Below, one piece after another: positions 1 to 64,000 of a DNA stretch of 64,000 nucleotides (positions are counted from its first letter, which is position 1; the number at the start of each line of letters is the position of its first letter). The stretch is from Isosphaeraceae bacterium EP7 (GTDB taxonomy: Bacteria > Planctomycetota > Planctomycetia > Isosphaerales > Isosphaeraceae), in NCBI GenBank assembly GCA_038400315.1, contig CP151667.1, positions 5,963,174-6,027,173 on the forward strand. Direction: 5' to 3'. Position numbers and translations under genes: made by a program. The notes under the pieces were generated by a model that did no database searches, was not told the origin of the DNA, and saw nothing but the letters and a program-made list of their open reading frames with translations.

Positions 1-1991
1 AGCGATTTTCTGGAGACGACGAACCGACGCCGCAAACCGGTGCCGCTGCCGGGGCTAGGTGGGTCTGCGGGAATCTCGTCGGCGAACCGGGCGAGTTCGG
101 CGTCGATGAGCAGATCGGATCGGGCCAGGTCGAGCGTGAGCGTCACGCCGTCGCCAGCGACCTCAACGCACGACTCGGGGGGCCTGCGATAGTCGCGGGA
201 GCCGGCCATCCGGAATCGCTGGAAGGGGATGGTGGTCTCGTCCTCGACGAGAAGCATCCGCTCGGCCACCCGGGCGGGGGCCTTGCGGCCCTCGGCCTCC
301 CAGAGCCCGAGCGCCGCGTCCAGGTCGTCGACGGTGGCGAACTCGATGAGCGTGGTGGCCGCGTGGTAAGTGACCTTGTCGCGGCGTACCGACCAGGTGC
401 GGACGGAGTCGGCCACTCCGGGGGGCAGGGCGCGCTGGCTGTGCTCGGCCATCTCGCGGACCATCGAGTCGGGGGCGAGCCCCCCTTCCAGGCCTCGATA
501 GACGCTCTCGGGCGTGAGCTTCAGCTCCAGGGCCGCGCCGACGCGGGTCCAGAGCAGGAACCGGCTGAGCCGGCCGATCAGGCCCGGGGTCAGCCCCTGG
601 CGATAGGCGATGATCTCGAAGTTGGGCTGCACGTACAGGAAATGCTCGAACACCGCCCGGCCTTCCGGCGGCGGCCCCAGCGCCAGGACGTAGCGGCCCA
701 GGGCGGAAAGCTGCACGACCCGCCGGCCCGTTTCCTCTTCCTCCGCGGCGCGGAGCAGGCCGAACTGGTAGGCGGCGCCCAGCAGGACGGCCTCCAGAGT
801 ACCCACCTCGACGGTCTCGCGCTCGACGGGCGCCGCGACGACGGCGGGCCCGGCGGCCGCCTTGTTGGCCTTGGAGTACTTGCCGGTGACCCGCGCAGGG
901 GGGAGCGTCAGCAGCGGCGCGGGGGGCTCGACTAGCAGGGCGCGGTCCCAGGTGGGGTAGATGCGCCCGAGCTGCGTGCTCAGATCGTCCAGGGCGACCC
1001 AGTCCCCTTCGGGCACGGTGGCCAACCAGAGCAGGAGAGAGATCCGGAGGTAAGGGCTCGCAGGCTCGAGCGGAGCCTCGTCGGACTTGCGGCCGGCCAG
1101 CTCGCTCCAGTCTCGGAGGGCGAGCCAGCGGGTGGCGACCATCTGGCTGAGGTGGAACGCGTTGTCGTCCCAGAACTCGGGCTTCGCGGCCGAGATCCGC
1201 TCGCCTGCGGCATCGCGCTCGGCCAGGCCCGTGGCCAGGGCCAGCGTCAGCCAGAGCGGGGCCATGTCGGGCAGAGGTTCCAGGGCGTCGGCGATGGGGC
1301 CGGCCAGGGTCGGGTCGTCCTCGACCCGCTCACGGTCGCGCTTGTAAAGCATACCCTGCTGTGTCTGCCGCAGCGGGGCCTCTTCCATGCGCTGCCAGAG
1401 CGCCGCGAGCCGGAGGATCGGTTCCAGGGCGTCGGTTTCTCGAACCTGGCGGACCCGGTTAATTCCGGCGGGCAGGGCGGGCTCGGGCAAGATGGTGCGG
1501 GCCAGTGCCAGCGCCCCGGGATGGGCCCGAAGGCTAAGCGTGGCGGTCGACGTGCCCTCGATCAGGCCGCCGAGGTCGTCGATCGGCGGAGCGTCCTGGC
1601 CCACCATCGCGGCGAGCAGGCCGCGCTCGACCAGCGTCCGGATCGTCTCGCGAGGTTTAACCCCGAGGGCGGCCAGCGCGTGCGAGAGCCCCGCGAAGGG
1701 CCAGCGTGGCTCCTCGCCGAGCGCGATCAGAGACAGAGCCAGTCTGGGCCCGTGGTCGAGCCCGTCGACCAGAGGACGCAGGATCTCGGGGGTGTCGAGC
1801 GACTCGATCAGGAGGTCGAGCTGCGCCACGATGGCGTTGCCCGGCAGGGGCTCCACGCCGATCTTCTGGAGCACGCCGATGAGAAGCCGTGCGGGGTAGC
1901 GGCGCAGGGCCGACCGGAAGGCGATCATCGGCGGCTCGGCCGGAGTCGGGGCGGCCCCAAGGGCCGGTTCGTCGCGCTGGGGTCCGCTCAT
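1..1991 (-). CDS. Helicase_C_3 / XPB-N-like helicase-associated protein (3' end outside window)
   Basis: The reading frame runs from an ATG at 1991 through the left edge, so about 663 residues are visible and the C-terminus is missing. The N-terminal 400 residues are Leu/Ala-rich and helical. A later block contains FLYVQPNFEIIAYRQG and then YHAATTLIEF, the signature of the Helicase_C_3 domain found in proteins encoded beside bacterial XPB helicases (the Mycobacterium Rv0862c/Rv0861c pair is the arrangement I know). No Walker motifs are visible, so this is probably an accessory subunit rather than a motor. A CAAGG ribosome-site remnant precedes the start. It lies 64 bp downstream of a 74-residue gene and in the same direction as the XPB gene, so the three are probably co-transcribed. 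Function in DNA repair is inferred from context only. Confidence 0.75.
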   Translation of the reverse strand, partial: MSGPQRDEPALGAAPTPAEPPMIAFRSALRRYPARLLIGVLQKIGVEPLPGNAIVAQLDLLIESLDTPEILRPLVDGLDHGPRLALSLIALGEEPRWPFAGLSHALAALGVKPRETIRTLVERGLLAAMVGQDAPPIDDLGGLIEGTSTATLSLRAHPGALALARTILPEPALPAGINRVRQVRETDALEPILRLAALWQRMEEAPLRQTQQGMLYKRDRERVEDDPTLAGPIADALEPLPDMAPLWLTLALATGLAERDAAGERISAAKPEFWDDNAFHLSQMVATRWLALRDWSELAGRKSDEAPLEPASPYLRISLLLWLATVPEGDWVALDDLSTQLGRIYPTWDRALLVEPPAPLLTLPPARVTGKYSKANKAAAGPAVVAAPVERETVEVGTLEAVLLGAAYQFGLLRAAEEEETGRRVVQLSALGRYVLALGPPPEGRAVFEHFLYVQPNFEIIAYRQGLTPGLIGRLSRFLLWTRVGAALELKLTPESVYRGLEGGLAPDSMVREMAEHSQRALPPGVADSVRTWSVRRDKVTYHAATTLIEFATVDDLDAALGLWEAEGRKAPARVAERMLLVEDETTIPFQRFRMAGSRDYRRPPESCVEVAGDGVTLTLDLARSDLLIDAELARFADEIPADPPSPGSGTGLRRRFVVSRKS

Positions 1992-2055
1992 GTGCCTTGC
2001 CGCCGTCGGTCGTGTCGGTCGCTCGTCGTCGATCCCGCCGCGTGTCGCCCGCCGA

Positions 2056-2280
2056 TCAGCGGACGATCCTGGGGGTGTGGCCCAGCCGCCTCAGCTCGTC
2101 CAGGATGGAATCTTCGTCCTCGGGCCGGACGAGCAGGACGGTCTCGGAGAGCCGGCCGACGATCATCCGGGCGAGGGACTTGCGCGCGAGGATTTCCTCG
2201 GCGACCATCGGCTCCGAGGTGCGAATCAGGCTGACCTGCTTGTGCAGCTTCACGGCGATGCGGAGCAAGGGGGGGGCCAT
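2056..2280 (-). CDS. small 74-aa protein resembling part of the XPB N-terminal domain
   Basis: This short frame starts at an ATG with GGAGAG eight bases upstream and sits between the XPB helicase and the Helicase_C_3 gene. The sequence is well balanced, without the Arg/Pro excess of shadow frames. Its residues about 23-72 (AEEILARK, then GRLSET, then ILDELRRLGHTP) can be aligned by eye with residues about 118-163 of the neighbouring XPB (LEELARRK, GERIDET, IIKQALISVGYP). I infer that it is a free-standing copy of the second half of the XPB N-terminal/Helicase_C_3 fold. That alignment was made by hand and is weak in places. No catalytic motif is present. The function is unknown; a role as a partner or clamp subunit of the helicase is possible. 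Confidence 0.65.
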   Translation of the reverse strand: MAPPLLRIAVKLHKQVSLIRTSEPMVAEEILARKSLARMIVGRLSETVLLVRPEDEDSILDELRRLGHTPRIVR

Positions 2281-2330
2281 CGGCCGGCTCTCCGAGGTCG
2301 TGTGTCATGGTCGAGACGTCGGCCTCGGCA

Positions 2331-4121
2331 TCATTCCGGGAGGGAGACGCGTCGGTCCTCGGTCTCTCCTTCGCTTTTGACTTCGCCATGACCGCTGCCA
2401 TTCGCCCCGAGGTCGCCGTGGCCGTTGGCCCCGTCGGCGACGTCGGATTCGTCGTGGATCTCGTAGCTGTAACCCTGCTCGGTGAGGAAGAGCTGGCGGT
2501 GATGGGCGAAATCCATCTCGCGAGTGTCTCGCGTGACGAGAGTGTAGAACGAGGCGGTCTCGGCATCGCCCTTAGGGCGGAGGATTCGGCCGAGGCGCTG
2601 GGCCTCTTCCTGTCGACTGCCGAAGGTGCCGGAGACCTGCACCATGACGTTGGCATCGGGCAGGTCGATGGCGAAGTTGCCGACCTTGGACAGGACCAGG
2701 CGGCGGATCTCGCCGCGGCGGAACTGGCCATAGAGCAGCTCGCGCTCGGCGTTGCCGGTCTGACCGGTGATGAGCGGGATTTCGAACCGGTCGGAGATGC
2801 GCCTGAGCTGCTTGATGTACTGACCGATGACCAGGACGCGATCGTCGGGCCCGTCGTGGCGCTTCAGCAGGTGCTCGACGATGTCGTCCTTGACCGGGTT
2901 CTCGCTGGCGATCCGGAACTTGTCGCGCCACTCGGCGACGGCGTATTCCAGGCGCCCGGTCCCGTCGGGCAGGCCGAGTCGGATCTCGTGGCAGTGGGCC
3001 TCGGCGATCCAGCCCTTCTGCTCGAGCACGCGCCAGGGAACGTCGTACTTCTTGGGACCGATGAGGCTGAAGACGTCCTCTTCGCGGTTGTCTTCGCGCA
3101 CCAGGGTCGCGGTCAGTCCGAGTCGGCGGCGGGCCTGGATGTCGGCGGTGATCCGGAAGACGGGGGCGGGCAGGAGGTGCACCTCGTCATAGATGATCAA
3201 GCCCCAGTCGCGCTGGCTGAACAGCGAGAAGTGGGGGAACTCGCCGTCCTTCTTGGGCCGGAAGGTCACGATCTGGTAGGTGGCCAGGGTCACCGGGGCG
3301 ATGGCCTTGCTCTCGCCGGTGTAGGTGGCCACCGAGGCGTCGTCGAGGTCGGTCTTGTCCAGGATCTCGCGCCGCCACTGCTCGACGGAAGTGGTGCTGG
3401 TCGTCAGGACGAGCGTGTTCTTGCAGAGCGCCACCAGGGCGGCGATGCCGACGATGGTCTTGCCGGCGCCGCAGGGGAGGACGACCACGCCGGACCCGCC
3501 GCGCACGTCGCCGCCGGCGTGGAAGGCGGCCACGGCGTTACGCTGGTAGTCGCGGACCTGGAAGGCGTGGCCTGAGCGGCTGATGTCGCGCAGGGCGACC
3601 GCCAGGCTGGCCCCCTCGGTGTAGCCGGCGAGGTCCTCGGCCGGGTAGCCGACGGAGATGAGCGCCTGCTTGATAATGCCGCGGTGGGCGTCGTCGATGG
3701 CGAACCGAGTCTCGTCAATCCGCTCGCCCAGGTAGTCGCGCACGTTCTTGCGGCGGGCCAGCTCTTCGAGCAGGGTCAGGTCGGTGGAGACGAGCTGGAG
3801 CTGGCCGTCGACGCGTTCCAGGCGGATCCGGCCGTATCGGCCGACCAGCTCGCGGAGGTCGACGGCGAGGTTTGGGGGGAGTGGGAACTTGCTGTAGGTG
3901 GAGAGGGCCTCGATCATGGCCTCGTCGGTCATGCCCGCGGCCGCCGCGTTCCAGAGCGAGAGCGGGGTGAGCCGATAGGTGTGAATGTGCTCGGGGCTCT
4001 TCTCTAGCTCGGCGAACGGGGCGAGGGCGTCGCGGGCCTCGGCGTAGAGGGGATTGTCGACCTCCAGAAGGACCGTCCGGTCGCCCTGCACGATGAGCGG
4101 ATTCGCGGGATTGTACTGCAT
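2331..4121 (-). CDS. XPB/Ssl2-like superfamily 2 DNA helicase
   Basis: A 596-residue ATP-dependent 3'-5' DNA helicase of the XPB type. Residues 1-180 form the XPB N-terminal domain (HIHTYRLTPLSLWNAA near 46-61). The helicase core follows: Walker A LPCGAGKT at 215-222, the motif II box DEVH at 312-315 (the family's DEAH variant), motif III LTATLVRED at 336-344, and motif VI QRLGRILRPKG at 508-518. The last 40 residues are Gly/Asp-rich and probably disordered. I chose the ATG at 4121 because AAGGAG lies just upstream and the family starts here (QYNPANPLIVQGD); a 30-residue upstream extension is Arg/Pro-rich and non-homologous. Bacterial XPBs are thought to act in nucleotide excision repair or recombination; the role here is inferred from the family and from the Helicase_C_3 neighbour. 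Confidence 0.93.
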   Translation of the reverse strand: MQYNPANPLIVQGDRTVLLEVDNPLYAEARDALAPFAELEKSPEHIHTYRLTPLSLWNAAAAGMTDEAMIEALSTYSKFPLPPNLAVDLRELVGRYGRIRLERVDGQLQLVSTDLTLLEELARRKNVRDYLGERIDETRFAIDDAHRGIIKQALISVGYPAEDLAGYTEGASLAVALRDISRSGHAFQVRDYQRNAVAAFHAGGDVRGGSGVVVLPCGAGKTIVGIAALVALCKNTLVLTTSTTSVEQWRREILDKTDLDDASVATYTGESKAIAPVTLATYQIVTFRPKKDGEFPHFSLFSQRDWGLIIYDEVHLLPAPVFRITADIQARRRLGLTATLVREDNREEDVFSLIGPKKYDVPWRVLEQKGWIAEAHCHEIRLGLPDGTGRLEYAVAEWRDKFRIASENPVKDDIVEHLLKRHDGPDDRVLVIGQYIKQLRRISDRFEIPLITGQTGNAERELLYGQFRRGEIRRLVLSKVGNFAIDLPDANVMVQVSGTFGSRQEEAQRLGRILRPKGDAETASFYTLVTRDTREMDFAHHRQLFLTEQGYSYEIHDESDVADGANGHGDLGANGSGHGEVKSEGETEDRRVSLPE

Positions 4122-4241
4122 GGGCTCCTTGCTTGGCGGGCGGGTGCGAACTGGCTCCATCCGGCCGGGTCGGCGGGGACCATGGTAGACCGACGCGCGG
4201 GGGCGCCGCAAGCCGGCTTGAATGGCCGAGGCCGGGCGGGC

Positions 4242-5105
4242 TCACTCGTCGTCGTCGGCGCTACCCCTGGGCTCCTCGCCTTCGAGGCCGAGATATTTGG
4301 CCACCGCGGCGAGCTGATGCTGCACTTCAAACATCCCCGCCGGCCGCCTCCCGCGGTTGAGCTGGAGGCAGGCGAGGATCGTCTCGTTGAGCGTGCCGGC
4401 GATGTTCGGGTTGATCTGGATCGGCGGGGCCGGCTTGTACTTGCTCCCCTCGGTGGGGGGCCCGCCCAGGTTGGCGTAGCGGCCGGTGAACATCCGGTAC
4501 ATGGTGGCGCCGAAATTATAGATGTCGGTCTTGGCGTCGACGATCTTCTCCGTCGGCTGCTCGGGGGCCATGTACTGCGGCGTCCCCTGGATGCGTCCCT
4601 TTACCTCGCCCTTGATCCAGGCGGTGCCGAAGTCGATCAGCTTCACCCCTCCGGCCTTGCTCAGCATGATGTTCGACGGCTTCATGTCGCCGTGGTAGAC
4701 CCCCCTGCGGTGCATGTGCACCAGGGCCGAGGCCACCTTGTTGAAGATCAGCACGAGCTGGCCCATCTCGGGCATCTCGACCTCATCCAGCGGCTTGCCG
4801 TCGATGTACTCCATCAGCAGCTCGACCTTGGACAGGCGGAACCAGCGCTTCTTCCGGCGGCAGTCGAAAATCTTGATGATATTGGGATGGTGGAGCCGCT
4901 GGGCGACCTCATATTCGGTGATCGCCTGGGCGATGTAGACGTCGTCGTCGGCATCCTGGCGGTTGACCACCTTGAGGGCGAACTTGGCCCCGCCCCGGGT
5001 CTTGTCGGCGATGAGCAGGACCGTGCTGCCGGCGCCCGTTCCGAGGGGCTCGACGACCCGATACTCCATGTGAGACAGCTTCGGGATCGCGGACAACTTG
5101 GACAT
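4242..5105 (-). CDS. soluble Hanks-type serine/threonine protein kinase
   Basis: A 287-residue protein that is almost entirely one protein kinase domain. The Gly-rich loop is LGTGAGSTV at 21-29, the ATP-binding Lys is K45 in FALKVV, the catalytic loop is HGDMKPSN at 138-145 (D140, N145), the metal-binding DFG is at 158-160, and APEQ at 180-183 replaces APE. The usual Arg of the HRD motif is Gly, so this is a non-RD kinase, which generally does not depend on activation-loop phosphorylation. There is no transmembrane segment or sensor domain, unlike the common PknB type. The start at 5105 was chosen because the frame upstream is low-complexity and Arg/Pro-rich. The gene ends 120 bp before the XPB start and may be co-transcribed. 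Its substrate is unknown. Confidence 0.9.
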   Translation of the reverse strand: MSKLSAIPKLSHMEYRVVEPLGTGAGSTVLLIADKTRGGAKFALKVVNRQDADDDVYIAQAITEYEVAQRLHHPNIIKIFDCRRKKRWFRLSKVELLMEYIDGKPLDEVEMPEMGQLVLIFNKVASALVHMHRRGVYHGDMKPSNIMLSKAGGVKLIDFGTAWIKGEVKGRIQGTPQYMAPEQPTEKIVDAKTDIYNFGATMYRMFTGRYANLGGPPTEGSKYKPAPPIQINPNIAGTLNETILACLQLNRGRRPAGMFEVQHQLAAVAKYLGLEGEEPRGSADDDE

Positions 5106-5285
5106 ATCGCTCGTTCGCCTCGTCAGTCGTCGCGCGCAGGGTGGGCCGGCGGGCGTCGGTCGCTCATGGTGTTGATATTGGGTGACGATCGCCGGGAAGA
5201 AGGTCCAGGGTGGGCAGCCTGACGGGGTTGGACAGGCGGGCGAGGAGGATCTCGGCGGAGCGAAAGGGATTGCCGCGGAGTCAAG

Positions 5286-5312
5286 ATTATCCAAACCGCA
5301 GCGGGCGGGCAA
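5286..5312 (-). promoter_or_regulatory. candidate promoter of the kinase gene
   Basis: On the minus strand a TTGCCC (5312-5307) and a GATAAT (5291-5286) are separated by 15 bases. The -10 box is close to consensus but the spacing is short. Transcription would give a leader of about 170 bases before the kinase ATG. The remainder of the 309-bp divergent gap 5106-5414 holds no gene that I can see; a TACAAT at 5347-5352 could be the -10 of the opposite gene but lacks a good -35. Confidence 0.35.
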
Positions 5313-5414
5313 TCCCCGGCGTGTCGTCCGCGGGCAAGCCCCCGCGTACAATAGGCAATCGGCCGCGCCGGGCGTGGCCATCGAGCGTTCAACGTCGCTT
5401 ATGAGGAGGCCAAA

Positions 5415-5903
5415 TTGCCCCAAGACTCGACCGACGACATCCTCCGCGCCCTGGGACGACTGCCCAGCGGGCTCTACATCGCCACGGTCGCGCGCGGCGA
5501 GCAACGAGCCGGGATGCTCGCAAGCTGGGTGCAGCAGGCCGGCTTCGAGCCGCCGACGCTGACGGTGGCAGTCGCCCGCCAGCGATTCTTTGCGGACTGG
5601 GTCGCCGAGGCCGGGGGCTTCACGCTCAATCAGGTGGCCTCCGGGCGAAAGTCGTTGCTGAAGCACTTCTCGCGCGGATTCAATCCCACCGACGACGCCT
5701 TCGAAGGACTCGAACTGATCGAGACGCCCGGGGCCGCCGGCCCGGTGCTGGCCGACGCGATGGCGTATCTCGACTGCCGGGTGACGGGCTCGATGGACTC
5801 GGGCGACCACCGGGTCTTCCTGGCCGAGCTCGTCGGTGGACGCCTCATCGACACTGGCGCAGATCCCTTCGTCCACGTCAGGAAGAGCGGGGCCAACTAT
5901 TGA
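5415..5903 (+). CDS. flavin reductase-like FMN-binding protein
   Basis: A 162-residue single-domain protein of the flavin reductase-like family: [10 protein letters not shown] near 16-25, [20 protein letters not shown] at about 36-55, and a later FNQ-type segment [10 protein letters not shown]. The family binds FMN and includes NAD(P)H:flavin oxidoreductases and the FMN-binding domain of diflavin proteins. I chose a TTG start because GAGGAGG lies five bases upstream and no in-frame ATG fits; the ATG at 5401 is in another frame. The length matches a stand-alone domain. It is cytoplasmic with no signal peptide. The natural electron acceptor cannot be told from the sequence. Confidence 0.85.
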
Positions 5904-6048
5904 AGGGGCCGTGACGGGGCCGCCACGGCGAGTCGAGCCGCCGGAGGCCCGGTTGTTGCAAGGTGAGGCGAGCGCCCCCGCACCGCGGCGACCGACGTGG
6001 TCAGTCGAAGGCGCGGGAGGTCCTCTCGACGCGGCGGATACCGGCACG

Positions 6049-7512
6049 ATGACGAACGAAAACCTGGTCCATAAACTCAGAGATCACTTCGGCTTCAACC
6101 GATTTCGACCCGGCCAGGAACGCGTCGTAAGGGCGGCCATCGACGGGCGTGACACGGTCGTCATCATGCCCACGGGCTCTGGCAAGAGCCTCTGCTTCCA
6201 GCTCCCAGCGCTGGCCCTGGAGGGGACGACCGTCGTCGTCAGCCCCCTCATCGCCCTGATGAAAGACCAGGCCGACAACCTCGCGGCCCGCGGCATCTCG
6301 GTCGTGGCCATCAACAGCACGCTCGGCATCGACCAGGAACGCGAAGCCCTCGCGGCAGTCGCCTCCGGCAAGGTCGAATTCGTCTACACCACCCCGGAGC
6401 GGCTGGCGACCCGCGAGTTCCGCGACCTGCTCGGGGGGATCAAGATCGACCTATTCGTGGTCGACGAGGCCCACTGCGCCAGCCAGTGGGGGCACGACTT
6501 CCGGCCCGAGTTCCTGGCCCTCGGCGAGGCCATTGACGAACTGGGACGGCCTCCCGTGCTGGCGCTCACCGCCACGGCGACCGAGGACGTGGTCGAGGAC
6601 ATCAAGCGCCTGCTACGCATCCCCGACGCCGAGGTGGTGCACACCGGCTTCTATCGGCCCAACCTCGTGCTGGAGGCCCGGCATGTCGCCGGCGAGGCGG
6701 CCAAGGAGCAGGAACTGATCGACCTCCTGGAACAGGCCGACGGCACGGGCATCGTCTACACGTCGACCATCAAGGCGGTCAACGAGCTGACCGAGGCGAT
6801 CGAGGCCAGGGGCATCTCGGTGGCCGCCTATCATGGTCGTCTGAAGCCGTCGGTAAGGACCGAGAATCAGGATCGGTTCATGCGAGGCGAGGTCAAGGCG
6901 ATGGTCGCGACCAACGCGTTCGGCCTGGGCATCGACAAGCCCGATATCCGCTTCGTGCTGCACCACCACCTGCCCTCGAACCTGGAGGCCTACTACCAGG
7001 AGGCCGGACGGGCAGGCCGCGACGGCGAGCGGGCGAGGTGCGTGCTGCTGTTCGATCCGGCCAAGGATTCCAAGCTTCACGCCTTCTTTCAGGGGGGGAA
7101 GTACCCCTCTGGCGACGACCTGGTCAACGCCTTCCACGCCCTGTCCAGGGCGGCCGAGAAGCCCGAGCCGCCGACCTTCGAGCATTGGACCGCCATCAGC
7201 CCGGTGGGCAAGGGCCGGCTGAAGGTGATCCTCAACCTGTTCAAGGCCAAGGGGATCGTGACGCAGTCGGGGGACGTGCTGAGTCTGGTGCAACCCGACA
7301 TCTCGCATGCCACCCTGAGGCGAGTCGCCGACTCGTTCCGGGAACGCGACGAGTTGGATCGCCTGAAGCAGCAGCGGATGCGCGACTACGCCTCGCTGAA
7401 GTCGTGCCGGTGGGACTATCTGGTCAACTACTTCGGCAAGGACGACGTGGAGTCCGACTCGTGCGGCCATTGCGACCGCTGCGAGGAGTTGGCGCCGTCC
7501 CTGACGGGCTGA
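6049..7512 (+). CDS. recQ: RecQ-family ATP-dependent DNA helicase, short form
   Basis: A 487-residue 3'-5' DNA helicase. Walker A is MPTGSGKS at 40-47, motif II is [17 protein letters not shown], motif III is [10 protein letters not shown], and motif VI is [11 protein letters not shown]. The protein ends in a zinc-binding cluster (C453, C472, C475, C478) preceded by a winged-helix-like stretch. There is no HRDC domain, so the layout resembles the short RecS type more than E. coli RecQ. The ATG at 6049 was chosen because the frame upstream, which reaches into the flavin reductase gene, is Arg/Pro-rich and unrelated to RecQ. The gene ends at a strong hairpin shared with the convergent cytochrome gene. 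Confidence 0.95.
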
Positions 7513-7523
7513 CCAATGAAAGA

Positions 7524-7571
7524 GCCCTGCTGGCGGCGCGTGACCTTCGGGTCTCGCGCCGCCAGCAGGGC
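7524..7571. terminator. hairpin between convergent recQ and cytochrome c genes
   Basis: A perfect 17-bp inverted repeat: arm 7524-7540 (GCCCTGCTGGCGGCGCG) pairs with 7555-7571, with a 14-base loop. There is no long T run, but its position just after the recQ stop and before the stop of the convergent gene fits a bidirectional terminator. Confidence 0.7.
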
Positions 7572-7612
7572 CTTGTGTGGACCGGCGAGTCTCGGGCGTG
7601 TTGCCTCGAAGC

Positions 7613-8050
7613 TCACTCGTCGACGCGGAAGACCTTATGGCACTCGCTGCAGCTCTTCTTGACGGCGGTGTGGGCTTCCTTGGCCTGAGCCTGGCCTTCC
7701 TTCTCGGAGACCTCGGCCAGCTTGTCGGAGACCTTGACGAAGTCGTCCATCAGGGCGACCCACTTCTCCTGGGTGGCGCCGGGCTCCTTGGACTTGGCCA
7801 CCGACGTCTTGTCGTCGCGGAACTCCTTGCCGAGCTTGGAGAGTTCCTTGGCGGCCTTGACGACGTCGGCCTGGGCCTTCTTGAAGTTGACCGGGGAGCG
7901 GACCCCCTTGCTAATCTCGTTGTTCTTCTTGTTGACGGTTTCCATCATCTTATGGAGGGGCGAGGCGTCGTCGTCGGCCCACGCGAGTCCGACCGTCAGG
8001 GCCGCCATCGGGGCCATCATCGCGGCGAGAACGGACCACTTTCGCAGCAT
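7613..8050 (-). CDS. periplasmic c-type cytochrome, class II-like (c'/c556 fold)
   Basis: A 145-residue exported protein. Residues 1-25 form a signal peptide ending AWA. The mature part is Lys-rich and predicted helical, and a single heme c motif CSECH sits at 134-138, eight residues from the C-terminus. A heme motif at the extreme C-terminus of a four-helix protein is the hallmark of the cytochrome c'/c556 class. It probably carries electrons or binds small ligands in the periplasm; no partner is encoded beside it. It converges on recQ and diverges from purM. Confidence 0.85.
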   Translation of the reverse strand: MLRKWSVLAAMMAPMAALTVGLAWADDDASPLHKMMETVNKKNNEISKGVRSPVNFKKAQADVVKAAKELSKLGKEFRDDKTSVAKSKEPGATQEKWVALMDDFVKVSDKLAEVSEKEGQAQAKEAHTAVKKSCSECHKVFRVDE

Positions 8051-8368
8051 TGGGAGCAGGCTCCTGTTCGGAGGGGAGGGTGTCGGACGATCCGACGCGG
8101 CGGTGGGGGGCCGGTCTGGTGGGTCCAGCCGACCCTCCGGCCATTTTCGGGGATGCTTCCAGCCTAAACCGAAACCCCCCGGCCGATCAAGTCGCCGTCC
8201 GCGTCATCACCAGTACGGGGAAACGGGCGTCGAAGATCAGTGGAGCCGGCGAAGAAGAGGTTGGGATCGGCGTGTCGGCGGGGTACACTCACGGGTCGAA
8301 GATCGACGAGAGGGCGGCCTCGACCGGATCGCCGCAACGCCAAGGCCTGTCCCCGCGGATCCCCGTCC
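8051..8368. other. 318-bp divergent intergenic region (cytochrome c / purM)
   Basis: No gene is supported here. The frames are Arg/Pro-rich shadows. The purM-proximal part contains the putative purM promoter at 8261-8289. I see no clear promoter for the cytochrome gene. Confidence 0.6.
8261..8289 (+). promoter_or_regulatory. candidate sigma-70-type promoter of purM
   Basis: TTGGGA at 8261-8266 and TACACT at 8284-8289 with a 17-base spacer. This would start transcription near 8296, about 70 bases before the purM ATG. No riboswitch-like fold was recognised in the leader. Confidence 0.45.
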
Positions 8369-9433
8369 ATGACCCAGCCGATCGATTATAAGGCGGCCGG
8401 CGTCGACCTCGACGCCTACGAGCAGACGATGGCCGCCCTGCCCCCCCTGATGCGCCGGACCTATGGCCCGCGCGTCATGGAGTGGAAGGACGGCTTCGCC
8501 GGCCTCTTCCGCCTGGACGATAATATCCGCCTGCTGAGCCGGACCTATCGAGACCCCGTGCTCGTGGCGTCGACCGATGGCGTGGGCACCAAGCTCAAGC
8601 TGGCGTTTGCCACCGGCCGGCACGAGACGGTGGGCATCGACCTGGTCGCCATGTCGGTGAACGACTGCCTCTGCGCCGGGGCTGAGCCCCTGCTCTTCCT
8701 CGACTACGTGGCGATGAGCAAGGACGACCCCAAGCTGACGACTGCGATCGTCAAGGGGATCAGCGACGGCTGCATCGAGGCCGAATGTGCCCTGCTGGGG
8801 GGCGAGACGGCCATCCTGCCCGACTTCTACAAGCCCGGCGAATATGACCTGGCCGGCTTCTGCCTCGGCGTCGTCGAGCGCAAGCAGGTGCTCGACGGCC
8901 GCGACGTGCGGCCCGGCGACAAAGTCATCGGCCTGGCCTCCAGCGGCCTGCATTCCAACGGATACAGCCTGGCGAGGAAGATCGCCATGGACCACGCCGG
9001 CCTGGGCCCCGACTCGTTCGTGCCCGAGTTAGGCAAGACGGTGGCCGACGAGTTCCTCACCCCGACGCGCATCTACACCCGCGCCCTGAAGACCATCAGC
9101 CGGCACTACCGGGTCAAGCGCATCGTCCACGGGATCGCGCATATCACCGGCGGCGGCCTGATCGAGAACCCCCCGCGCATCTTGCCCGAGGGGATGTCCC
9201 TGAAGCTGACCCGCACCTGGGACGTTCCGCCGGTCTTCCCCTGGCTTCAGACGCTGGGGAACGTACCTGACGAGGAGATGTTCCGGGTCTTCAACATGGG
9301 CATCGGCCTGACCCTGATCGTGGCCGAGTATTACGCCGAAGCCATCGCCAGGCACCTCCGCGAAGAGGCGAAGGTGCCCGCCTGGGTCATCGGCGACGTG
9401 GTCGAAGGGGACCGGACGGTCGCCTGGGCCTGA
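8369..9433 (+). CDS. purM: phosphoribosylformylglycinamidine cyclo-ligase (AIR synthetase)
   Basis: A 354-residue enzyme of purine biosynthesis that converts formylglycinamidine ribonucleotide and ATP to aminoimidazole ribonucleotide. Visible family signatures are the opening YKAAGVDLDAYE, the motif VASTDGVGTKLKLA near 66-79, the GIDLVAMSVNDCLCAGAEPLLFLDY block near 90-112, and LLGGETAILPDFY. The length matches the family (about 345). The ATG at 8369 gives the conserved N-terminus; the frame upstream is not conserved. It stands alone, not in a pur operon. Its 3' end is shared with the convergent dsbD-like gene through a hairpin. Confidence 0.96.
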   Translation: MTQPIDYKAAGVDLDAYEQTMAALPPLMRRTYGPRVMEWKDGFAGLFRLDDNIRLLSRTYRDPVLVASTDGVGTKLKLAFATGRHETVGIDLVAMSVNDCLCAGAEPLLFLDYVAMSKDDPKLTTAIVKGISDGCIEAECALLGGETAILPDFYKPGEYDLAGFCLGVVERKQVLDGRDVRPGDKVIGLASSGLHSNGYSLARKIAMDHAGLGPDSFVPELGKTVADEFLTPTRIYTRALKTISRHYRVKRIVHGIAHITGGGLIENPPRILPEGMSLKLTRTWDVPPVFPWLQTLGNVPDEEMFRVFNMGIGLTLIVAEYYAEAIARHLREEAKVPAWVIGDVVEGDRTVAWA

Positions 9434-9453
9434 GCACGACGCCAAGCGGCATG

Positions 9454-9477
9454 GCGCCGGGGATTATTCCCCGGCGC
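9454..9477. terminator. hairpin between convergent purM and dsbD-like genes
   Basis: GCGCCGGGG (9454-9462) pairs with CCCCGGCGC (9469-9477) around a six-base AT loop. The stop codon of the minus-strand gene (9464-9466) lies inside the loop, so the terminator overlaps coding sequence. Confidence 0.55.
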
Positions 9478-11773
9478 TGGCCACGGCCGTGCCTCCGGTT
9501 GCCTTTTCGAGCGAGCCCTTCAGGAAGCTGACGAACTCGGCCGGGGAGACATATCCGCCGAGGACCGAGACGGCCTTGCCGTCGGGGCGTATGACGACGT
9601 ATTGCGGGTTATCCGCCTTGTCGGTCATGTCGATCTCGCGGTCGAGGTTCTGCCTGCCCAACTTGTCGCGGTCCTCTGCGCTGATCGACTTGATTGGCAC
9701 GAAGTCGGTGTAGAGCTGGACCGGGACGAATTTGCCAAGCAACTCGATGACCTCCGGCTTGACGAAGACCTCCTGCTCCATCTGGCGGCAGTTGGCACAA
9801 TTGACCCCGGTGAAGTCGATGAGGACCGGCTTGCCGCTGACCTTGGCCTGCTCCAGTGCGGCCTCGTAGCTCATGCCCCATGACACGCCGTGGAAGACCT
9901 TCTCCTGGGTGACGGCCACCTCGGGATCGGTGCTGGTGGCTGTGGCCGTGACCGCTTCCCCCGCAGGGCCGCCGGCGGCCAGGATCGGTCGGGCCCCCAG
10001 CTCTCCGGCATCGGCGGGTAGCAGGCCGACCAGCATGTACCAGAGCCGTCCCTTGGGCGGGTTGCCGAAGAGGGCCGGGCTGAAGTAGAGCGAGAGCGAC
10101 AGGAAGACGACGCCCAGCACGATCCGACCGGGGCCAACCCCTTCGTCGCCGTAGTCATGGTCGGTCTTGAACAGGCCCAGCAGGTAGAGGCCGCAGACGG
10201 CCGACAGGACGATCCAGGCGGTCAGCACGACCGCCGCGTTGAAGAAGGCATCGGCCGGAACGACCGAGGCGACCTCCGCGGCATTCAGGAACTTTAGGGC
10301 TGCGCCGATCTCGACCAGGCCGCCGACGACCTTCACCGAGTTCATCCAGTTGCCGCTCTTGGGAACCTTCGAGAGCAGCCCGGGCGCCAGTGCCAGAATG
10401 AAGAACGGCAAAGCGATGACCGAGGCGAACGTTGCCAGGCCGATCACCGGGTAGAGCAGGCTACCTCGCGAGGCCATCACCAGCAGGCCGCCGACGACCG
10501 GGAACGTGCAGGTGAACGATGTGATCGTCAGCGTCAAGGCCATGAACATGACGCCGATCAGGCCACCCTTTCCTTCCCCTTTCGAGGTGGCGTTCACCAG
10601 GAAGTTGGGCAGACGAATCTCGAAGAGTCCCAGCAGGCTCAGTCCGAAGACGATGAACAGCGTCGCCACGCCCAGGTTCAGCCAGCGGTTATTCGCCAGG
10701 GCCGACAGCGACGAGGCCCCGAACGCGAACGCGAACAAGACCCCAACCAGTGTGAAGACGCCGATGATCGAGAAGCAGTAGGCGAATGCCAGGCCCACGG
10801 CGCTTTTGTGGTTCCGCTGGCTCTGCTTGACGAAGAAGTTGACGGTGATCGGGATCATCGGCCAGACGCAAGGCATGGCCAGCGCGAACAGCCCGCCCGC
10901 GGCGGCGAACAGCAGGAACGGCCCGAGGCCGCGCTCCAACTCGCGGTCGATGTCGGTCTGAAGTCGCGCGGGCTCGGCCTCGACCGTGGCGACTGCGGGC
11001 GTCTCAGCTTTAGGGGCCGAAGCCTCGGCGGATGCAATAACGGGCGATGCGGACGCGACAACGGCCGCGCTCTCGGCCTTCGGAGCGACTGCGGACGCGG
11101 CGGGCTGGGCCGGGGCGGGCGGCTCGAAGGCGAGGTGATTGTCGATAAAGCCGGCCGGGGCGACTCTCGGGACAGTCCCGGCGGCGAGGCCGCCAGGTTC
11201 GACCGTCAGGCCGGCGGGCTCCAGGGTCCACTGGCCGGGCCTGCTGCAGAACTTATCGGAGCAGACCTGGTAGTAGATCTGGCTGACGATGCTCTTCTTG
11301 CCGGGTTCGGTGCCGGCAGGGACCTTCAGCTTGACCGACCAGACGACCTCGCCCTCGTGGTACTCGACGAATGGCAGGCTGGGGAAGACGGCGAGCTTGT
11401 GCTTCTCGGGAGGCGATGACGGGTTCCAATCGCCGTCGACCTCAAGGCCGGCGGTGTCGAACAGGTCGAACTCAGTGTAGACCGGGCCATTGCCGGGCTG
11501 CTTCTTGGCCTGCCGGAAGATGTGAAAGCCGTTATTGATCGTAGCGGAGACCTTGTAAGTCACCGTGTCGCCCGCCCTGGCCGTGGCGGGCTCGATGGAG
11601 GTCTTGAAGGAGACCTCCTTCGATCTTGCCCGCGCTGGGCTGTCTTTCTTGACCGGCTTGGCCGCGGCCGGCTCCCCTTGGGCGGCCGAGACGACCAGGG
11701 TCGAGGCCAGGCACAGGGCGAGGCCGGCGGCGGCCGCCATGGTCCGGAGGGGGCGTGCGTGCATGGCATTCAT
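9464..11773 (-). CDS. dsbD: DsbD-type thiol:disulfide interchange protein
   Basis: A 769-residue envelope protein that moves reducing power from the cytoplasm to periplasmic thiols. Order of domains: signal peptide (about 1-34); DsbD-alpha/DsbC-like domain (about 50-200) with the Cys pair in YYQVCSDKFC; an Ala/Pro/Glu-rich linker; a multi-helix membrane domain (about 270-540) with the two redox Cys in AMPCVWPM and SFTCTFP; a further membrane segment; and a thioredoxin-like gamma domain with VNCANCRQME. It is longer than E. coli DsbD (565 residues), mainly through the linker and extra helices. The ATG at 11773 begins the signal peptide; ATG 11764 is an in-frame alternative. Its promoter and N-terminal half are duplicated just upstream. 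Confidence 0.92.
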   Translation of the reverse strand: MNAMHARPLRTMAAAAGLALCLASTLVVSAAQGEPAAAKPVKKDSPARARSKEVSFKTSIEPATARAGDTVTYKVSATINNGFHIFRQAKKQPGNGPVYTEFDLFDTAGLEVDGDWNPSSPPEKHKLAVFPSLPFVEYHEGEVVWSVKLKVPAGTEPGKKSIVSQIYYQVCSDKFCSRPGQWTLEPAGLTVEPGGLAAGTVPRVAPAGFIDNHLAFEPPAPAQPAASAVAPKAESAAVVASASPVIASAEASAPKAETPAVATVEAEPARLQTDIDRELERGLGPFLLFAAAGGLFALAMPCVWPMIPITVNFFVKQSQRNHKSAVGLAFAYCFSIIGVFTLVGVLFAFAFGASSLSALANNRWLNLGVATLFIVFGLSLLGLFEIRLPNFLVNATSKGEGKGGLIGVMFMALTLTITSFTCTFPVVGGLLVMASRGSLLYPVIGLATFASVIALPFFILALAPGLLSKVPKSGNWMNSVKVVGGLVEIGAALKFLNAAEVASVVPADAFFNAAVVLTAWIVLSAVCGLYLLGLFKTDHDYGDEGVGPGRIVLGVVFLSLSLYFSPALFGNPPKGRLWYMLVGLLPADAGELGARPILAAGGPAGEAVTATATSTDPEVAVTQEKVFHGVSWGMSYEAALEQAKVSGKPVLIDFTGVNCANCRQMEQEVFVKPEVIELLGKFVPVQLYTDFVPIKSISAEDRDKLGRQNLDREIDMTDKADNPQYVVIRPDGKAVSVLGGYVSPAEFVSFLKGSLEKATGGTAVASAGE

Positions 11774-11903
11774 CCCGATTGACACGTTCCGCGGGCCGAC
11801 GGCGACGGAATTCGCGGCCGACCGATTGCAATGCATCGTATCCCGCCGACCGGAGCAGCGGCAAGCCGGCTCACTCCGGGGACACCTCCGCATGCGTTTC
11901 GGG
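11475..11903. repeat. tandem duplication, copy A (429 bp, identical to 12298-12726)
   Basis: Every base from 11475 to 11903 matches 12298-12726 at an offset of 823 bases, as far as I can read by eye. The repeat covers the promoter, the start and about the first 100 codons of the dsbD-like gene. Further into the gene (11212-11474 against 12035-12297) similarity continues but drops to very roughly 85-90%. Confidence 0.95.
11835..11864 (-). promoter_or_regulatory. candidate dsbD promoter (copy A)
   Basis: On the minus strand TTGCCG (11864-11859) and TACGAT (11840-11835) are 18 bases apart, placing the start of transcription near 11828, about 55 bases before the ATG at 11773. It lies wholly inside the duplicated unit. 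Confidence 0.45.
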
Positions 11904-11987
11904 CCGGAACCTCGGCGGATACGGCGGGTGCCGTGCGCTCGGCGTCCTGTGCGGGCGGTACGAACGGGAGATCGTTGTCGAAAAGGC

Positions 11988-12596
11988 CTACCGGCGCGGC
12001 CGTGCCGATGAAGCCGCCGCATCGACGGTCAGGTCGGCGGCCTCCAGGGTCCAGCGGCCGGGGATGCTGCAGGTCTTGTCGGAGCAGACCTGATAGTAGA
12101 TCTGGCTGCGGATGCTCTTCTTCCCCGGCTCGGTGCCGGCGGGGACCTTCAGCTTGACCGACCAGACGACCTCGGACTCGTGATATTCGACGAACGGGAG
12201 GCTGGCGAAGACGGCAAGCTTGTGCTTCTCGGGCGGGACCGATGAACTCCAGTCGCCTTCGACCTCCAGGCCGGCCGGGTCGAACAGGTCGAACTCGGTG
12301 TAGACCGGGCCATTGCCGGGCTGCTTCTTGGCCTGCCGGAAGATGTGAAAGCCGTTATTGATCGTAGCGGAGACCTTGTAAGTCACCGTGTCGCCCGCCC
12401 TGGCCGTGGCGGGCTCGATGGAGGTCTTGAAGGAGACCTCCTTCGATCTTGCCCGCGCTGGGCTGTCTTTCTTGACCGGCTTGGCCGCGGCCGGCTCCCC
12501 TTGGGCGGCCGAGACGACCAGGGTCGAGGCCAGGCACAGGGCGAGGCCGGCGGCGGCCGCCATGGTCCGGAGGGGGCGTGCGTGCATGGCATTCAT
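11988..12596 (-). CDS. truncated DsbD N-terminal-domain paralogue (probable decayed copy)
   Basis: A 202-residue frame starting at the ATG equivalent to the dsbD start. It has the same signal peptide and a complete DsbD-alpha-like domain including the Cys pair in VCSDKTC, then departs into DAAASSARPRR and stops. In the next frame, directly after the stop, the DNA reads VGLFDNDLPFVPPAQ, matching AGFIDNHLAFEPPAP of the full-length protein. So this was once a longer DsbD that lost about 13 bases (a frameshift) and then everything after the linker. It keeps its own copy of the promoter. It may still export a free alpha domain, or it may be a pseudogene. No membrane or thioredoxin domain remains. 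Confidence 0.75.
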   Translation of the reverse strand: MNAMHARPLRTMAAAAGLALCLASTLVVSAAQGEPAAAKPVKKDSPARARSKEVSFKTSIEPATARAGDTVTYKVSATINNGFHIFRQAKKQPGNGPVYTEFDLFDPAGLEVEGDWSSSVPPEKHKLAVFASLPFVEYHESEVVWSVKLKVPAGTEPGKKSIRSQIYYQVCSDKTCSIPGRWTLEAADLTVDAAASSARPRR

Positions 12597-12726
12597 CCCG
12601 ATTGACACGTTCCGCGGGCCGACGGCGACGGAATTCGCGGCCGACCGATTGCAATGCATCGTATCCCGCCGACCGGAGCAGCGGCAAGCCGGCTCACTCC
12701 GGGGACACCTCCGCATGCGTTTCGGG
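12298..12726. repeat. tandem duplication, copy B (429 bp)
   Basis: The second copy of the identical unit, ending where its upstream sequence turns unique at 12727. It includes the duplicated promoter and the first ~100 codons of the truncated paralogue. Confidence 0.95.
12658..12687 (-). promoter_or_regulatory. candidate promoter of the truncated dsbD copy (copy B)
   Basis: Identical to the promoter at 11835-11864: TTGCCG, 18 bases, TACGAT on the minus strand. Confidence 0.45.
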
Positions 12727-12865
12727 TTGACCGACCTGGGGTTCTCTCCTACCATCCGCCGCCATTGCGGCCGGCACCGTTGGACGGGCCGGAGGCCGCG
12801 CGCCCGGGTCTCGATGGCGAGGCATGGACGCGCCGGGGCCATTCTCCAAGGGCGGAGCCCATTTG

Positions 12866-13483
12866 ATGTTGAGGATGCGCATCGCCGCCGTCGTCGCCCT
12901 GAGCCTGGCCCTCGCGGCGGGGGTCGGTTGGCTCACGGCCGAGGAGCAGCGGAACCGCCTGGTCTGGGACCACTGGGACGAGGTCGTCCCGGGGACGCTC
13001 TACCGCAGCGGTCAGCTCCGCACCGAGCAGCTCGCCGAGGCGATCCGCCGCCACGGCCTGAAGACCATCGTCAGCTTCCAGACTCATGGGAGCGACGTTG
13101 CCAGCGAGCGTGAGCTGGCCCGGAAGATGGGCGTCGACTTCCTCAACCTCCCCATGCCGGGCGACGGATTCGGCAAGGAAGAGCAGTTCCGCGAGGTCCT
13201 GAAGGCGGTCGACGACCCCGCGCGTCGGCCGGTCCTGGTGCATTGCGCCCGGGGAACCTGCCGGACCGGAGCGTCGGTGGCCCTCTACCGATTCGAGCGC
13301 AATGGCTGGACGATCGACGACGTCTCGGCCGAGATGGAGCGGCAGACGTACCGCGAGGGCTGGCTGCCCGGCTACGTTTACAACATGGTCGACGACCACC
13401 CCGGGCGCGACCTGTTCGAGCCCCGCGTCCGGCTCGACAAGAATCTGCCCACCAGCGTGCCGGAGGCGACCGATGTCCACTGA
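12866..13483 (+). CDS. tyrosine/dual-specificity phosphatase-like protein, exported or membrane-anchored
   Basis: A 205-residue protein with an N-terminal hydrophobic segment (about 5-22) and a phosphatase domain. The P-loop is HCARGTCRTG, which matches the HC(x5)R signature of Cys-dependent protein tyrosine phosphatases. The upstream motif LYRSGQL and the IVSFQTHG strand are typical of the atypical dual-specificity group found in bacteria. The ATG at 12866 is preceded by GGCGGAG; ATG 12875 is possible. It overlaps the next gene by 11 bases, so the two are translationally coupled. The substrate is unknown; phosphoprotein, lipid and nucleotide substrates all occur in this group. Confidence 0.85.
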   Translation: MLRMRIAAVVALSLALAAGVGWLTAEEQRNRLVWDHWDEVVPGTLYRSGQLRTEQLAEAIRRHGLKTIVSFQTHGSDVASERELARKMGVDFLNLPMPGDGFGKEEQFREVLKAVDDPARRPVLVHCARGTCRTGASVALYRFERNGWTIDDVSAEMERQTYREGWLPGYVYNMVDDHPGRDLFEPRVRLDKNLPTSVPEATDVH

Positions 13484-15113
13484 TGCCGCCCCCCTCGTCA
13501 AGCGGGCGCCCTCGACGCTTCGTGCCGATCACCCGGAGACGGCCTGGCTCCCCACGGGCCCGCTTGCCCAGGCAACCGCCGTGGCGGCGCTTGCTGCCGT
13601 GTTCGTGCTGGCGGGGCCGCAGTTCCAGCTCGGCCGCGAAGAAGCCCGGCTGGGCATTGCCGCCGCCGAGCGGCTGGGGCCGATGGGCCAGGTCTTCGGC
13701 GGCTGGGATCCCGGGGTCTGGCCCCTTCCGGTCATCCTGGGCAAGCTCTGGGCCGCCCTCTGGCAAGGCCCGGTCGACACATGGGCCGTTCGAGGCCCGG
13801 CGGCGCTGGCCGCCCTGGCAATCGGGGTCATGGCCTCTCGCCGGGTCAGCCTCGCCCTGTCCCCCCGCGCGGGGTTGCTGGTCGGCCTCGCCTGGTTTTC
13901 CTGCCTCGGGGCGATGGATCGGTCGACGGCCTTCGGGCTGGACATGATCGTGGGCCTGGGGACGGTTCTCGCCCTGGACCGGATCATCGGCCGCCGCTGC
14001 GACGCCGTCGCCGGCGCCTGGGCGGGGCTGGCATTCCTGGCCGGCGGCTGGCCCCCGCTCGCGGTTGTCCTCATGGCCACAATCGTCATCGGCCGGCCCG
14101 AAGCCTGGGTCGGTGTCGGATTCTTGCTGCCGGTCGCGGCCACGATCGCTGGCTGGTCGGCCTGGGCGATCGCGGCGGCACCGACCGGAGCCTGGGTCTC
14201 GGCCCTGACACTGCCACTGACCAAGGGAAGCGCCTGGTGGATGGCGCCGGGCCTGCTTCTGGCCGCCCTTCCCTGGTCGCCGTTCGCGCTGCTGGCCCTG
14301 CGCCCGTCGATCCGCCAGGGGTGGTCCGAGCCCGGTCGGAAGGTTGTCGTCGGTTGGATGCAGACCGCCGCGGCGGCACTGGTCGCCGGCACCCTGGTCC
14401 CCGGCCTGGCCTCCTCGGCCCGCATCCCGGCGCTGGTCGGACTGGCCATCGCCGCCGGCGCCTGCTGGGATCGGATCGCCTTCGGCGGCGACTCCATTGG
14501 CCGCCGCATGCGGCGTCTGTCGCTGATCATCGCGTTGGCCCTGGCCTGGACCTGGGCCCTGATCGCGATGATGGGCGGCACGTACCTCGGCCTGGCGGTC
14601 TCGTACTACCGGGGGCTGGCAATCGTGGTCGCCTGCGTCAGCGCGGGGGCCTTCGTCTCGGTCCTGATGGGTTTCTGGAAGAACGCCCCCCTGCGCAGCC
14701 TGGCCGGCATGATGCTCATGGCCCTGGCGATGAAGCTCTCCTACGCCGGCTTCGTCATTCCCGAGTGGAATTACCGCGCCGGCCAGGGCCCATGGGGCCG
14801 GGCAATCGACCAGTGGGTGCCCGCTCGGAGCCCGATCTACGTGACTCACGGCTGGGGCGCCGACCTGGCCTTCGCCACCGGCCACCCCTTCCGGCAGCTC
14901 GCCGACGCCAGCCTGCTGGCCCGTCAGCCGGGGGCCCGCCCGCTGTTCACCCTGCTGCACCCCGAAGAGTTCAAGCACTGGCCCAAGGATGCCCCGCCCC
15001 TGATGGAGGTCCACACCTTCATGGATGAGCTTGGCTACCCCAGGGTGCTCGCCCGGACGACCGAGCCGTACTCGTGGCGCGCGATGGCCGAGGCCGCCCG
15101 CCGGGGCGAGTGA
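13473..15113 (+). CDS. multi-pass membrane protein, GT-C glycosyltransferase-like (ArnT/PMT type)
   Basis: A 546-residue integral membrane protein with about eleven hydrophobic segments. An acidic pair (REEARLG) in the first periplasmic loop after TM1 is the position of the catalytic acidic residue in the PMT/ArnT clan, and the soluble C-terminal 100 residues carry no recognised motif. This class moves sugars from polyprenyl-phosphate donors to lipid or protein acceptors in the periplasm. The start at 13473 has a GGAGG upstream and overlaps the end of the phosphatase gene. Assignment rests on topology and the acidic motif, so the acceptor and even the activity are uncertain. Confidence 0.7.
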   Translation: MSTDAAPLVKRAPSTLRADHPETAWLPTGPLAQATAVAALAAVFVLAGPQFQLGREEARLGIAAAERLGPMGQVFGGWDPGVWPLPVILGKLWAALWQGPVDTWAVRGPAALAALAIGVMASRRVSLALSPRAGLLVGLAWFSCLGAMDRSTAFGLDMIVGLGTVLALDRIIGRRCDAVAGAWAGLAFLAGGWPPLAVVLMATIVIGRPEAWVGVGFLLPVAATIAGWSAWAIAAAPTGAWVSALTLPLTKGSAWWMAPGLLLAALPWSPFALLALRPSIRQGWSEPGRKVVVGWMQTAAAALVAGTLVPGLASSARIPALVGLAIAAGACWDRIAFGGDSIGRRMRRLSLIIALALAWTWALIAMMGGTYLGLAVSYYRGLAIVVACVSAGAFVSVLMGFWKNAPLRSLAGMMLMALAMKLSYAGFVIPEWNYRAGQGPWGRAIDQWVPARSPIYVTHGWGADLAFATGHPFRQLADASLLARQPGARPLFTLLHPEEFKHWPKDAPPLMEVHTFMDELGYPRVLARTTEPYSWRAMAEAARRGE

Positions 15114-15135
15114 GCGAGCGATTGCTCCAACCCGT

Positions 15136-15492
15136 TCAGGTCGAGGGCCGATTCGCGGCCCTCGACTCCTTCTCGTCGATGCCGCTGATCCCGAAGCGGC
15201 GGCCAAGCTCTCGCTCGACGTCGCCCCAGGTGGCGTCCCGATGGGAGAGCATGACGGCGGCGTGGAAGACGAGGTCGGCGACCTCGCGGACGAGGTGCGC
15301 CCGGCCCTCGTCGCCAGGCTCGCCGGCGGCCTCAACCACCTCGGCGGCCTCTTCGACGATCTTGTCACCGATCTTGGGGACGCCCCCCTCAAGCAGCTTG
15401 GCAACGTAAGAACGCTCGCCGGCTGGGCGGCTCTTGCGTTCCTCGATGACGGCCATCAAGGCGTGGAGGATAGGCGGCGACGGCTCGGCCAT
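15136..15492 (-). CDS. hisE: phosphoribosyl-ATP pyrophosphatase
   Basis: A 118-residue histidine-biosynthesis enzyme that hydrolyses phosphoribosyl-ATP to phosphoribosyl-AMP. The all-alpha NTP pyrophosphatase signature is present: SYVAKLLEGG near 28-37, KIVEEAAEVVEAA near 44-56 with metal-binding Glu residues, and REVADLVFHAAVML. The ATG at 15492 gives the family length; the upstream frame is unrelated. It is not fused to HisI and no other his gene is nearby. Its last codons form one arm of a hairpin shared with the convergent glycosyltransferase gene. Confidence 0.94.
   Translation of the reverse strand: MAEPSPPILHALMAVIEERKSRPAGERSYVAKLLEGGVPKIGDKIVEEAAEVVEAAGEPGDEGRAHLVREVADLVFHAAVMLSHRDATWGDVERELGRRFGISGIDEKESRAANRPST
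15140..15166. terminator. hairpin at convergent 3' ends, inside hisE coding end
   Basis: GTCGAGGGCCG (15140-15150) pairs perfectly with 15156-15166 around a five-base loop. It lies within the last ten codons of hisE and just after the stop of the plus-strand gene. A short T-rich tract follows on the plus side. Confidence 0.5.
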
Positions 15493-16032
15493 GGCGGGCG
15501 GTGCTCTCGGGTCCGGGGATGATTGGCGAAGGAACGGACCCTGACAGATTGACCCGCCCGGCGCCGCCCTGGCAAGACGATCCTGCGCAAGTCGTGGGAA
15601 GAAGGCAGTCACTCGGCCAGGTCACGACGCTTGGGCCGACCCGTGGCGGATGCCCGGCTTCCCGCCGGAATCCCGTCCGGAGTGGCGACTCGCAATGCGG
15701 CAAGCTCACCGCAAGGGCCGTCGCGGGCCGACCGAATCCCCGCCCTGGAACCGAGGCGAATGCCCCGCGATCCGTCCCCGCGGTGAGCGAAAGGCGGAGA
15801 AGGCCGATTGCCCGAACATCACCGCCCGATGGAATCCCAAATTCATTTGCAGCCCAAACTCAAAATCTTCGCGTCGGATCGACCGTCCGCAATCGCTTGC
15901 AACCCCATTTCATGATGTCAAGTTGTTGATTTCTTGACATGCGTTAGGGATCTTGAAATCTTAGACCTTTGTCGAATACGAATGGATGCGCATTCTCAAC
16001 CTCTTCAGCACCTCCACCAGGATCGACACCTC
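15493..16032. other. 540-bp intergenic region with an AT-rich promoter segment
   Basis: No gene is supported. The first half is GC-rich spacer. From about 15830 the sequence turns AT-richer. An 8-bp inverted repeat, ATGTCAAG (15915-15922) and CTTGACAT (15933-15940), overlaps a perfect TTGACA -35 box (15934-15939). A weak -10 (AATCTT at 15957-15962) follows 17 bases later. This probably serves the DUF937 gene downstream. Confidence 0.45.
15915..15962 (+). promoter_or_regulatory. candidate promoter with overlapping palindromic operator
   Basis: TTGACA at 15934-15939 is the right-hand part of an 8-bp palindrome (arms 15915-15922 and 15933-15940, ten-base centre). A protein bound to the palindrome would cover the -35 box. 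The -10 box is poor, so the site might need an activator. Confidence 0.35.
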
Positions 16033-17004
16033 ATGAATCTCGTCAACCTGATCAGAGATCAACTGACCGGCGGGGTTGCCGACCAACTCGGCTCGATCAT
16101 CGGGGAAGACGCGACGAAGACGCGGGCGGCCCTGGGTGCCGCGGTGCCGGCGATCCTCTCGGGGCTGACAAGTGTCGGCTCGACCCCGGCCGGCGCATCG
16201 AAGGTGAAATCGGCCCTCGACCAGTTCAGCTCCCCCTCAACGGGTGACCTGGGCAGTTTGCTGGGCGGCGACACCGGGGTGTTGATACAGAAGGGGATCG
16301 GTCTGCTGACGTCGTTGCTCGGCGAGAATTCCCTGGGCACGATCATCGCGGCGATCTCGAAGTTTTCGGGCATCGGCGGCGGCTCGGCCAAGAGCCTGCT
16401 GGCCCTGGCACTCCCGCTCATCATGAGCGCGATCTCGGGCAAGGCGAAGGGGCTCGACGCCAATGGCCTGATGGGCCTGCTGTCGTCGCAAAAGTCGAAC
16501 ATCGCCGCGGCCATCCCCGCCGGCTTCACGATGCCTGCCCTGCCTTCGGCCCCCCCGCTGAAGATCAGCATGCCTGACACCTCGGCCCCGGGACTGCCGA
16601 GTTGGCTTGTCCCGGCCCTGGTTCTCGGCGCACTGGCGCTCCTGGCCTACTTCTTCTGGCCGGCGGCGAGGCCCATCGAGCCGGATGCCCCGTCCGACGT
16701 GGCGACGGTGAGCAGCGGCTACACGAAGGTGTTCAACTCGCTGACCGAGATCCTCGGCGGCGTCAAGGACGAGACGACCGCGGTCGTGGCGATCCCCAAG
16801 CTCGAAGAACAGAAGCTGACGCTCGATCATCTGAAGCCGATGCTCGACAAGATCCCGGTCGCGGCACGCGGACCGATCAACGCGATCATCAGCAGCGGGA
16901 GGACGAAGCTCAAGGAACTGACCGACCCCTTGCTCGCCCTGCCCATCGTCGGCGAGAAGCTCAAGCCGTTGATCGATCAGATCATGGCCGCGCTGAACGT
17001 CTGA
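16033..17004 (+). CDS. DUF937-domain membrane-anchored protein
   Basis: A 323-residue protein. Residues 1-165 match the DUF937 pattern: a helical, Gly/Ser/Leu-rich region with repeated LIRDQLTGG, LGAAVPAILSGL and LLSSLL-type helices. One transmembrane helix follows at about 200-222 (WLVPALVLGALALLAYFFW), then a roughly 100-residue helical domain in which the phrase IPKLEEQKLTLDHLKPMLDKIP stands out. The second part resembles C-terminal domains seen with OmpA-like or YidB-like proteins in other bacteria, but I see no OmpA motif. The start at 16033 was chosen over upstream codons because DUF937 begins here. The function is not known. Confidence 0.75.
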   Translation: MNLVNLIRDQLTGGVADQLGSIIGEDATKTRAALGAAVPAILSGLTSVGSTPAGASKVKSALDQFSSPSTGDLGSLLGGDTGVLIQKGIGLLTSLLGENSLGTIIAAISKFSGIGGGSAKSLLALALPLIMSAISGKAKGLDANGLMGLLSSQKSNIAAAIPAGFTMPALPSAPPLKISMPDTSAPGLPSWLVPALVLGALALLAYFFWPAARPIEPDAPSDVATVSSGYTKVFNSLTEILGGVKDETTAVVAIPKLEEQKLTLDHLKPMLDKIPVAARGPINAIISSGRTKLKELTDPLLALPIVGEKLKPLIDQIMAALNV

Positions 17005-17114
17005 TCGCGAAGATTCAAGTCAGATTCCCCGCGCACGGCCTCGACCCGTGCGCGGGGACCTGCCGTCGACGAATCGGCCCCATGTCCAAGTCCCGCGGGC
17101 GGCGTTCGGCTCGG

Positions 17115-17143
17115 TTGAATCGTGCCGGGCGTTGCTCTAGGAT
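17115..17143 (+). promoter_or_regulatory. candidate promoter of the aldo/keto reductase gene
   Basis: TTGAAT (17115-17120), 17 bases, TAGGAT (17138-17143). It lies about 90 bases before the ATG at 17236. Confidence 0.45.
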
Positions 17144-17235
17144 CTGGGGCACGCCATCCGCGGACGGGTGCTCGACGACGGGCCGCAGCGGGCCCGGGGG
17201 TCCGGCCGGTCGGGTGGCCGGGCGCGAGGCTTCAG

Positions 17236-18207
17236 ATGCGGTATCGGACGCTGGGTCGGACGGGCTGGCCGGTCTCGGAAATTGGTTACGGGATGTGGGG
17301 GATGGGGGGCTGGACGGGCTCCGACGACGGGGAATCGCTGGCCTCGTTGCGGCTCGCCGTGGCCCGCGGCTGCACCTTCTTCGACACCGCATGGGGCTAC
17401 GGGGCCGGGCACAGCGAGTCGCTGCTCGGCGCGATCGTCCGCGAGTATCCCCACCGGGATCTGGTCGTCGCGACGAAGCTCCCGCCCAAGAATTTCATCT
17501 GGCCGTCGAGGCGTGAGTTCACCCTCGATGATTGCTTCCCGCCCGAACATATCCGCGAATATGCCGAGAAGAGCCTGGCCAATCTCGGCCTGCCGCACAT
17601 CGACCTGCTCCAGTTCCACGTCTGGGAAGACGCCTGGGCCAAGGACGACCGCTGGCAGCGCGCCATGGACGACCTGAAGCGGCAGGGGATCATCCGGGCC
17701 GTCGGCATCAGCGTGAACCGCTGGGAGCCGGAGAATGTGCTGGAGTCGATCAAGACCGGGCACGTCGACGCCGTGCAGGTGATCTACAACATCTTCGACC
17801 AGGCCCCCGAAGACGACCTCTTCCCGCTCTGTCGGGAAATGAACGTCGCCGTGCTGGCACGGGTGCCGTTCGACGAGGGAACTCTCACCGGGACCCTGAC
17901 CAGGGAGACGACCTGGCCCGAAGGGGATTGGCGGAACACCTATTTCGTCCCCGAGAATCTCAACGCAAGTGTCGACCACGCCGAGGCCCTCAGGCCGCTC
18001 ATCCCGCCGGGGATGACGATGCCCGAGCTGGCCCTGCGCTGGATCCTGGCCAACCCGGCGGTCTCGACGATCATCCCGGGGATGCGCAAGCCCAGGCATG
18101 TCGAGGCGAACACGGCGGTTAGCGACGGCCTCCCGCTCGACCCCGACCTGGTCGAGCGTCTCAAGGCGCATCGGTGGGATCGTTCACCGACGGCCTGGTC
18201 TCAATGA
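17236..18207 (+). CDS. aldo/keto reductase
   Basis: A 323-residue NAD(P)H-dependent oxidoreductase of the aldo/keto reductase fold. The catalytic tetrad is visible: Asp and Tyr in FFDTAWGYGAG, Lys in VVATKLPP, and His in LLQFHVWED. The start RYRTLGRTGWPVSEIGYGMWGMGG and the cofactor-binding ILANPAVSTIIPGMRKPRHVEAN near the C-terminus are typical of the AKR11/12-like bacterial group. The ATG at 17236 is the only start that gives the conserved RTLGRTG beginning. The substrate is unknown. Confidence 0.93.
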   Translation: MRYRTLGRTGWPVSEIGYGMWGMGGWTGSDDGESLASLRLAVARGCTFFDTAWGYGAGHSESLLGAIVREYPHRDLVVATKLPPKNFIWPSRREFTLDDCFPPEHIREYAEKSLANLGLPHIDLLQFHVWEDAWAKDDRWQRAMDDLKRQGIIRAVGISVNRWEPENVLESIKTGHVDAVQVIYNIFDQAPEDDLFPLCREMNVAVLARVPFDEGTLTGTLTRETTWPEGDWRNTYFVPENLNASVDHAEALRPLIPPGMTMPELALRWILANPAVSTIIPGMRKPRHVEANTAVSDGLPLDPDLVERLKAHRWDRSPTAWSQ

Positions 18208-18272
18208 ACGATCGATCGCTCGCGGCATGAGACGACCTGTGTCCCCCTCGACGACTGACGGAGCCCGCCCCC

Positions 18273-19838
18273 ATGCGCCTGCTGTTTCCAATCGGACTGG
18301 CCGCCCTGCTGGGGTTCTCGGCCGCGGCGCCCGCGACGGCCGACGAGCCGCCGGGCCTGGAGGCGGCCCTGGCGCACATCGGCGAGGACTCGCTGAAGGG
18401 GCACGTCTCATTCCTGGCGTCGGATCTCCTGGAAGGGCGAGATACCCCCTCGCGGGGGCTCGACCTGGCGGCCCTGTACATCGCCTCGCAATTTCGCGCG
18501 GCCGGGTTGCAACCGCTGGGCGACGACGGCTATTTCCAGACCGCGAAATGGGTCCTGTCGAAGTCGGACCCCGACGCATTCAGGCTGCAAATTGACCTGG
18601 CCGGCAAGGCGTTCACCATCCCCGTGGAGGGGGTCAGCCTGAACGCACCGTCGACTGGGCCGGGAATCCAGCTGGACGGAGTTGGCTTATTCAAGGTGGA
18701 TGCCACTGACGCAGAAACGCTGTCGAAGGTGACGGAGGAGCAGGTCGGGGGCAAGGTCGTCGTCACCAAGCTTGCCGATCCTCGATCGATCCCGCAGGCG
18801 AATCGAGGCGCCGCGTTCCGGGCGCAGCGGGCATTCATCGAGCGGTTGGGGGAGTTGAAGGCCGTCGCGGTGCTGAGCCTGGACTCAGCCTCGCCGATCG
18901 GCAGCGGAGTCGGCCCCGGCCGGCTGATCGACCCCGAGGCGACCAGGCAGGCGCCGATCCAGCTCGCCGTGAACCGGCCGACGATGATCGCCCTGCACGA
19001 GCCGGCTGCCGTCGCCGCGCTCGAGGCCCTTCCCGTCGGCCCGATCGACGCCAGGCTCTCGCTGAGCGTGGCCCCCTCGACGGATCGGCCGGCGATCGTG
19101 CGGAACGTCATCGGCATGCTCAAGGGGTCCGACCCCGAGTTGGCCAGCACGTATGTCATGGTGACGGCGCATTATGACCACCTCGGGACCGGGACAGCGG
19201 TCGACGGCGACCGGATCTTCAACGGGGCGAATGACGACGCCAGCGGCACGGCTTCGGTGGTGGAGATCGCCGGGGCCCTGGCCACGTTGAAGGAACGGCC
19301 GAAGCGGAGCATCGTCTTCATGACGTTCTTCGGCGAGGAGAAAGGGCTGCTCGGCTCGCGCTATTACGCCAAACATCCGGCAGTGCCGCTGGCCGGGACG
19401 GTGGCCGACATCAATCTGGAGCACGTCGGCCGGACCGACGACCTGGAAGGCCCGACCGAGGGCAAGGCATCGATGACCGGATTTGACTTCTCGGACCTGG
19501 GCACGATCTTCCAGGCGGCGGGCAAGGCCGAGCAGATCGAGGTCACCAAGCATCCGAAGAACAGCGACCTGTTCTTCTCCAGGAGCGACAACCAGGCCCT
19601 GGCCGACCTGGGCATCCCCGCGCACTCGCTCTGCACGGCCTTCCTCTTTCCCGACTACCACGCCCTGGGCGACCACTGGGAGAAGCTGAATTACCCCAAT
19701 ATGGTGAAGGTCGACCGCCTGGTGGCGCGTGCCCTGGTGAGCATCGCCGACAACCCCGAAGCTCCGCGGTGGAACGCCGAGAACCCCAAGGCAAAGGCCT
19801 ATCTGGACGCCTGGCAGACGCTTCACCCGTCGAAGTGA
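18273..19838 (+). CDS. secreted M28-family zinc aminopeptidase
   Basis: A 521-residue exported peptidase. Signal peptide at about 1-23 (ending ATA). The catalytic domain is split by a protease-associated-like insert at about 95-260. Zinc ligands and the catalytic Glu are recognisable: His in VTAHYDHLG, Asp in NGANDDASG, Glu-Glu in FFGEEKGLLGS, an acidic ligand in INLEHVGR (the family more often has Asp here), and His in FPDYHALGD. M28 enzymes release N-terminal amino acids from peptides outside the cytoplasm. It follows the aldo/keto reductase by 65 bases in the same direction and may share its transcript. Confidence 0.92.
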   Translation: MRLLFPIGLAALLGFSAAAPATADEPPGLEAALAHIGEDSLKGHVSFLASDLLEGRDTPSRGLDLAALYIASQFRAAGLQPLGDDGYFQTAKWVLSKSDPDAFRLQIDLAGKAFTIPVEGVSLNAPSTGPGIQLDGVGLFKVDATDAETLSKVTEEQVGGKVVVTKLADPRSIPQANRGAAFRAQRAFIERLGELKAVAVLSLDSASPIGSGVGPGRLIDPEATRQAPIQLAVNRPTMIALHEPAAVAALEALPVGPIDARLSLSVAPSTDRPAIVRNVIGMLKGSDPELASTYVMVTAHYDHLGTGTAVDGDRIFNGANDDASGTASVVEIAGALATLKERPKRSIVFMTFFGEEKGLLGSRYYAKHPAVPLAGTVADINLEHVGRTDDLEGPTEGKASMTGFDFSDLGTIFQAAGKAEQIEVTKHPKNSDLFFSRSDNQALADLGIPAHSLCTAFLFPDYHALGDHWEKLNYPNMVKVDRLVARALVSIADNPEAPRWNAENPKAKAYLDAWQTLHPSK

Positions 19839-19899
19839 GGCAAGAAGGCCAGCCCGCATCCCGGAAGGGCATCCGGATCTCTTGGTTCGAAATATGAAA

Positions 19900-19941
19900 G
19901 CCCGCGGGGTCGGTTGGCACTTGCCTTCCAACCCCGCGGGC
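19900..19941. terminator. hairpin between convergent M28 peptidase and TPM-domain genes
   Basis: GCCCGCGGGG (19900-19909) pairs with CCCCGCGGGC (19932-19941); inside this, TTGG pairs with CCAA after a four-base bulge. No long T run. Confidence 0.6.
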
Positions 19942-19988
19942 CACGTCATTTCCGGATGAGCAATCGGTGAATCGAGCGGGCGAGGCCG

Positions 19989-20975
19989 TTACCAGCTTCC
20001 GCCGCCGTCGCCACCACCGCCGCCCCAGTCGCCACCACCGCCGCCGCCGCCCCAATCGCCGCCGCCATCACCGCCTCCGCCGCCCCAATCGCCGCCTCCG
20101 TCTCCGGAGGTCGACCAGTCAGGGCCGGCTTCCGCGGGGCCTGAGTCGATCGGTGTGGATCCGCCGTAGTCGGCGCCCTGGCTGCGTCGGCCGCTCATCT
20201 GGTCGTAGATCCAGTTGCCGGCCATGGCCCCGCCGATGCTGCCCATGATGTTGCCGAACATCCCGCCGCCACCGCCGCCGCCATAACCGCCGCCATAGCC
20301 AGGACCCTGAGCCGGGCCGCCCATTCCTCCGGGGCCGGGCCTCATGTAGCCGCCCGCGGATTGACCGCCGCCGAAGAGCGACTTGATCAAGCGGAAGGCC
20401 AGGAAGCCGCCGACGAGGAGCAGGACGATCGGCAGCCATGACGGAAGGCCGCCACCTTGCCTCGGCACCGGCGCATTGCGATTTCCGCGGCCGGCCGGGA
20501 CGGGGGCCGTGGTTCGTGCCGTCGCCTTGGCCTCGGACAGCTCGCGTGCGGCGACCTTCGACCCATCGATCAGGCCGGCATCAAAGTCGCGGGCCTTGAA
20601 CTGGGCGACGATCGCATCTCGGGTGGCCAGACGGTGCGGTCGGGTGACCGCCTTGCTGTACTCGCTGGAGGCGCCCACCTCGACCTTGGCCTCCTTTTTG
20701 GCGATGAGGATGTAAAAACCCCTGATCCCCTCGGAGCGGGCCCGCTCGGGGAGGACCGTCTCGATGTTCCGGCCGTTGATCGTTTCCACCGTCTCGACGG
20801 TGATCGGGATATTGTTGTCGCGCTCGGCTTTCTCGAGGATCTTGTTGGCTTCGCGCAGGGCGTCGGCCCCGAACATATTGGCGCCGTCGCGGATCGTCGC
20901 GGCGGATGCCGGGATCGTCGCGGCGAGCGCCAGGGCCAGCGCGGGGTATGCCAGCCGTCGGCTCAACGCGTTCAT
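19989..20975 (-). CDS. TPM-domain (YgcG/TPM_phosphatase-like) secreted protein with Gly-rich tail
   Basis: A 328-residue protein. Signal peptide at about 1-25 (ending ASA). A TPM domain spans about 30-160, with ITVETVETINGRN and GIRGFYILIAKKEAKVEV as its core strands. One transmembrane helix follows (LPSWLPIVLLLVGGFLAF, about 185-205). The C-terminal third is a low-complexity tail built from GGGGGDWGG-like units and ending GGGSW. This is the usual YgcG layout: an exported domain tied to the membrane with a glycine-rich end. TPM domains occur in proteins linked to photosystem repair and in putative phosphatases; activity here is unproved. AAGGATCC upstream of the ATG is the probable ribosome site. 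Confidence 0.85.
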   Translation of the reverse strand: MNALSRRLAYPALALALAATIPASAATIRDGANMFGADALREANKILEKAERDNNIPITVETVETINGRNIETVLPERARSEGIRGFYILIAKKEAKVEVGASSEYSKAVTRPHRLATRDAIVAQFKARDFDAGLIDGSKVAARELSEAKATARTTAPVPAGRGNRNAPVPRQGGGLPSWLPIVLLLVGGFLAFRLIKSLFGGGQSAGGYMRPGPGGMGGPAQGPGYGGGYGGGGGGGMFGNIMGSIGGAMAGNWIYDQMSGRRSQGADYGGSTPIDSGPAEAGPDWSTSGDGGGDWGGGGGDGGGDWGGGGGGGDWGGGGGDGGGSW

Positions 20976-21115
20976 GGTGTTGGATCCTTCGCGGTTGGAA
21001 ACTCAAAGGGGACGCGGGCTGCTCCACGCGCCGGAGAGTGATTCGTGCGGCGGCCCCCGAGATTGGCCCCGGGCGAAAGTGCGGCACTATTCATGCCAAA
21101 CCTTCCGGCCGGCGA

Positions 21116-21415
21116 TCAGGATTCGGCGACGTCGCGCACCAGGGTGACGGCGACAACTTCATCGTGGCGTAGGAGGACCCGGGCACGGTTGCGGCGGACG
21201 CCCAGGCGGGCGGAGTCGTAGACGTAGACCTCGCGGGTGGCGGCACTATCGCGGAAGTCGTGCAGGTCGGCGTCGCTCAGCTCCAGGTAGGCCTCGTCAT
21301 AGCCGATGAGCTTGCCGAGGCAGACATAGGTCGATCGCAGGTCGATGACGACAACCTGCCCGATCAGGTCGTGCAGCCGCCGGTTGGGGTCGCGTTCGTC
21401 GCCGGGCATGGGCAT
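21116..21415 (-). CDS. conserved 99-aa protein, Sm/SH3-like beta-barrel predicted
   Basis: A 99-residue cytoplasmic protein with alternating hydrophobic strands: GQVVVIDLRSTYVCLGKLIGYD, then YLELSDADLHDF, then VYVYDSARLGVRRNRARVLLRHDEVVAVTLV. The pattern (a strand-turn-strand around 'GKL', an acidic turn, a conserved R-x-N-R segment) looks like a small Sm-like or SH3-like barrel. Composition is balanced and unlike shadow frames, which supports it as a real gene. It diverges from the 524-residue gene to its right. I do not recognise a function; RNA binding would be a guess from the fold. Confidence 0.7.
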   Translation of the reverse strand: MPMPGDERDPNRRLHDLIGQVVVIDLRSTYVCLGKLIGYDEAYLELSDADLHDFRDSAATREVYVYDSARLGVRRNRARVLLRHDEVVAVTLVRDVAES

Positions 21416-21485
21416 GGGCCCCGCTGGTCGGAGGGTGCTGCCGGGCGCCCCACGGGGGCGTCGGGCGCGGTTGTTGTTCTTCGTC

Positions 21486-21514
21486 TTGACGGATTTTAGG
21501 GCCAGGACTATGGT
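21486..21514 (+). promoter_or_regulatory. candidate promoter giving a near-leaderless mRNA
   Basis: TTGACG (21486-21491), 17 bases, TATGGT (21509-21514). The predicted transcription start (near 21521) falls two or three bases before the ATG at 21524, and no Shine-Dalgarno sequence is present. Confidence 0.4.
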
Positions 21515-21523
21515 CCCGCCACC

Positions 21524-23098
21524 ATGTCAACCAAATACGCCACCGCCATCGTCGGCCTGGCCGCGCCAGGGGTCCTCGGGTTCTGTGCGACCGTCGTCGC
21601 CTGGGGCCAGGAACCCTCCGGAGCGCCCGCCGCGTCTCCGGCGGCACCCGCCGCCGCCCCGTCGTCCGCGGCCGCCCCGACTGAGGCGGTCGTCTTGCTG
21701 ACCAATGGCCTGGTCCATCGGGGAGTTCTCTCCGAGGATGACTCAGGTTACTCGCTCCGCGTCCGCGGCGGAACGCTCGCGTTCAGGCGTCGCGACGTCG
21801 AGCGCCACTTCCCCTCGATGCAGAAGCTTTATGAGTACAAGTCGAGCCTGGTCCCGCATGAGGACCCCGACGAGGTGATGAAGCTGGCGCAGTGGTGCCT
21901 CCATCAGGGGCTCGACGCCGAGGCGGGCGAGAATCTCGAGGCCGTGCTCGCCGTGGCCCCCGACCATTCCAAGGCCCTGGCCATGCTGACCAACCTGCGG
22001 TCCCAGGCCGCCGTCCGCAGTCGCAAGCAGGGCCAGGGCGCGGCGCCCGCTCCGCTCGACATGGACCTCAAGCGTACCGAGGCGCTGGTCCCCGGCGACG
22101 CGCCCGAGCCGATCAACCAGCAACAGATCCGCCGAGGTCTCCAGCGGATGGGCGTCACCGACGTCCCGGTCGTCCTCGACCTGCCGCCCGTGCAGGCCGT
22201 GCGCCAGGCCAGCGACTTCAACCAGTACGTGCACAAAGAGATGCAGCGACTCTGCGTCGGCTGCCACAACGAGAAGTACGCCGGGTCATTCCAGATGATC
22301 CAGGTGAAGCTGGGCCGAGACTATCGGAACCCGGAAATCAGCCGCCAGAACCTGGACGCGGCGATCTCGCTGGTGAATCCGGACAACCTGTCCCAGAGCC
22401 CCCTGCTGTCCAACACCCTGCTGCCGCACGGTCCCAACAAGAAGCCGATTTTGCGCGGGCCGAATGACCCGACCTACCGGCTGCTTTCCAGCTGGGTCAT
22501 GAACATGCAGCCCCACCGCACGGCCGACCCCCGCCTGGCAAGGGCCGGCGGCGGCTTCGCCGGCCGGGGCGAGGGAGTGACCCCGGCAACGGGCTCCGCC
22601 GGCGGCTTCGGGGCCTCTCGGTTCGACGACACCCCCGGCCTGCCCGATCCGGCCGCGCCGCCCCGTTCCGCCGTCGTCGACCCGTACGACGGCAAGGTGC
22701 CCGGCGTCCCGCTCCCGCCGCCCAAGGCGAGACTCGTGCCGAAGGACGTCAACTCGATGGTGCCCAACAGCTATAACGGCGCGAACCCGTACGCTCAGGG
22801 CCTGGACTTCCCCGGCAATCCCCTGATGGGCGGGGCTCCCGGCACGCCGAACACGCTGCCGGCCTTGCCCGACGCGCCCGCCCCCACACGTCCCAAGGCC
22901 AGGACCAATCCCGCTGCGGCCGAGCCCGCAGACATGCCCGACGCAGTGGCCGACGGCGTCCCGCTGCCGCTCGAAGGGATCTCCGACGCCCTGCCCATCA
23001 CCCCGCCATCCACCAAGCCGAGCATCGGCAAGAAGCCGGCCAAGAAGATCGACCCGGCCCTGTTGGATCGGATCCTCAAGAACCGGATGGCCAAGTAG
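21524..23098 (+). CDS. exported protein with a c-type heme motif and Pro-rich C-terminus
   Basis: A 524-residue protein. The first 28 residues form a signal peptide (ending AWG). An Ala/Pro-rich linker follows, then a beta-rich segment (AVVLLTNGLVHRGVLSEDDSGYSLRV) and a helical stretch that resembles a TPR unit (EVMKLAQWCLHQGLDAEAGENLEAVLAVAPDHSKALAML). A single CVGCH heme motif lies near residue 247 in a cytochrome-c-like context (KEMQRLCVGCHNEKYAG), with possible heme ligand Met residues downstream. The last 170 residues are rich in Pro, Ala and Gly and probably disordered. It looks like a planctomycete 'PSCyt'-type protein without the DUF1549 part. Function unknown; a redox or scaffold role at the outer face of the inner membrane is plausible. 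Confidence 0.75.
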   Translation: MSTKYATAIVGLAAPGVLGFCATVVAWGQEPSGAPAASPAAPAAAPSSAAAPTEAVVLLTNGLVHRGVLSEDDSGYSLRVRGGTLAFRRRDVERHFPSMQKLYEYKSSLVPHEDPDEVMKLAQWCLHQGLDAEAGENLEAVLAVAPDHSKALAMLTNLRSQAAVRSRKQGQGAAPAPLDMDLKRTEALVPGDAPEPINQQQIRRGLQRMGVTDVPVVLDLPPVQAVRQASDFNQYVHKEMQRLCVGCHNEKYAGSFQMIQVKLGRDYRNPEISRQNLDAAISLVNPDNLSQSPLLSNTLLPHGPNKKPILRGPNDPTYRLLSSWVMNMQPHRTADPRLARAGGGFAGRGEGVTPATGSAGGFGASRFDDTPGLPDPAAPPRSAVVDPYDGKVPGVPLPPPKARLVPKDVNSMVPNSYNGANPYAQGLDFPGNPLMGGAPGTPNTLPALPDAPAPTRPKARTNPAAAEPADMPDAVADGVPLPLEGISDALPITPPSTKPSIGKKPAKKIDPALLDRILKNRMAK

Positions 23099-23126
23099 CG
23101 GACCGTCTCGCGATGGCAGAGCCAAC

Positions 23127-23169
23127 GAACGGCGGGGACGACCCTTTAAAAGGGTCGTCCCCGCCGTTC
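23127..23169 (+). terminator. 43-nt perfect palindrome downstream of the heme-motif gene
   Basis: Two 21-bp arms (23127-23147 and 23149-23169) flank a single central A. As RNA it would form a very stable hairpin about 30 bases after the stop codon. No T run follows, so termination is inferred from position and strength. Confidence 0.65.
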
Positions 23170-23336
23170 CGTTTGCGCCCGGGTGCTGCCTGTGACACGA
23201 ACAGGCAGATCGTGTCCGGGTGCTCGCTTGAGGTGTCCGTTCGGTTCGTCATTAATATCTGGGAGTGCCGACAGCCCGCCGGCCCGCGACCGACGACCTC
23301 GGATGTCGCGTCGAGGGCCCAGACGAGGAACTGCCC

Positions 23337-24086
23337 GTGACCGCCCCGGTTTTGCTGAAGCTGTTCGAGAGCCTGTATCTGCTCGCGTTGACGAGTTGGG
23401 TCGGGAGCATCTTGTTCCTCTCGTTCGGGGTCGCCCCGATCATCTTCAAGGTGCTCGACGCGCAGTCGGCCTCCAAATTTGTTCGGGCACTGTTCCCTCG
23501 ATATTACGCCTGGGGGGCGATCTCGGCGGCCATCGCGGTGCCGGCGTACATCGCCGTGCCGCTGAGCTTCCCTGAGATGAGGGGCCCCTTGGTCGCGGTG
23601 CAGGCGCTGCTGCTCGTCTTCGGCGCGCTCCTCATGTTGTATTGCGGCAACGCCCTGACTCCGGAAATCAACGAGGCCCGCGACGCCGGGCCCGCCCGGG
23701 ACGCTCGGTTCAAGGCCCTGCACCGGCGATCGGTCCGGCTCAACGGCCTGGCGATGGTCATCGGGGTCGGGTTGCTCGTCGCCTTCGCCGTCAGGTCTGC
23801 CCCGACGACGACGGGGCTGGTCGAGCTGCCTCCGAGCGAACGCACCGAGTATGACGCCGACACACTCCAGTTTATGAACGACGTGGTCGCCGAGATCGGC
23901 CAGGGCGAGATGGGCCCGTCCGCCTCCAAGACCGCCGCATTCGCACGATCTCCGCTGAAGGCCGAGGCCAAGCAAGAACTCTGGGAGATGCTGGCGGCGC
24001 AGCGGCGGCGCAACGCAGTCGAGATTGGCGAGATGCTCGGCGAGACCAAGGCTCCGGTCTTGCCGGGTCCGGCCGCCCCTAGGTGA
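23337..24086 (+). CDS. DUF4149-like membrane protein
   Basis: A 249-residue protein with four predicted transmembrane helices (about 8-30, 55-78, 85-105, 138-158) and a hydrophilic C-terminal 90 residues. The opening FESLYLLALTSWVGSILFLSF and the later RYYAWGAISA match the DUF4149/TMEM205-like family. I chose a GTG start because GAGGAA lies six bases upstream; the frame further upstream is not hydrophobic. Function is unknown for this family in bacteria. Confidence 0.78.
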   Translation: MTAPVLLKLFESLYLLALTSWVGSILFLSFGVAPIIFKVLDAQSASKFVRALFPRYYAWGAISAAIAVPAYIAVPLSFPEMRGPLVAVQALLLVFGALLMLYCGNALTPEINEARDAGPARDARFKALHRRSVRLNGLAMVIGVGLLVAFAVRSAPTTTGLVELPPSERTEYDADTLQFMNDVVAEIGQGEMGPSASKTAAFARSPLKAEAKQELWEMLAAQRRRNAVEIGEMLGETKAPVLPGPAAPR

Positions 24087-24115
24087 CCCCTGGCCGGGAT
24101 CGGCGGTCGGCGCGT

Positions 24116-24121
24116 ACACTG
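24116..24121 (+). promoter_or_regulatory. possible -10 box of the DHH phosphoesterase gene
   Basis: TACACT, 76 bases before the ATG, with a weak TGGCCG 18 bases upstream as -35. Confidence 0.25.
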
Positions 24122-24196
24122 GCTTCTCCCGGTCGACTCCGTGGCGCGGCTCCCGACGGGACCGAGCCCCCGTCGGTGGCATGAGGTAGATGAGCG

Positions 24197-25276
24197 ATGG
24201 ACGTCGAGGTCGGCCCCAGTGCAGACGTCACCGTCGAGCGGCGTCATCGCTCCGAGCGGTTCCTGTCGACGATCTCGCGGTTCGGCCGCATCGTGCTGGC
24301 ATCGCACGTCAACCCCGACCCCGATGCCCTTGCCAGCATGCTTGGTATCCGCGCCTTGGTCGAGCAGCGGCAACCCGGCAAGGAGATCATCCTGACCGTC
24401 GAGGGGATGATCGCGCGGGCCGAAAACCAGGCGATGGTCGACCTGATCCCGATCGAGATGGTCCCGGTCGAGTCCGTGGAGATCGACCAGGAGACGGCCC
24501 TGGTCATGGTCGACACCCAGCCCAGAACCGGCCGGCGCGCCAGCGAGGCCTCCACGCCAACGGCCGTCCTCGACCACCACGACACCGGCGGAGTCCTCGA
24601 AGGGGTCGAATTCGTCGACTTGCGCCCCCATCTGGGCGCGACCAGCACGATGGTCACCGGCTACCTGCTGGAGCAGGGTGTGAGCGTCGGGCCCAGGCTG
24701 GCCACAGCGCTGCTCTACGGCATCGATAGCGAGATCGAAGGCTTTCCCCGCGAGGCCGGGCCGCTCGACGATGGGGCGCTCGTCTGGCTCTTCCCGCGTG
24801 CGGACAAGGACCTCCTCGCCCAGATCCGCCATCCCAAGCTGCCGCAGAGCCACTTCGCGACCTTCCAGCACGGCCTTTCCAACGCCTTCCTGTACCGCGA
24901 CGTGATCGTGAGCTGGCTTGGCCCGGTCACCCAGCCCGACATCGTGGCCGAGATGGCCGATTTCTTCATCCGCTTCGACCAGGTGAACTGGGCCCTGACC
25001 GTGGGCCGGTTCGGCGACATCTTGAAGCTGTCGCTCCGTGTCGACCACCTGGGCGCCCATTCCGGGGACGTCTTGCGCGAGGTCGTCGCGGGCATCGGCA
25101 CCGCGGGCGGCCATGACAAGCGTGCCGGTGGCGCCGTGCCGCTACCCAAGGCCGACTCGGCGACCGTGGACGTCTACCTGACGCTGATCCGTCGCCGGCT
25201 CCTGGAACGCCTGAAGGTCGAGGAGCGCCAGGGTCGCCACCTCGTCGAAGCCTGCCCCACCATCGCGGCCCCTTGA
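24197..25276 (+). CDS. DHH-family phosphoesterase (NrnA/oligoribonuclease-like)
   Basis: A 359-residue cytoplasmic phosphoesterase. DHH motifs are ASHVNPDPDALAS near 34-46 (metal-binding His and Asp residues), MVDTQPR near 100, and VLDHHDTG near 115-122. The C-terminal DHHA1 region carries the Gly/His-rich AGGHDKRAGGAV motif that binds the substrate. The layout fits NrnA-type enzymes that degrade short oligonucleotides and 3'-phosphoadenosine 5'-phosphate. The substrate cannot be fixed from sequence. It is the first of several genes transcribed rightward. Confidence 0.88.
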   Translation: MDVEVGPSADVTVERRHRSERFLSTISRFGRIVLASHVNPDPDALASMLGIRALVEQRQPGKEIILTVEGMIARAENQAMVDLIPIEMVPVESVEIDQETALVMVDTQPRTGRRASEASTPTAVLDHHDTGGVLEGVEFVDLRPHLGATSTMVTGYLLEQGVSVGPRLATALLYGIDSEIEGFPREAGPLDDGALVWLFPRADKDLLAQIRHPKLPQSHFATFQHGLSNAFLYRDVIVSWLGPVTQPDIVAEMADFFIRFDQVNWALTVGRFGDILKLSLRVDHLGAHSGDVLREVVAGIGTAGGHDKRAGGAVPLPKADSATVDVYLTLIRRRLLERLKVEERQGRHLVEACPTIAAP

Positions 25277-25439
25277 CTTCGATCGACCCGTGACGCCCAG
25301 GCAAGATCCATGCGTGGCAAGGGCAACGAGGCCTTTGACCCACGCGAACCTCTTGCCTTGCAAGATCTTCCGGCGTGACGCGGTTCAGAGCCCAGGGACG
25401 GCAAGTGTCGGATCGAGGCCACGTCGAGCTGGACTCGAC

Positions 25440-25467
25440 TTGCCGGGCGCTGGTGTTCGGGTATACC
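25440..25467 (+). promoter_or_regulatory. candidate promoter of lipB-lipA
   Basis: TTGCCG (25440-25445), 16 bases, TATACC (25462-25467). It lies about 105 bases before the lipB start. Confidence 0.4.
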
Positions 25468-25571
25468 CTGAATTGTCGCCGCTGCCACTGGCCGCAGCGG
25501 CATGATTTGAGGGGGAAATGGCCAATGCCCGAGGCCTCGGGCCGACTCCGAAATCGAGGGTCTGATCCGCG

Positions 25572-26297
25572 ATGCCCACCCCTCCCCTCGAAGTGTACTT
25601 GCTCGGCCTGGTCGATTTCGACGACGCCCAACAGCTCCAGCGACGCCTTGCCTATGACCTCGGCGAGGCCGGCGGAGGGGCCCTGATCCTCTGCGAGCAC
25701 ACGCCGACGGTCAGCATCGGCCGCGCGGGCAGCCGCGGGCACCTGAGGGTCGACCCCAAGCAACTGCAAGCGTCGGGCATCGCCGTGCGATGGGTCAACC
25801 GCGGCGGTGGCTGCGTCCTCCACCTTCCGGGGCAGATCACCGGCTACTTCGTCTATCCGATGGCCCGCGCCGGCCTCGACGTTGGGTCGTACGTCGGGCA
25901 TCTGGAGCGGGCGATCGTCGCGACGCTCGCGGAGTTCAATCTGGCAGGCAGCCCCAGGCCCGAGGCGCCCGGGATCTTCCTGGGTCACTCACGGGTGGCT
26001 TCGATCGGCGTGGCCGTCAGCCGCTGGATTGCCTATCATGGATTTACGCTGAACGTGGGGGCGTATCTCGAGCCATTCGACGCGATCCTGGACGAGCCGG
26101 GGTGGGACGGATACTCCCTGCGGCAGACGTCGATCGAGTCGAGGCGGCAACGCCCGGCGCCCATGGCCCAGGTGCGAGAGTCCCTGATCCGCCAGGTCGA
26201 GACGTCCTTCGGCCTGGAGCGGCACCACCTGTACACCCACCATCCCCTGGTCCGCCGCAAGGTGGCATCGCATGTCTATGCCCAGAGCGCGGGTTGA
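25572..26297 (+). CDS. lipB: LipB-family octanoyltransferase homologue lacking catalytic Cys and Lys
   Basis: A 241-residue protein of the LipB family, which moves octanoyl groups from acyl carrier protein to lipoyl domains. The substrate-binding signature NRGGGCVLHLPGQITGYFVYPM-like segment is intact at 76-97 (with H84 in the LHLPGQ motif), and YHGFTLNV at 155-162 matches HGLALNV. However, the catalytic Lys of the K-x-A-S-I-G motif is Arg (R141 in HSRVASIG), and the catalytic Cys of I-x-P-C-G is gone: the segment reads ILDEPGWDG (172-180). The sequence was checked codon by codon. It overlaps lipA by 26 bases. Either this protein uses another mechanism, or octanoyl transfer is done by a different enzyme and LipB has become a binding protein. 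Confidence 0.85.
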   Translation: MPTPPLEVYLLGLVDFDDAQQLQRRLAYDLGEAGGGALILCEHTPTVSIGRAGSRGHLRVDPKQLQASGIAVRWVNRGGGCVLHLPGQITGYFVYPMARAGLDVGSYVGHLERAIVATLAEFNLAGSPRPEAPGIFLGHSRVASIGVAVSRWIAYHGFTLNVGAYLEPFDAILDEPGWDGYSLRQTSIESRRQRPAPMAQVRESLIRQVETSFGLERHHLYTHHPLVRRKVASHVYAQSAG

Positions 26298-27285
26298 CGC
26301 CCTCCCCATCCTGCCGATCGTGACCCCGGACGCACCGGCCGCAGCCGGCTGCGGGTCGGGCGGGCCGATCGCGGCGCAAGCCCCGGCCTTGACGGTGATC
26401 GACGCCCCGGCCGAGGCCCCTCGCAGGCGGCTCCCTTCGTGGCTGAAGCGGCCGATCCCCGAGTCGGGCGGCACCTACTTCACCAAGGATCTGGTCGGCG
26501 AGCTGGGCCTCGAGACGATCTGCGAGAGCGCCAAGTGCCCGAACCGTTCGGAGTGCTGGACCCGCCGCACGGCCACCTTCATGATTCTGGGCGAGACCTG
26601 CACCCGCCCCTGCGGCTTCTGCGCCGTGAAGCGAGGCCACCCCGAGGCGGTGGCCATCGACGAGCCCGCCCGCCTGGCCGAGGCCTGCGCCCGGCTTGGC
26701 CTCAAGCACGTCGTGATCACCAGCGTGACCCGCGATGACCTGCCCGACGGAGGAGCTGACCACTTCAGGCAGTGCGTCGAGGCCGTCCGCGCCCGCACGG
26801 GCGCCACGATCGAGGTCCTCACCCCCGACTTCGATGGCGACGAGCGGGCGATCGAGATCGTCCTCCAGGCTCGCCCAGAGGTCTTCAACCACAACCTGGA
26901 GACCGTCCCGAGGCTCCAGCAGTACGTCCGCCGCAAGAGCCAGTACGCCGTCAGCATGAAGGTGCTGGAGCACGCCAAGCGGATCGGCGGGCCCTTTGGC
27001 GTGCGGACCAAGAGCGGCCTGATGCTCGGCCTGGGCGAGACGACCGAAGAAGTCCTGGAGACGATGGCCGACCTGCGGGCCATCGACTGCGACTTCCTCA
27101 CGATCGGCCAGTATCTCCAGCCCTCGCTGAAGCATCTGCCGGTCGACCGCTACCTCCACCCCGACGAGTTCGACGAGCTTGGCCGCCTGGCCCGCGCGAT
27201 GGGCTTCGCCGAGGTTGCCAGCGGCCCGTTCGTCCGCTCCAGCTATCACGCCGACGAGATGGCCGCCTCAGCCCACACTCATTGA
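26272..27285 (+). CDS. lipA: lipoyl synthase
   Basis: A 337-residue radical SAM enzyme that inserts two sulfur atoms into octanoylated lipoyl domains. The auxiliary cluster Cys are C84, C89 and C95 (CESAKCPNRSEC); the radical SAM motif C110-x3-C114-x2-C117 reads CTRPCGFC; the C-terminal RSSYHA contains the Ser ligand. The first 50 residues are an Ala/Pro-rich extension. The gene starts inside lipB (26-base overlap), so the two are translationally coupled; an in-frame ATG at 26278 is an alternative. Confidence 0.96.
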   Translation: MSMPRARVDALPILPIVTPDAPAAAGCGSGGPIAAQAPALTVIDAPAEAPRRRLPSWLKRPIPESGGTYFTKDLVGELGLETICESAKCPNRSECWTRRTATFMILGETCTRPCGFCAVKRGHPEAVAIDEPARLAEACARLGLKHVVITSVTRDDLPDGGADHFRQCVEAVRARTGATIEVLTPDFDGDERAIEIVLQARPEVFNHNLETVPRLQQYVRRKSQYAVSMKVLEHAKRIGGPFGVRTKSGLMLGLGETTEEVLETMADLRAIDCDFLTIGQYLQPSLKHLPVDRYLHPDEFDELGRLARAMGFAEVASGPFVRSSYHADEMAASAHTH

Positions 27286-27339
27286 TGAGCGGACGCCACG
27301 GCGTTGCGTGGGTCCTGGCGTCTTCTCGCCCGGAATCGC

Positions 27340-27345
27340 TAGAAT
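27340..27345 (+). promoter_or_regulatory. possible -10 box upstream of leuC
   Basis: TAGAAT, 100 bases before the leuC start; the matching -35 (near 27315-27322) is poor. Confidence 0.25.
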
Positions 27346-27444
27346 GAAGGACGAACCGCGAGGCCGGGAGGTCTGTCCCTCCTCCCGGGGTTCGACCAGG
27401 ATCGTCCGATGTTGCCCTGGACGGAGTTGCGCAGGAGATCGTCC

Positions 27445-28848
27445 GTGCCCGAGACGCTGTTCCAGAAGGTGTGGAATCGTCACGTCGTCAAGGCCACCGA
27501 CGAGGCGACGCTGCTTTATATCGATCGGCACCTGATCCACGAAGTGACCAGCCCGCAGGCCTTCGACGGCCTCAGGCTCGCCAATCGCAAGGTGCGCCGG
27601 CCCGACCTGACGTTCGCCACGCTCGACCATAATGTGCCGACCGAAGATCAGCTCAATATTCGCGAGCCCAACTCACGCAAGCAGGTCGAGGCGCTGCGGA
27701 GTAACGCACGCGAGTTCGGCCTGACCCTGTATGACATGGGCAGCGGCCGGCAGGGGATCGTCCACGTCATCGGCCCCGAGCTGGGCCTGACCCTTCCCGG
27801 CACCACGATCGTCTGCGGCGACAGCCACACCAGCACCCATGGCGCCTTCGGCGCGCTGGCCTTCGGCATTGGCACCAGCGAGGTCGAGCACGTCCTGGCC
27901 ACCCAGACCCTCTGGCAGGGGCGTCGGCCCAAGTCACTGGGCGTCGAGGTGACCGGCAAGCTCCCCGCGAGCCTCGAGCCCAAGGATATCATCCTGGCGA
28001 TCATCCGGGCGATCGGCACCGGCGGCGCAACCGGGCACGTCATCGAGTATTACGGGCCGGCCATCACGGCGCTGTCGATGGAAGGCCGCCTGACGATCTG
28101 CAACATGTCGATCGAGGCGGGTGCCCGCGCGGGCATGATCGCCCCCGACGAGACGACCCTCGACTACATCACCAAGGGCGACCGGCCATTCTCCCCCAAA
28201 GGCCGTGATCTCGACATCGCGCTGGCCGACTGGAAGTCCCTGACGACCGACGACCCCGAGGCGTTCGACCGCCATATCACGCTCGACGCCTCGACGCTCG
28301 TCCCGCAGGTCACCTGGGGGACTAATCCGGCGATGACCGTCGACGTGACCGGCAATGTTCCCGACCCCTCCGAGGTGCCCTTCTCCAGTCGAGAAGACGC
28401 CGAGCGGGCGCTCGCTTACATGGGCCTGAAGGCCGGCACGCCGATCCGCGATATTCCGGTCGACGTCGTCTTCATCGGCTCGTGCACCAACGGCCGGATC
28501 GAGGACCTTCGCGTTGCCGCCAACGTCTTCCGCGGCCGCAAGGTCGCCGAGAGCGTGCGGGCCCTGATCGTCCCCGGCAGCGAGCAGGTCCGCAGCCAGG
28601 CCGAGGCCGAGGGGCTCGATCGAATCTTCATCGATGCCGGAGCCGAGTGGCGTCAGGCCGGTTGCAGCATGTGCCTGGCGATGAACCCGGACAAGCTCAC
28701 CGATGGTCAGCGTTCGGCCAGCACCAGCAATCGCAACTTCGAAGGCCGCCAGGGCCCCGGGGGCCGGACCCACCTGGTCAGCCCCGCGATGGCCGCCGCC
28801 GCCGCGGTCGCCGGAAAGTTCGTCGACGTCCGCACGCTGCTCAACTGA
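27445..28848 (+). CDS. leuC: 3-isopropylmalate dehydratase large subunit
   Basis: A 467-residue subunit of the leucine-pathway isomerase that converts 2-isopropylmalate to 3-isopropylmalate. The [4Fe-4S] ligands lie in [14 protein letters not shown] and [35 protein letters not shown] is the aconitase-family substrate block. I chose a GTG start at 27445 because AGGAGA sits six bases upstream and the protein then begins [12 protein letters not shown], the family start; an ATG at 27409 would add twelve unrelated residues. leuD follows after 110 bp. Confidence 0.96.
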
Positions 28849-28958
28849 GTCCATCCAAAACACCGAGTCCAGGCAGCCGGCCGCGCCCCTGCTCCAGTGG
28901 CCGGGCCGGGCCGGCCGCCTGCCTTCGCGCCGAAACTCCACACCCGAGATTCCCGCCC

Positions 28959-29627
28959 ATGGAACCGTTCACCCAGCACCGCGGCCGGGTCGCCGTCCTC
29001 GACTGGTCCGACGTGAACACCGACCTGATCATCCCGGCCCGCTACCTCAAGCGGATCGAGCGGATTGGCTACGGCCCCCTGCTCTTCGCCGACAAGAAGT
29101 ACTGCCCCGGCGAGTCTCCGCAGATCGACGACCCGGGCGTGCACGGCGCGCTCGACCCAAGCTTCCCGCTGAACAAGCCAGAGCTTGCAGGCGCCACGGT
29201 GCTCGTCGCCGGCCGCAACTTCGGCTGCGGATCGAGCCGCGAGCACGCCGTCTGGGCCGTCGCCCAGGCCGGCTTCCGCGCCGTCATCGCCCCCGGTAAG
29301 GACGAAGGCTTCGCCGACATCTTCGAGGGCAACGCCCGCAATAACGGGCTGCTCCCCATCGAGCTGGACGACGCCGAGTGGAAGACCATCGCCGACGCCG
29401 GCCAGAAGCCGGGCGGGGCCGAGGTCACCATCGACCTGAACAAGAAGACGGTCACGCTCCACGCCGAAGGCGTCGGGCCGACCGAGTTCGCCTTCGACAT
29501 CCCCGAGTCGGACCGTCAACGGATCTTGCAGGGCCTCGACTTCATCGCCGAGACCTTGCAGTATGACTCGGCCATCGCGGCCCAGGAACAGGGAATGCCC
29601 GCCTGGATCACCCCGAAGACGGGCTGA
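28959..29627 (+). CDS. leuD: 3-isopropylmalate dehydratase small subunit
   Basis: A 222-residue partner of LeuC. The swivel-domain signature is clear: DVNTDLIIPARYLKRI near 19-34, GRNFGCGSSREHAVWA near 87-102, and the later IFEGNARNNGLLPIEL. Length matches the family. The 110-bp gap after leuC is GC-rich with no gene; the two subunits are probably made from one transcript. Confidence 0.96.
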   Translation: MEPFTQHRGRVAVLDWSDVNTDLIIPARYLKRIERIGYGPLLFADKKYCPGESPQIDDPGVHGALDPSFPLNKPELAGATVLVAGRNFGCGSSREHAVWAVAQAGFRAVIAPGKDEGFADIFEGNARNNGLLPIELDDAEWKTIADAGQKPGGAEVTIDLNKKTVTLHAEGVGPTEFAFDIPESDRQRILQGLDFIAETLQYDSAIAAQEQGMPAWITPKTG

Positions 29628-29646
29628 AATCGTCTGAATGAAGCAG

Positions 29647-29717
29647 TTACCCGGCCAGGATTCGAACCTGGAAAAGCAGTACCAAAAACTGCTGTGTTAC
29701 CGTTACACCACCGGGTA
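29647..29717 (-). tRNA. tRNA-Gln (anticodon UUG)
   Basis: On the minus strand the cloverleaf reads: acceptor TACCCGG/CCGGGTA, D-stem GTGT/ACAC, anticodon stem GCAGT/ACTGC with loop TTTTGGT giving anticodon TTG, and T-arm CCAGG-TTCGAAT-CCTGG. The 3' CCA is not encoded. It sits alone between leuD and moaD with no sign of an integrated element beside it. Confidence 0.95.
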
Positions 29718-29794
29718 ATGGAGAACTGACCCTGCCCTCGCATTCTAACGAGGGCAATGCCCGACGAAAAGACGATTCAGGTCGCGGGGAGAGA

Positions 29795-30079
29795 ATGGTG
29801 CGAGTGACGTTGCAACTCTTCGCCCTGGCTCGCCAGCGGGCCGGCCGAGATCGGGTCGAGCTGGACCTGCCCGACCCCGCGACCGTGGCCGACCTCAAGG
29901 CGGGACTCGCGCGTGCCGTGCCCGAACTCGCAGCCCTGATCGGATCAATGCGGTTCGCCGTCGACGAGGAATACGCCGACGACCTGACGACGGTCCTCGC
30001 AGGCTCCTCGCTCGCGGCGATCCCGCCCGTGAGCGGGGGAGCCACGGCGGAAGACTCGGCGACCGAGGTCCCCCGATGA
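29795..30079 (+). CDS. moaD: MoaD-type molybdopterin synthase sulfur carrier with C-terminal tail
   Basis: A 94-residue ubiquitin-fold protein. MoaD normally ends in Gly-Gly, which is activated by MoeB/ThiF-type enzymes and carries the sulfur used to make molybdopterin. The family end IPPVSGG is present, with Gly81-Gly82, but twelve more residues (ATAEDSATEVPR) follow before the stop. The stop TGA overlaps the moaE ATG (ATGA), which supports the reading. Either the tail is removed to expose Gly-Gly, or the protein does not work as a classic carrier. The N-terminal VRVTLQLFALARQRAG is typical. Confidence 0.88.
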   Translation: MVRVTLQLFALARQRAGRDRVELDLPDPATVADLKAGLARAVPELAALIGSMRFAVDEEYADDLTTVLAGSSLAAIPPVSGGATAEDSATEVPR

Positions 30080-30519
30080 TCGAGATTTGCGAAGGCCCCA
30101 TCGACCATGCCGCGCTGACCGACCGCGTCCGCTCGAACGACGCAGGGGCCGTCTGCACATTCCTTGGGACCGTCCGGGAGATGACCGGCGATCGGCGTAC
30201 GTCGAGGCTCGACTACGAAGCCTATCCCGCGATGGCCGCCAAGACTCTGCAAGCGCTCGAGGACGAGGCCCGAAGCCGCTGGCCGATTCTCGACGTGGCA
30301 TTGGTGCATCGCATCGGGCGGATGGAACTGGGCGAGATCAGCGTCGTCGTTGCGGTGAGCTGCCCGCACCGGATTCAGGCCTTCGAAGCCTGCCGCTGGC
30401 TGATCGACACGCTCAAGGAGCGGGTGCCGATCTGGAAGAAAGAGACCTGGGCCGACGGATCCGAAGAATGGGTCCATCCGGGTTTGCCCACGCAGACAAC
30501 CGAGCCCCCCGCCGCTTGA
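30076..30519 (+). CDS. moaE: molybdopterin synthase catalytic subunit
   Basis: A 147-residue enzyme that converts precursor Z to molybdopterin with MoaD. Family signatures: GAVCTFLGTVRE near 24-35, LDYEAYPAMA, HRIGRMELGEISVVVAVSCPHR near 84-105, and the active-site Lys region LKERVPIWKKETW. It overlaps moaD by four bases. No other moa, mog or moe gene lies in the window. Confidence 0.95.
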   Translation: MIEICEGPIDHAALTDRVRSNDAGAVCTFLGTVREMTGDRRTSRLDYEAYPAMAAKTLQALEDEARSRWPILDVALVHRIGRMELGEISVVVAVSCPHRIQAFEACRWLIDTLKERVPIWKKETWADGSEEWVHPGLPTQTTEPPAA

Positions 30520-30544
30520 TGGGGCAGTTTGGCACGCGTACGAT
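30516..30544 (+). promoter_or_regulatory. candidate promoter of the DUF1549/DUF1501 pair
   Basis: TTGATG (30516-30521, overlapping the moaE stop codon), 17 bases, TACGAT (30539-30544). It would give a leader of about 65 bases. Confidence 0.45.
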
Positions 30545-30615
30545 GTTGGAGGATTCTTCAACGACATCGGGGCCCGGCTTCCGAGCCTCCGCTGCCCCCG
30601 TCCGGAGCGGCCTTC

Positions 30616-33600
30616 ATGATGCGTCTGGCCTGCCTGGCCGCAATTCTGGCCTTTCTCTCGGCTTCGACCTCATTTGGCGGGGAACCCGCGACGGACGCGT
30701 CGGCCCTGGCATTCTTCGAGTCGAAGGTCCGGCCGATCCTCGTCGAGCGTTGCCTGAGCTGCCATTCCGCGGCCGAAGGCAAGAAGGTCCGCGGCGGGCT
30801 GCGGCTCGACACCAAGGAAGGCTGGACGACCGGCGGCGACAACGGCCCCGCGGCCGTGCCGGGCAATCCCGACGAGAGCCTGATCGTCCAGGCCATCAAA
30901 TACGGCGACCCAGACCTCCGGATGCCGCCCAAGGGGAAGCTCCCCGAGGCCGAGATTCAGGTCCTGAACGACTGGATCCGTCAGGGGGCCATCGATCCGC
31001 GGACCGGTGCGACGGCGACCGCCAAGAAGGCCGGGATTGACCTGACAGCCGGACGCAGGCATTGGGCGTTCCAGCCGCTCGTCCGTGGTGAGCGACCCGA
31101 GGTGCGCGACCTCGCCTGGTGCCGGACTCCCATTGACCGCTTCATCGCGGCGAAGCTCGACGCGGCGGGGCTGACCCCGTCCCCCGAAGTCGACCGCCGT
31201 CGCCTGATCCGCCGGGCCACATTCGACCTGACCGGCCTGCCTCCCACCCCCGACGAGATCGCCGCCTTCCTCGCCGATGCCCGGCCCGATGCCTATGACC
31301 ATCTCATCGATCGCCTGCTGGAGAGCCCGCGTTATGGCGAGCGCTGGGCGCGGCACTGGCTTGACCTGGCCCGATATGCCGAGAGCCACGGCTTCGAGCA
31401 CGACTACGACCGACCTACCGCTTACACGTACCGCGACTTCCTGATCGAAGCCCTCAACGCCGACCTGCCCTATGACACGTTCGTGCGCTGGCAACTGGCC
31501 GGCGACGAGCTTGCCCCCGAGAGCAACCTGGCGCTCAAGGCCACCGGTTTCCTGGCGGCCGGGACGCACAGCACGCAGATCACGGCCAATCAGGTGGAGA
31601 AGGAACGGTACGACGAGCTCGATGACATGCTGGGAACGACCAGCACGGCATTCCTGGGCCTGACCGTCGGCTGTGCTCGCTGCCACGACCACAAATACGA
31701 CCCGATCCCGACGGCCGACTACTACCGGATGCTGTCCACCTTCACCACCACGGTGCGCAGCGAGGTCGAACTGAACGTCGACCCCAAAGGGTTCGCCCTG
31801 GCCAAACTGGCGCACGACGCCGAGCACGCCAGCCACGTCGCCAAACGACATACCTTCGAAGCCGAGACGCTCCCTGCTCGGCTGGCCGCCTGGGAATTGA
31901 GCCGCAAGCAGGCCAGGTCCGACGGGCCGGCCTGGGTCGCGCTCGACCCAGTCCAGATGAAGGCGGACGGAGGCGCGTCGTTCAGCAAGCTGGAAGACGG
32001 GTCGATCCGCGTCGCGGGGAACAACCCTGAGTTCGACGTCTACACTGTGAGCGCCGCCTGCGACCTGCCCAACGTCACCGGGGTCCGCCTGGAAGCCCTG
32101 GCGGATGCTGCCCTGGTGCGTGGCGGCCCCGGCCGTGCGGACAACGGGAACTTCGCGCTCACCGACCTGAAGGTGGTTTCGGGCCCTCGCTACGGCATCG
32201 GGCCGATGTCGGACCTGACCCTCGTGAATCCCAAGGCGACGTTCGAGCAGGCGGGTCTTCCGGTCTCGGGCGTGGTGGATGCTGACCTCAAGTCGGCCTG
32301 GGCCGTCGACCCTCAGTTTGGCCAGGACCAGGTCGCCGTCTTCGAGACGGCCGCCGACGTCCCCATCGACAGCGCCTGCATTCTCACGTTCCGCCTCTCC
32401 TTCAAGAACAACGCCCGCCACGGCCTCGGTCGTTTCCGGCTGGCCGCCACCGCCTCGCCCCGCCCCATCGCGCTGAACGATGACGGCGTCCCGCCCGCCC
32501 TGAAGCCAATCCTCGCCCTCGCACCCGCCGATCGTTCCGAAGCCCAGAGCCGGCAACTCCTCGACTGGTTCCGGACGATCGACGCGGAATGGCGGGCCCT
32601 CGACGCGTCGGTCGCCGAGCATGCCAGGTCGGCCCCTCAGATGCGGGGGTCGAAGGCGCTCATCTCGACGGAGGGGCGGCCAGCCGTCCGGCTACACACG
32701 CAAGGGGGCGACTTCCTGGAGAAGACGCACTACTTGAAGCGTGGCGACGTCAATCAGAAGCAAGGTGAGGCTCCCCCGGGGTTCTTGCAGGTCCTGGAGA
32801 ATGCGTCGGAAGGCGAGGCCCGATGGACGACCGCCCCGCCGCCGGGCTGGCACACGTCCTATCGCCGTGCCGCCTTGGCCCGCTGGATGACCGACCTCGA
32901 CGCCGGGGCCGGGGCGCTTGCGGCGAGGGTGGCGGTCAACCGGCTCTGGCACCATCATCTGGGCCGCGGGATCGTGGCGACGCCCAGCGACTTCGGCAAC
33001 CAGGGGGAACCGCCCACCCATCCCGAACTGCTCGACTGGCTCGCCTCCGAGCTGGTGCGCGGCGGCTGGAAGCTCAAGCCGCTGCACAAGCTGATCATGA
33101 CCAGCGCCGTCTACATGCAGGGGACGACCTTCGACCCAGCGAAGGCCGCCATCGACCCCGAGGATCGCCTGTTGTGGCGGCGGACCCGCAAGCGGCTCGA
33201 AGCCGAGGCGGTGCGCGACAGCCTCCTGTTCGTGGCGGGCCAGCTCGACGGCCGGATGTACGGGCCGGGCTCGCTGGATGAGCGGATGAAGCGCCGGAGC
33301 GTCTATTTCGCCGTGAAGCGGAGCAAGCTGATCCCGATGATGAGCCTGTTCGACGCCCCCGACGCCCTCCAGCCGATCCCCGCGCGGTCGTCGACGACCA
33401 TCGCGCCGCAGTCGCTCTTCCTGATGAACAGCCCCCTGGTCCGTGACTGGGCCGAGGCCTTCGCCGGCCGCCTGGAAGCGAAGCCCGATGGGCGGATCGA
33501 CGCCGCCTATGCCATCGCCGTCGGTCGCCCCCCCACTCCGGACGAGGCGTCCAGGGCCGTCGAATTCCTGGCCGGGCAGGCCGAGTCGTACAGGCTCGAC

Positions 33601-33684
33601 GGCCAGGCCGACGCCGATCACCGTGCCCTGGGAGACTTCTGCCAGGTCTTGATGGGCCTGAACGAATTCTTGTACGCCGACTGA
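30616..33684 (+). CDS. planctomycete cytochrome c / DUF1549 / DUF1553 secreted protein
   Basis: A 1022-residue exported protein typical of planctomycetes. Signal peptide at about 1-21; PSCyt1-type heme c domain with CLSCH at 46-50; DUF1549 at about 165-375, ending at the family motif CARCHDHKYDPIPTADYY; a beta-rich insert with FALTDLKV (about 440-640); and DUF1553 in the C-terminal part, with AVNRLWHHHLGRGIV and GDFGNQGEPPTHPELLDWLA-like segments. These proteins are almost always followed by a DUF1501 gene, as here. They are thought to act on external polymers or in periplasmic electron transfer, but the activity is not established. Start: double ATG at 30616/30619. Confidence 0.93.
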   Translation: MMRLACLAAILAFLSASTSFGGEPATDASALAFFESKVRPILVERCLSCHSAAEGKKVRGGLRLDTKEGWTTGGDNGPAAVPGNPDESLIVQAIKYGDPDLRMPPKGKLPEAEIQVLNDWIRQGAIDPRTGATATAKKAGIDLTAGRRHWAFQPLVRGERPEVRDLAWCRTPIDRFIAAKLDAAGLTPSPEVDRRRLIRRATFDLTGLPPTPDEIAAFLADARPDAYDHLIDRLLESPRYGERWARHWLDLARYAESHGFEHDYDRPTAYTYRDFLIEALNADLPYDTFVRWQLAGDELAPESNLALKATGFLAAGTHSTQITANQVEKERYDELDDMLGTTSTAFLGLTVGCARCHDHKYDPIPTADYYRMLSTFTTTVRSEVELNVDPKGFALAKLAHDAEHASHVAKRHTFEAETLPARLAAWELSRKQARSDGPAWVALDPVQMKADGGASFSKLEDGSIRVAGNNPEFDVYTVSAACDLPNVTGVRLEALADAALVRGGPGRADNGNFALTDLKVVSGPRYGIGPMSDLTLVNPKATFEQAGLPVSGVVDADLKSAWAVDPQFGQDQVAVFETAADVPIDSACILTFRLSFKNNARHGLGRFRLAATASPRPIALNDDGVPPALKPILALAPADRSEAQSRQLLDWFRTIDAEWRALDASVAEHARSAPQMRGSKALISTEGRPAVRLHTQGGDFLEKTHYLKRGDVNQKQGEAPPGFLQVLENASEGEARWTTAPPPGWHTSYRRAALARWMTDLDAGAGALAARVAVNRLWHHHLGRGIVATPSDFGNQGEPPTHPELLDWLASELVRGGWKLKPLHKLIMTSAVYMQGTTFDPAKAAIDPEDRLLWRRTRKRLEAEAVRDSLLFVAGQLDGRMYGPGSLDERMKRRSVYFAVKRSKLIPMMSLFDAPDALQPIPARSSTTIAPQSLFLMNSPLVRDWAEAFAGRLEAKPDGRIDAAYAIAVGRPPTPDEASRAVEFLAGQAESYRLDGQADADHRALGDFCQVLMGLNEFLYAD

Positions 33685-33728
33685 TCCAGACTTCGACGGC
33701 CGATCACGCCCCAACGAGGCCGATTCCA

Positions 33729-35201
33729 ATGCCCATCATCCCGCATTTCAGCGCACAGCCGGCCGCCGCCTTCCCTAGCCGCCGATCATTCCTCACCCGC
33801 ACCGGCCAGGGGATGGGGATGCTCGCGCTGACGGGCTTGTTGCAGCAGGAAGGGCTGGCCCTGGACATCGCCGGTCCCGCGGCCACCGTCGACCCGCTCG
33901 CCCCGCATGCTCCCCACTTCCCGGCGAAGGCCAAGTCGGTGATCTGGCTGTTCCTCAACGGCGGGCCTTCGCAGGTCGACACGTTCGACTACAAGCCGGA
34001 GTTGGAGAAGCGGAGCGGCGAGGAACTCCCGGGCTTCGACAAGAACACGGGGTTCTTCACCGGGTCGGTCGGCCCGCTGATGAAGTCGCCCTTCAAGTTC
34101 GCCCAGCACGGGCAGAGCGGTTCGTGGGTTTCAGACATCTTCCCCCACCTGTCCGGCCACGTCGACGACATGGCGTTCTTGCACGCCTGCCACACCGAGA
34201 CCAACAACCACTCGCCGGCCCTCTTCCAGATCAACACCGGCATGAGCCGGATGGGATACCCCTGCGTGGGGGCGTGGGTCACCTATGGACTGGGCACCGA
34301 GAATCGGAACCTCCCCGCGTTCGTCGTGATGTACGACACCCTGGGCCGGGGCCTGCCCAAGGGACACGCGCAGAACTGGGGGACGGGCTTCTTGCCGGGC
34401 GTCTATCAGGGGACTGCCGTCAACCCGCGTGGTGCCCCCATCAATAATCTGGAGCGCCCATCGACGCTCGGCGACCGTCGCCAACGGGCCCAGCTCGACC
34501 TGCTCCGCTCGCTCAATACCGACTACCAGGCCGAGAACCCCGGCGAGGCGGCGCTCGCCGCGCGGATCGAGTCGTTCGAGCTGGCCTATCGGATGCAGAT
34601 GTCGGCGCCCGAGGCCTTCGACGTCGACCGAGAGTCGCCCGCCACGCGTGCGCTCTACGGCATGGACGACCCGAAGTGCGGCCACTTCGCCCGCCAGTGC
34701 CTGCTGGCCCGCCGCCTGGTGGAGCGTGGCGTCCGATTCGTCCAGATCTTCAGCGGCGGCATGGAGAACGAGCGGAGCTGGGACGGCCACGCCGACATCG
34801 TCAAGAACCACGGCGGTTTCGCCCAGGAGACCGACCGACCCATGGCCGCGCTCCTTGCCGACCTCAAGGGGCGTGGGCTGCTCGACGACACCCTCGTCGT
34901 CTGCTGCGGCGAGTTCGGCCGCCTGCCGATTGTCCAGAAGGGGGGGACGGGTCGGGACCACAACCCCCACGCCTTCACCACCTGGATGGCCGGCGGCGGC
35001 ACCAAGGGCGGGACGCATTACGGCGAGACCGACGAGTTCGGCCACAAGGCGGTCGTCGACCGGGTGAGCGTCAACGACCTCCACGCCACGATGCTCAGAC
35101 TCCTCGGCCTCGACCACACTCGCCTGACCTACCGCTACAGCGGGCGCGACTTCCGCCTCACCGACGTCGCCGGTCGAGTCGTCGACGAGATCATCGCCTG
35201 A
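33729..35201 (+). CDS. DUF1501 protein with twin-arginine signal
   Basis: A 490-residue protein. The N-terminus carries SRRSFLTRTGQGMG, a twin-arginine export motif, followed by a hydrophobic stretch. The body matches DUF1501, a relative of the sulfatase/alkaline-phosphatase fold: VIWLFLNGGPSQVDTFDYKP near 75-94, and later GRDHNPHAFTTWMAGGG. It follows the DUF1549/DUF1553 gene by 44 bp and is almost certainly co-transcribed and co-functional. Substrate unknown. Confidence 0.93.
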   Translation: MPIIPHFSAQPAAAFPSRRSFLTRTGQGMGMLALTGLLQQEGLALDIAGPAATVDPLAPHAPHFPAKAKSVIWLFLNGGPSQVDTFDYKPELEKRSGEELPGFDKNTGFFTGSVGPLMKSPFKFAQHGQSGSWVSDIFPHLSGHVDDMAFLHACHTETNNHSPALFQINTGMSRMGYPCVGAWVTYGLGTENRNLPAFVVMYDTLGRGLPKGHAQNWGTGFLPGVYQGTAVNPRGAPINNLERPSTLGDRRQRAQLDLLRSLNTDYQAENPGEAALAARIESFELAYRMQMSAPEAFDVDRESPATRALYGMDDPKCGHFARQCLLARRLVERGVRFVQIFSGGMENERSWDGHADIVKNHGGFAQETDRPMAALLADLKGRGLLDDTLVVCCGEFGRLPIVQKGGTGRDHNPHAFTTWMAGGGTKGGTHYGETDEFGHKAVVDRVSVNDLHATMLRLLGLDHTRLTYRYSGRDFRLTDVAGRVVDEIIA

Positions 35202-35240
35202 CCTTTCCCGGCATCGTTCCGCCACAAACCGGGATGAGGA

Positions 35241-35274
35241 TTGACGCGTCCCGAGCATTAGTTTACACCTAAAC
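35241..35274 (+). promoter_or_regulatory. candidate marR promoter with overlapping palindromic operator
   Basis: TTGACG (35241-35246), 17 bases, TACACC (35264-35269). The palindrome GTTTA-CACC-TAAAC (35261-35274) covers the -10 box, as expected for self-repression by the MarR protein encoded next. The ATG at 35278 is only eight bases past the -10 and has no Shine-Dalgarno sequence, so the mRNA may be leaderless. Confidence 0.5.
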
Positions 35275-35277
35275 GAC

Positions 35278-35763
35278 ATGAGCGATGTGCGGAAGACCGA
35301 CGACCGTTCCCTCCCGGTCTTGAATCAGGATCCTCGCCCCTGGTCCGCCAGGGCGTGCGTCGCGCTGTTCCGATTTCAGGGGCGTTTCGAGCGGCGGATG
35401 GGCGCGACTCTCGGGGCCCATGGGCTGACCCCGGCGCAGTTCGACGTGCTCGCGACTCTCTGGCACGGCGAGGGAATCACCCAGCAAGAGCTGGCGCAGC
35501 GACTCCTGGTCACGAAGGGGAACGTGGTCGGGCTCATCGATCGGATGACCGCATCGGCATGGGTCGAGCGACGCCCCGATCCCGAAGATCGGCGTGCCAA
35601 TCGCCTCTACCTGACCGACGCCGGCCGGACGATCCTGGCCCAGGCGGGCCCCAGCCAGGTTGGCCTCGTCGAACAGGTCTTCGGGACCTTGAACGAGGCG
35701 GAACTCGGCCAATTTCACGCCATGCTCGAACGGCTCGAAACGACATGCATGCGGGGCGAGTAA
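35278..35763 (+). CDS. MarR-family transcriptional regulator
   Basis: A 161-residue winged-helix regulator. The DNA-binding core is LTPAQFDVLATLW near 50-62, ITQQELAQRLLVTKGNVVGLIDRM (recognition helix region, about 67-90) and the wing VERRPDPEDRRANRLYLTDAGR. The first gene of an operon with a nitroreductase and a DoxX protein. A palindrome over its own promoter suggests autorepression relieved by a small ligand or oxidant. Confidence 0.93.
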   Translation: MSDVRKTDDRSLPVLNQDPRPWSARACVALFRFQGRFERRMGATLGAHGLTPAQFDVLATLWHGEGITQQELAQRLLVTKGNVVGLIDRMTASAWVERRPDPEDRRANRLYLTDAGRTILAQAGPSQVGLVEQVFGTLNEAELGQFHAMLERLETTCMRGE

Positions 35764-35828
35764 TTATTTAACAGGGTAGTTTATCTATCGACCGTCGCCA
35801 CAGAAACTTTCTTGAAGGAGTGGTTTCC

Positions 35829-36431
35829 ATGATTGCAGAACGCCCGAGTCGCGCTGAAGAGAACGCCCTGGACCTACTCTTCCGGGAGGCGCGTACCCAC
35901 AACGCCTGGCTCCCGCAGCCGGTCGCCGAGAGGTCCCTCAGGGAGATTTACGACCTGGCCAAGATGGGCCCGACCAGCGTCAATTCGTCGCCCGCGCGCT
36001 TCGTCTTCCTGACGACGCCCGAGGCGAAGGAGAGGCTCGTTCCGGGCCTCATGGCCGGCAACGTCGAGAAGACTCGGTCGGCGCCGGTCGTGGTCATCGT
36101 GGCCCAAGACATGGAGTTCTACGAGGCCTTGCCGCGACTGATGCCCGCCATGGACGCCCGGTCCTGGTTCGCCGGCAATCCCGCGTTGATTGCCGATGCT
36201 GCGTCGCGCAACAGCACCTTGCAGGGCGCCTACCTCATGCTCGCGGCCCGTTCGCTCGGGCTCGATTGCGGGCCGATGTCGGGGTTCGACGCCGAGAAGG
36301 TCAACGCCGAGTTCTTCCCCGACGGGAAATGGCGGGCCAACTTCCTCTGCAACCTTGGTTATGGTGACGCACAAGGCCTCCACCCGCGCGGACCGCGACT
36401 TGCCTTCGATGAAGCGTGCCGCATCTTCTAA
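35829..36431 (+). CDS. rutE: RutE-like nitroreductase-family protein
   Basis: A 200-residue flavoprotein close to RutE (malonic semialdehyde reductase). Recalled RutE features found here: [58 protein letters not shown] and [12 protein letters not shown], with matching length (E. coli RutE is about 196). The ATG at 35829 is eight bases after GAAGGAG; a GTG at 35820 is unlikely because it overlaps the ribosome site. No rutA-D genes are near, so it probably reduces another aldehyde or quinone as part of the MarR-controlled operon. Confidence 0.9.
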
Positions 36432-36460
36432 TCCGAGTGATCGCTTCCAGGAGTGAGCCC

Positions 36461-36868
36461 ATGTCCTCGACGAACCCGATCACCGCGACGGCCAGCCCGG
36501 GCCGCGGGACGAACATCGCCTTGTGGGTCATCCAGGTGCTCCTGGCCCTCGCCTTCGCGATGGCCGGGACCATGAAGCTGGTCGGGCCAGAGATGGCAGT
36601 CAAGCAGTTCGAACTCCTCGGCCTGGGCCAGTGGTTCCGCTACCTGACCGGTCTCCTGGAGATCATCGCCGCCGTCTTGCTCGTCCTGCCGGCCTGGAGC
36701 GGCTTCGGGGCCCTGCTCCTCGTCCCCATCATGATCGGGGCCGCCGCCGCCCATGTCGCCGTCTTCAAAGACAACCCCGCGGCGCCCCTGGTCATTCTCG
36801 GCCTGGCGGCCATCGTTGCCTGGTTCAGGCTCAAGGTTTATCCGATCAACGCACGGAATTCTGGCTGA
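36461..36868 (+). CDS. DoxX-family membrane protein
   Basis: A 135-residue protein with four predicted transmembrane helices (about 17-38, 50-75, 77-97, 104-122). VIQVLLALAFAMAGTMKLVGP and the Leu/Gly-rich second helix match DoxX/SURF4-like proteins. AGGAG lies upstream of the ATG at 36461. The last gene of the marR operon. DoxX proteins are often induced with oxidoreductases by MarR regulators; their exact role is unclear. Confidence 0.88.
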   Translation: MSSTNPITATASPGRGTNIALWVIQVLLALAFAMAGTMKLVGPEMAVKQFELLGLGQWFRYLTGLLEIIAAVLLVLPAWSGFGALLLVPIMIGAAAAHVAVFKDNPAAPLVILGLAAIVAWFRLKVYPINARNSG

Positions 36869-36877
36869 TCGTTGATC

Positions 36878-36935
36878 CGCCGGCCCAGTCTGTCGTCCGA
36901 TCGCAAGGTCGATCCATTGACAGCCTGGGCCGGCG
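36878..36935. terminator. hairpin between convergent doxX and lon genes
   Basis: Two 17-base arms (36878-36894 and 36919-36935) pair with one mismatch around a 24-base loop. It sits between the two stop codons, so it can serve both strands. Confidence 0.65.
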
Positions 36936-36955
36936 GGCGGCGTCATGAGCCCCGC

Positions 36956-39526
36956 TCACACCGAGCCGGGCCTGCGGCGGGGCTTCTCGGGGAGGGCACC
37001 TTTTGCAGGGGGAACTTTCTTGGGCGAGGGATCGGGCTTGACGATCGGCGAGCGGGGCTTGGTCGCCCCTGGCCGGACCTTACCTTGGGTCCCCTTGGGC
37101 GGACCGAAGAGGAGCGGCATCACGTCATCGAGGGTGTCGACGGTGTAGAAGGTCAGGTCGTCGCGGACCTCCTGGGGAAGGTCCGCCAGGTCCTTCGCGT
37201 TGTGGGTCGGAAGGATGACCGACTTGATCCCGGCGCGCCTTGCCGCCAGGACCTTCTCGCGGACCCCGCCGACGGGCAGGACCCGGCCCGTGAGGGTCAC
37301 CTCGCCGGTCATGGCCAGGTCGCGGGGAATCGACTGCTTCTTGACCAGGCTCAGGAGCGCACCGGCCAGCGCGATGCCGGCCGAAGGGCCGTCTTTGGGG
37401 ACGGCGCCGGCGGGGACGTGGACGTGGACGTCGTGCTCGCGGAAGAACTTGGCGTCGATCCCCAGGGTCGTCGCGCGGCTCCGCAGGTAGCTAAGAGCCG
37501 CCTGGGCGCTCTCCTTCATCGACTCGCCGAGCAGGCCGGTGAGGGTGAGCCCCCCCTTGCCCTGCATGGCTGTGGCCTCGATGAACAGGATCTCGCCGCC
37601 GGTGGGAGTCCAGGCGAGGCCGGTGGAAACGCCCGGATCGTCGCCGCGGTCGGCCATCTCGCGGTAATGCTTGGGCGGGCCGAGCAACACGGGCAGTTCG
37701 GCGGGCAGGACCGTTCGGGCGGTGCGGGTCCCCTCGGCGTGGCGGCGGGCGACCTTGCGGCAGACGGTGGCCACCTCGCGCTCCAGGTTGCGCAGGCCGG
37801 CCTCGCGGGTGTAGTCGGAGATGATCCGCGAGACCGTCTCGTCGGGCAGCTTGAGGTCCTTCTCGGTCAGGCCGTGGGCCTCGAGCTGCTTGGGGACGAT
37901 GAACTTCTGCGCGATGAGGACCTTTTCTTCTTCGCTATATCCAGGCAGCTCCAGCACTTCCATCCGGTCCAGCAGCGGCGCCGGGATCGTGTCCAGCATG
38001 TTCGCCGTGGCGATGAACATGACCTTGGACAGGTCGAAATCGACGTCGAGATAGTGGTCGCGGAAGGTCGAGTTCTGCTCGGGGTCGAGGACTTCCAGGA
38101 GCGCCGCGGAGGGATCGCCCCGGAAGTCGTGGCCGAGCTTGTCGACCTCGTCGAGCATGAAGACCGGGTTATTGGTCTTCGCCTTGCGAATCCCCTGGAT
38201 GATGCGCCCGGGCATGCTGGCGACGTAGGTGCGCCTGTGTCCGCGGATCTCCGACTCGTCGTGGACTCCTCCCAGGCTGATGCGCACGAACTCGCGGCCC
38301 AGGGCCTTGGCGATGCTCTTGCCCAGGCTGGTCTTGCCGGTGCCGGGGGGGCCTGCGAAGCAGAGGATCGGGCCCTTCATGTCCTTCTTCAGCTTGCGCA
38401 CGGCCAGGTATTCGAGGATCCGGTCCTTGATCTTCTCCAGGTCGTAATGGTCGGCGTCCAGCACCTTCCGCGCCCGTTTCAGGTCGAGCCGGTCGCGGCT
38501 GGCCTTGCTCCAGGGGAGGGTCGCGAGCCAGTCGAGGTACGTCCGGACGATCGAGTACTCGGCCGAACTGGGGTGCATCCCGGCGAGGCGTTCCATCTCG
38601 CGTTCGGCCTCGACCAGCACGTCGGCGGGGGGCTTGGCCTTCTCGATCCGGCTCCAGAGTTCGTCGAGCTCGGGGTTATCCCCCTCGCCTTCGCCGAGTT
38701 CTTCCTGGATGGCCTTGATCTGCTGACGGAGGAAGTGGTCGCGCTGGGCCTTGGTGATCTCGCTGCCGACCTGCGCCTGGATCTTGCTCGAAAGCTCCAG
38801 GATGGCCAGCTGGCGTGCGAGGTACTGGCCGAGCTTCTCGAGCCGCACCTTGACGTCAACCTCGGCGAGGAGGTTCTGCTTCTCCTCGACGGTGAACGGC
38901 AGGCTGGAGCCGAGCAGGTCGGCGAGCCGGCCGGGCTCGCGCGTATTCATCGCGGCGACCTGAAGCTCCTCGGGCACCTGGCCGCTCTGCTCGATCATCC
39001 GCTGGAAGAGGAGGTTGACGTGGTGAACCAGGGCGTCGGCCTCGACCCCCTCGACTTCGACATCCTCGCAGGGCTCGACCCGGCCGATCAGGAACGGCTC
39101 GGTCTGGAGGATCTCGACAAGCCGGCCGCGGACGAGCCCCTGGCAGACGATCCGGGTCGATCCGTCGGGGAACTTCAGCATCTTCAGGACGGAGCCCAGG
39201 CAGACCGTCGGATACAGGTCGTTCAGGGAGGGTTCGTCGATGTCTGGCTGGCGCTGGGTGACCAGGCCGACCATCTTGGTGCCGAGGAGCACCTCATCGA
39301 CGAGCCGGATTCCCTGCGGCCGGTTGACGACCAGCGGGACGACGGTCTGGGGGAACACGACGTCGGTGCGAAGCGGGAGCAGGGGCAGCCGATCGAGGGT
39401 CGGTGGGACCGACTCCTCGCGGTCGGAAAGGACCAATGCCAGGCCCGTCGCCGAGGCGTCGGGGGCGACTGCACCCTGGCCGGCGGGGTCGGATTTCGCG
39501 GGGTTGCGCCTGGATTTCTTCTTCAT
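36956..39526 (-). CDS. lon: ATP-dependent Lon protease
   Basis: An 856-residue cytoplasmic protease. The N-terminal LON substrate-binding domain spans about 40-250 (LPLLPLRTDVVFPQTVVPL). The AAA+ module has Walker A GPPGTGKT and Walker B VFMLDEVDKLG, plus the arginine-finger region. The protease domain carries the catalytic Ser in KDGPSAGIA and the Lys in LPVGGVREKVLAARRAG. The last 45 residues are Pro/Lys-rich and unlike E. coli Lon. The ATG at 39526 begins MKKKSRR; upstream frame is unrelated. Lon removes misfolded and regulatory proteins. Confidence 0.96.
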   Translation of the reverse strand: MKKKSRRNPAKSDPAGQGAVAPDASATGLALVLSDREESVPPTLDRLPLLPLRTDVVFPQTVVPLVVNRPQGIRLVDEVLLGTKMVGLVTQRQPDIDEPSLNDLYPTVCLGSVLKMLKFPDGSTRIVCQGLVRGRLVEILQTEPFLIGRVEPCEDVEVEGVEADALVHHVNLLFQRMIEQSGQVPEELQVAAMNTREPGRLADLLGSSLPFTVEEKQNLLAEVDVKVRLEKLGQYLARQLAILELSSKIQAQVGSEITKAQRDHFLRQQIKAIQEELGEGEGDNPELDELWSRIEKAKPPADVLVEAEREMERLAGMHPSSAEYSIVRTYLDWLATLPWSKASRDRLDLKRARKVLDADHYDLEKIKDRILEYLAVRKLKKDMKGPILCFAGPPGTGKTSLGKSIAKALGREFVRISLGGVHDESEIRGHRRTYVASMPGRIIQGIRKAKTNNPVFMLDEVDKLGHDFRGDPSAALLEVLDPEQNSTFRDHYLDVDFDLSKVMFIATANMLDTIPAPLLDRMEVLELPGYSEEEKVLIAQKFIVPKQLEAHGLTEKDLKLPDETVSRIISDYTREAGLRNLEREVATVCRKVARRHAEGTRTARTVLPAELPVLLGPPKHYREMADRGDDPGVSTGLAWTPTGGEILFIEATAMQGKGGLTLTGLLGESMKESAQAALSYLRSRATTLGIDAKFFREHDVHVHVPAGAVPKDGPSAGIALAGALLSLVKKQSIPRDLAMTGEVTLTGRVLPVGGVREKVLAARRAGIKSVILPTHNAKDLADLPQEVRDDLTFYTVDTLDDVMPLLFGPPKGTQGKVRPGATKPRSPIVKPDPSPKKVPPAKGALPEKPRRRPGSV

Positions 39527-39698
39527 AGCCTTCCACGACGGGCAACATGATCGACCGGGCGGGCTGCATTCCGCCTTCGGACCGGAGGTGCCGCTCCCCG
39601 GAATGATTGTTAACCGCTGCCCGGCCGAAAGGAAGGGCCGTCGCCCGGCCCGGCCGCAGTTTGAGGGCCACCCATGCCGGGACGTGGCGATTACACCG

Positions 39699-40430
39699 TC
39701 ATTTCCGCCACCAATCCCCGTCTTCGTCGCCGCCAAATCCGCCGTAACGCGAATGCTGATGCAAGGCTTGGAGACGCTGAAAGTTGATCAGGCCAAGATA
39801 AGCGCAAAACATCGCATTAATCTGTTGATTACGAGAGAAGAGAAATGCCGCCAGGCCACCGGCCACCAACAGCGAGGCGACGTGGGCCCATCGCATCCCG
39901 TTGCGGCGGCTGGCCATGCCGAGCACAACTCCCGTGATTTGTCCGCCGTCAAGCGGCCAGATCGGGAACAGGTTGACGATGCTCCAGACGAGGTTGATCC
40001 ATAACATCGAGGTGAGCACTTCGAGGGCGATCGGGTTGTCCCGAAGCTGTTCCCAGCGGATCAGGCCCGTCTCCAGGAGCCCGAAGTTGATGACGGCGAA
40101 GATGAGCAACCCCGCGCCGGGCCCTGCGAATAGGACCGCGAGCCGCTTCCAGGGCGATTGGTGCTCGATATCGGAATAGCAGAGGCCGCCCATGCCGTAG
40201 AGCACGATGGAAGGGCGACTGCCGAAGGACTTCGAAGTCAGGCCGTGTCCCAGCTCGTGGGCCAGGATCGAGACGAACGCGCAGCCCACGAAGACGAGCA
40301 TGCTCTGGTAGTTGCCGTCGCTCCAGCCCAGGAGCGCCATGATCCCCCAGAAGAAGGGATGGACCCGGACCGGGATCCCCAGGACCCGGAAATTGAGGTC
40401 GAAGTCGGTCGTCTCCGGGATTCCGAACAT
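39699..40430 (-). CDS. site-2 protease-family (M50) membrane metalloprotease
   Basis: A 243-residue intramembrane zinc protease. The zinc motif HELGH is in the second helix (ILAHELGHGLTSK), and the third ligand Asp is in WPLDGGQITG. About five or six transmembrane helices, no PDZ domain, and a hydrophilic C-terminal tail ending GGDEDGDWWRK. The family cleaves membrane proteins such as anti-sigma factors. No sigma/anti-sigma pair is adjacent. Confidence 0.92.
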   Translation of the reverse strand: MFGIPETTDFDLNFRVLGIPVRVHPFFWGIMALLGWSDGNYQSMLVFVGCAFVSILAHELGHGLTSKSFGSRPSIVLYGMGGLCYSDIEHQSPWKRLAVLFAGPGAGLLIFAVINFGLLETGLIRWEQLRDNPIALEVLTSMLWINLVWSIVNLFPIWPLDGGQITGVVLGMASRRNGMRWAHVASLLVAGGLAAFLFSRNQQINAMFCAYLGLINFQRLQALHQHSRYGGFGGDEDGDWWRK

Positions 40431-40522
40431 GCGCGTGCGGCCTCGTCTAGCGTGATCTCTGGCGAAACGACCAGGTTAGGGCGTGAGTCGCCCGCCGACA
40501 AGCGGGGCCTGCCCGGGATCAA

Positions 40523-42133
40523 TCAGCCGTCCGCGTCGCCGCTGGGCCGATCGCCGGCCGGCAAGGCCGCGAGCCTCGCCAGAATGACGTTGAGGTCGAC
40601 GGGCTTGACGAGGTGAGAGTCGAAGCCCGCATCACGCGACTTGCGGCGGTCATCTTCCTGCCCATAGCCCGACACGGCCAGCAGGACGAGACCCGGGAGT
40701 TTGCCCGAGCCCCGCAATCTGCGGGCGACCTCGTAACCGTCGATGCTCGGCAGGCCGATGTCCAGCAAGATCACCTGGGGGAAGAACTGGAACGCCGTCT
40801 CCAACGCCTCCAGGCCATCGTGGGCGACGCGGACCTCGTGCCCGGCCAGCCCGAGGAGCCTGGCCATCCCGCGCGCCGTGTCGGGGCTGTCGTCGACGAC
40901 CAGGATCCGCCTGCGACTCATTCCTCGGGCCCCTGCGGCCGAAGACGGCGCGAGATTGATCGACTCCGAGGGTGACAGGCGTGGCAAACGGATGGTGAAC
41001 TCGGCCCCTTTGCCGGGGCCATCGCTGACCACCGACGCGGTCCCACCGTGCAGTTGCGCCAGCCGCCTGACCAGCGAGAGTCCCACGCCCAGGCCTCCCT
41101 GCGACCGGTCCAGAGACTGGTCGGCCTGGATGAAGAGTTCGAAGACGTGGGGCAGGATCTTCGAGTCGAGCCCCACGCCCGTATCCCGGACGCGTACCGC
41201 CGCGGTCTCCCCCTCGATCGCGGTCGAGACCCAGATCCGGCCCCCGGGCTCGGTGTACTTGGCGGCATTGGTCAGGAGATTTTCGAGGATCTGCTCCAAC
41301 CGGGTTGGGTCGGCGTCGACGTCGACGGGCCCGGGGGGCGAGGAGATCTCGAGCTGGTGCCCCTTGGACGAGATCAGGGGCAGCGTGGCCTCGACGGCAC
41401 GCGAGACTGCCTCGCGCAGGTCGAGCGGCTCTTTGCGGAGCTGGATCTTGCCGACGGCGATGCGCGAGACGTCGAGCAGGTCTTCCAGCAACCGGCTGAG
41501 GTGCTTGACCTGACGCTCGATGACGTCGCCCGACCATTCGAGGTCGGCCGGCTCGACGCCCCCTCGGCGCAGCAGCACGACGGCGTTGGAGATGGCGGCC
41601 AGCGGGTTTCTCAGCTCGTGCGCCAGCATCGTCAGGAACTCATCCTTGCGGCGGCTGGCGTCCTCGGCCTCGGCCCGCGCCCCTTGCTCGCGGATCAGCC
41701 TGGCCTGGCCCTCCACGAGCTGCCGCTCGGTACGCACCTGCGCCATCACGCGTGCCACGCACGGGAGGAGATAGTCGAGGTAGTCGGCCGTCTTGGGCAG
41801 GAAGTCGCGGATGCCGACGCGGATGGCCTCGCCCAGGACCGCCTCGTCGCCGAATCCTGTGATCAGGATCGACGGCACGGCCAGGCCGAGCGTCTTCAGC
41901 TCGGCATAGAAGTCCAGGCCATTGGTGTGGTCAGTCAGCTTGTAATCCAGCAGCATCAGGCCGATGCCGCCGCGCCTCAGGGCGTCGCGGGCCTCGGCCG
42001 CCGAGGCCGCGACGACGACGTCGTAGTCGGCCTTGCGCAGCCGACGGCTCTCCAGCATGGCGATGCCGGGGTCGTCCTCCAGGATCAGGATCGTATCGGC
42101 CGTTCCCTCTCCCTTCCCCGCCTCAGCCGTCAT
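40523..42133 (-). CDS. hybrid histidine kinase: receiver - kinase - receiver
   Basis: A 536-residue soluble signalling protein. Receiver domain 1 at about 13-130 with phospho-acceptor D63 (LMLLDYKLTD). HisKA with H172 in MLAHELRNPLAAI and an HATPase domain with N-box ILENLLTNAAKYT, DTGVGL and GGLGVGLSLV. Receiver domain 2 near 415-530 with Asp in VILLDIGLPSIDG. There is no sensor or membrane domain, so its input is probably the phospho-Asp of receiver 1. The ATG at 42133 overlaps the end of the upstream response regulator gene by 11 bases. This is the last gene of a three-gene relay. Confidence 0.92.
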   Translation of the reverse strand: MTAEAGKGEGTADTILILEDDPGIAMLESRRLRKADYDVVVAASAAEARDALRRGGIGLMLLDYKLTDHTNGLDFYAELKTLGLAVPSILITGFGDEAVLGEAIRVGIRDFLPKTADYLDYLLPCVARVMAQVRTERQLVEGQARLIREQGARAEAEDASRRKDEFLTMLAHELRNPLAAISNAVVLLRRGGVEPADLEWSGDVIERQVKHLSRLLEDLLDVSRIAVGKIQLRKEPLDLREAVSRAVEATLPLISSKGHQLEISSPPGPVDVDADPTRLEQILENLLTNAAKYTEPGGRIWVSTAIEGETAAVRVRDTGVGLDSKILPHVFELFIQADQSLDRSQGGLGVGLSLVRRLAQLHGGTASVVSDGPGKGAEFTIRLPRLSPSESINLAPSSAAGARGMSRRRILVVDDSPDTARGMARLLGLAGHEVRVAHDGLEALETAFQFFPQVILLDIGLPSIDGYEVARRLRGSGKLPGLVLLAVSGYGQEDDRRKSRDAGFDSHLVKPVDLNVILARLAALPAGDRPSGDADG

Positions 42134-42596
42134 GCGTGACCCCGATCTCTGGGGCCCCATTACGCGGCGGGATGCGGACGACCTGGAGGAACAGGCCGAG
42201 CTGCTTGATGGCGTTGACGAAGCTGTCGTATTCCACGGGCTTGGTGATGTAGACGTTGCAGCCGAGCTGGTAACACCGTTCGACCTCGCGCGGGTCGTCG
42301 GTGGTCGTCAGCATGATCACCGGGATCGAGCAGGTCGACGGCTCGGACTTCAGCCTGCGCAAGACCTCCACGCCGTCGATTCGCGGCATGTTGATGTCCA
42401 GCAGCAGCAGGAAGTCCTTGTCCAGCAGCTTGCCGACATATTCCCCCCGCCCGTGGATCAGGTCGAGCGCCTCCTGGCCGTCGCGCACCCGGTAGAAGCC
42501 GTTGACGAGCCCGGCTCTCTGGAGGTTCTTGTGGATTAGCGTTGCGTGTCCATCGTCGTCCTCGGCGAGCACGATGGTCAGGGATTTCGGCGTCAT
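42123..42596 (-). CDS. single-domain response regulator (Rcp1-like)
   Basis: A 157-residue CheY-like receiver. Asp residues DDD at 13-15 bind the metal, D67 in LLLLDINMPRIDG is the phospho-acceptor, and LTTTDD and ITKPV mark the switch Thr and Lys. No output domain. The insert GRGEYVGKLLDK before the phospho-Asp is typical of the Rcp1 type that pairs with phytochrome-like kinases. It overlaps the upstream kinase by four bases and the downstream kinase by eleven, so all three are translationally coupled. Confidence 0.93.
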   Translation of the reverse strand: MTPKSLTIVLAEDDDGHATLIHKNLQRAGLVNGFYRVRDGQEALDLIHGRGEYVGKLLDKDFLLLLDINMPRIDGVEVLRRLKSEPSTCSIPVIMLTTTDDPREVERCYQLGCNVYITKPVEYDSFVNAIKQLGLFLQVVRIPPRNGAPEIGVTHDG

Positions 42597-44185
42597 CGGG
42601 ACAGACTCCCCTGGCCGTAGATGGGCCGTTTCCTGGCCTCTTCGGGCGCGGCCCCCGTCGCCTCCGACGGGATCCTGACGTAGAAGGTGCTGCCTTCGCC
42701 CGCCTTGGACTCCACCCAGATCTTACCACCGTGGCGCTCGACGACGCGACGGACAATGGCAAGGCCGATCCCCTCCCCCTCGGCCACGCCCGGGTGCAGC
42801 CTCTGGAAAGCCTGGAAGAGCTTGGGCATGTGGTCGGCCAGGATCCCGAGCCCGTTATCGCGGACGAAGTAGGTCCGCATCCGCGAGGCCTCGGCCCGGA
42901 GCGGCGTCTCGGGCTCGTCCAACTCGCCCACGTCGATCACCCCCGGTCGCGATGGATCGAGATACTTCACCGCGTTGTTGATCAGATTGGCGAAGATCTG
43001 CTCGATCGCCGTCTGATCGCCCCAGGCCGGATGCAGCGTGCCGATCTCAATCCGGGCCCCCTTCTCCTCGGCCGTTCCCCTCAGCGCGTCGGCCACGTGC
43101 GTCGCGGCCATCTGCACGTCCACGACCTGAGACAGATATTCGACCCGCCCGGCGCGGGAGAGCCGCAGTAGCGCGTCGATAATCGCCGAGAGCCGCCTGA
43201 CGGCGACCGTGATGTAGTGCACCGACCCCTGGATGTCGTCATCCAGGATCGCCGAGAACCGCCGGCGATCCTCCTCGGGCACGTCCAGAAGCCCGATGGC
43301 CGTCTTCAGGTCGTTGCAGGAGTAGACCAACTCCTTGCCGAAGCCCTGGAGATTCACCAGCGGCGACCGCAGGTCGTGGGAAACGCTGTAGATGAACATC
43401 TCGTTCTCTTGCTCGCGTTCCCCGAGCGTCCGGGCCATCCGGTGGAACGCCGCGTCCAGCGCCCCGATCTCGTCCCTGCCCGTCAGTGGTTTGTGCAGCG
43501 GCTTCCCCTCGGAAAGCCACCTGACGTTTTCCATCAGCATGCCGATCCGCCCGGAGAAGGTGCGATTCACGACGAGGGCCAGGCCCGCGACCAGGCATAG
43601 CGTCAGCAGGGCGGCCGAACTGAAGAACCACCTCTGCCAGGCCCAGGTCCGATCCACCTCGATGCGGCGGAGCCCATCGAGCCGTTCTTCCTCCGTAAGA
43701 AATTCCTCGACAATCGACCGTACCGAGTCGAACGCCTGTTTGCCCGCGAGCTCACGGACATGAGCCACGGCCTCGGCCGAACGGCCCTCCGAGACCAGGG
43801 CGACCTTCTCCGACAGCCAGTCGGTCAGGATTCTGCCCCGGACCGCCACGAGCTCGACGCGGGCGGCTTGCTTCGGGTTGTCCGCGACCAGGCCCCGCAG
43901 CTGTGCCAGCTCTGCCCCCGCGAGAAGCAGGGTCGCGTCGAACTCCTGGGTGAAGGCCCGTTCGCCGGTCAGTACGTAGCCCCGGACGCTATTCTGCGCC
44001 TGCATATACAAACGCGAGAGGATCTCGGCCTTCGCGATCACATTCTTGGTGTGGATCGCCCAGTGCTGCGCCGACCTTCCGCTGGCCTGCGTCTGGAACA
44101 AGACCGCCAGGAAGACGAGTTGGAAGGCAACCGGGATCGCGATCACCAGCAGCACTTTTTTCAGCAACGAAAGATCGTCGAGCAT
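42593..44185 (-). CDS. membrane sensor histidine kinase with CHASE3 and HAMP
   Basis: A 530-residue sensor. TM1 at about 9-31; CHASE3 extracytoplasmic domain at about 35-180 (MQAQNSVRGYVLTGERAF is its signature); TM2 at about 187-207; HAMP at about 208-262; HisKA with H270 in SVSHDLRSPLVN; HATPase near 375-515 with FANLINNAVKYL and DNGLGI. The signal sensed is unknown. It heads the relay that continues through the Rcp1-like regulator and the hybrid kinase. Confidence 0.93.
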   Translation of the reverse strand: MLDDLSLLKKVLLVIAIPVAFQLVFLAVLFQTQASGRSAQHWAIHTKNVIAKAEILSRLYMQAQNSVRGYVLTGERAFTQEFDATLLLAGAELAQLRGLVADNPKQAARVELVAVRGRILTDWLSEKVALVSEGRSAEAVAHVRELAGKQAFDSVRSIVEEFLTEEERLDGLRRIEVDRTWAWQRWFFSSAALLTLCLVAGLALVVNRTFSGRIGMLMENVRWLSEGKPLHKPLTGRDEIGALDAAFHRMARTLGEREQENEMFIYSVSHDLRSPLVNLQGFGKELVYSCNDLKTAIGLLDVPEEDRRRFSAILDDDIQGSVHYITVAVRRLSAIIDALLRLSRAGRVEYLSQVVDVQMAATHVADALRGTAEEKGARIEIGTLHPAWGDQTAIEQIFANLINNAVKYLDPSRPGVIDVGELDEPETPLRAEASRMRTYFVRDNGLGILADHMPKLFQAFQRLHPGVAEGEGIGLAIVRRVVERHGGKIWVESKAGEGSTFYVRIPSEATGAAPEEARKRPIYGQGSLSR

Positions 44186-44505
44186 GCGCCGGAGGCCCCG
44201 AAGATCGAGTCAGGAGGCCATCGTCTACGGACGCTCACCACCCCGTTCCGGGGCGGATTAAGCGGCCGGAAAATGCAATCCTTCGGGAACTTGAGCCAGA
44301 TAGTAACCGACCCGGCCCATGAATCAACTGCAACCGACGCGTCGCGATCCGGACGTCGATGCACGGCCACTCCGGCCGAAATTGGGGAGGACCGCTTGCC
44401 CGCCGGGTCTGCCCCCGACGAAGATGATGATGAGGCCGTTCGCCCGCAACCTGATCCTTCCGCGGGCCGGCCGACGCCCATTGAAACCGAACGCGAGCCC
44501 GCCCG
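44186..44505. other. 320-bp divergent intergenic region (sensor kinase / dapF)
   Basis: No gene is supported; the open frames here are Arg/Pro-rich and stop short. I see no convincing promoter for either neighbour. Confidence 0.6.
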
Positions 44506-45345
44506 ATGAAGTTCACGAAGATGCACGGGATCGGCAACGACTACGTTTACGTAGACCTCTTCGATTCGCCCGCCGACTTCGACCCGGCCGCGCTGGCCAG
44601 GGCCGTCAGCGACCGCCATACCGGCATCGGCTCCGACGGCCTGATCACGATCGGCCCCTCCAGGCTCGCCGCCGACGCCCGGATGCGCATGTTCAACGCA
44701 GACGGCTCCGAGTCGGAGATGTGCGGCAATGGCGTCCGTTGCGTGGCCAAGTATGTGCACGATCACGGGATCGCGGTTAAGGAGCGGGTGCTCATCGAGA
44801 CCGGCCGGGGCATCCTGACTCTCGACCTGGAAGTGAAGGACGGCAAGGCCAGCCGCGTCCGGGTCGACATGGGCGCCCCCATCCTCAAGGCGTCGGACAT
44901 CCCGACCACCCTCGAAGGCGACCCGCCCGTCAACGTTGCCCTGGTCGTCGAAGGCCGCGAATTCCCGGTCACGGCCGTCTCGATGGGCAACCCTCACGCG
45001 GTCATCTATGTTGACGATGTCGAGGCCTTCCCTGTCGAGCACTTCGGGCCTCTGATCGAGCACCACCCGAGCTTCCCCAGGCGGGTCAACGTCCACTTCG
45101 TCCAGGTCCTCGGCGACGGCGAGGTGCGGATGCGTACCTGGGAACGTGGCTCGGGTATCACGCTGGCCTGCGGCACGGGAGCCTGCGCCGTCTGCGTCGC
45201 CGGCGTGCTCACCGGCGCCACCGGAACGTCGTTGCTGGCGCACCTGCCGGGGGGCGATCTCGAACTCCAGTGGGCCGGTCAGGGCCAGCCCGTCTTCATG
45301 ACCGGGCCGGCCGCCGAGGTCTTCTCCGGCGTCTGGCCCGACTGA
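44506..45345 (+). CDS. dapF: diaminopimelate epimerase
   Basis: A 279-residue enzyme that interconverts LL- and meso-diaminopimelate for lysine and peptidoglycan synthesis. Both catalytic Cys are present: [17 protein letters not shown] near 64-80 and [10 protein letters not shown] near 224-233. The opening [15 protein letters not shown] is the family start, so the ATG at 44506 is secure. The gene shows that diaminopimelate is made, consistent with peptidoglycan in planctomycetes. Confidence 0.96.
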
Positions 45346-45398
45346 GCCCGGCTCGTCAGGGGCCGGACGCCGCCGGCCGAACTAAAGGGATTTGCCGC

Positions 45399-46118
45399 AT
45401 GCGCGAGCCATTCCACTACCTTGGCCCACCCGGCCCCTGCGTCTACCTGCCGGGCCTCACCCAGCGCATGGAATACGTCGTCGCCCCCGGCGTGACCGGC
45501 CAGCAGTACCTGAACGCCATGCACGTCGGCTGGCGGCGGTTCGGCGAGACCCTGTTCCGGCCCCGTTGCTTCGACTGCCGGGCCTGCCTCTCCCTCAGGG
45601 TCGACGTCGCCCGCTTCCAGCCCGACCGCAGCCAGAAGCGGGCGAGAAAGGCCAACCTGGGGAGGACCCGCCTGGAGATCGGCACCCCCTCCGTCGACCC
45701 CGACAAGCTCGCCCTGCACCACTCCTTCCACCGCTTCCAGGAGCACGACAAGGGATGGCCCGAGGCGTCCGAAGATTCCGATTCGTATATCGATTCGTTC
45801 ATCAATAACCCATTCCCCACCGAGGAGTGGTGCTACTTCCTGGAGGACCGTCTGGTCGGGGTCGGCTACGTCGACCGACTGGGCGACGGCCTTTCCGGCA
45901 TCTACTTTTTCCACGACCCTGCACACCGCGAGCTCTCGCTCGGCACCTGGAATGTCCTCTCGCTGATCCGGAGGGCCGCCGACCTGGCCTTGCCGCACGT
46001 CTACCTGGGCTATTACGTGGCGGGCTGCCGCTCCCTGGAGTACAAGGCCAGGTTCGTGCCAAATGAGATCCTCTCGCCCGAAGGCACCTGGGTCCCCCAC
46101 CTGGGCCCCCGCGATTGA
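45399..46118 (+). CDS. bpt: aspartate/glutamate leucyltransferase (bacterial arginyl-transferase fold)
   Basis: A 239-residue aminoacyl-tRNA-protein transferase. It has the N-terminal Cys-containing segment PCVYLPG and FRPRCFDCRACLSLRV, the block SYIDSFINNPFPTEEWCYF, and the C-terminal GTWNVLSLIRRAADLALPHVYLGYYVAGC; these match Bpt/ATE1-like enzymes. Bpt adds Leu to proteins starting with Asp or Glu, marking them for ClpS/ClpAP. The ATG at 45399 gives the family start. It lies 53 bp after dapF and is probably co-transcribed. Confidence 0.93.
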   Translation: MREPFHYLGPPGPCVYLPGLTQRMEYVVAPGVTGQQYLNAMHVGWRRFGETLFRPRCFDCRACLSLRVDVARFQPDRSQKRARKANLGRTRLEIGTPSVDPDKLALHHSFHRFQEHDKGWPEASEDSDSYIDSFINNPFPTEEWCYFLEDRLVGVGYVDRLGDGLSGIYFFHDPAHRELSLGTWNVLSLIRRAADLALPHVYLGYYVAGCRSLEYKARFVPNEILSPEGTWVPHLGPRD

Positions 46119-46144
46119 CCTTCGCGGGCCGATCGGTCTGGGGT

Positions 46145-46165
46145 AATGTCAGTTTCCTTGACATT
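46145..46165. promoter_or_regulatory. palindrome AATGTCA-N7-TGACATT upstream of the acyltransferase
   Basis: Seven-base arms at 46145-46151 and 46159-46165. Its outer part contains TTGACA (46158-46163). No good -10 follows. The half-site (ATGTCA) also occurs in the palindrome at 15915-15940, with a different spacing. Confidence 0.3.
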
Positions 46166-46253
46166 CGGATCAGGCCCAAGCCCACGCCAACGGCCGCGGA
46201 TCGAGGGCCGGGATGGACCCCTTGCGGAGGGCGCGACGGATCGCGCGTCGTCG

Positions 46254-46919
46254 ATGAAGATCCAGCACCCGATGCTCGTCAACGCCGTGGGCATCGTCGG
46301 CTCTCGCCTGGTCCGAGGCCTGGTCGGCACCTCGCGGTTCCACTTTCGCTACGCCGAGCCGTCGGTCAGCCCCGAGGTCGCCCGGCTCACGGGCCGGCGG
46401 TACATCTACGCCTTCTATCACGAGATCATGCTCTTCCCGGCCTACTTTTGGGCCTGGCCCGAGATGCAGATCCTGATCAGCGACCACCGCGACGGCGAAC
46501 TGATCACCCAGGTCGTGAAGCGACTCGGCTTCGGCGTCGTCCGAGGCTCGACGACCCGGGGGGGTGCCCGGGCCCTCCGCGAGATGACCTCGAGGGTCGA
46601 CCGAGGGCACCTTTGCGTGACCCCCGACGGCCCCAAAGGCCCCCGGCGTACCGTCCATCAGGGGCTCGCTTATCTGGCGAGCCGGACCGGGTTGCCCGTC
46701 GTCTGCACCGGGATGGCATTCAAGGATCCGTGGAGAGCGAAAAGCTGGGATCGATTCGCCGTCCCCCGCCCCTTCTCGCACGCCTGCTGCGTCACACCCG
46801 CGGCCATCATGGTCCCACCCCGGGCCGATCGCGAGACGCTGGAAGCCAGTCGCGTCGAGATCGAATGCCGCATGCTGGCCGCCTCTGAAGAGGCCGAACG
46901 CTGGGTCGCCGAATTCTGA
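46254..46919 (+). CDS. DUF374 lysophospholipid acyltransferase-like protein
   Basis: A 221-residue membrane-associated acyltransferase-like protein. The acyltransferase H-x4-D analogue appears in ISDHRDGELITQVVKRLGFGVVRGSTTRGG, and TPDGPKGPRRTVHQGLAYLASRTGLPVV is the DUF374 signature. The N-terminal MKIQHPMLVNAVGIVGSRLV is amphipathic and hydrophobic. I prefer the ATG at 46254 because the first ATG (46146) overlaps a palindrome and adds 36 low-quality residues; neither has a strong ribosome site. The family probably acylates lipids or lipid A precursors. Confidence 0.83.
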   Translation: MKIQHPMLVNAVGIVGSRLVRGLVGTSRFHFRYAEPSVSPEVARLTGRRYIYAFYHEIMLFPAYFWAWPEMQILISDHRDGELITQVVKRLGFGVVRGSTTRGGARALREMTSRVDRGHLCVTPDGPKGPRRTVHQGLAYLASRTGLPVVCTGMAFKDPWRAKSWDRFAVPRPFSHACCVTPAAIMVPPRADRETLEASRVEIECRMLAASEEAERWVAEF

Positions 46920-46932
46920 GCCCGCAGCTCAG
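46916..46932. terminator. short hairpin between convergent genes
   Basis: CTGAGC (46916-46921) pairs with GCTCAG (46927-46932) around a five-base loop, and the arms include both stop codons. Short, so termination is uncertain. Confidence 0.3.
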
Positions 46933-47615
46933 GGCTTCAGGAGCACCACGTTGTCCACCCGACAGACCACATCCTGGAAGTCGTCATTGGTCGAATATTC
47001 CCAGCCGATCAGGTAGCTGTTGGGCACGATCATCCCCGTTGCCTTGTCTTTGTAGGGATAGATCATCGCCTTGTAAGGCTGGGCCCTCAGCCTTGAATTG
47101 ACCCGGGCCACCACCGCGGGCTCGGTGAACACGCCCCCGTCCTTCATCCCGTCGTTGGCCACCCAGAGCCCGAACGAGGCGTCGCCGGGGTCGAAGCTGG
47201 TCGTCGAAGCCGTGGCAAGCACGGGAGGTAGGTTCTTCCCTTCCTCCAGGTCTTCGCCGGTATTCTTGAATGTATAGCTCCACAGCTCGACCCCCTTCGG
47301 CACTCCGTCGCCCGGCCTGTACCAGCCGCCCCGATTGGTGGTCTCCAGCCCCAGCGCGATGACCGGCGTGTAAACGACCGGCCCGGGGCCCGCCTTGCGA
47401 AAGAGCCCAGGGACGGACTCGGCGGTGGTCTTCAGTGGATTGAGCAGATCGCCGAACATCGAGAGGTCGTAGAAGGCCCCCAGGATCGCCACCCAATCGG
47501 GCTCATTCGGGCCGTTGGCCACCCTCGGCTGCTTCGGCGACTGCCCGAGCACGGGCATGCAGGCCAGGGCGACGACGAGCACGCAGCCGGGCAGAACAGT
47601 TCGGCGATCGTTCAT
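46929..47615 (-). CDS. secreted protein of unknown function
   Basis: A 228-residue exported protein. Signal peptide at about 1-24 (GCVLVVALACMPVLGQ; the Cys might even make a lipoprotein, but the box is not canonical). The mature part is beta-rich with many Gly/Asp turns, for example VVYTPVIALGLETTNRGGW, ELWSYTFKNTGEDLEEGKNLPPV and a C-terminal VVCRVDNVVLLKP. I do not recognise a family. It converges on the acyltransferase gene. Confidence 0.7.
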   Translation of the reverse strand: MNDRRTVLPGCVLVVALACMPVLGQSPKQPRVANGPNEPDWVAILGAFYDLSMFGDLLNPLKTTAESVPGLFRKAGPGPVVYTPVIALGLETTNRGGWYRPGDGVPKGVELWSYTFKNTGEDLEEGKNLPPVLATASTTSFDPGDASFGLWVANDGMKDGGVFTEPAVVARVNSRLRAQPYKAMIYPYKDKATGMIVPNSYLIGWEYSTNDDFQDVVCRVDNVVLLKP

Positions 47616-48133
47616 GAGAAACCTCGGACAGGGGCCGATGCCGGTCGAAACTCGAACTCAGCCGACGCCATCGACGTGGCGCCCGGCTTGCACCACCCGA
47701 CTTTAACGCGGCCCGCGCCGAGGACAAAGTGCCGCCCGATGTCGTCCTCCGACCATCGACCCGGCGCCAGAAACGGGCTCTACACGCCGAAGATCGTCGC
47801 TTATGAGAGCGAAAACGGGGCATTCCCAGGGTCGGGAAGCAGCCCTGCCCGGATTCTCGGCAGCGGGAACACCCACGGGCGGGGCCAGCGGGAAACCTGC
47901 TCTCCGACGGAACATCGGGGAATTCTGCCAACTGTATCTTCTCAATCGATTTGTGTCGTCGTCGGGGGTCCCGAGGTGCCCCCTGCAGGCGAGTTTCAAA
48001 TGCTCACGAAGTTGGCTGGCGTGAGGCTTGCAATGAGTGGCATGATGAGCGTCGGGGAGAAGCCTCCCGAGACCTCAGGATGGCCGCGTGACTCTCGGTC
48101 ATCCCGCCCCGACTGTGATGGTAGGATCACTCG
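47616..48133. other. 518-bp region upstream of the actA operon
   Basis: No gene is supported; the longest frame (47676-48179) is Arg/Ser/Pro-rich and overlaps actA. It should hold the promoter of the respiratory operon, but I could not find a clear -35/-10 pair. Confidence 0.6.
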
Positions 48134-48844
48134 ATGTCGCAGCTCTTCCACCCCAGAACGAACACGTTCTCACGCTTGAGCGTGTTTGGTTCCATCTTCT
48201 TCGTCGGCGGGGTCCTGTACCTCGGCTACGTCTTGGTCCGCTCGCCCTACCAGACCGAGGTGGGGATCGTCCGAGACCAGCCCGTGCCGTTCATGCACAA
48301 GCACCACGTCGCGGAGCTGGGGATCGACTGCCGGTATTGCCACACTCAGGTCGAGAACGCCTCCAACCCCGGCATGCCCACGACCGAGACGTGCATGTCG
48401 TGCCACTCGCAGGTCTGGCTGAACAGCCCGCTGCTCGAGCCAGTGCGGGCGAGCTGGCGAGATAACAAGCCGATCCAGTGGACCAAGTTGCACGATCTGC
48501 CCGATTTCGTGTACTTCAACCACGGGATCCACGTCCAGAAGGGCGTCCGCTGCACGACTTGCCACGGCGACGTCAGCGCGATGGCCATGATGTACAAAGA
48601 CCAGCCCATGACGATGCAGTGGTGCCTGGAGTGCCATCGCGACCCGCTGCCCAGGACAGGCCCCCTCAAGGATGTCTTCGCCAACGGCCCACCGCCGGGG
48701 CCCAGGCCCGTCACCAAGAAGGCGGACTACGCCGACGCCAGACTGTTCGACCGGTATCTGTCGAACTCAGGCAAATCGGCGATCCAGAAGGCGCAGGATC
48801 CGCATTTTTCGGGGATGACCAATTGCTCGACGTGCCACCGATGA
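48134..48844 (+). CDS. actA: Alternative Complex III subunit A, pentaheme cytochrome c
   Basis: A 236-residue membrane-anchored multiheme cytochrome. An N-terminal transmembrane helix (SVFGSIFFVGGVLYLGYVLV, about 17-36) is followed by five heme motifs: CRYCH, CMSCH, CTTCH, CLECH and CSTCH. This matches ActA, which takes electrons inside Alternative Complex III and passes them to the oxidase. The first gene of a tightly packed operon; its stop overlaps the actB ATG. Confidence 0.95.
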   Translation: MSQLFHPRTNTFSRLSVFGSIFFVGGVLYLGYVLVRSPYQTEVGIVRDQPVPFMHKHHVAELGIDCRYCHTQVENASNPGMPTTETCMSCHSQVWLNSPLLEPVRASWRDNKPIQWTKLHDLPDFVYFNHGIHVQKGVRCTTCHGDVSAMAMMYKDQPMTMQWCLECHRDPLPRTGPLKDVFANGPPPGPRPVTKKADYADARLFDRYLSNSGKSAIQKAQDPHFSGMTNCSTCHR

Positions 48845-51800
48845 ACATCGTGACGAACCCAGATGAAACGCTGGACCTCGACGCGGTCCGCGCCCGTCTC
48901 GCCGGCGTCAAGGGCCAGGCCTACTGGCGTTGCCTGGATGAGCTGGCCGACGCCCCCGCGTTCGCCGAGACCCTGCGCCGCGAATTCCCCGACCGGGCCG
49001 ACGAGTGGGCCGACGGGACGAGCCGGCGCCAGTACCTCCGAGTCATGGGCGCTTCCATCGCGCTGGCCGGATTCAGCGGGTGCGGCTTCGGCAACAACAG
49101 GACGGAGAAGCTCGTCCCTCCCGTCCGGCAGCCCGAGTCCGTCATCCCCGGCGCCGCCCAATATTTCGCCTCCTCTTTGACGCTGGGGGGCTATGCCACC
49201 GGCGTCTTGGTCGAGAGCCACGAGGGCAGGCCGATCAAGGTCGAGGGGAATGACCAGCACCCGGCGAGCCTGGGCGCGACGGACCTCTTCTCGCAGGCAT
49301 CCGTGCTGTCGCTCTACGACCCGGAACGCTCGCAAGTCGTGCTCCGCGAGTCGGCGATCAGCACCCTGCCGAACTTCCTGTCCGACCTGGGCCGGGCCCT
49401 GGAAGCCCAGAAGCCGAGCAAGGGGGCGGGCATCCGCCTGCTGACCGAGACGATCGGCTCTCCCACGCTCGCATCGCAGATCAAGGCCTTCCTCGACCTC
49501 TATCCGGCCGCGAAGTGGGTCCAGTATGAGCCCGCGTATCGGGCCTCGGAGCGGGCCGCGGCGATCCTCGCGTTCGGCGAGGACGTCGAGTCTCGGTACG
49601 ACCTGTCTAAGGCCGACGTCATCCTGGCCCTCGACGCCGACTTCCTCGGGCAAGGGCCGGCGGCGCTTCGTTACTCCAGGCAGTATGCCGAGCGTCGGAC
49701 CCCCTCGGCCAAGATGAGCCGCCTCTACGCGGTCGAGTCGACGCCGACGGGCGTCGGGGCGGTCTCCGACCACCGGCTCGCCCTGAAGCCGAGCCTCATC
49801 GATGCCCTCGCCCGCGCGGTCGCCGCCGGGCTCGGGATCGAGGGGGTCCAGCCCGGCCCCGCGGCGGCCGTCGAGGACCACGCCGCCTGGGTTACCGCGC
49901 TGGTCAAGGACTTGAAGGCCCACAAGGGTTCCAGCCTGATCATCCCCGGCCCCGGACTGCCCCCCGCGGTGCACGCCCTGGCCCACGCGATGAACGACGC
50001 CCTGGGCAACGTCGGCTCGACCGTCACCTATGCCGAGCCCGTTGCGGCCCGATCCGACGACCAGGCTGCCGGCCTGCGTGATCTCACACGCGAGATGGAC
50101 GCCAAAGCGGTCGACCTGCTGGTGATCCTGGGTGGGAACCCGGCCTACACCGCGCCGGCCGACATCCCCTTCGCGGCGGCCCTCAGGAAGGTCCGGCGTG
50201 CCGTCCACTTGAGCCTTGAAGAAGACGAGACTTCCGAGCTCTGCCGCTGGCATGTCAACGCCTCCCACGAGCTAGAATCGTGGGGCGATGCCCGTGCCTT
50301 CGACGGCACGGCGTCGATCGTCCAGCCGCTGATCGCCCCGCTCTACGACGGGATCTCGCCCTTCGATTTCCTTGCCGCGTTGTTGGGCCGATCCGCCGTC
50401 ACCGGCCGCGATGCGGTCCGCGAGTTCTGGAAAGGGAAGAAGCTCGGCGGAGAGGCCTTCGAACCCGCCTGGGAACGGGCCGTGCACGACGGCCTGATCG
50501 CCGACTCCGCCACGCCGGCCAAGGCGGTGACGCTCAAGGCCGAAGCCGCCAAGGTTGCCGCCACCTCGGGCGCGGTCGATTCGCTGGAGATCGTCTTCCG
50601 GCCCGACCCGACCATCTGGGATGGCCGGTTCGCCAACAACGGCTGGCTCCAGGAATTGCCCAAGCCGCTGACGAAGATCACCTGGGACAATGCGGCGCTG
50701 ATGAGCCCCGCCACCGCCGGCCGCCTCGGACTGAAGAACGAGGAGCAGGCCGAGCTGACTTACCGGGGCCGGAAGGTGACCGCCCCCGTCTGGATCACGC
50801 CGGGCCATGCCGACGGTTGCGTCACGGTCCATCTCGGCTACGGTCGCCGCAAAGTTGGCAAGGTCGGCGAGGGGGCGGGCTTCAACGCTTACAGCCTCCA
50901 GACGTCCGACTCGCCACACACCTCCCCCGGGCTGGAAGTGAAGGGGACCGGAACGACGTATCCGATCGCCTGCACGCAGACGCATCGGGGCCTATCAGGC
51001 CGCGACCTGCTGCGGACCGGCACAATCACGGAGTACCTCGCCAAGCCCGACTTCGCCAGGCGGCACGCCGACGAGATGCCCGCCGATGAGTCGATGTTCG
51101 CCCCCTACCCCTACGAAGGGAACGCCTGGGGACTGACGATCGACCTGAACCGGTGCACGGGCTGCAACGCCTGCATCCTGGGCTGCGTCTCGGAGAACAA
51201 CATCCCGGTCGTCGGCAAAGACCAGGTGATGACCGGCCGCGAGATGCACTGGATCGAGATCGACCGGTACTACACCGGCGAAGACGCCGACGTGCCCGAG
51301 TCCACCGAATTCCAGCCCCGCATGTGCATGCACTGCGAGAACGCCCCGTGCGAGCTGGTCTGCCCCGTCGCTGCGACCTCCCACAGCGCCGAGGGGCTCA
51401 ACGAGATGACCTACAACCGGTGCGTGGGGACCCGATACTGCGGGAACAACTGCCCGTACAAGGTCCGCCACTTCAACTTCCTCGAATACAATCCCCCTCG
51501 CCCATCGAGCCTGACGATCCTGAGCAACCCGGACGTGACGGTCCGGTCGCGCGGCGTCATGGAGAAGTGCACTTACTGCGTGCAGCGGATCAACGGGGCC
51601 CGGATCCTCGCCAAGGAGGACGGCCGCGAGATCCGCGACGGCGAGGTCGTCACGGCCTGCCAGGCGGCCTGCCCCACCCGGGCGATCACCTTCGGCAACA
51701 TCAACGACAAGACCAGTGAGGTCGCCAAGCTCAAGGCCGACCCCCGGAGTTACGGCATGCTCGCCGAGTTGAACACGAGGCCCCGCACCTCCTATCTGGC

Positions 51801-51870
51801 GCGGGTCCGCAATCCCAACACCGAGATCACGCCGGAGGCGGGCCATGACCACCCTACCCACCTCGGCTGA
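48841..51870 (+). CDS. actB: Alternative Complex III subunit B, molybdopterin-fold and iron-sulfur protein
   Basis: A 1009-residue periplasmic subunit. A twin-arginine motif TSRRQYLRV at 60-68 precedes a hydrophobic segment and SGCG, a possible lipobox. The first two-thirds resemble a molybdopterin oxidoreductase ([29 protein letters not shown]), but ActB holds no metal cofactor in that fold. The last third has four Fe-S Cys clusters: [37 protein letters not shown] and [14 protein letters not shown] with CQAACP. It overlaps actA by four bases and actC by 26. Confidence 0.95.
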
Positions 51871-53281
51871 GGAACCAAACGGGCTTCACCCCGTGCTGGC
51901 ACCCGGGCATACCCTGGGCACAGTCACCGACAAGATCAGCGAACTGGTGCTCGCCCGGCCCCTGAACTGGCGCTGGATCACCGGTATCACCGTCGGCTCC
52001 TCCTTGCTGACGCTGCTGCTCGTCTCCGTGGCCGCCGTGCTCGCGAATGGGATCGGCGTCTGGGGCCTGAACAGGCCCGTGATGTGGGCCTTCGACATCA
52101 CCAACTTCGTCTGGTGGGTCGGCATCGGCCACGCGGGCACGCTGATCTCGGCCATCCTCCTGCTGCTCAAGCAGGAGTGGCGGACGAGCATCAACCGGTT
52201 CGCCGAGGCGATGACCCTGTTCGCGGTGGCCTGTGCCGGCCTCTTCCCGCTGCTGCATATGGGACGGCCCTGGCTGTTCTACTGGCTGATGCCGTACCCC
52301 AACACCATGGCGCTCTGGCCCCAGTGGCGCAGCCCCCTGGTCTGGGACGTCTTCGCCGTGTCGACCTACGCGACGGTCTCGCTACTCTTCTGGTATGTCG
52401 GCCTCGTCCCCGACCTGGCGACCCTCCGGGACCGGGCGAGGAACCGCTGGCTGAAGTTGATCTATGGGATCTTCGCCCTGGGCTGGCGGGGCTCGGCCAA
52501 GCACTGGCATCGCTACCGGACCGCCTACCTGCTGCTGGCCGGCTTGGCCACGCCGCTGGTCGTGTCGGTGCACACGGTCGTGAGCCTGGACTTCACCGCG
52601 GGCATCGTGCCCGGCTGGCACTCGACGATCTTCCCGCCCTACTTCGTCGCCGGTGCGATCTTCAGCGGCTTCGCCATGGTCTTGACCCTGGCTATCCCGC
52701 TCCGAGGCGCCTTCGGGCTGCACGACTTCATCACCCAGCGCCACCTGGACAACATGGCGAAAGTCATGCTGGCCACCGGCCTGATCGTCGCCTACAGCTA
52801 CACAATGGAGTTCTTCTTCGCCTGGTACGGCATGAACATCTACGAGTACCAGCAAATCGTCGTGGAACGCCCGACGGGCCCTTATGCCCCGTTCTGGTGG
52901 GCCCTGATGACCTGCAACATCCTGATCCCGCAGGCGCTCTGGTCTCCCTGGGTCCGGCGCAACGTGCTGCTGCTCTGGGTCATCTCGATCATCGTGAATA
53001 TCGGGATGTGGCTCGAGCGGTTCCTGATCATCGTCGTCAGCCTGCACGCGGATTACATCCCCGCCTCGTGGCGGATGTTCTATCCGACGTTCTGGGACTT
53101 CTCGACCTTCCTGGGCACCATCGGCCTGTTCATCACGCTCCTCTTCCTCTTCATCCGGGTCCTGCCCGTGATCGCGATGGCCGAGATGCGTGAGCTGGTC
53201 CATGAGACCCAGGGACATAACGGCGGCGCCCACGCCTCGGGCCTCTCGACGCCGACACCGACGCCGGGGGTGGAGTCATGA
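51845..53281 (+). CDS. actC: Alternative Complex III subunit C, NrfD-like quinol-binding protein
   Basis: A 478-residue polytopic membrane protein with about ten transmembrane helices. The NrfD-like core includes [37 protein letters not shown]-like segment, and [19 protein letters not shown]. In ACIII, ActC and ActF form the membrane domain that oxidises menaquinol. Overlaps both neighbours. Confidence 0.95.
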
Positions 53282-53823
53282 AGCCGATCCCGCACCCCGA
53301 TCTCTACGGCCTGATGGCCGAATATCACGAGACGGGCCCGCTGCTTGAGGCCGCCCGCAAGGCCTACGCCGACGGCTTCCGCCGGATGGACGCATTCAGC
53401 CCGATCCCCGTGGAGGGGCTCGCCGAGGCCATCGGCTTCGAGCGGAATGCGTTGCCGAAGGTCGTCTTCGCCGGCGGCCTGATCGGCTGCTTCGGCGGGT
53501 TCTTCATGCAGTGGTACTCGGCCGTCGTCGACTACCCGCTGAACATCGGCGGTCGGCCCTTCAATAGCTGGCCGGCGTTCCTGCCGATCACGTTCGAGAC
53601 CACCGTCTTGTGTGCGTCGCTGTCGGCCGTGTTCGGGATGATCGCCCTGAACGGCCTGCCCAAGCCCTACCACCCGGTCTTCAATGTCGAGAGCTTCGAG
53701 CTTGCGTCCCGCAGCCACTTCTTCCTCTGCGTGCAGTCGGACGACCCGAAGTTCGACCGGGTCGCGACGCGGGCGTTCCTCGAAGGGCTCGGGCCGGTTG
53801 CCGTCCACGAGGTGGGTTTCTGA
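53278..53823 (+). CDS. actD: Alternative Complex III subunit D (DUF3341)
   Basis: A 181-residue protein with two transmembrane helices (about 62-84 and 105-126). Opening [21 protein letters not shown] and the central [19 protein letters not shown] are typical of ActD. ATGA overlap with actC. Confidence 0.93.
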
Positions 53824-53839
53824 CGTGGGGAGATCGCCG

Positions 53840-54481
53840 GTGATCAAGGTCGAGGAGAGTTCAAGGCCCCCCGCCCCCTCGGCGGCGGGTGCCGGGTTGC
53901 TGCCCGGGCGCGCGTGCTGCGTCGCGGTCGCTGGCCTCATCCTGGCCAGCCTGGCCGGCTGCCATCGCGACATGTACGACCAGCCCCGATACGACGCCTA
54001 CTCCGAGAGCACGTTCTTCAAGGACGGGACCTCGTTCCGCCCCCTCGTCCAGGGGACCATCGCCCGCGGCCAGCTCCGCGAGGATTCGCATCGGTACCGC
54101 GGCAAGGACGCGGACGGGAAAGAGGTCAAGGAGTTTCCCTACCCCGTCACCGAGGCGGTGATGGAACGCGGCAGGGAGCGTTTCATGATCTTCTGCTCCC
54201 CTTGCCACGGGGCCAGCGGCGACGGCCTCGGCATGATCGTCAAGCGCGGGATGTCCCCGCCCCCCTCGTTCCACATCGACCGGCTGAAGCAGGCCCCCGA
54301 AGGGCATTTCTTCAACGTGATCTCCAACGGCTACGGCAAGATGTACCGCTACGACTACCGCGTCCCCGTCGACGACCGCTGGGCCATCATCGCCTACGTC
54401 CGGGCCCTCCAGTACCGTGGTGAGGCCAAGGCCGACGACCTGCCGAAGGACGTCCGTACCCGTCTGGAGGCCAGCCGATGA
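53840..54481 (+). CDS. actE: Alternative Complex III subunit E, monoheme cytochrome c lipoprotein
   Basis: A 213-residue exported cytochrome. The N-terminal hydrophobic segment ends LASLAGC, a lipobox, so it is probably a lipoprotein. One heme motif CSPCH lies in FMIFCSPCHGASGDGLGMIV. The GTG at 53840 has GGGGAGA seven bases upstream; longer in-frame starts reach into actD. It ends with a four-base overlap to actF. Confidence 0.92.
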   Translation: MIKVEESSRPPAPSAAGAGLLPGRACCVAVAGLILASLAGCHRDMYDQPRYDAYSESTFFKDGTSFRPLVQGTIARGQLREDSHRYRGKDADGKEVKEFPYPVTEAVMERGRERFMIFCSPCHGASGDGLGMIVKRGMSPPPSFHIDRLKQAPEGHFFNVISNGYGKMYRYDYRVPVDDRWAIIAYVRALQYRGEAKADDLPKDVRTRLEASR

Positions 54482-55665
54482 GCGGCCCGACCACCGGACT
54501 CGCCCCCTCGCTCCAGCGTTCGCGCAACATCGCCCTGCTCGCCGGCCTCGCCGGGATGCTCGGTTGCGGGATCGGCTACGCGGTCGACCCGACGCAGACC
54601 CTCCGTTCCTACCTGGTCGGCTACTGCTTCTGGACCGGGATCGCTCTGGGCTGCTTCCCTTTGATCTTGATCCATCACCTGACGGGCGGTCGCTGGGGCT
54701 ATGCGGTCCGCCGCCCCCTTGAAGCCGGCGCGTTGACCATCCCGCTGATGGCCCTGCTGTTCGTGCCGCTGGCGCTGGGTATCCGGGCCATCTATGGCGC
54801 CTGGGCCGACCCATCGCAGATGGCCCACCATGCCGTGGTCCTGGCCAAGAAGCCTTATCTCAACGAGGCTTTCTTCCTCCAGCGGTCGGCCGGCTACTTC
54901 GCCTTCTGGACGATGCTGGCCCTCTGGCTGAACCGGCTCTCTCGCCGGCAGGACAACCCCGCGACCGAGGCGGGGGCCTCGCGCTGGCTGGGCACGTTCA
55001 GCGGGCCCGCCCTGCTGCTGCACGTCTTCGCCGTGTCGTTCGCGTCGGTCGACTGGATCATGTCGCTGGAGCCCGAGTGGTACTCCACGATCTTCGGGCC
55101 CCTCTGGATGTCCGGCCAGGTCCTGACCGCGTTCGCGTTCATGATCCTCGTCGTCGCCCCCCGGCGCGACGAGATGCCCCGGCCCGATCTGACCGCACCC
55201 GAACCTCTGAACGACCTGGGCAACCTGCTCCTCGCCTTCGTCATGCTCTGGGCCTACGCCAACCTCTCGCAGTTCCTCATCATCTGGTCGGGGAACCTGC
55301 CCGAGGAGATCCCCTGGTATCTGAAGCGAATGAAGGGGGGCTGGGAATGGGTGGGCGTCGCCCTGATCGTCTTCCAGTTCATCCTGCCGTTCCTGGTCCT
55401 GCTGCACCGCGAGAATAAGCGGAGCCCCGCGCGGCTGGCGCGGCTGGCGAGCCTGATCGTGGTCATGAACCTGCTCTCGACCTACTGGCTGATCGTCCCG
55501 TCGTTCACGCCCGGCAAGTTCACGCTGGCCTGGCAGGCGCCGGTCGCGGTCGTCGGCATCGGCGGGATCTGGATCTCGGCGTTCCTCTGGCTGCTGGGCC
55601 GGACGCCCGTCGTGCCGGGTAACGCCCCCGAGCCCGAAGCCCATCACCACGAGGGGGCCCACTGA
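54478..55665 (+). CDS. actF: Alternative Complex III subunit F, NrfD-like membrane protein
   Basis: A 395-residue polytopic protein with about ten transmembrane helices. GYCFWTGIALGCFPLILIHHLTGG and FASVDWIMSLEPEWYSTIFGPLW are typical of ActF. Partner of ActC in the membrane. The C-terminus is His/Glu-rich. Confidence 0.93.
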   Translation: MSGPTTGLAPSLQRSRNIALLAGLAGMLGCGIGYAVDPTQTLRSYLVGYCFWTGIALGCFPLILIHHLTGGRWGYAVRRPLEAGALTIPLMALLFVPLALGIRAIYGAWADPSQMAHHAVVLAKKPYLNEAFFLQRSAGYFAFWTMLALWLNRLSRRQDNPATEAGASRWLGTFSGPALLLHVFAVSFASVDWIMSLEPEWYSTIFGPLWMSGQVLTAFAFMILVVAPRRDEMPRPDLTAPEPLNDLGNLLLAFVMLWAYANLSQFLIIWSGNLPEEIPWYLKRMKGGWEWVGVALIVFQFILPFLVLLHRENKRSPARLARLASLIVVMNLLSTYWLIVPSFTPGKFTLAWQAPVAVVGIGGIWISAFLWLLGRTPVVPGNAPEPEAHHHEGAH

Positions 55666-55667
55666 GC

Positions 55668-56174
55668 ATGAGCCACCAAGGACACTCGCCCGACCATCTC
55701 GGGCACGACCAACCAACACTTGCCCAGGCGGTCGCCAACTACGAGTCGACCGAGATCCGCCTGAGGCCGCTGCTGATCTTCGTCGCCGGCCTGTTCGGCT
55801 CGGTGGTCCTCGTCCTCCTCGTGGTCCAAGCTCAGTTCGCCTTCTACGTGAACGACCAGAGCAAGGGCCAGGTGACGCCGATCCGCCACGACCTGCCCGC
55901 CTTGACCGACGGGCCGCCCGTCGAGCCGAGACTCCAGGAGACCCCCGAGCTGGACATGGATGCCTTCCGTGCTGAGGAGGCCACCAAGCTCTCGAAGCTC
56001 GGCTGGGTGGATCGTCCCAAGGGTATCGCCGAGATCCCCATCGACGACGCCATGAAGCTCCTCGTGCAGAAGGGGCTCCCGGTACGAAAGACGCCCCCCC
56101 CGCCCGAGGGCGAGAAGGCACCGGGGACAAGGACCGGCCGCCCCACCGGGGTGGCGCCGAAGGGGACTCCATGA
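55668..56174 (+). CDS. small membrane protein between actF and SCO gene
   Basis: A 168-residue protein with a His-rich N-terminus (SHQGHSPDHLGHDQ), a single transmembrane helix (LLIFVAGLFGSVVLVLLVVQAQF, about 34-56) and a hydrophilic, Pro-rich C-terminal half outside the membrane, with ATKLSKLGWVDRPKGIAEIPIDDAMKLLVQKG in the middle. The latter resembles an element seen in other planctomycete ACIII operons, but I do not recognise a named family. Its fixed place in the operon (2 bp after actF, overlapping SCO) suggests a subunit or assembly factor. The N-terminal His-rich segment could bind copper. Confidence 0.8.
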   Translation: MSHQGHSPDHLGHDQPTLAQAVANYESTEIRLRPLLIFVAGLFGSVVLVLLVVQAQFAFYVNDQSKGQVTPIRHDLPALTDGPPVEPRLQETPELDMDAFRAEEATKLSKLGWVDRPKGIAEIPIDDAMKLLVQKGLPVRKTPPPPEGEKAPGTRTGRPTGVAPKGTP

Positions 56175-56977
56175 ACGTTCCAACACTCTTCAGGGCCTTC
56201 GTCCTCGCCCTCGTCTTCTTCGCGCCGGCGAGGGCCGAAGACCTGCGCAAGCGGGTCGGCCTCGACCAGCTCCTGGGCGCCCAGTTGCCTGCGGACGCCT
56301 TGCTGAAGGACGAATCGGGGGCGGACGTCCGCGTCGGCCGGTTCTTCGGCCCCCGGCCGTTGATCCTGACGTTCGTCTACTTCGACTGCCCGATGCTCTG
56401 CAATGAGGTCACCAACGCCGAGTTGCGCACCTTGCGGGCTCTGAACCTCAAGCTCGGCCAGGATTACGACGTCTTGACGATCAGCATCGACCCGGAGGAC
56501 ACACCGGAGAAGGCACGGGCCCGCAAGGCCCGCTACCTGAACCGGTACGACCTGCCGGGGGCCGATGTCGGCTGGCACGTCCTGACGGGCGGCGCCGAGG
56601 CCTCGCGTAGGCTGGCCGAGTCGGTCGGCTTCCGCTACACCTACAACAAAGAGACCCGGCAATTCACCCATGCCGCCGGCCTGATGGTCCTGACGCCCGA
56701 CGGCAAGGTCGCACGCTACTTCTACGGACTCAGCTACCCGCCGAGGGACGTGCGGCTGGCCCTGACCGAGGCGTCGGAGGGCAAGCTCGGCTCGCTCACC
56801 GACCAGATGCTCCTCTTCTGCTACCAGTACGACCCATCGACGGGCCGTTATACCCTGGCGATCCTGAACCTCGTGCGGGTCGCCTGCGTGGCCACCGTCC
56901 TCGCCCTGGCCGCCTTCATCTGGAAGGCGACCCGGAGAGATCGGCCGAGGGCCGGGCCGGATCCAGCCTTCACCTGA
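56171..56977 (+). CDS. SCO1/SenC-type copper chaperone
   Basis: A 268-residue membrane-tethered protein with a signal peptide, a thioredoxin-fold domain and a C-terminal transmembrane helix (about 232-252). Copper-binding Cys are in YFDCPMLCNEV, with the conserved His in FTHAAGLMVL. SCO proteins deliver copper to the CuA site of cytochrome oxidase subunit II, encoded next. Overlaps its upstream neighbour by four bases. Confidence 0.93.
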   Translation: MNVPTLFRAFVLALVFFAPARAEDLRKRVGLDQLLGAQLPADALLKDESGADVRVGRFFGPRPLILTFVYFDCPMLCNEVTNAELRTLRALNLKLGQDYDVLTISIDPEDTPEKARARKARYLNRYDLPGADVGWHVLTGGAEASRRLAESVGFRYTYNKETRQFTHAAGLMVLTPDGKVARYFYGLSYPPRDVRLALTEASEGKLGSLTDQMLLFCYQYDPSTGRYTLAILNLVRVACVATVLALAAFIWKATRRDRPRAGPDPAFT

Positions 56978-57052
56978 AACCCGTCCGGCCGCCGCGGGCC
57001 TCGAACCAGAACCACCGACACCCGATCGGACTATCCCGAGCCAAGATCTCCC

Positions 57053-58021
57053 ATGTGGAATTTCCCCTTCCTGCCCGATCAGGCCTCCGAGCAGGCCAAC
57101 CAGGTCGACGGCGTCATGTACGTCCTGCTCGCCGTGACGGCCTTCTTCACGGTCCTGATCGCCGGCCAGGTCATCTTCTTCGGCATCAAGTATCGCGCGG
57201 GCTCCAAGGCCAACCGCAGCGGGCGTAAGTCGACCAGCCACAACCTCGAGGCGTTCTGGATCGGCAGCACGTTCATCATCTGCGTGGTCATGTACATCAT
57301 CTCCACGCACGTCTTCTTCCAGATGTACAACCCGCCGGCCGACGCCTCCGAGATCTACGTGGTGGCCAAGCGCTGGATGTGGTACCTGCAACATCCCGAA
57401 GGCCGACGCGAGCAGGACGAGCTGCACGTGCCGCTGGGCAAGGCGATCAAGCTGGTCATGACCTCCCAGGACGTGATCCACAGCTTCTACGTCCCGGCCT
57501 TCCGCGTGAAGCAGGACGTGCTGCCCGGCCGGACGACGGCCCTCTGGTTCCGGCCCACCAAGGCGGGGGCGTACAACCTCTTCTGCGCCGAGTATTGCGG
57601 CAGCGACCACTCCCGGATGATCGGGACCGTCTACGTGATGGAGCCGTCCGACTACGAGCGTTGGCTCACCGGCGGCCCCGAGAGCGGCGGCCGGGTCTCG
57701 ATGGCCTCCGCGGGCGAGCAGCTCTTCCAGAAGAACCACTGCTCCGACTGCCACTCGCCGGCCGGCCAGCCCAACCGGGGCCCGACCCTCGTCGGCCTCC
57801 ACGGCGGCAACGCGCCGATTCAGCAGAAGGGTGGGAGCGTGTCGATGGTCAAGGCCGACGATGCCTACATCCGCGAGTCGATCCTCGACCCCCGCGCCAA
57901 GCTCGTCGCCGGCTTCGAGCCGATCATGCCCAGCTTCAAAGACCAGATCAGCGAGCAGGACTTGTTCCAGATCATCGCCTACATCAAGTCGCTCGGTAAG
58001 GGCCAGGAGGGGGGACGATGA
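57053..58021 (+). CDS. coxB: cytochrome c oxidase subunit II with fused cytochrome c (caa3 type)
   Basis: A 322-residue subunit. Two N-terminal transmembrane helices (about 20-45 and 65-90). The CuA domain has His in [16 protein letters not shown] and the ligands in [12 protein letters not shown] (Cys, Glu, Cys, His, Met). A cytochrome c domain is fused at the C-terminus with CSDCH and a Met ligand in IMPSF. The fused heme marks a caa3-type oxidase. Starts 75 bp after SCO. Confidence 0.95.
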
Positions 58022-59670
58022 GCGGGACACTAGTCGAGCCGCACGCACATTCCGGGCATCGGCCACCCGAAGAGGTCGAGAACTACATCGCCGCCGAGCA
58101 CTCGGTTCGGTCGTGGCTCCTGACCGTCGACCATAAGCGCATCGGCATCCTCTACATGGTGTCGATCACGCTCTTCTTCTTCATCGGCGGCGTGATGGCC
58201 ACGCTGATCCGCCTGGAGTTGATGACCCCCAAGGGGGACATCCTCAAGAGCGCCGACGAGTACAACCGGCTGTTCACGCAGCACGGGATCGTCATGATCT
58301 TCTTCTTCCTCATCCCGTCGATCCCGGCGGTGCTGGGGAACTTCCTGATCCCGCTGCAGATCGGCGCGAGGGACCTGGCCTTCCCCAAGCTCAACCTGCT
58401 GAGCTGGTACATCTTCATCATCGGCGGAGCCATCTCGCTGGGCGTGATGGTCACCGGCGGCGTCGACACCGGCTGGACCTTCTACACGCCGTTCAGCAGC
58501 ATGTACTCGAACACCAACGTGATCGCCACGGCGATCGGGGTGTTCATCGTCGGCTTCTCGTCGATCCTCACCGGCCTGAACTTCATCGTGACCATCCACA
58601 CGATGAGGTGCCCCGGGATGACCTGGGGCCGGCTCCCCCTGTTCTGCTGGGCCACCTACGCCACCAGCCTTGTCCAGGTGCTGGGCACCCCCGTGCTGGC
58701 CATCACCATCGCCCTGCTGGGCCTGGAGCGACTGCTCCACGTCGGCATCTTCGACCCCAAGCTGGGCGGCGACCCGGTGCTGTTCCAGCACATGTTCTGG
58801 TTCTACTCGCACCCGGCCGTCTACATCATGGTGCTGCCCAGCTTCGGGGTGCTCAATGAGATCATCCCCTGCTTCTCGCGGCGGCCCATCTTCGGCTACA
58901 AGTTCATGGCCGGCGCCATCCTGGCCATCTCCATGCTGGGGTTCCTCGTCTGGGGCCACCACATGTTCGTCAGCGGCCAGTCGATGTACGCCGGGATGAT
59001 CTTCGCGATCCTCAGCCTGCTGGTAGGCATCCCCTCGGGCATCAAGGTCTTTAACTGGACGGCCACGATGTACAAGGGGCAGATCATCGGCAAGACGCCG
59101 ATGCTCTACGCCCTCGGCTTCGTCGGCCTGTTCACCATCGGCGGCCTGACGGGCCTGATGCTCGCGTCCCTGGCCATCGACGTCCACGTGCACGACACCT
59201 ACTTCGTCGTGGCCCACTTCCACTACATCATGGTCGGCGGCGCGACGATGGCCTACCTGGGCGGGCTCCACTTCTGGTGGCCCAAGATCAGCGGCCGGAT
59301 GTACCCCGAATTCTGGGGCAAGGTCGCGGCGATGATCATCTTCGTCGGCTTCAACCTGACCTTCTTCCCCCAGTTCCTGCTCGGCTACCTGGGCATGCCC
59401 AGGCGCTACTATGAGTACCGGCCCGAGTTCCAGATCCTCCACGTCATGTCGACCGCCGGCTCGTCGATCCTCGCCGTCGGCTTCGCCATGCCGCTGGTCT
59501 ACCTGATCCTGTCGCTCTGGTACTCGCCCAAGGCCCCGGCGAACCCCTGGGGCGCGACGGGCCTGGAATGGACCACCCCCTCTCCTCCGCCCCCCTATAA
59601 CTTCGAGACCACTCCGATCGTGACCGAAGGCCCCTACCAGTACGATCATGACGAGGTGGCCCATGCATGA
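58018..59670 (+). CDS. coxA: cytochrome c oxidase subunit I, A2 type
   Basis: A 550-residue catalytic subunit with twelve transmembrane helices. Heme a ligand in [10 protein letters not shown]; CuB ligands in YSHPAVYIM and GHHMFVSG; heme a3/a ligands in [11 protein letters not shown]. The YS-H-P-A-V-Y sequence, with no Glu before the Pro, marks the A2 class in which a Tyr-Ser pair ends the D channel. Overlaps coxB by four bases. Confidence 0.96.
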
Positions 59671-60424
59671 GCCCGTGGCCACTTCCGGCGTCGCGTTCGA
59701 CCTCGATGACGTCCCCCTGGCGCATCACTTCGACACCCCCGAGCAGCAGCACCAGAGCGCCGTGCTCGGGATGTGGGCGTTCCTCGCCACCGAGGTCATG
59801 TTCTTCGGGGGCGCGCTGACGGCGTATGCCGTCTACCGGACCCTCTATCCCAATGAGTTCGCGGCCGCCAGCCAGCAGCTCAGCCCCGCGCTGGGCGCCT
59901 TCAACACCGTGATCCTGCTGGGCAGTTCGCTGTCCGTGGCGTTGGCCGTCCGCTCCTCGCAGCTCAGGCAGCGGCGCGAGACCGTCGCCCTGTTGCTGAT
60001 CACGATGGTCCTGGGCGTCGCGTTCCTGGGCATCAAGGCCTACGAGTGGTCGACCGAGTTCAGCCACCACCTCGCCCCCGGCGCGAGCTTCCATTACGAG
60101 CCCACCGGGGAGCACGGCGGCGGTGGCCAGGCGCCCGTCAAGATGACGGTCACGGACCTCTCGGCCGTCGGCGCGCACGCGCTCGATGCCAACAAGGTGC
60201 AGATGTTCTTCGTCTTCTACTTCTTCCTCACCGGCCTGCACGGCTTCCACATGATCATCGGCCTGGTGATCCTCGGGCTGCTGGCCTCGATGATCGCACG
60301 GCGGAAGCTACCGGCCACGGGGGAGCGGCCCGTCGAGATCACCGGACTCTACTGGCACTTCGTCGACGTCGTCTGGGTGTTCCTCTACCCCCTGCTTTAC
60401 CTTATCGAAGTGGTCCACCCATGA
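59663..60424 (+). CDS. coxC: cytochrome c oxidase subunit III
   Basis: A 253-residue membrane protein, seven transmembrane helices. [27 protein letters not shown] and [18 protein letters not shown] with [17 protein letters not shown] are the family signatures. I chose the ATG at 59663, with GAGGTGG just upstream, over the ATG at 59648. It overlaps coxA by eight bases. Confidence 0.95.
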
Positions 60425-60723
60425 GCGACCAGCACGTCCTGCCCATCCGTACCTACCTGATCACCTTCGTCGCGCTGCTGCTCCTGCTCGGTGCGGCCGT
60501 CGCCGCGGCCTACATGCCGCTGGGCCAGTTCCACCTGGCCGTCACCCTCTCGATCGCGGCGATCAAGGCGATGGTGATCATGGTCGTCTTCATGCACCTC
60601 AAGGATAGCAGCCGCCTGACCTGGGTCTTCGCCGGCGGCTCCTTCGTCTGGCTGGGCATCATGCTCACCATCACGATGGCCGACTATCTCTCTCGAGAAT
60701 GGCTCGTCATGCCCGGCAAGTGA
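60421..60723 (+). CDS. coxD: cytochrome c oxidase subunit IV
   Basis: A 100-residue protein with three predicted transmembrane helices. TYLITFVALLLLLGAAVAAAYM and IKAMVIMVVFMHLKDSSRL are typical of caa3/CtaF-type subunit IV. The four-base overlap with coxC and the terminator downstream show it is the last gene of the respiratory operon. Confidence 0.92.
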   Translation: MSDQHVLPIRTYLITFVALLLLLGAAVAAAYMPLGQFHLAVTLSIAAIKAMVIMVVFMHLKDSSRLTWVFAGGSFVWLGIMLTITMADYLSREWLVMPGK

Positions 60724-60754
60724 CCCGATCCGGTCGCTTCTTCCATAAAAAATT

Positions 60755-60799
60755 GCCGCCGTCCCATCGCGAAAGCCGCGATGGGACGGCGGCATTTTT
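60755..60799. terminator. bidirectional intrinsic terminator ending the respiratory operon
   Basis: A perfect 17-bp stem (60755-60771 with 60777-60793), a five-base loop, and a T run (TTTTT at 60795-60799) on the plus strand; an A run at 60747-60752 gives the T run for the minus strand. The best intrinsic terminator in the window. Confidence 0.85.
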
Positions 60800-60819
60800 G
60801 TTGATTCGCAATCCCTCGA

Positions 60820-63800
60820 TCAGCGGACGATCAACTCGCCGTTCATGACCATCCAGTGCCCCGGGAAGGTGCAGAGGAAGGGGTAGCGGCCGGGCGTCTC
60901 GGGGGCCTTGAACGAGATGCGATACCGTTCGTTCGGCTCGACGATGTCGGTGTAGACGAGCACATCGTCGGTCTTGGGGATGTACTGGCGTGATGCGGCG
61001 TCGGGATCGCTGATGATCTTGTTCACCAGGTCGCCCACGGCGCGAAGCGTACCGGGCTTCAGCAGGGCCCAGTTGTGGGGCACGGCGTCGGGGTTGATGA
61101 ACGTCAACGCAAGCGTCTCGCCGGGCTTGGCGGTCAGCGTGCTGGGCAGGTAGCCCAGGTTCTTGCCGGCGGTGATCTCGATCGACCGGGCGCCCTCGAT
61201 CTTGGGCTTCCAGGGGTTCGGCGTCGTCTTGCCGAGGCGGGCGAGGTCGGCCAGGATCGGGTGGGCGGCGACCGGCCTGTCGACCGGCTTGTATCCGGGG
61301 AAATCGCGGAACTCCGGGGCCATCGCGTGAACCGTGGCGAAGAGGTCGATCGGGTCGCCCCGATCCACCCTCAGGTGGAGTTGCAGCACATTGACCGGCT
61401 GCAACTCGGGGATCTCCAGAAACAGAGAGCGGCCGTCGGGAAGCACCGTGGCCGATCGGATGCTCAAGGTGTCGTGGCCCTGCACGCCGACGTGACTGGG
61501 GGAGTATTCCAGCGAGCCATAGTTGGGCGAGTAGCGGTAATTCCAGGCCTGGGCGAACTGATGAGGGGCGTCCTCGGCGGCCGAGGCATCCAGCGGCCGG
61601 CTGAACGTGAGCTTGATCCCGTTGCGGTGGGCCCTGATATCGACGGGAAGCTGCACGGGGTCGCCGGTGTAGCGGACCCGCTGGAAGGAGCCGTCATCCG
61701 GCGTGTAGGTCCCCCACCCGCCCATGCCCGAGACATAGAGCTGTCCGTCCTTGGGGTTGAACCGGCCGCGATGGGCCCCCGAGCGGAACTCGCCGGGCAG
61801 CGGGACGACCGCCCCTTGCGGCTGGCCCTTCACCTCGTCCTTGAGCACCAGGAACGCCGTCCCCGAGCCGAACGAGAAGTGAATCATCCGATTGCGCAGG
61901 GGCCCCCAGCGATCGTCGTCGGGCACCGAAACCTGCCCGCCGCTGGAGTTGTCCATCCCGCGAGGGAGGTAGACGAGGGGTAGATCGGGGACACGTCCCT
62001 CCTTGGGCCCGCCGAAGCCGTAATGACCGCCGGGGCGGATGAGGTTGATGGCCGAGGCCGGGGTCCAGTCCCCTTCTGAGGTCGGGACCGTCACCGACCC
62101 GTCGGCGGCCAGGCCGATCCCGTCGGGGTTGCGGAACCCGGTCGCCAGGACCTCCACGGTGCGGCCATCGGCCGAGATGCGCAGGGCTCCTTGCTTGCTG
62201 GACGCGGTGTAGAACCGCCCCGCCGCGTCGCGTTGAAGACCGCAGATGAAGTCGTGGCCCGAGGTCGACGTGAAGTAGGCGTTGCTCAGGCACTCGTAGA
62301 AATCGGCTTCGCCGTCGTCATTCAGGTCGTGCAGCCGGGTGATCTGATCGCGGCCCAGGACGTGCGCCAGGCCGTCGACCACGATGAGGCCCAGAGGCTG
62401 ATGAAGGCCCGTGGCGAACCGCCTCCAGCGGACCTCGCCGAGCGTGTCGTCCAGGCCGGAGACATGCCAGACGTCCCCCTGCATGGTGGTGATCAGGGCC
62501 GTCCCATCGGGCAAGAAGTCGTGATCGCCGAAGAAGAGGGGCGCCTTCCAGGGGTTGTCGAACGGCGGCTTGATCGTGTCGATCGCGTAGGGCCGGGCTT
62601 TGCCCAGTTCACCTTTGGTCGTCAGCACCTGCGGCCAGCGGGCGGGGCCGCCCGCCGTCAGGGCCTTCAACGGATGCGAGGCGGCGGGCCCGACGACCCG
62701 CTTCAGCTCGCCCCCTTCGGCCCAAGGAGCGTCGAGATACTCCGTCTCGCCGAGCTTGTAGGAGAAGAGCACGCGATCGCCGTGGCGATAGAACCCCCGA
62801 TAGGTGAACGGTCCCTGCGGCTTCTCGCCCCTCGGCATGGAGAGCGACTTCCCGTCCAGGGTCAGGCCGCCCAGGAATCCGTGACGGGTCGGGCTGAACT
62901 TGACGAACCCACCGCTCCAGGTTGAGTCGTAAGTCAACGTCTCGGGGTTGAAGCAGGCGGCCAGCTCACCCTTCTCGCCGAGGCGGACGCAAATTCCCTT
63001 GGGAACGGTCAGGCCGTCCGCGCCGTAGAAGACCCCCGAGAGCACCCGCCCGAGGTCGGCGTCATTCCAGCGCCCGTCCTTCCAGGCTTCCTCATTCTGA
63101 TTGCCCCAGTGGCCGTCCTTGCCGCCGTCGAGACCCGGGAACGACGCGAGCAAGGGGGGCCTGTCGGCCTGCTGGGCGAAGAACTCCGCCTGCTTGGAAT
63201 AGAAGTCATAGAGCCGGCCGCGATTGACGGGAAGTGTGGAGTCGGGCCGAAGCTCGGGGTGAATCGGGGCCCGCTCGTAGGGAAATTCGGCGGGCCCGTG
63301 GCCGTGCTTCATCATCGCGGCGACCCGCGGATCGTTCGCCTTCCCCTGGTCCAGCAAGAACCGGATCAGGTCGCGTCTCTGGTCGGGCGGCAGGGCGGCG
63401 ACCAGGCCGTCGGGCATCAGGCTGCCGACCTCGCGCAGGTCCTCGATCTCGGCCTTGGCCAGCCGGACGTCGACGCCCGTCTTGGCGTCGCGCAAGACCA
63501 GCTCGGTTGCGGTCTCCTCGCGTCGATAACCCTGGATGACCCGGCCGTCGGCGGTGGCGACGACCGTGGCCGCGTAGCCTTCCTTCACCTCGCGGTTGGG
63601 CCAGAGGACCGCCCCGGCGATCTGCTCGGGCTTCAGGCAAGCCCCGACGGTCGTCAACGAGGGGCCAACCTCGCCACCAACCTCGCCCACCTTATGGCAA
63701 GTCTGGCAGCCATAGCGGGCATTCATGAAGACCAAGGCCCCGCGAGCCGCGTCGCCGTGCTCCTTGGCCTCGGCCACCAGCTTCGCAACGACCTCGGCCT

Positions 63801-64000
63801 CCTGCTCGGTCGTCGTCGAGGCCTGGCCGGGCGGCGGGGTGTAGGTCCTGGGCTTCGGCCGAGGGCCGGGCGGCGTCCCGTCGAGCTGTGGGACGAGCCA
63901 GTCGAGGCCGTCGAGGTTGTCCTTGAGGCGTTGCTCTGCGTCGTCCTGGGTATGGCCCAGGATGCCGATCGGCCCCGCATAGCCGCTGTCGACGATCGTC
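60820..64000 (-). CDS. multidomain heme/copper protein: TIM-barrel tail, heme c, DUF6797-like, cupredoxin (5' end outside window)
   Basis: The frame runs off the right edge without a start, so 1059 residues are visible. Visible residues 1-40 (GPIGILGHTQDDAEQRLKDNLDGLDWL) match the end of a xylose-isomerase-like sugar phosphate isomerase domain. A Pro-rich linker follows. A heme c motif CQTCH lies at about 98-102 and is followed by a planctomycete-style 'GEVGPSLTTVG' cytochrome segment. The middle is a long beta-rich, propeller-like region (DUF6797-type). The last 110 residues are an azurin-like cupredoxin: VPHNW, then C1043, H1048 and M1050 in FLCTFPGHWMVM. It is convergent with the respiratory operon. 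The fusion suggests a periplasmic redox enzyme; substrate unknown. Confidence 0.85.
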   Translation of the reverse strand, partial: TIVDSGYAGPIGILGHTQDDAEQRLKDNLDGLDWLVPQLDGTPPGPRPKPRTYTPPPGQASTTTEQEAEVVAKLVAEAKEHGDAARGALVFMNARYGCQTCHKVGEVGGEVGPSLTTVGACLKPEQIAGAVLWPNREVKEGYAATVVATADGRVIQGYRREETATELVLRDAKTGVDVRLAKAEIEDLREVGSLMPDGLVAALPPDQRRDLIRFLLDQGKANDPRVAAMMKHGHGPAEFPYERAPIHPELRPDSTLPVNRGRLYDFYSKQAEFFAQQADRPPLLASFPGLDGGKDGHWGNQNEEAWKDGRWNDADLGRVLSGVFYGADGLTVPKGICVRLGEKGELAACFNPETLTYDSTWSGGFVKFSPTRHGFLGGLTLDGKSLSMPRGEKPQGPFTYRGFYRHGDRVLFSYKLGETEYLDAPWAEGGELKRVVGPAASHPLKALTAGGPARWPQVLTTKGELGKARPYAIDTIKPPFDNPWKAPLFFGDHDFLPDGTALITTMQGDVWHVSGLDDTLGEVRWRRFATGLHQPLGLIVVDGLAHVLGRDQITRLHDLNDDGEADFYECLSNAYFTSTSGHDFICGLQRDAAGRFYTASSKQGALRISADGRTVEVLATGFRNPDGIGLAADGSVTVPTSEGDWTPASAINLIRPGGHYGFGGPKEGRVPDLPLVYLPRGMDNSSGGQVSVPDDDRWGPLRNRMIHFSFGSGTAFLVLKDEVKGQPQGAVVPLPGEFRSGAHRGRFNPKDGQLYVSGMGGWGTYTPDDGSFQRVRYTGDPVQLPVDIRAHRNGIKLTFSRPLDASAAEDAPHQFAQAWNYRYSPNYGSLEYSPSHVGVQGHDTLSIRSATVLPDGRSLFLEIPELQPVNVLQLHLRVDRGDPIDLFATVHAMAPEFRDFPGYKPVDRPVAAHPILADLARLGKTTPNPWKPKIEGARSIEITAGKNLGYLPSTLTAKPGETLALTFINPDAVPHNWALLKPGTLRAVGDLVNKIISDPDAASRQYIPKTDDVLVYTDIVEPNERYRISFKAPETPGRYPFLCTFPGHWMVMNGELIVR

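Follow-up and report, generated by a model that had tools for sequence, protein, structure and literature searches.

What does a protein do that is built like the octanoyltransferase LipB, is encoded in overlap with the lipoyl synthase gene lipA and has lost both residues through which LipB acts? The question is raised by a gene at 25572–26297 on the forward strand of the window, the 64,000-nucleotide stretch of DNA analysed here. The gene encodes 241 amino acids and was described from its open reading frame, its Pfam and TIGR00214 matches and an AlphaFold model. PMC9307952 gives the catalytic Cys/Lys dyad of LipB as C169/K135 in Escherichia coli and C176/K142 in Mycobacterium tuberculosis. 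The initial annotation had read the gene as a LipB homologue without catalytic Cys and Lys, and had offered two explanations, a new catalytic arrangement or a binding or channelling role beside LipA.

E. coli LipB (b0630), taken from NC_000913, was used as the reference for the dyad positions. In an alignment with this protein and with relatives, E. coli K135 corresponds to Arg141 of the window protein (codon 25992–25994, forward strand) and C169 to Pro176 (codon 26097–26099, forward strand). The old Lys region reads HSRVASIG (residues 139–146, 25986–26009) and the old Cys loop reads ILDEPGWDG (residues 172–180, 26085–26111), as had been annotated. The whole protein contains only two Cys residues (41 and 81) and two Lys residues (63 and 230), so that a second Cys/Lys dyad is unavailable. 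It does not resemble LplA in these respects either: hhalign places Arg in the column of the Lys of the LplA GxKxSG motif, and the accessory domain of LplA is not visible in the model of this 241-residue protein.

Both sequence and fold identify the protein as a LipB homologue, which upholds the remainder of the original description. It matches the LplA/B catalytic domain (PF21948) in Pfam with 112 bits and passes the NCBI LipB equivalog TIGR00214 (97 bits against a cut-off of 83.55), while falling short of the thresholds of all four listed PRK LipB models. The AlphaFold model was calculated from an input of 73 window and locus sequences and has a pLDDT of 94.8, with low confidence in the final residues; no second domain is seen in it. 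The nearest fold in the PDB is Thermus thermophilus LipB (PDB entry 2qhs; Z 31.6, r.m.s.d. 1.6 over 209 residues), and M. tuberculosis LipB (1w66) gives a Z of 27.4. LplA and the lipoyltransferases rank under the LipB structures, with Z values of 21.6 for bovine lipoyltransferase (2e5a) and 18.6 for BH3822 (2p5i), which we take to be a LipL.

The substrate-pocket motifs of LipB (RGG, HxPGQ and HG..N) are all kept. The segments R77-G-G-G80 and H84-x-P-G-Q88 are encoded at 25800–25835 and HGFTLN (residues 156–161) at 26037–26054, both on the forward strand; the annotated motifs NRGG and LHLPGQ are found at residues 76–79 and 83–88. Across 73 aligned rows G50, R77, G79, G87 and G157 are invariant, and G78, together with Q23, C41, E42, H43, G80, H84, P86, Q88, Y92, N161 and R202 among others, is conserved in at least 90%. 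The differences from canonical LipB are the Arg and Pro in place of Lys and Cys, RGGG where canonical sequences usually have RGGD, and a C-terminal tail (residues 217–241, 26220–26294, forward strand). The tail carries the conserved His224, and its residues 224–225 have no counterpart in E. coli LipB.

Cys41 (codon 25692–25694, forward strand) is the only conserved residue that might be thought to replace the lost nucleophile. It is present in all 42 Isosphaeraceae homologues, in 110 of 116 non-canonical relatives and in five of 45 canonical LipB sequences of other classes. In a profile alignment (probability 86%) it falls, within an ungapped stretch, on W37 of E. coli LplA (residue 38 with the start Met), a residue at the substrate-pocket end, according to PMC12157495. 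Because it is aligned with this pocket-end Trp and not with the acyl-carbonyl site, Cys41 is unlikely to be a nucleophile. A relocated Cys/Lys pair was considered and rejected as unlikely from the alignments, since a conserved Lys is lacking and Cys41 is missing from six of the 116 relatives as well as lying at the pocket end. Between the two explanations originally offered, a binding or channelling partner fits better than a new catalytic arrangement.

The loss is not peculiar to the window. The collection used contains 45 genomes of Isosphaeraceae, the sole family of the window's order represented in it, and LipB-like homologues were found in 42 of them; a named example, from Paludisphaera soli (Isosphaeraceae, Isosphaerales, Planctomycetia), is 61% identical to the window protein. 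All 42 distinct homologues are without both catalytic residues, the Lys column being occupied by Arg in 41 and Gln in one, and the Cys column by Pro in 41 and Ala in one. A sequence error at 26080–26115, which the initial annotation had allowed for, is thereby excluded. At the level of the alignment, the exchange of Lys for Arg keeps the positive charge and is thus no plain loss.

In a sample of the class Planctomycetia (158 genomes), a LipB-like protein was matched in 121 genomes, 31 of which are Isosphaeraceae. Sequences were read from 76 of the 90 others, and just two have the canonical Lys and Cys: L166 (genome G359) and L167 (genome G347). The non-canonical sequences of the class, including those of Isosphaeraceae and leaving out L298 (7 amino acids), number 116. 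In every one of them the K135 column lacks Lys. The former active-site loop contains a Cys in 20 of them; in 14 of these 20 it belongs to an RCDG-like loop of one other family, and this RCDG Cys is one column off C169 in a smaller alignment and on C169 in the larger alignment used for this count. As a control, both residues were found in 45 of 45 LipB sequences from other classes of the phylum, a set drawn from 40 of the 217 other-class genomes with a match and made up mostly of the better matches and of two-copy genomes. In a tree of 96 rows, for which L167 was shortened to its first 240 residues, the 73 non-canonical rows lie on one side of a branch with support 79/44, recovered in 84% of bootstrap trees. 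The tree makes a single origin of the dyad loss likely; the modest branch support stops short of proof.

The RCDG-loop loci (L144, L150, L151, L153–L155, L157, L170, L301–L305 and L309) carry their Cys on the catalytic position or on the residue preceding it, and have Arg, Leu or Gln at the Lys position. Judged from these residues, this family possibly represents an intermediate or partly active state. More generally, the 20 sequences with a loop Cys mean that some relatives may keep partial chemistry, which weighs against treating every member as a purely non-catalytic partner. A single in-frame TGA was observed inside the protein match in genomes G006, G066, G121, G256, G400 and G412.

A gene that has lost its chemistry might simply be decaying. 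The reading that the LipB-like gene is a disappearing relic, or an artefact of sequencing, can draw on its absence from 37 of the 158 class genomes, which demonstrates that it can be lost. The same changes, however, recur in 42 distinct Isosphaeraceae homologues, and purifying selection acts on the gene. Over 33 Isosphaeraceae pairs with overlapping members, its dN/dS has a median of 0.13; the value for lipA, from these very pairs, is 0.09. The non-canonical clade also has conserved residues of its own. Among its 116 sequences S54 is kept in 112, C41 in 110, R202 in 110, G80 in 105, H224 in 102 and W74 in 99, and in canonical rows these columns are mostly filled by other residues or gaps; Pro225 occurs in 104 of the 116 and also in 15 of 48 canonical rows. 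We regard decay or artefact as very improbable. The pattern of conservation looks like that of a changed function.

Selection had previously been deduced from the overlap with lipA. The conclusion stands on the substitution rates; the overlap alone is no proof of it. The lipA gene lies at 26272–27285 on the forward strand (TIGR00510, 369 bits against an NCBIfam cut-off of 310), overlaps the LipB-like reading frame by 26 bases if it begins at the first ATG, and is followed by leuC and leuD. Linkage of the two genes extends over the class. Same-strand lipA is directly downstream in 102 of 107 non-canonical loci, where the first aligned LipA codon is a median of 9.5 bases away, and is downstream in eight of nine further loci. 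Two of the six exceptions, L049 and L113, are at contig edges; the other four (L149, L154, L163 and L307) have no lipA within 1.5–2 kb downstream and count against a partnership with LipA. In genome G347, which is without a LipM-like protein, a single open frame of 544 codons joins the canonical LipB to LipA (L167/L211, G347:C1:4942264-4943742). Elsewhere in the window, a 524-amino-acid open reading frame at 21524–23098 contains a haem-binding-like CVGCHN motif and has no Pfam match at E ≤ 0.001.

A search of the genome for LplA or LipM, as had been suggested, was productive. Beyond the LipB-like protein, the genome of the window encodes two proteins with the LplA/B domain, the LipM-like P0002 and the LplA-like P0003. 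The gene for P0002 adjoins gcvPB, and the protein contains the motif LCF...GHKLVGSAQ; the name LipM-like rests on these motifs and this linkage, as no curated LipM model matches P0002. According to PMC7253636, the active-site Cys of LipM sits on a different loop of the scaffold. Relatives of P0002 were found in 45 of 45 Isosphaeraceae genomes and, at E ≤ 0.001, in 156 of the 158 class genomes. Four of the latter (G347, G359, G372 and G419) have weak matches and no separate LipM-like protein in a domain search; they were removed, leaving about 152. Among the 58 LipM-like sequences read, a count from which the LplA-type protein L263 was excluded, the Cys is present in 58 and the Lys in 57. The other LplA/B-domain protein of G347 and G359, the two genomes with canonical LipB, is of LplA type only (381 or 386 codons).

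A LipM-like protein thus occurs in most genomes that have the LipB-like protein and, as a separate protein, probably performs the reaction that LipB lost. With it present, LipB could lose its chemistry. Three genomes (G349, G403 and G419) have a LipB-like protein and no LipM-like protein that could be found, which speaks against this pairing; their assemblies are in 220 to 340 contigs, so that loss of the LipM-like gene is not certain. In G403, rated 100% complete in 220 contigs, the non-canonical LipB-like protein (L174) is the sole LplA/B-domain protein found.

These data also bear on whether the LipB-like protein is still an octanoyltransferase, working by direct transfer without an acyl-enzyme or by new roles of Cys41 and Arg141. 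The nearly invariant pocket, the replacement of Lys by Arg in 41 of 42 Isosphaeraceae, the frequency of Cys41 and the situation in G403 would all suit such altered chemistry. The prevalence of LipM-like proteins in the class would not, nor would the gaps in Cys41 conservation and its alignment with the pocket end. In addition, an E. coli LipB mutant lacking the same two residues (K135A/C169A) is described in PMC9307952 as inactive and yet as binding octanoyl-ACP with a KD of 36 µM. We consider altered chemistry improbable.

The 37 class genomes without a LipB-like protein were searched for divergent copies. In 19 of them no hidden LipB-like gene was found near lipA among open reading frames of at least 60 codons within about 1.5 kb per side; two extra genomes were included in this neighbourhood search, and its only clear match, the canonical LipB of G347, came from one of them. 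When all 37 were searched with a profile, two weak matches resulted, both where P0003 also matches. Of the 20 genomes without the LipB-like protein that were searched for lipA, 19 have lipA, and G023 showed neither. LipA therefore does not need the LipB-like protein everywhere, and the 37 of 158 genomes without it speak against an essential role and against the idea of a general LipA partner. Dispensability in some genomes would suit a sensor of acyl-ACP or lipoyl groups that regulates LipA or the fatty-acid supply and is not itself an assembly step, as would the retained acyl pocket and the linkage to lipA. The 241-residue model, however, shows only one domain, and a sensor seems a slim prospect, a little less probable than altered chemistry.

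The main rival to a partner of LipA is an amidotransferase. Like LipL or LIPT1, the LipB-like protein could be a relay enzyme that moves the finished lipoyl or octanoyl group from GcvH to E2, here without a Cys thioester. To our knowledge LIPT1 has no catalytic Cys; the relay enzymes have the same scaffold as the LipB-like protein and a possible role downstream of a separate octanoyltransferase. PMC10332631 describes Bacillus subtilis LipM as specific for GcvH and dependent on the amidotransferase LipL, and also mentions genomes with LipM and LipA and without LipL, for which a broader LipM or unknown amidotransferases are proposed. A relay would have a target throughout the class, as E2 matches are over the cut-off in 158 of 158 genomes (in G337 weakly, at E 8.8e-4), and the substrate pocket it would use is kept. 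P0003 (L001:1441-2196, 251 amino acids), which has the ligase Lys motif and apparently no accessory domain, is by these features another candidate relay enzyme or half-ligase. It was matched in 133 of the 158 genomes; seven of these matches are weak (E 1e-11 to 1e-17), are to LplA-type proteins and were counted as present. The LipB-like protein and P0003 are both missing in two of 158 genomes, where about six would be expected (Fisher p = 0.069); this anticorrelation is weak, was counted by hand and ignores kinship. Further points against a relay are the want of a universal Cys and of a conserved Lys at the catalytic place, and the NCBIfam LipL models, none of which is matched by the window protein (P0001) at E ≤ 0.001. 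Genomes G320 and G363, with three and four E2 matches, respectively, have a LipM-like protein as their only LplA/B-domain protein, so that a LipM-like protein and LipA may suffice. A relay role is possible, and we hold it to be rather unlikely.

The explanation that we favour, at somewhat less than an even chance, is that the LipM-like protein transfers octanoyl and that the LipB-like protein is a non-catalytic, pocket-retaining partner of LipA or of lipoyl domains. Octanoyl would be taken from octanoyl-ACP by the gcvPB-adjacent LipM-like protein, as its conserved Cys and Lys suggest. The LipB-like protein, with the fold of LipB, would no longer form the octanoyl-thioester intermediate. It retains the pocket for the acyl chain or lipoyl-lysine and would be made together with LipA. 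Its most likely ligand, bound non-covalently, is the octanoyl- or lipoyl-carrying arm of GcvH or of the E2 lipoyl domains. The bound arm might then be presented to LipA, or the product held. The inactive E. coli double mutant, in which both catalytic residues are likewise gone, is a laboratory analogue; unlike this engineered protein, the natural one adds clade-specific conserved residues and coupling to lipA.

Extended to the class, and put more tentatively, this would make the protein a class-wide pseudo-octanoyltransferase. LipM would have taken over transfer, and LipB would have been retooled. Its new task would be to present acyl groups and lipoyl domains to LipA non-covalently, or else to serve as the missing relay enzyme that works without a Cys; Cys41, at the pocket floor, would possibly meet the sulfur-bearing lipoyl end. 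Among the open-access literature matches listed, searched through titles and the starts of abstracts, a dyad-less LipB is not described, which is no proof of absence.

For annotation the case is a warning, as the protein, having lost the very residues on which the reaction depends, is still named an octanoyltransferase by the equivalog TIGR00214. For the pathway, most genomes of the class sample combine a LipB homologue with a LipM-like protein, but the LipB there is without its dyad; given its linkage to lipA, it is a concrete candidate for an accessory or relay step that is missing. The relay reading, if true, would answer the open question of genomes with LipM and LipA and without LipL that is raised in PMC10332631. 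The findings suggest that one large planctomycete class has retained an old enzyme in the role of a helper or relay protein.
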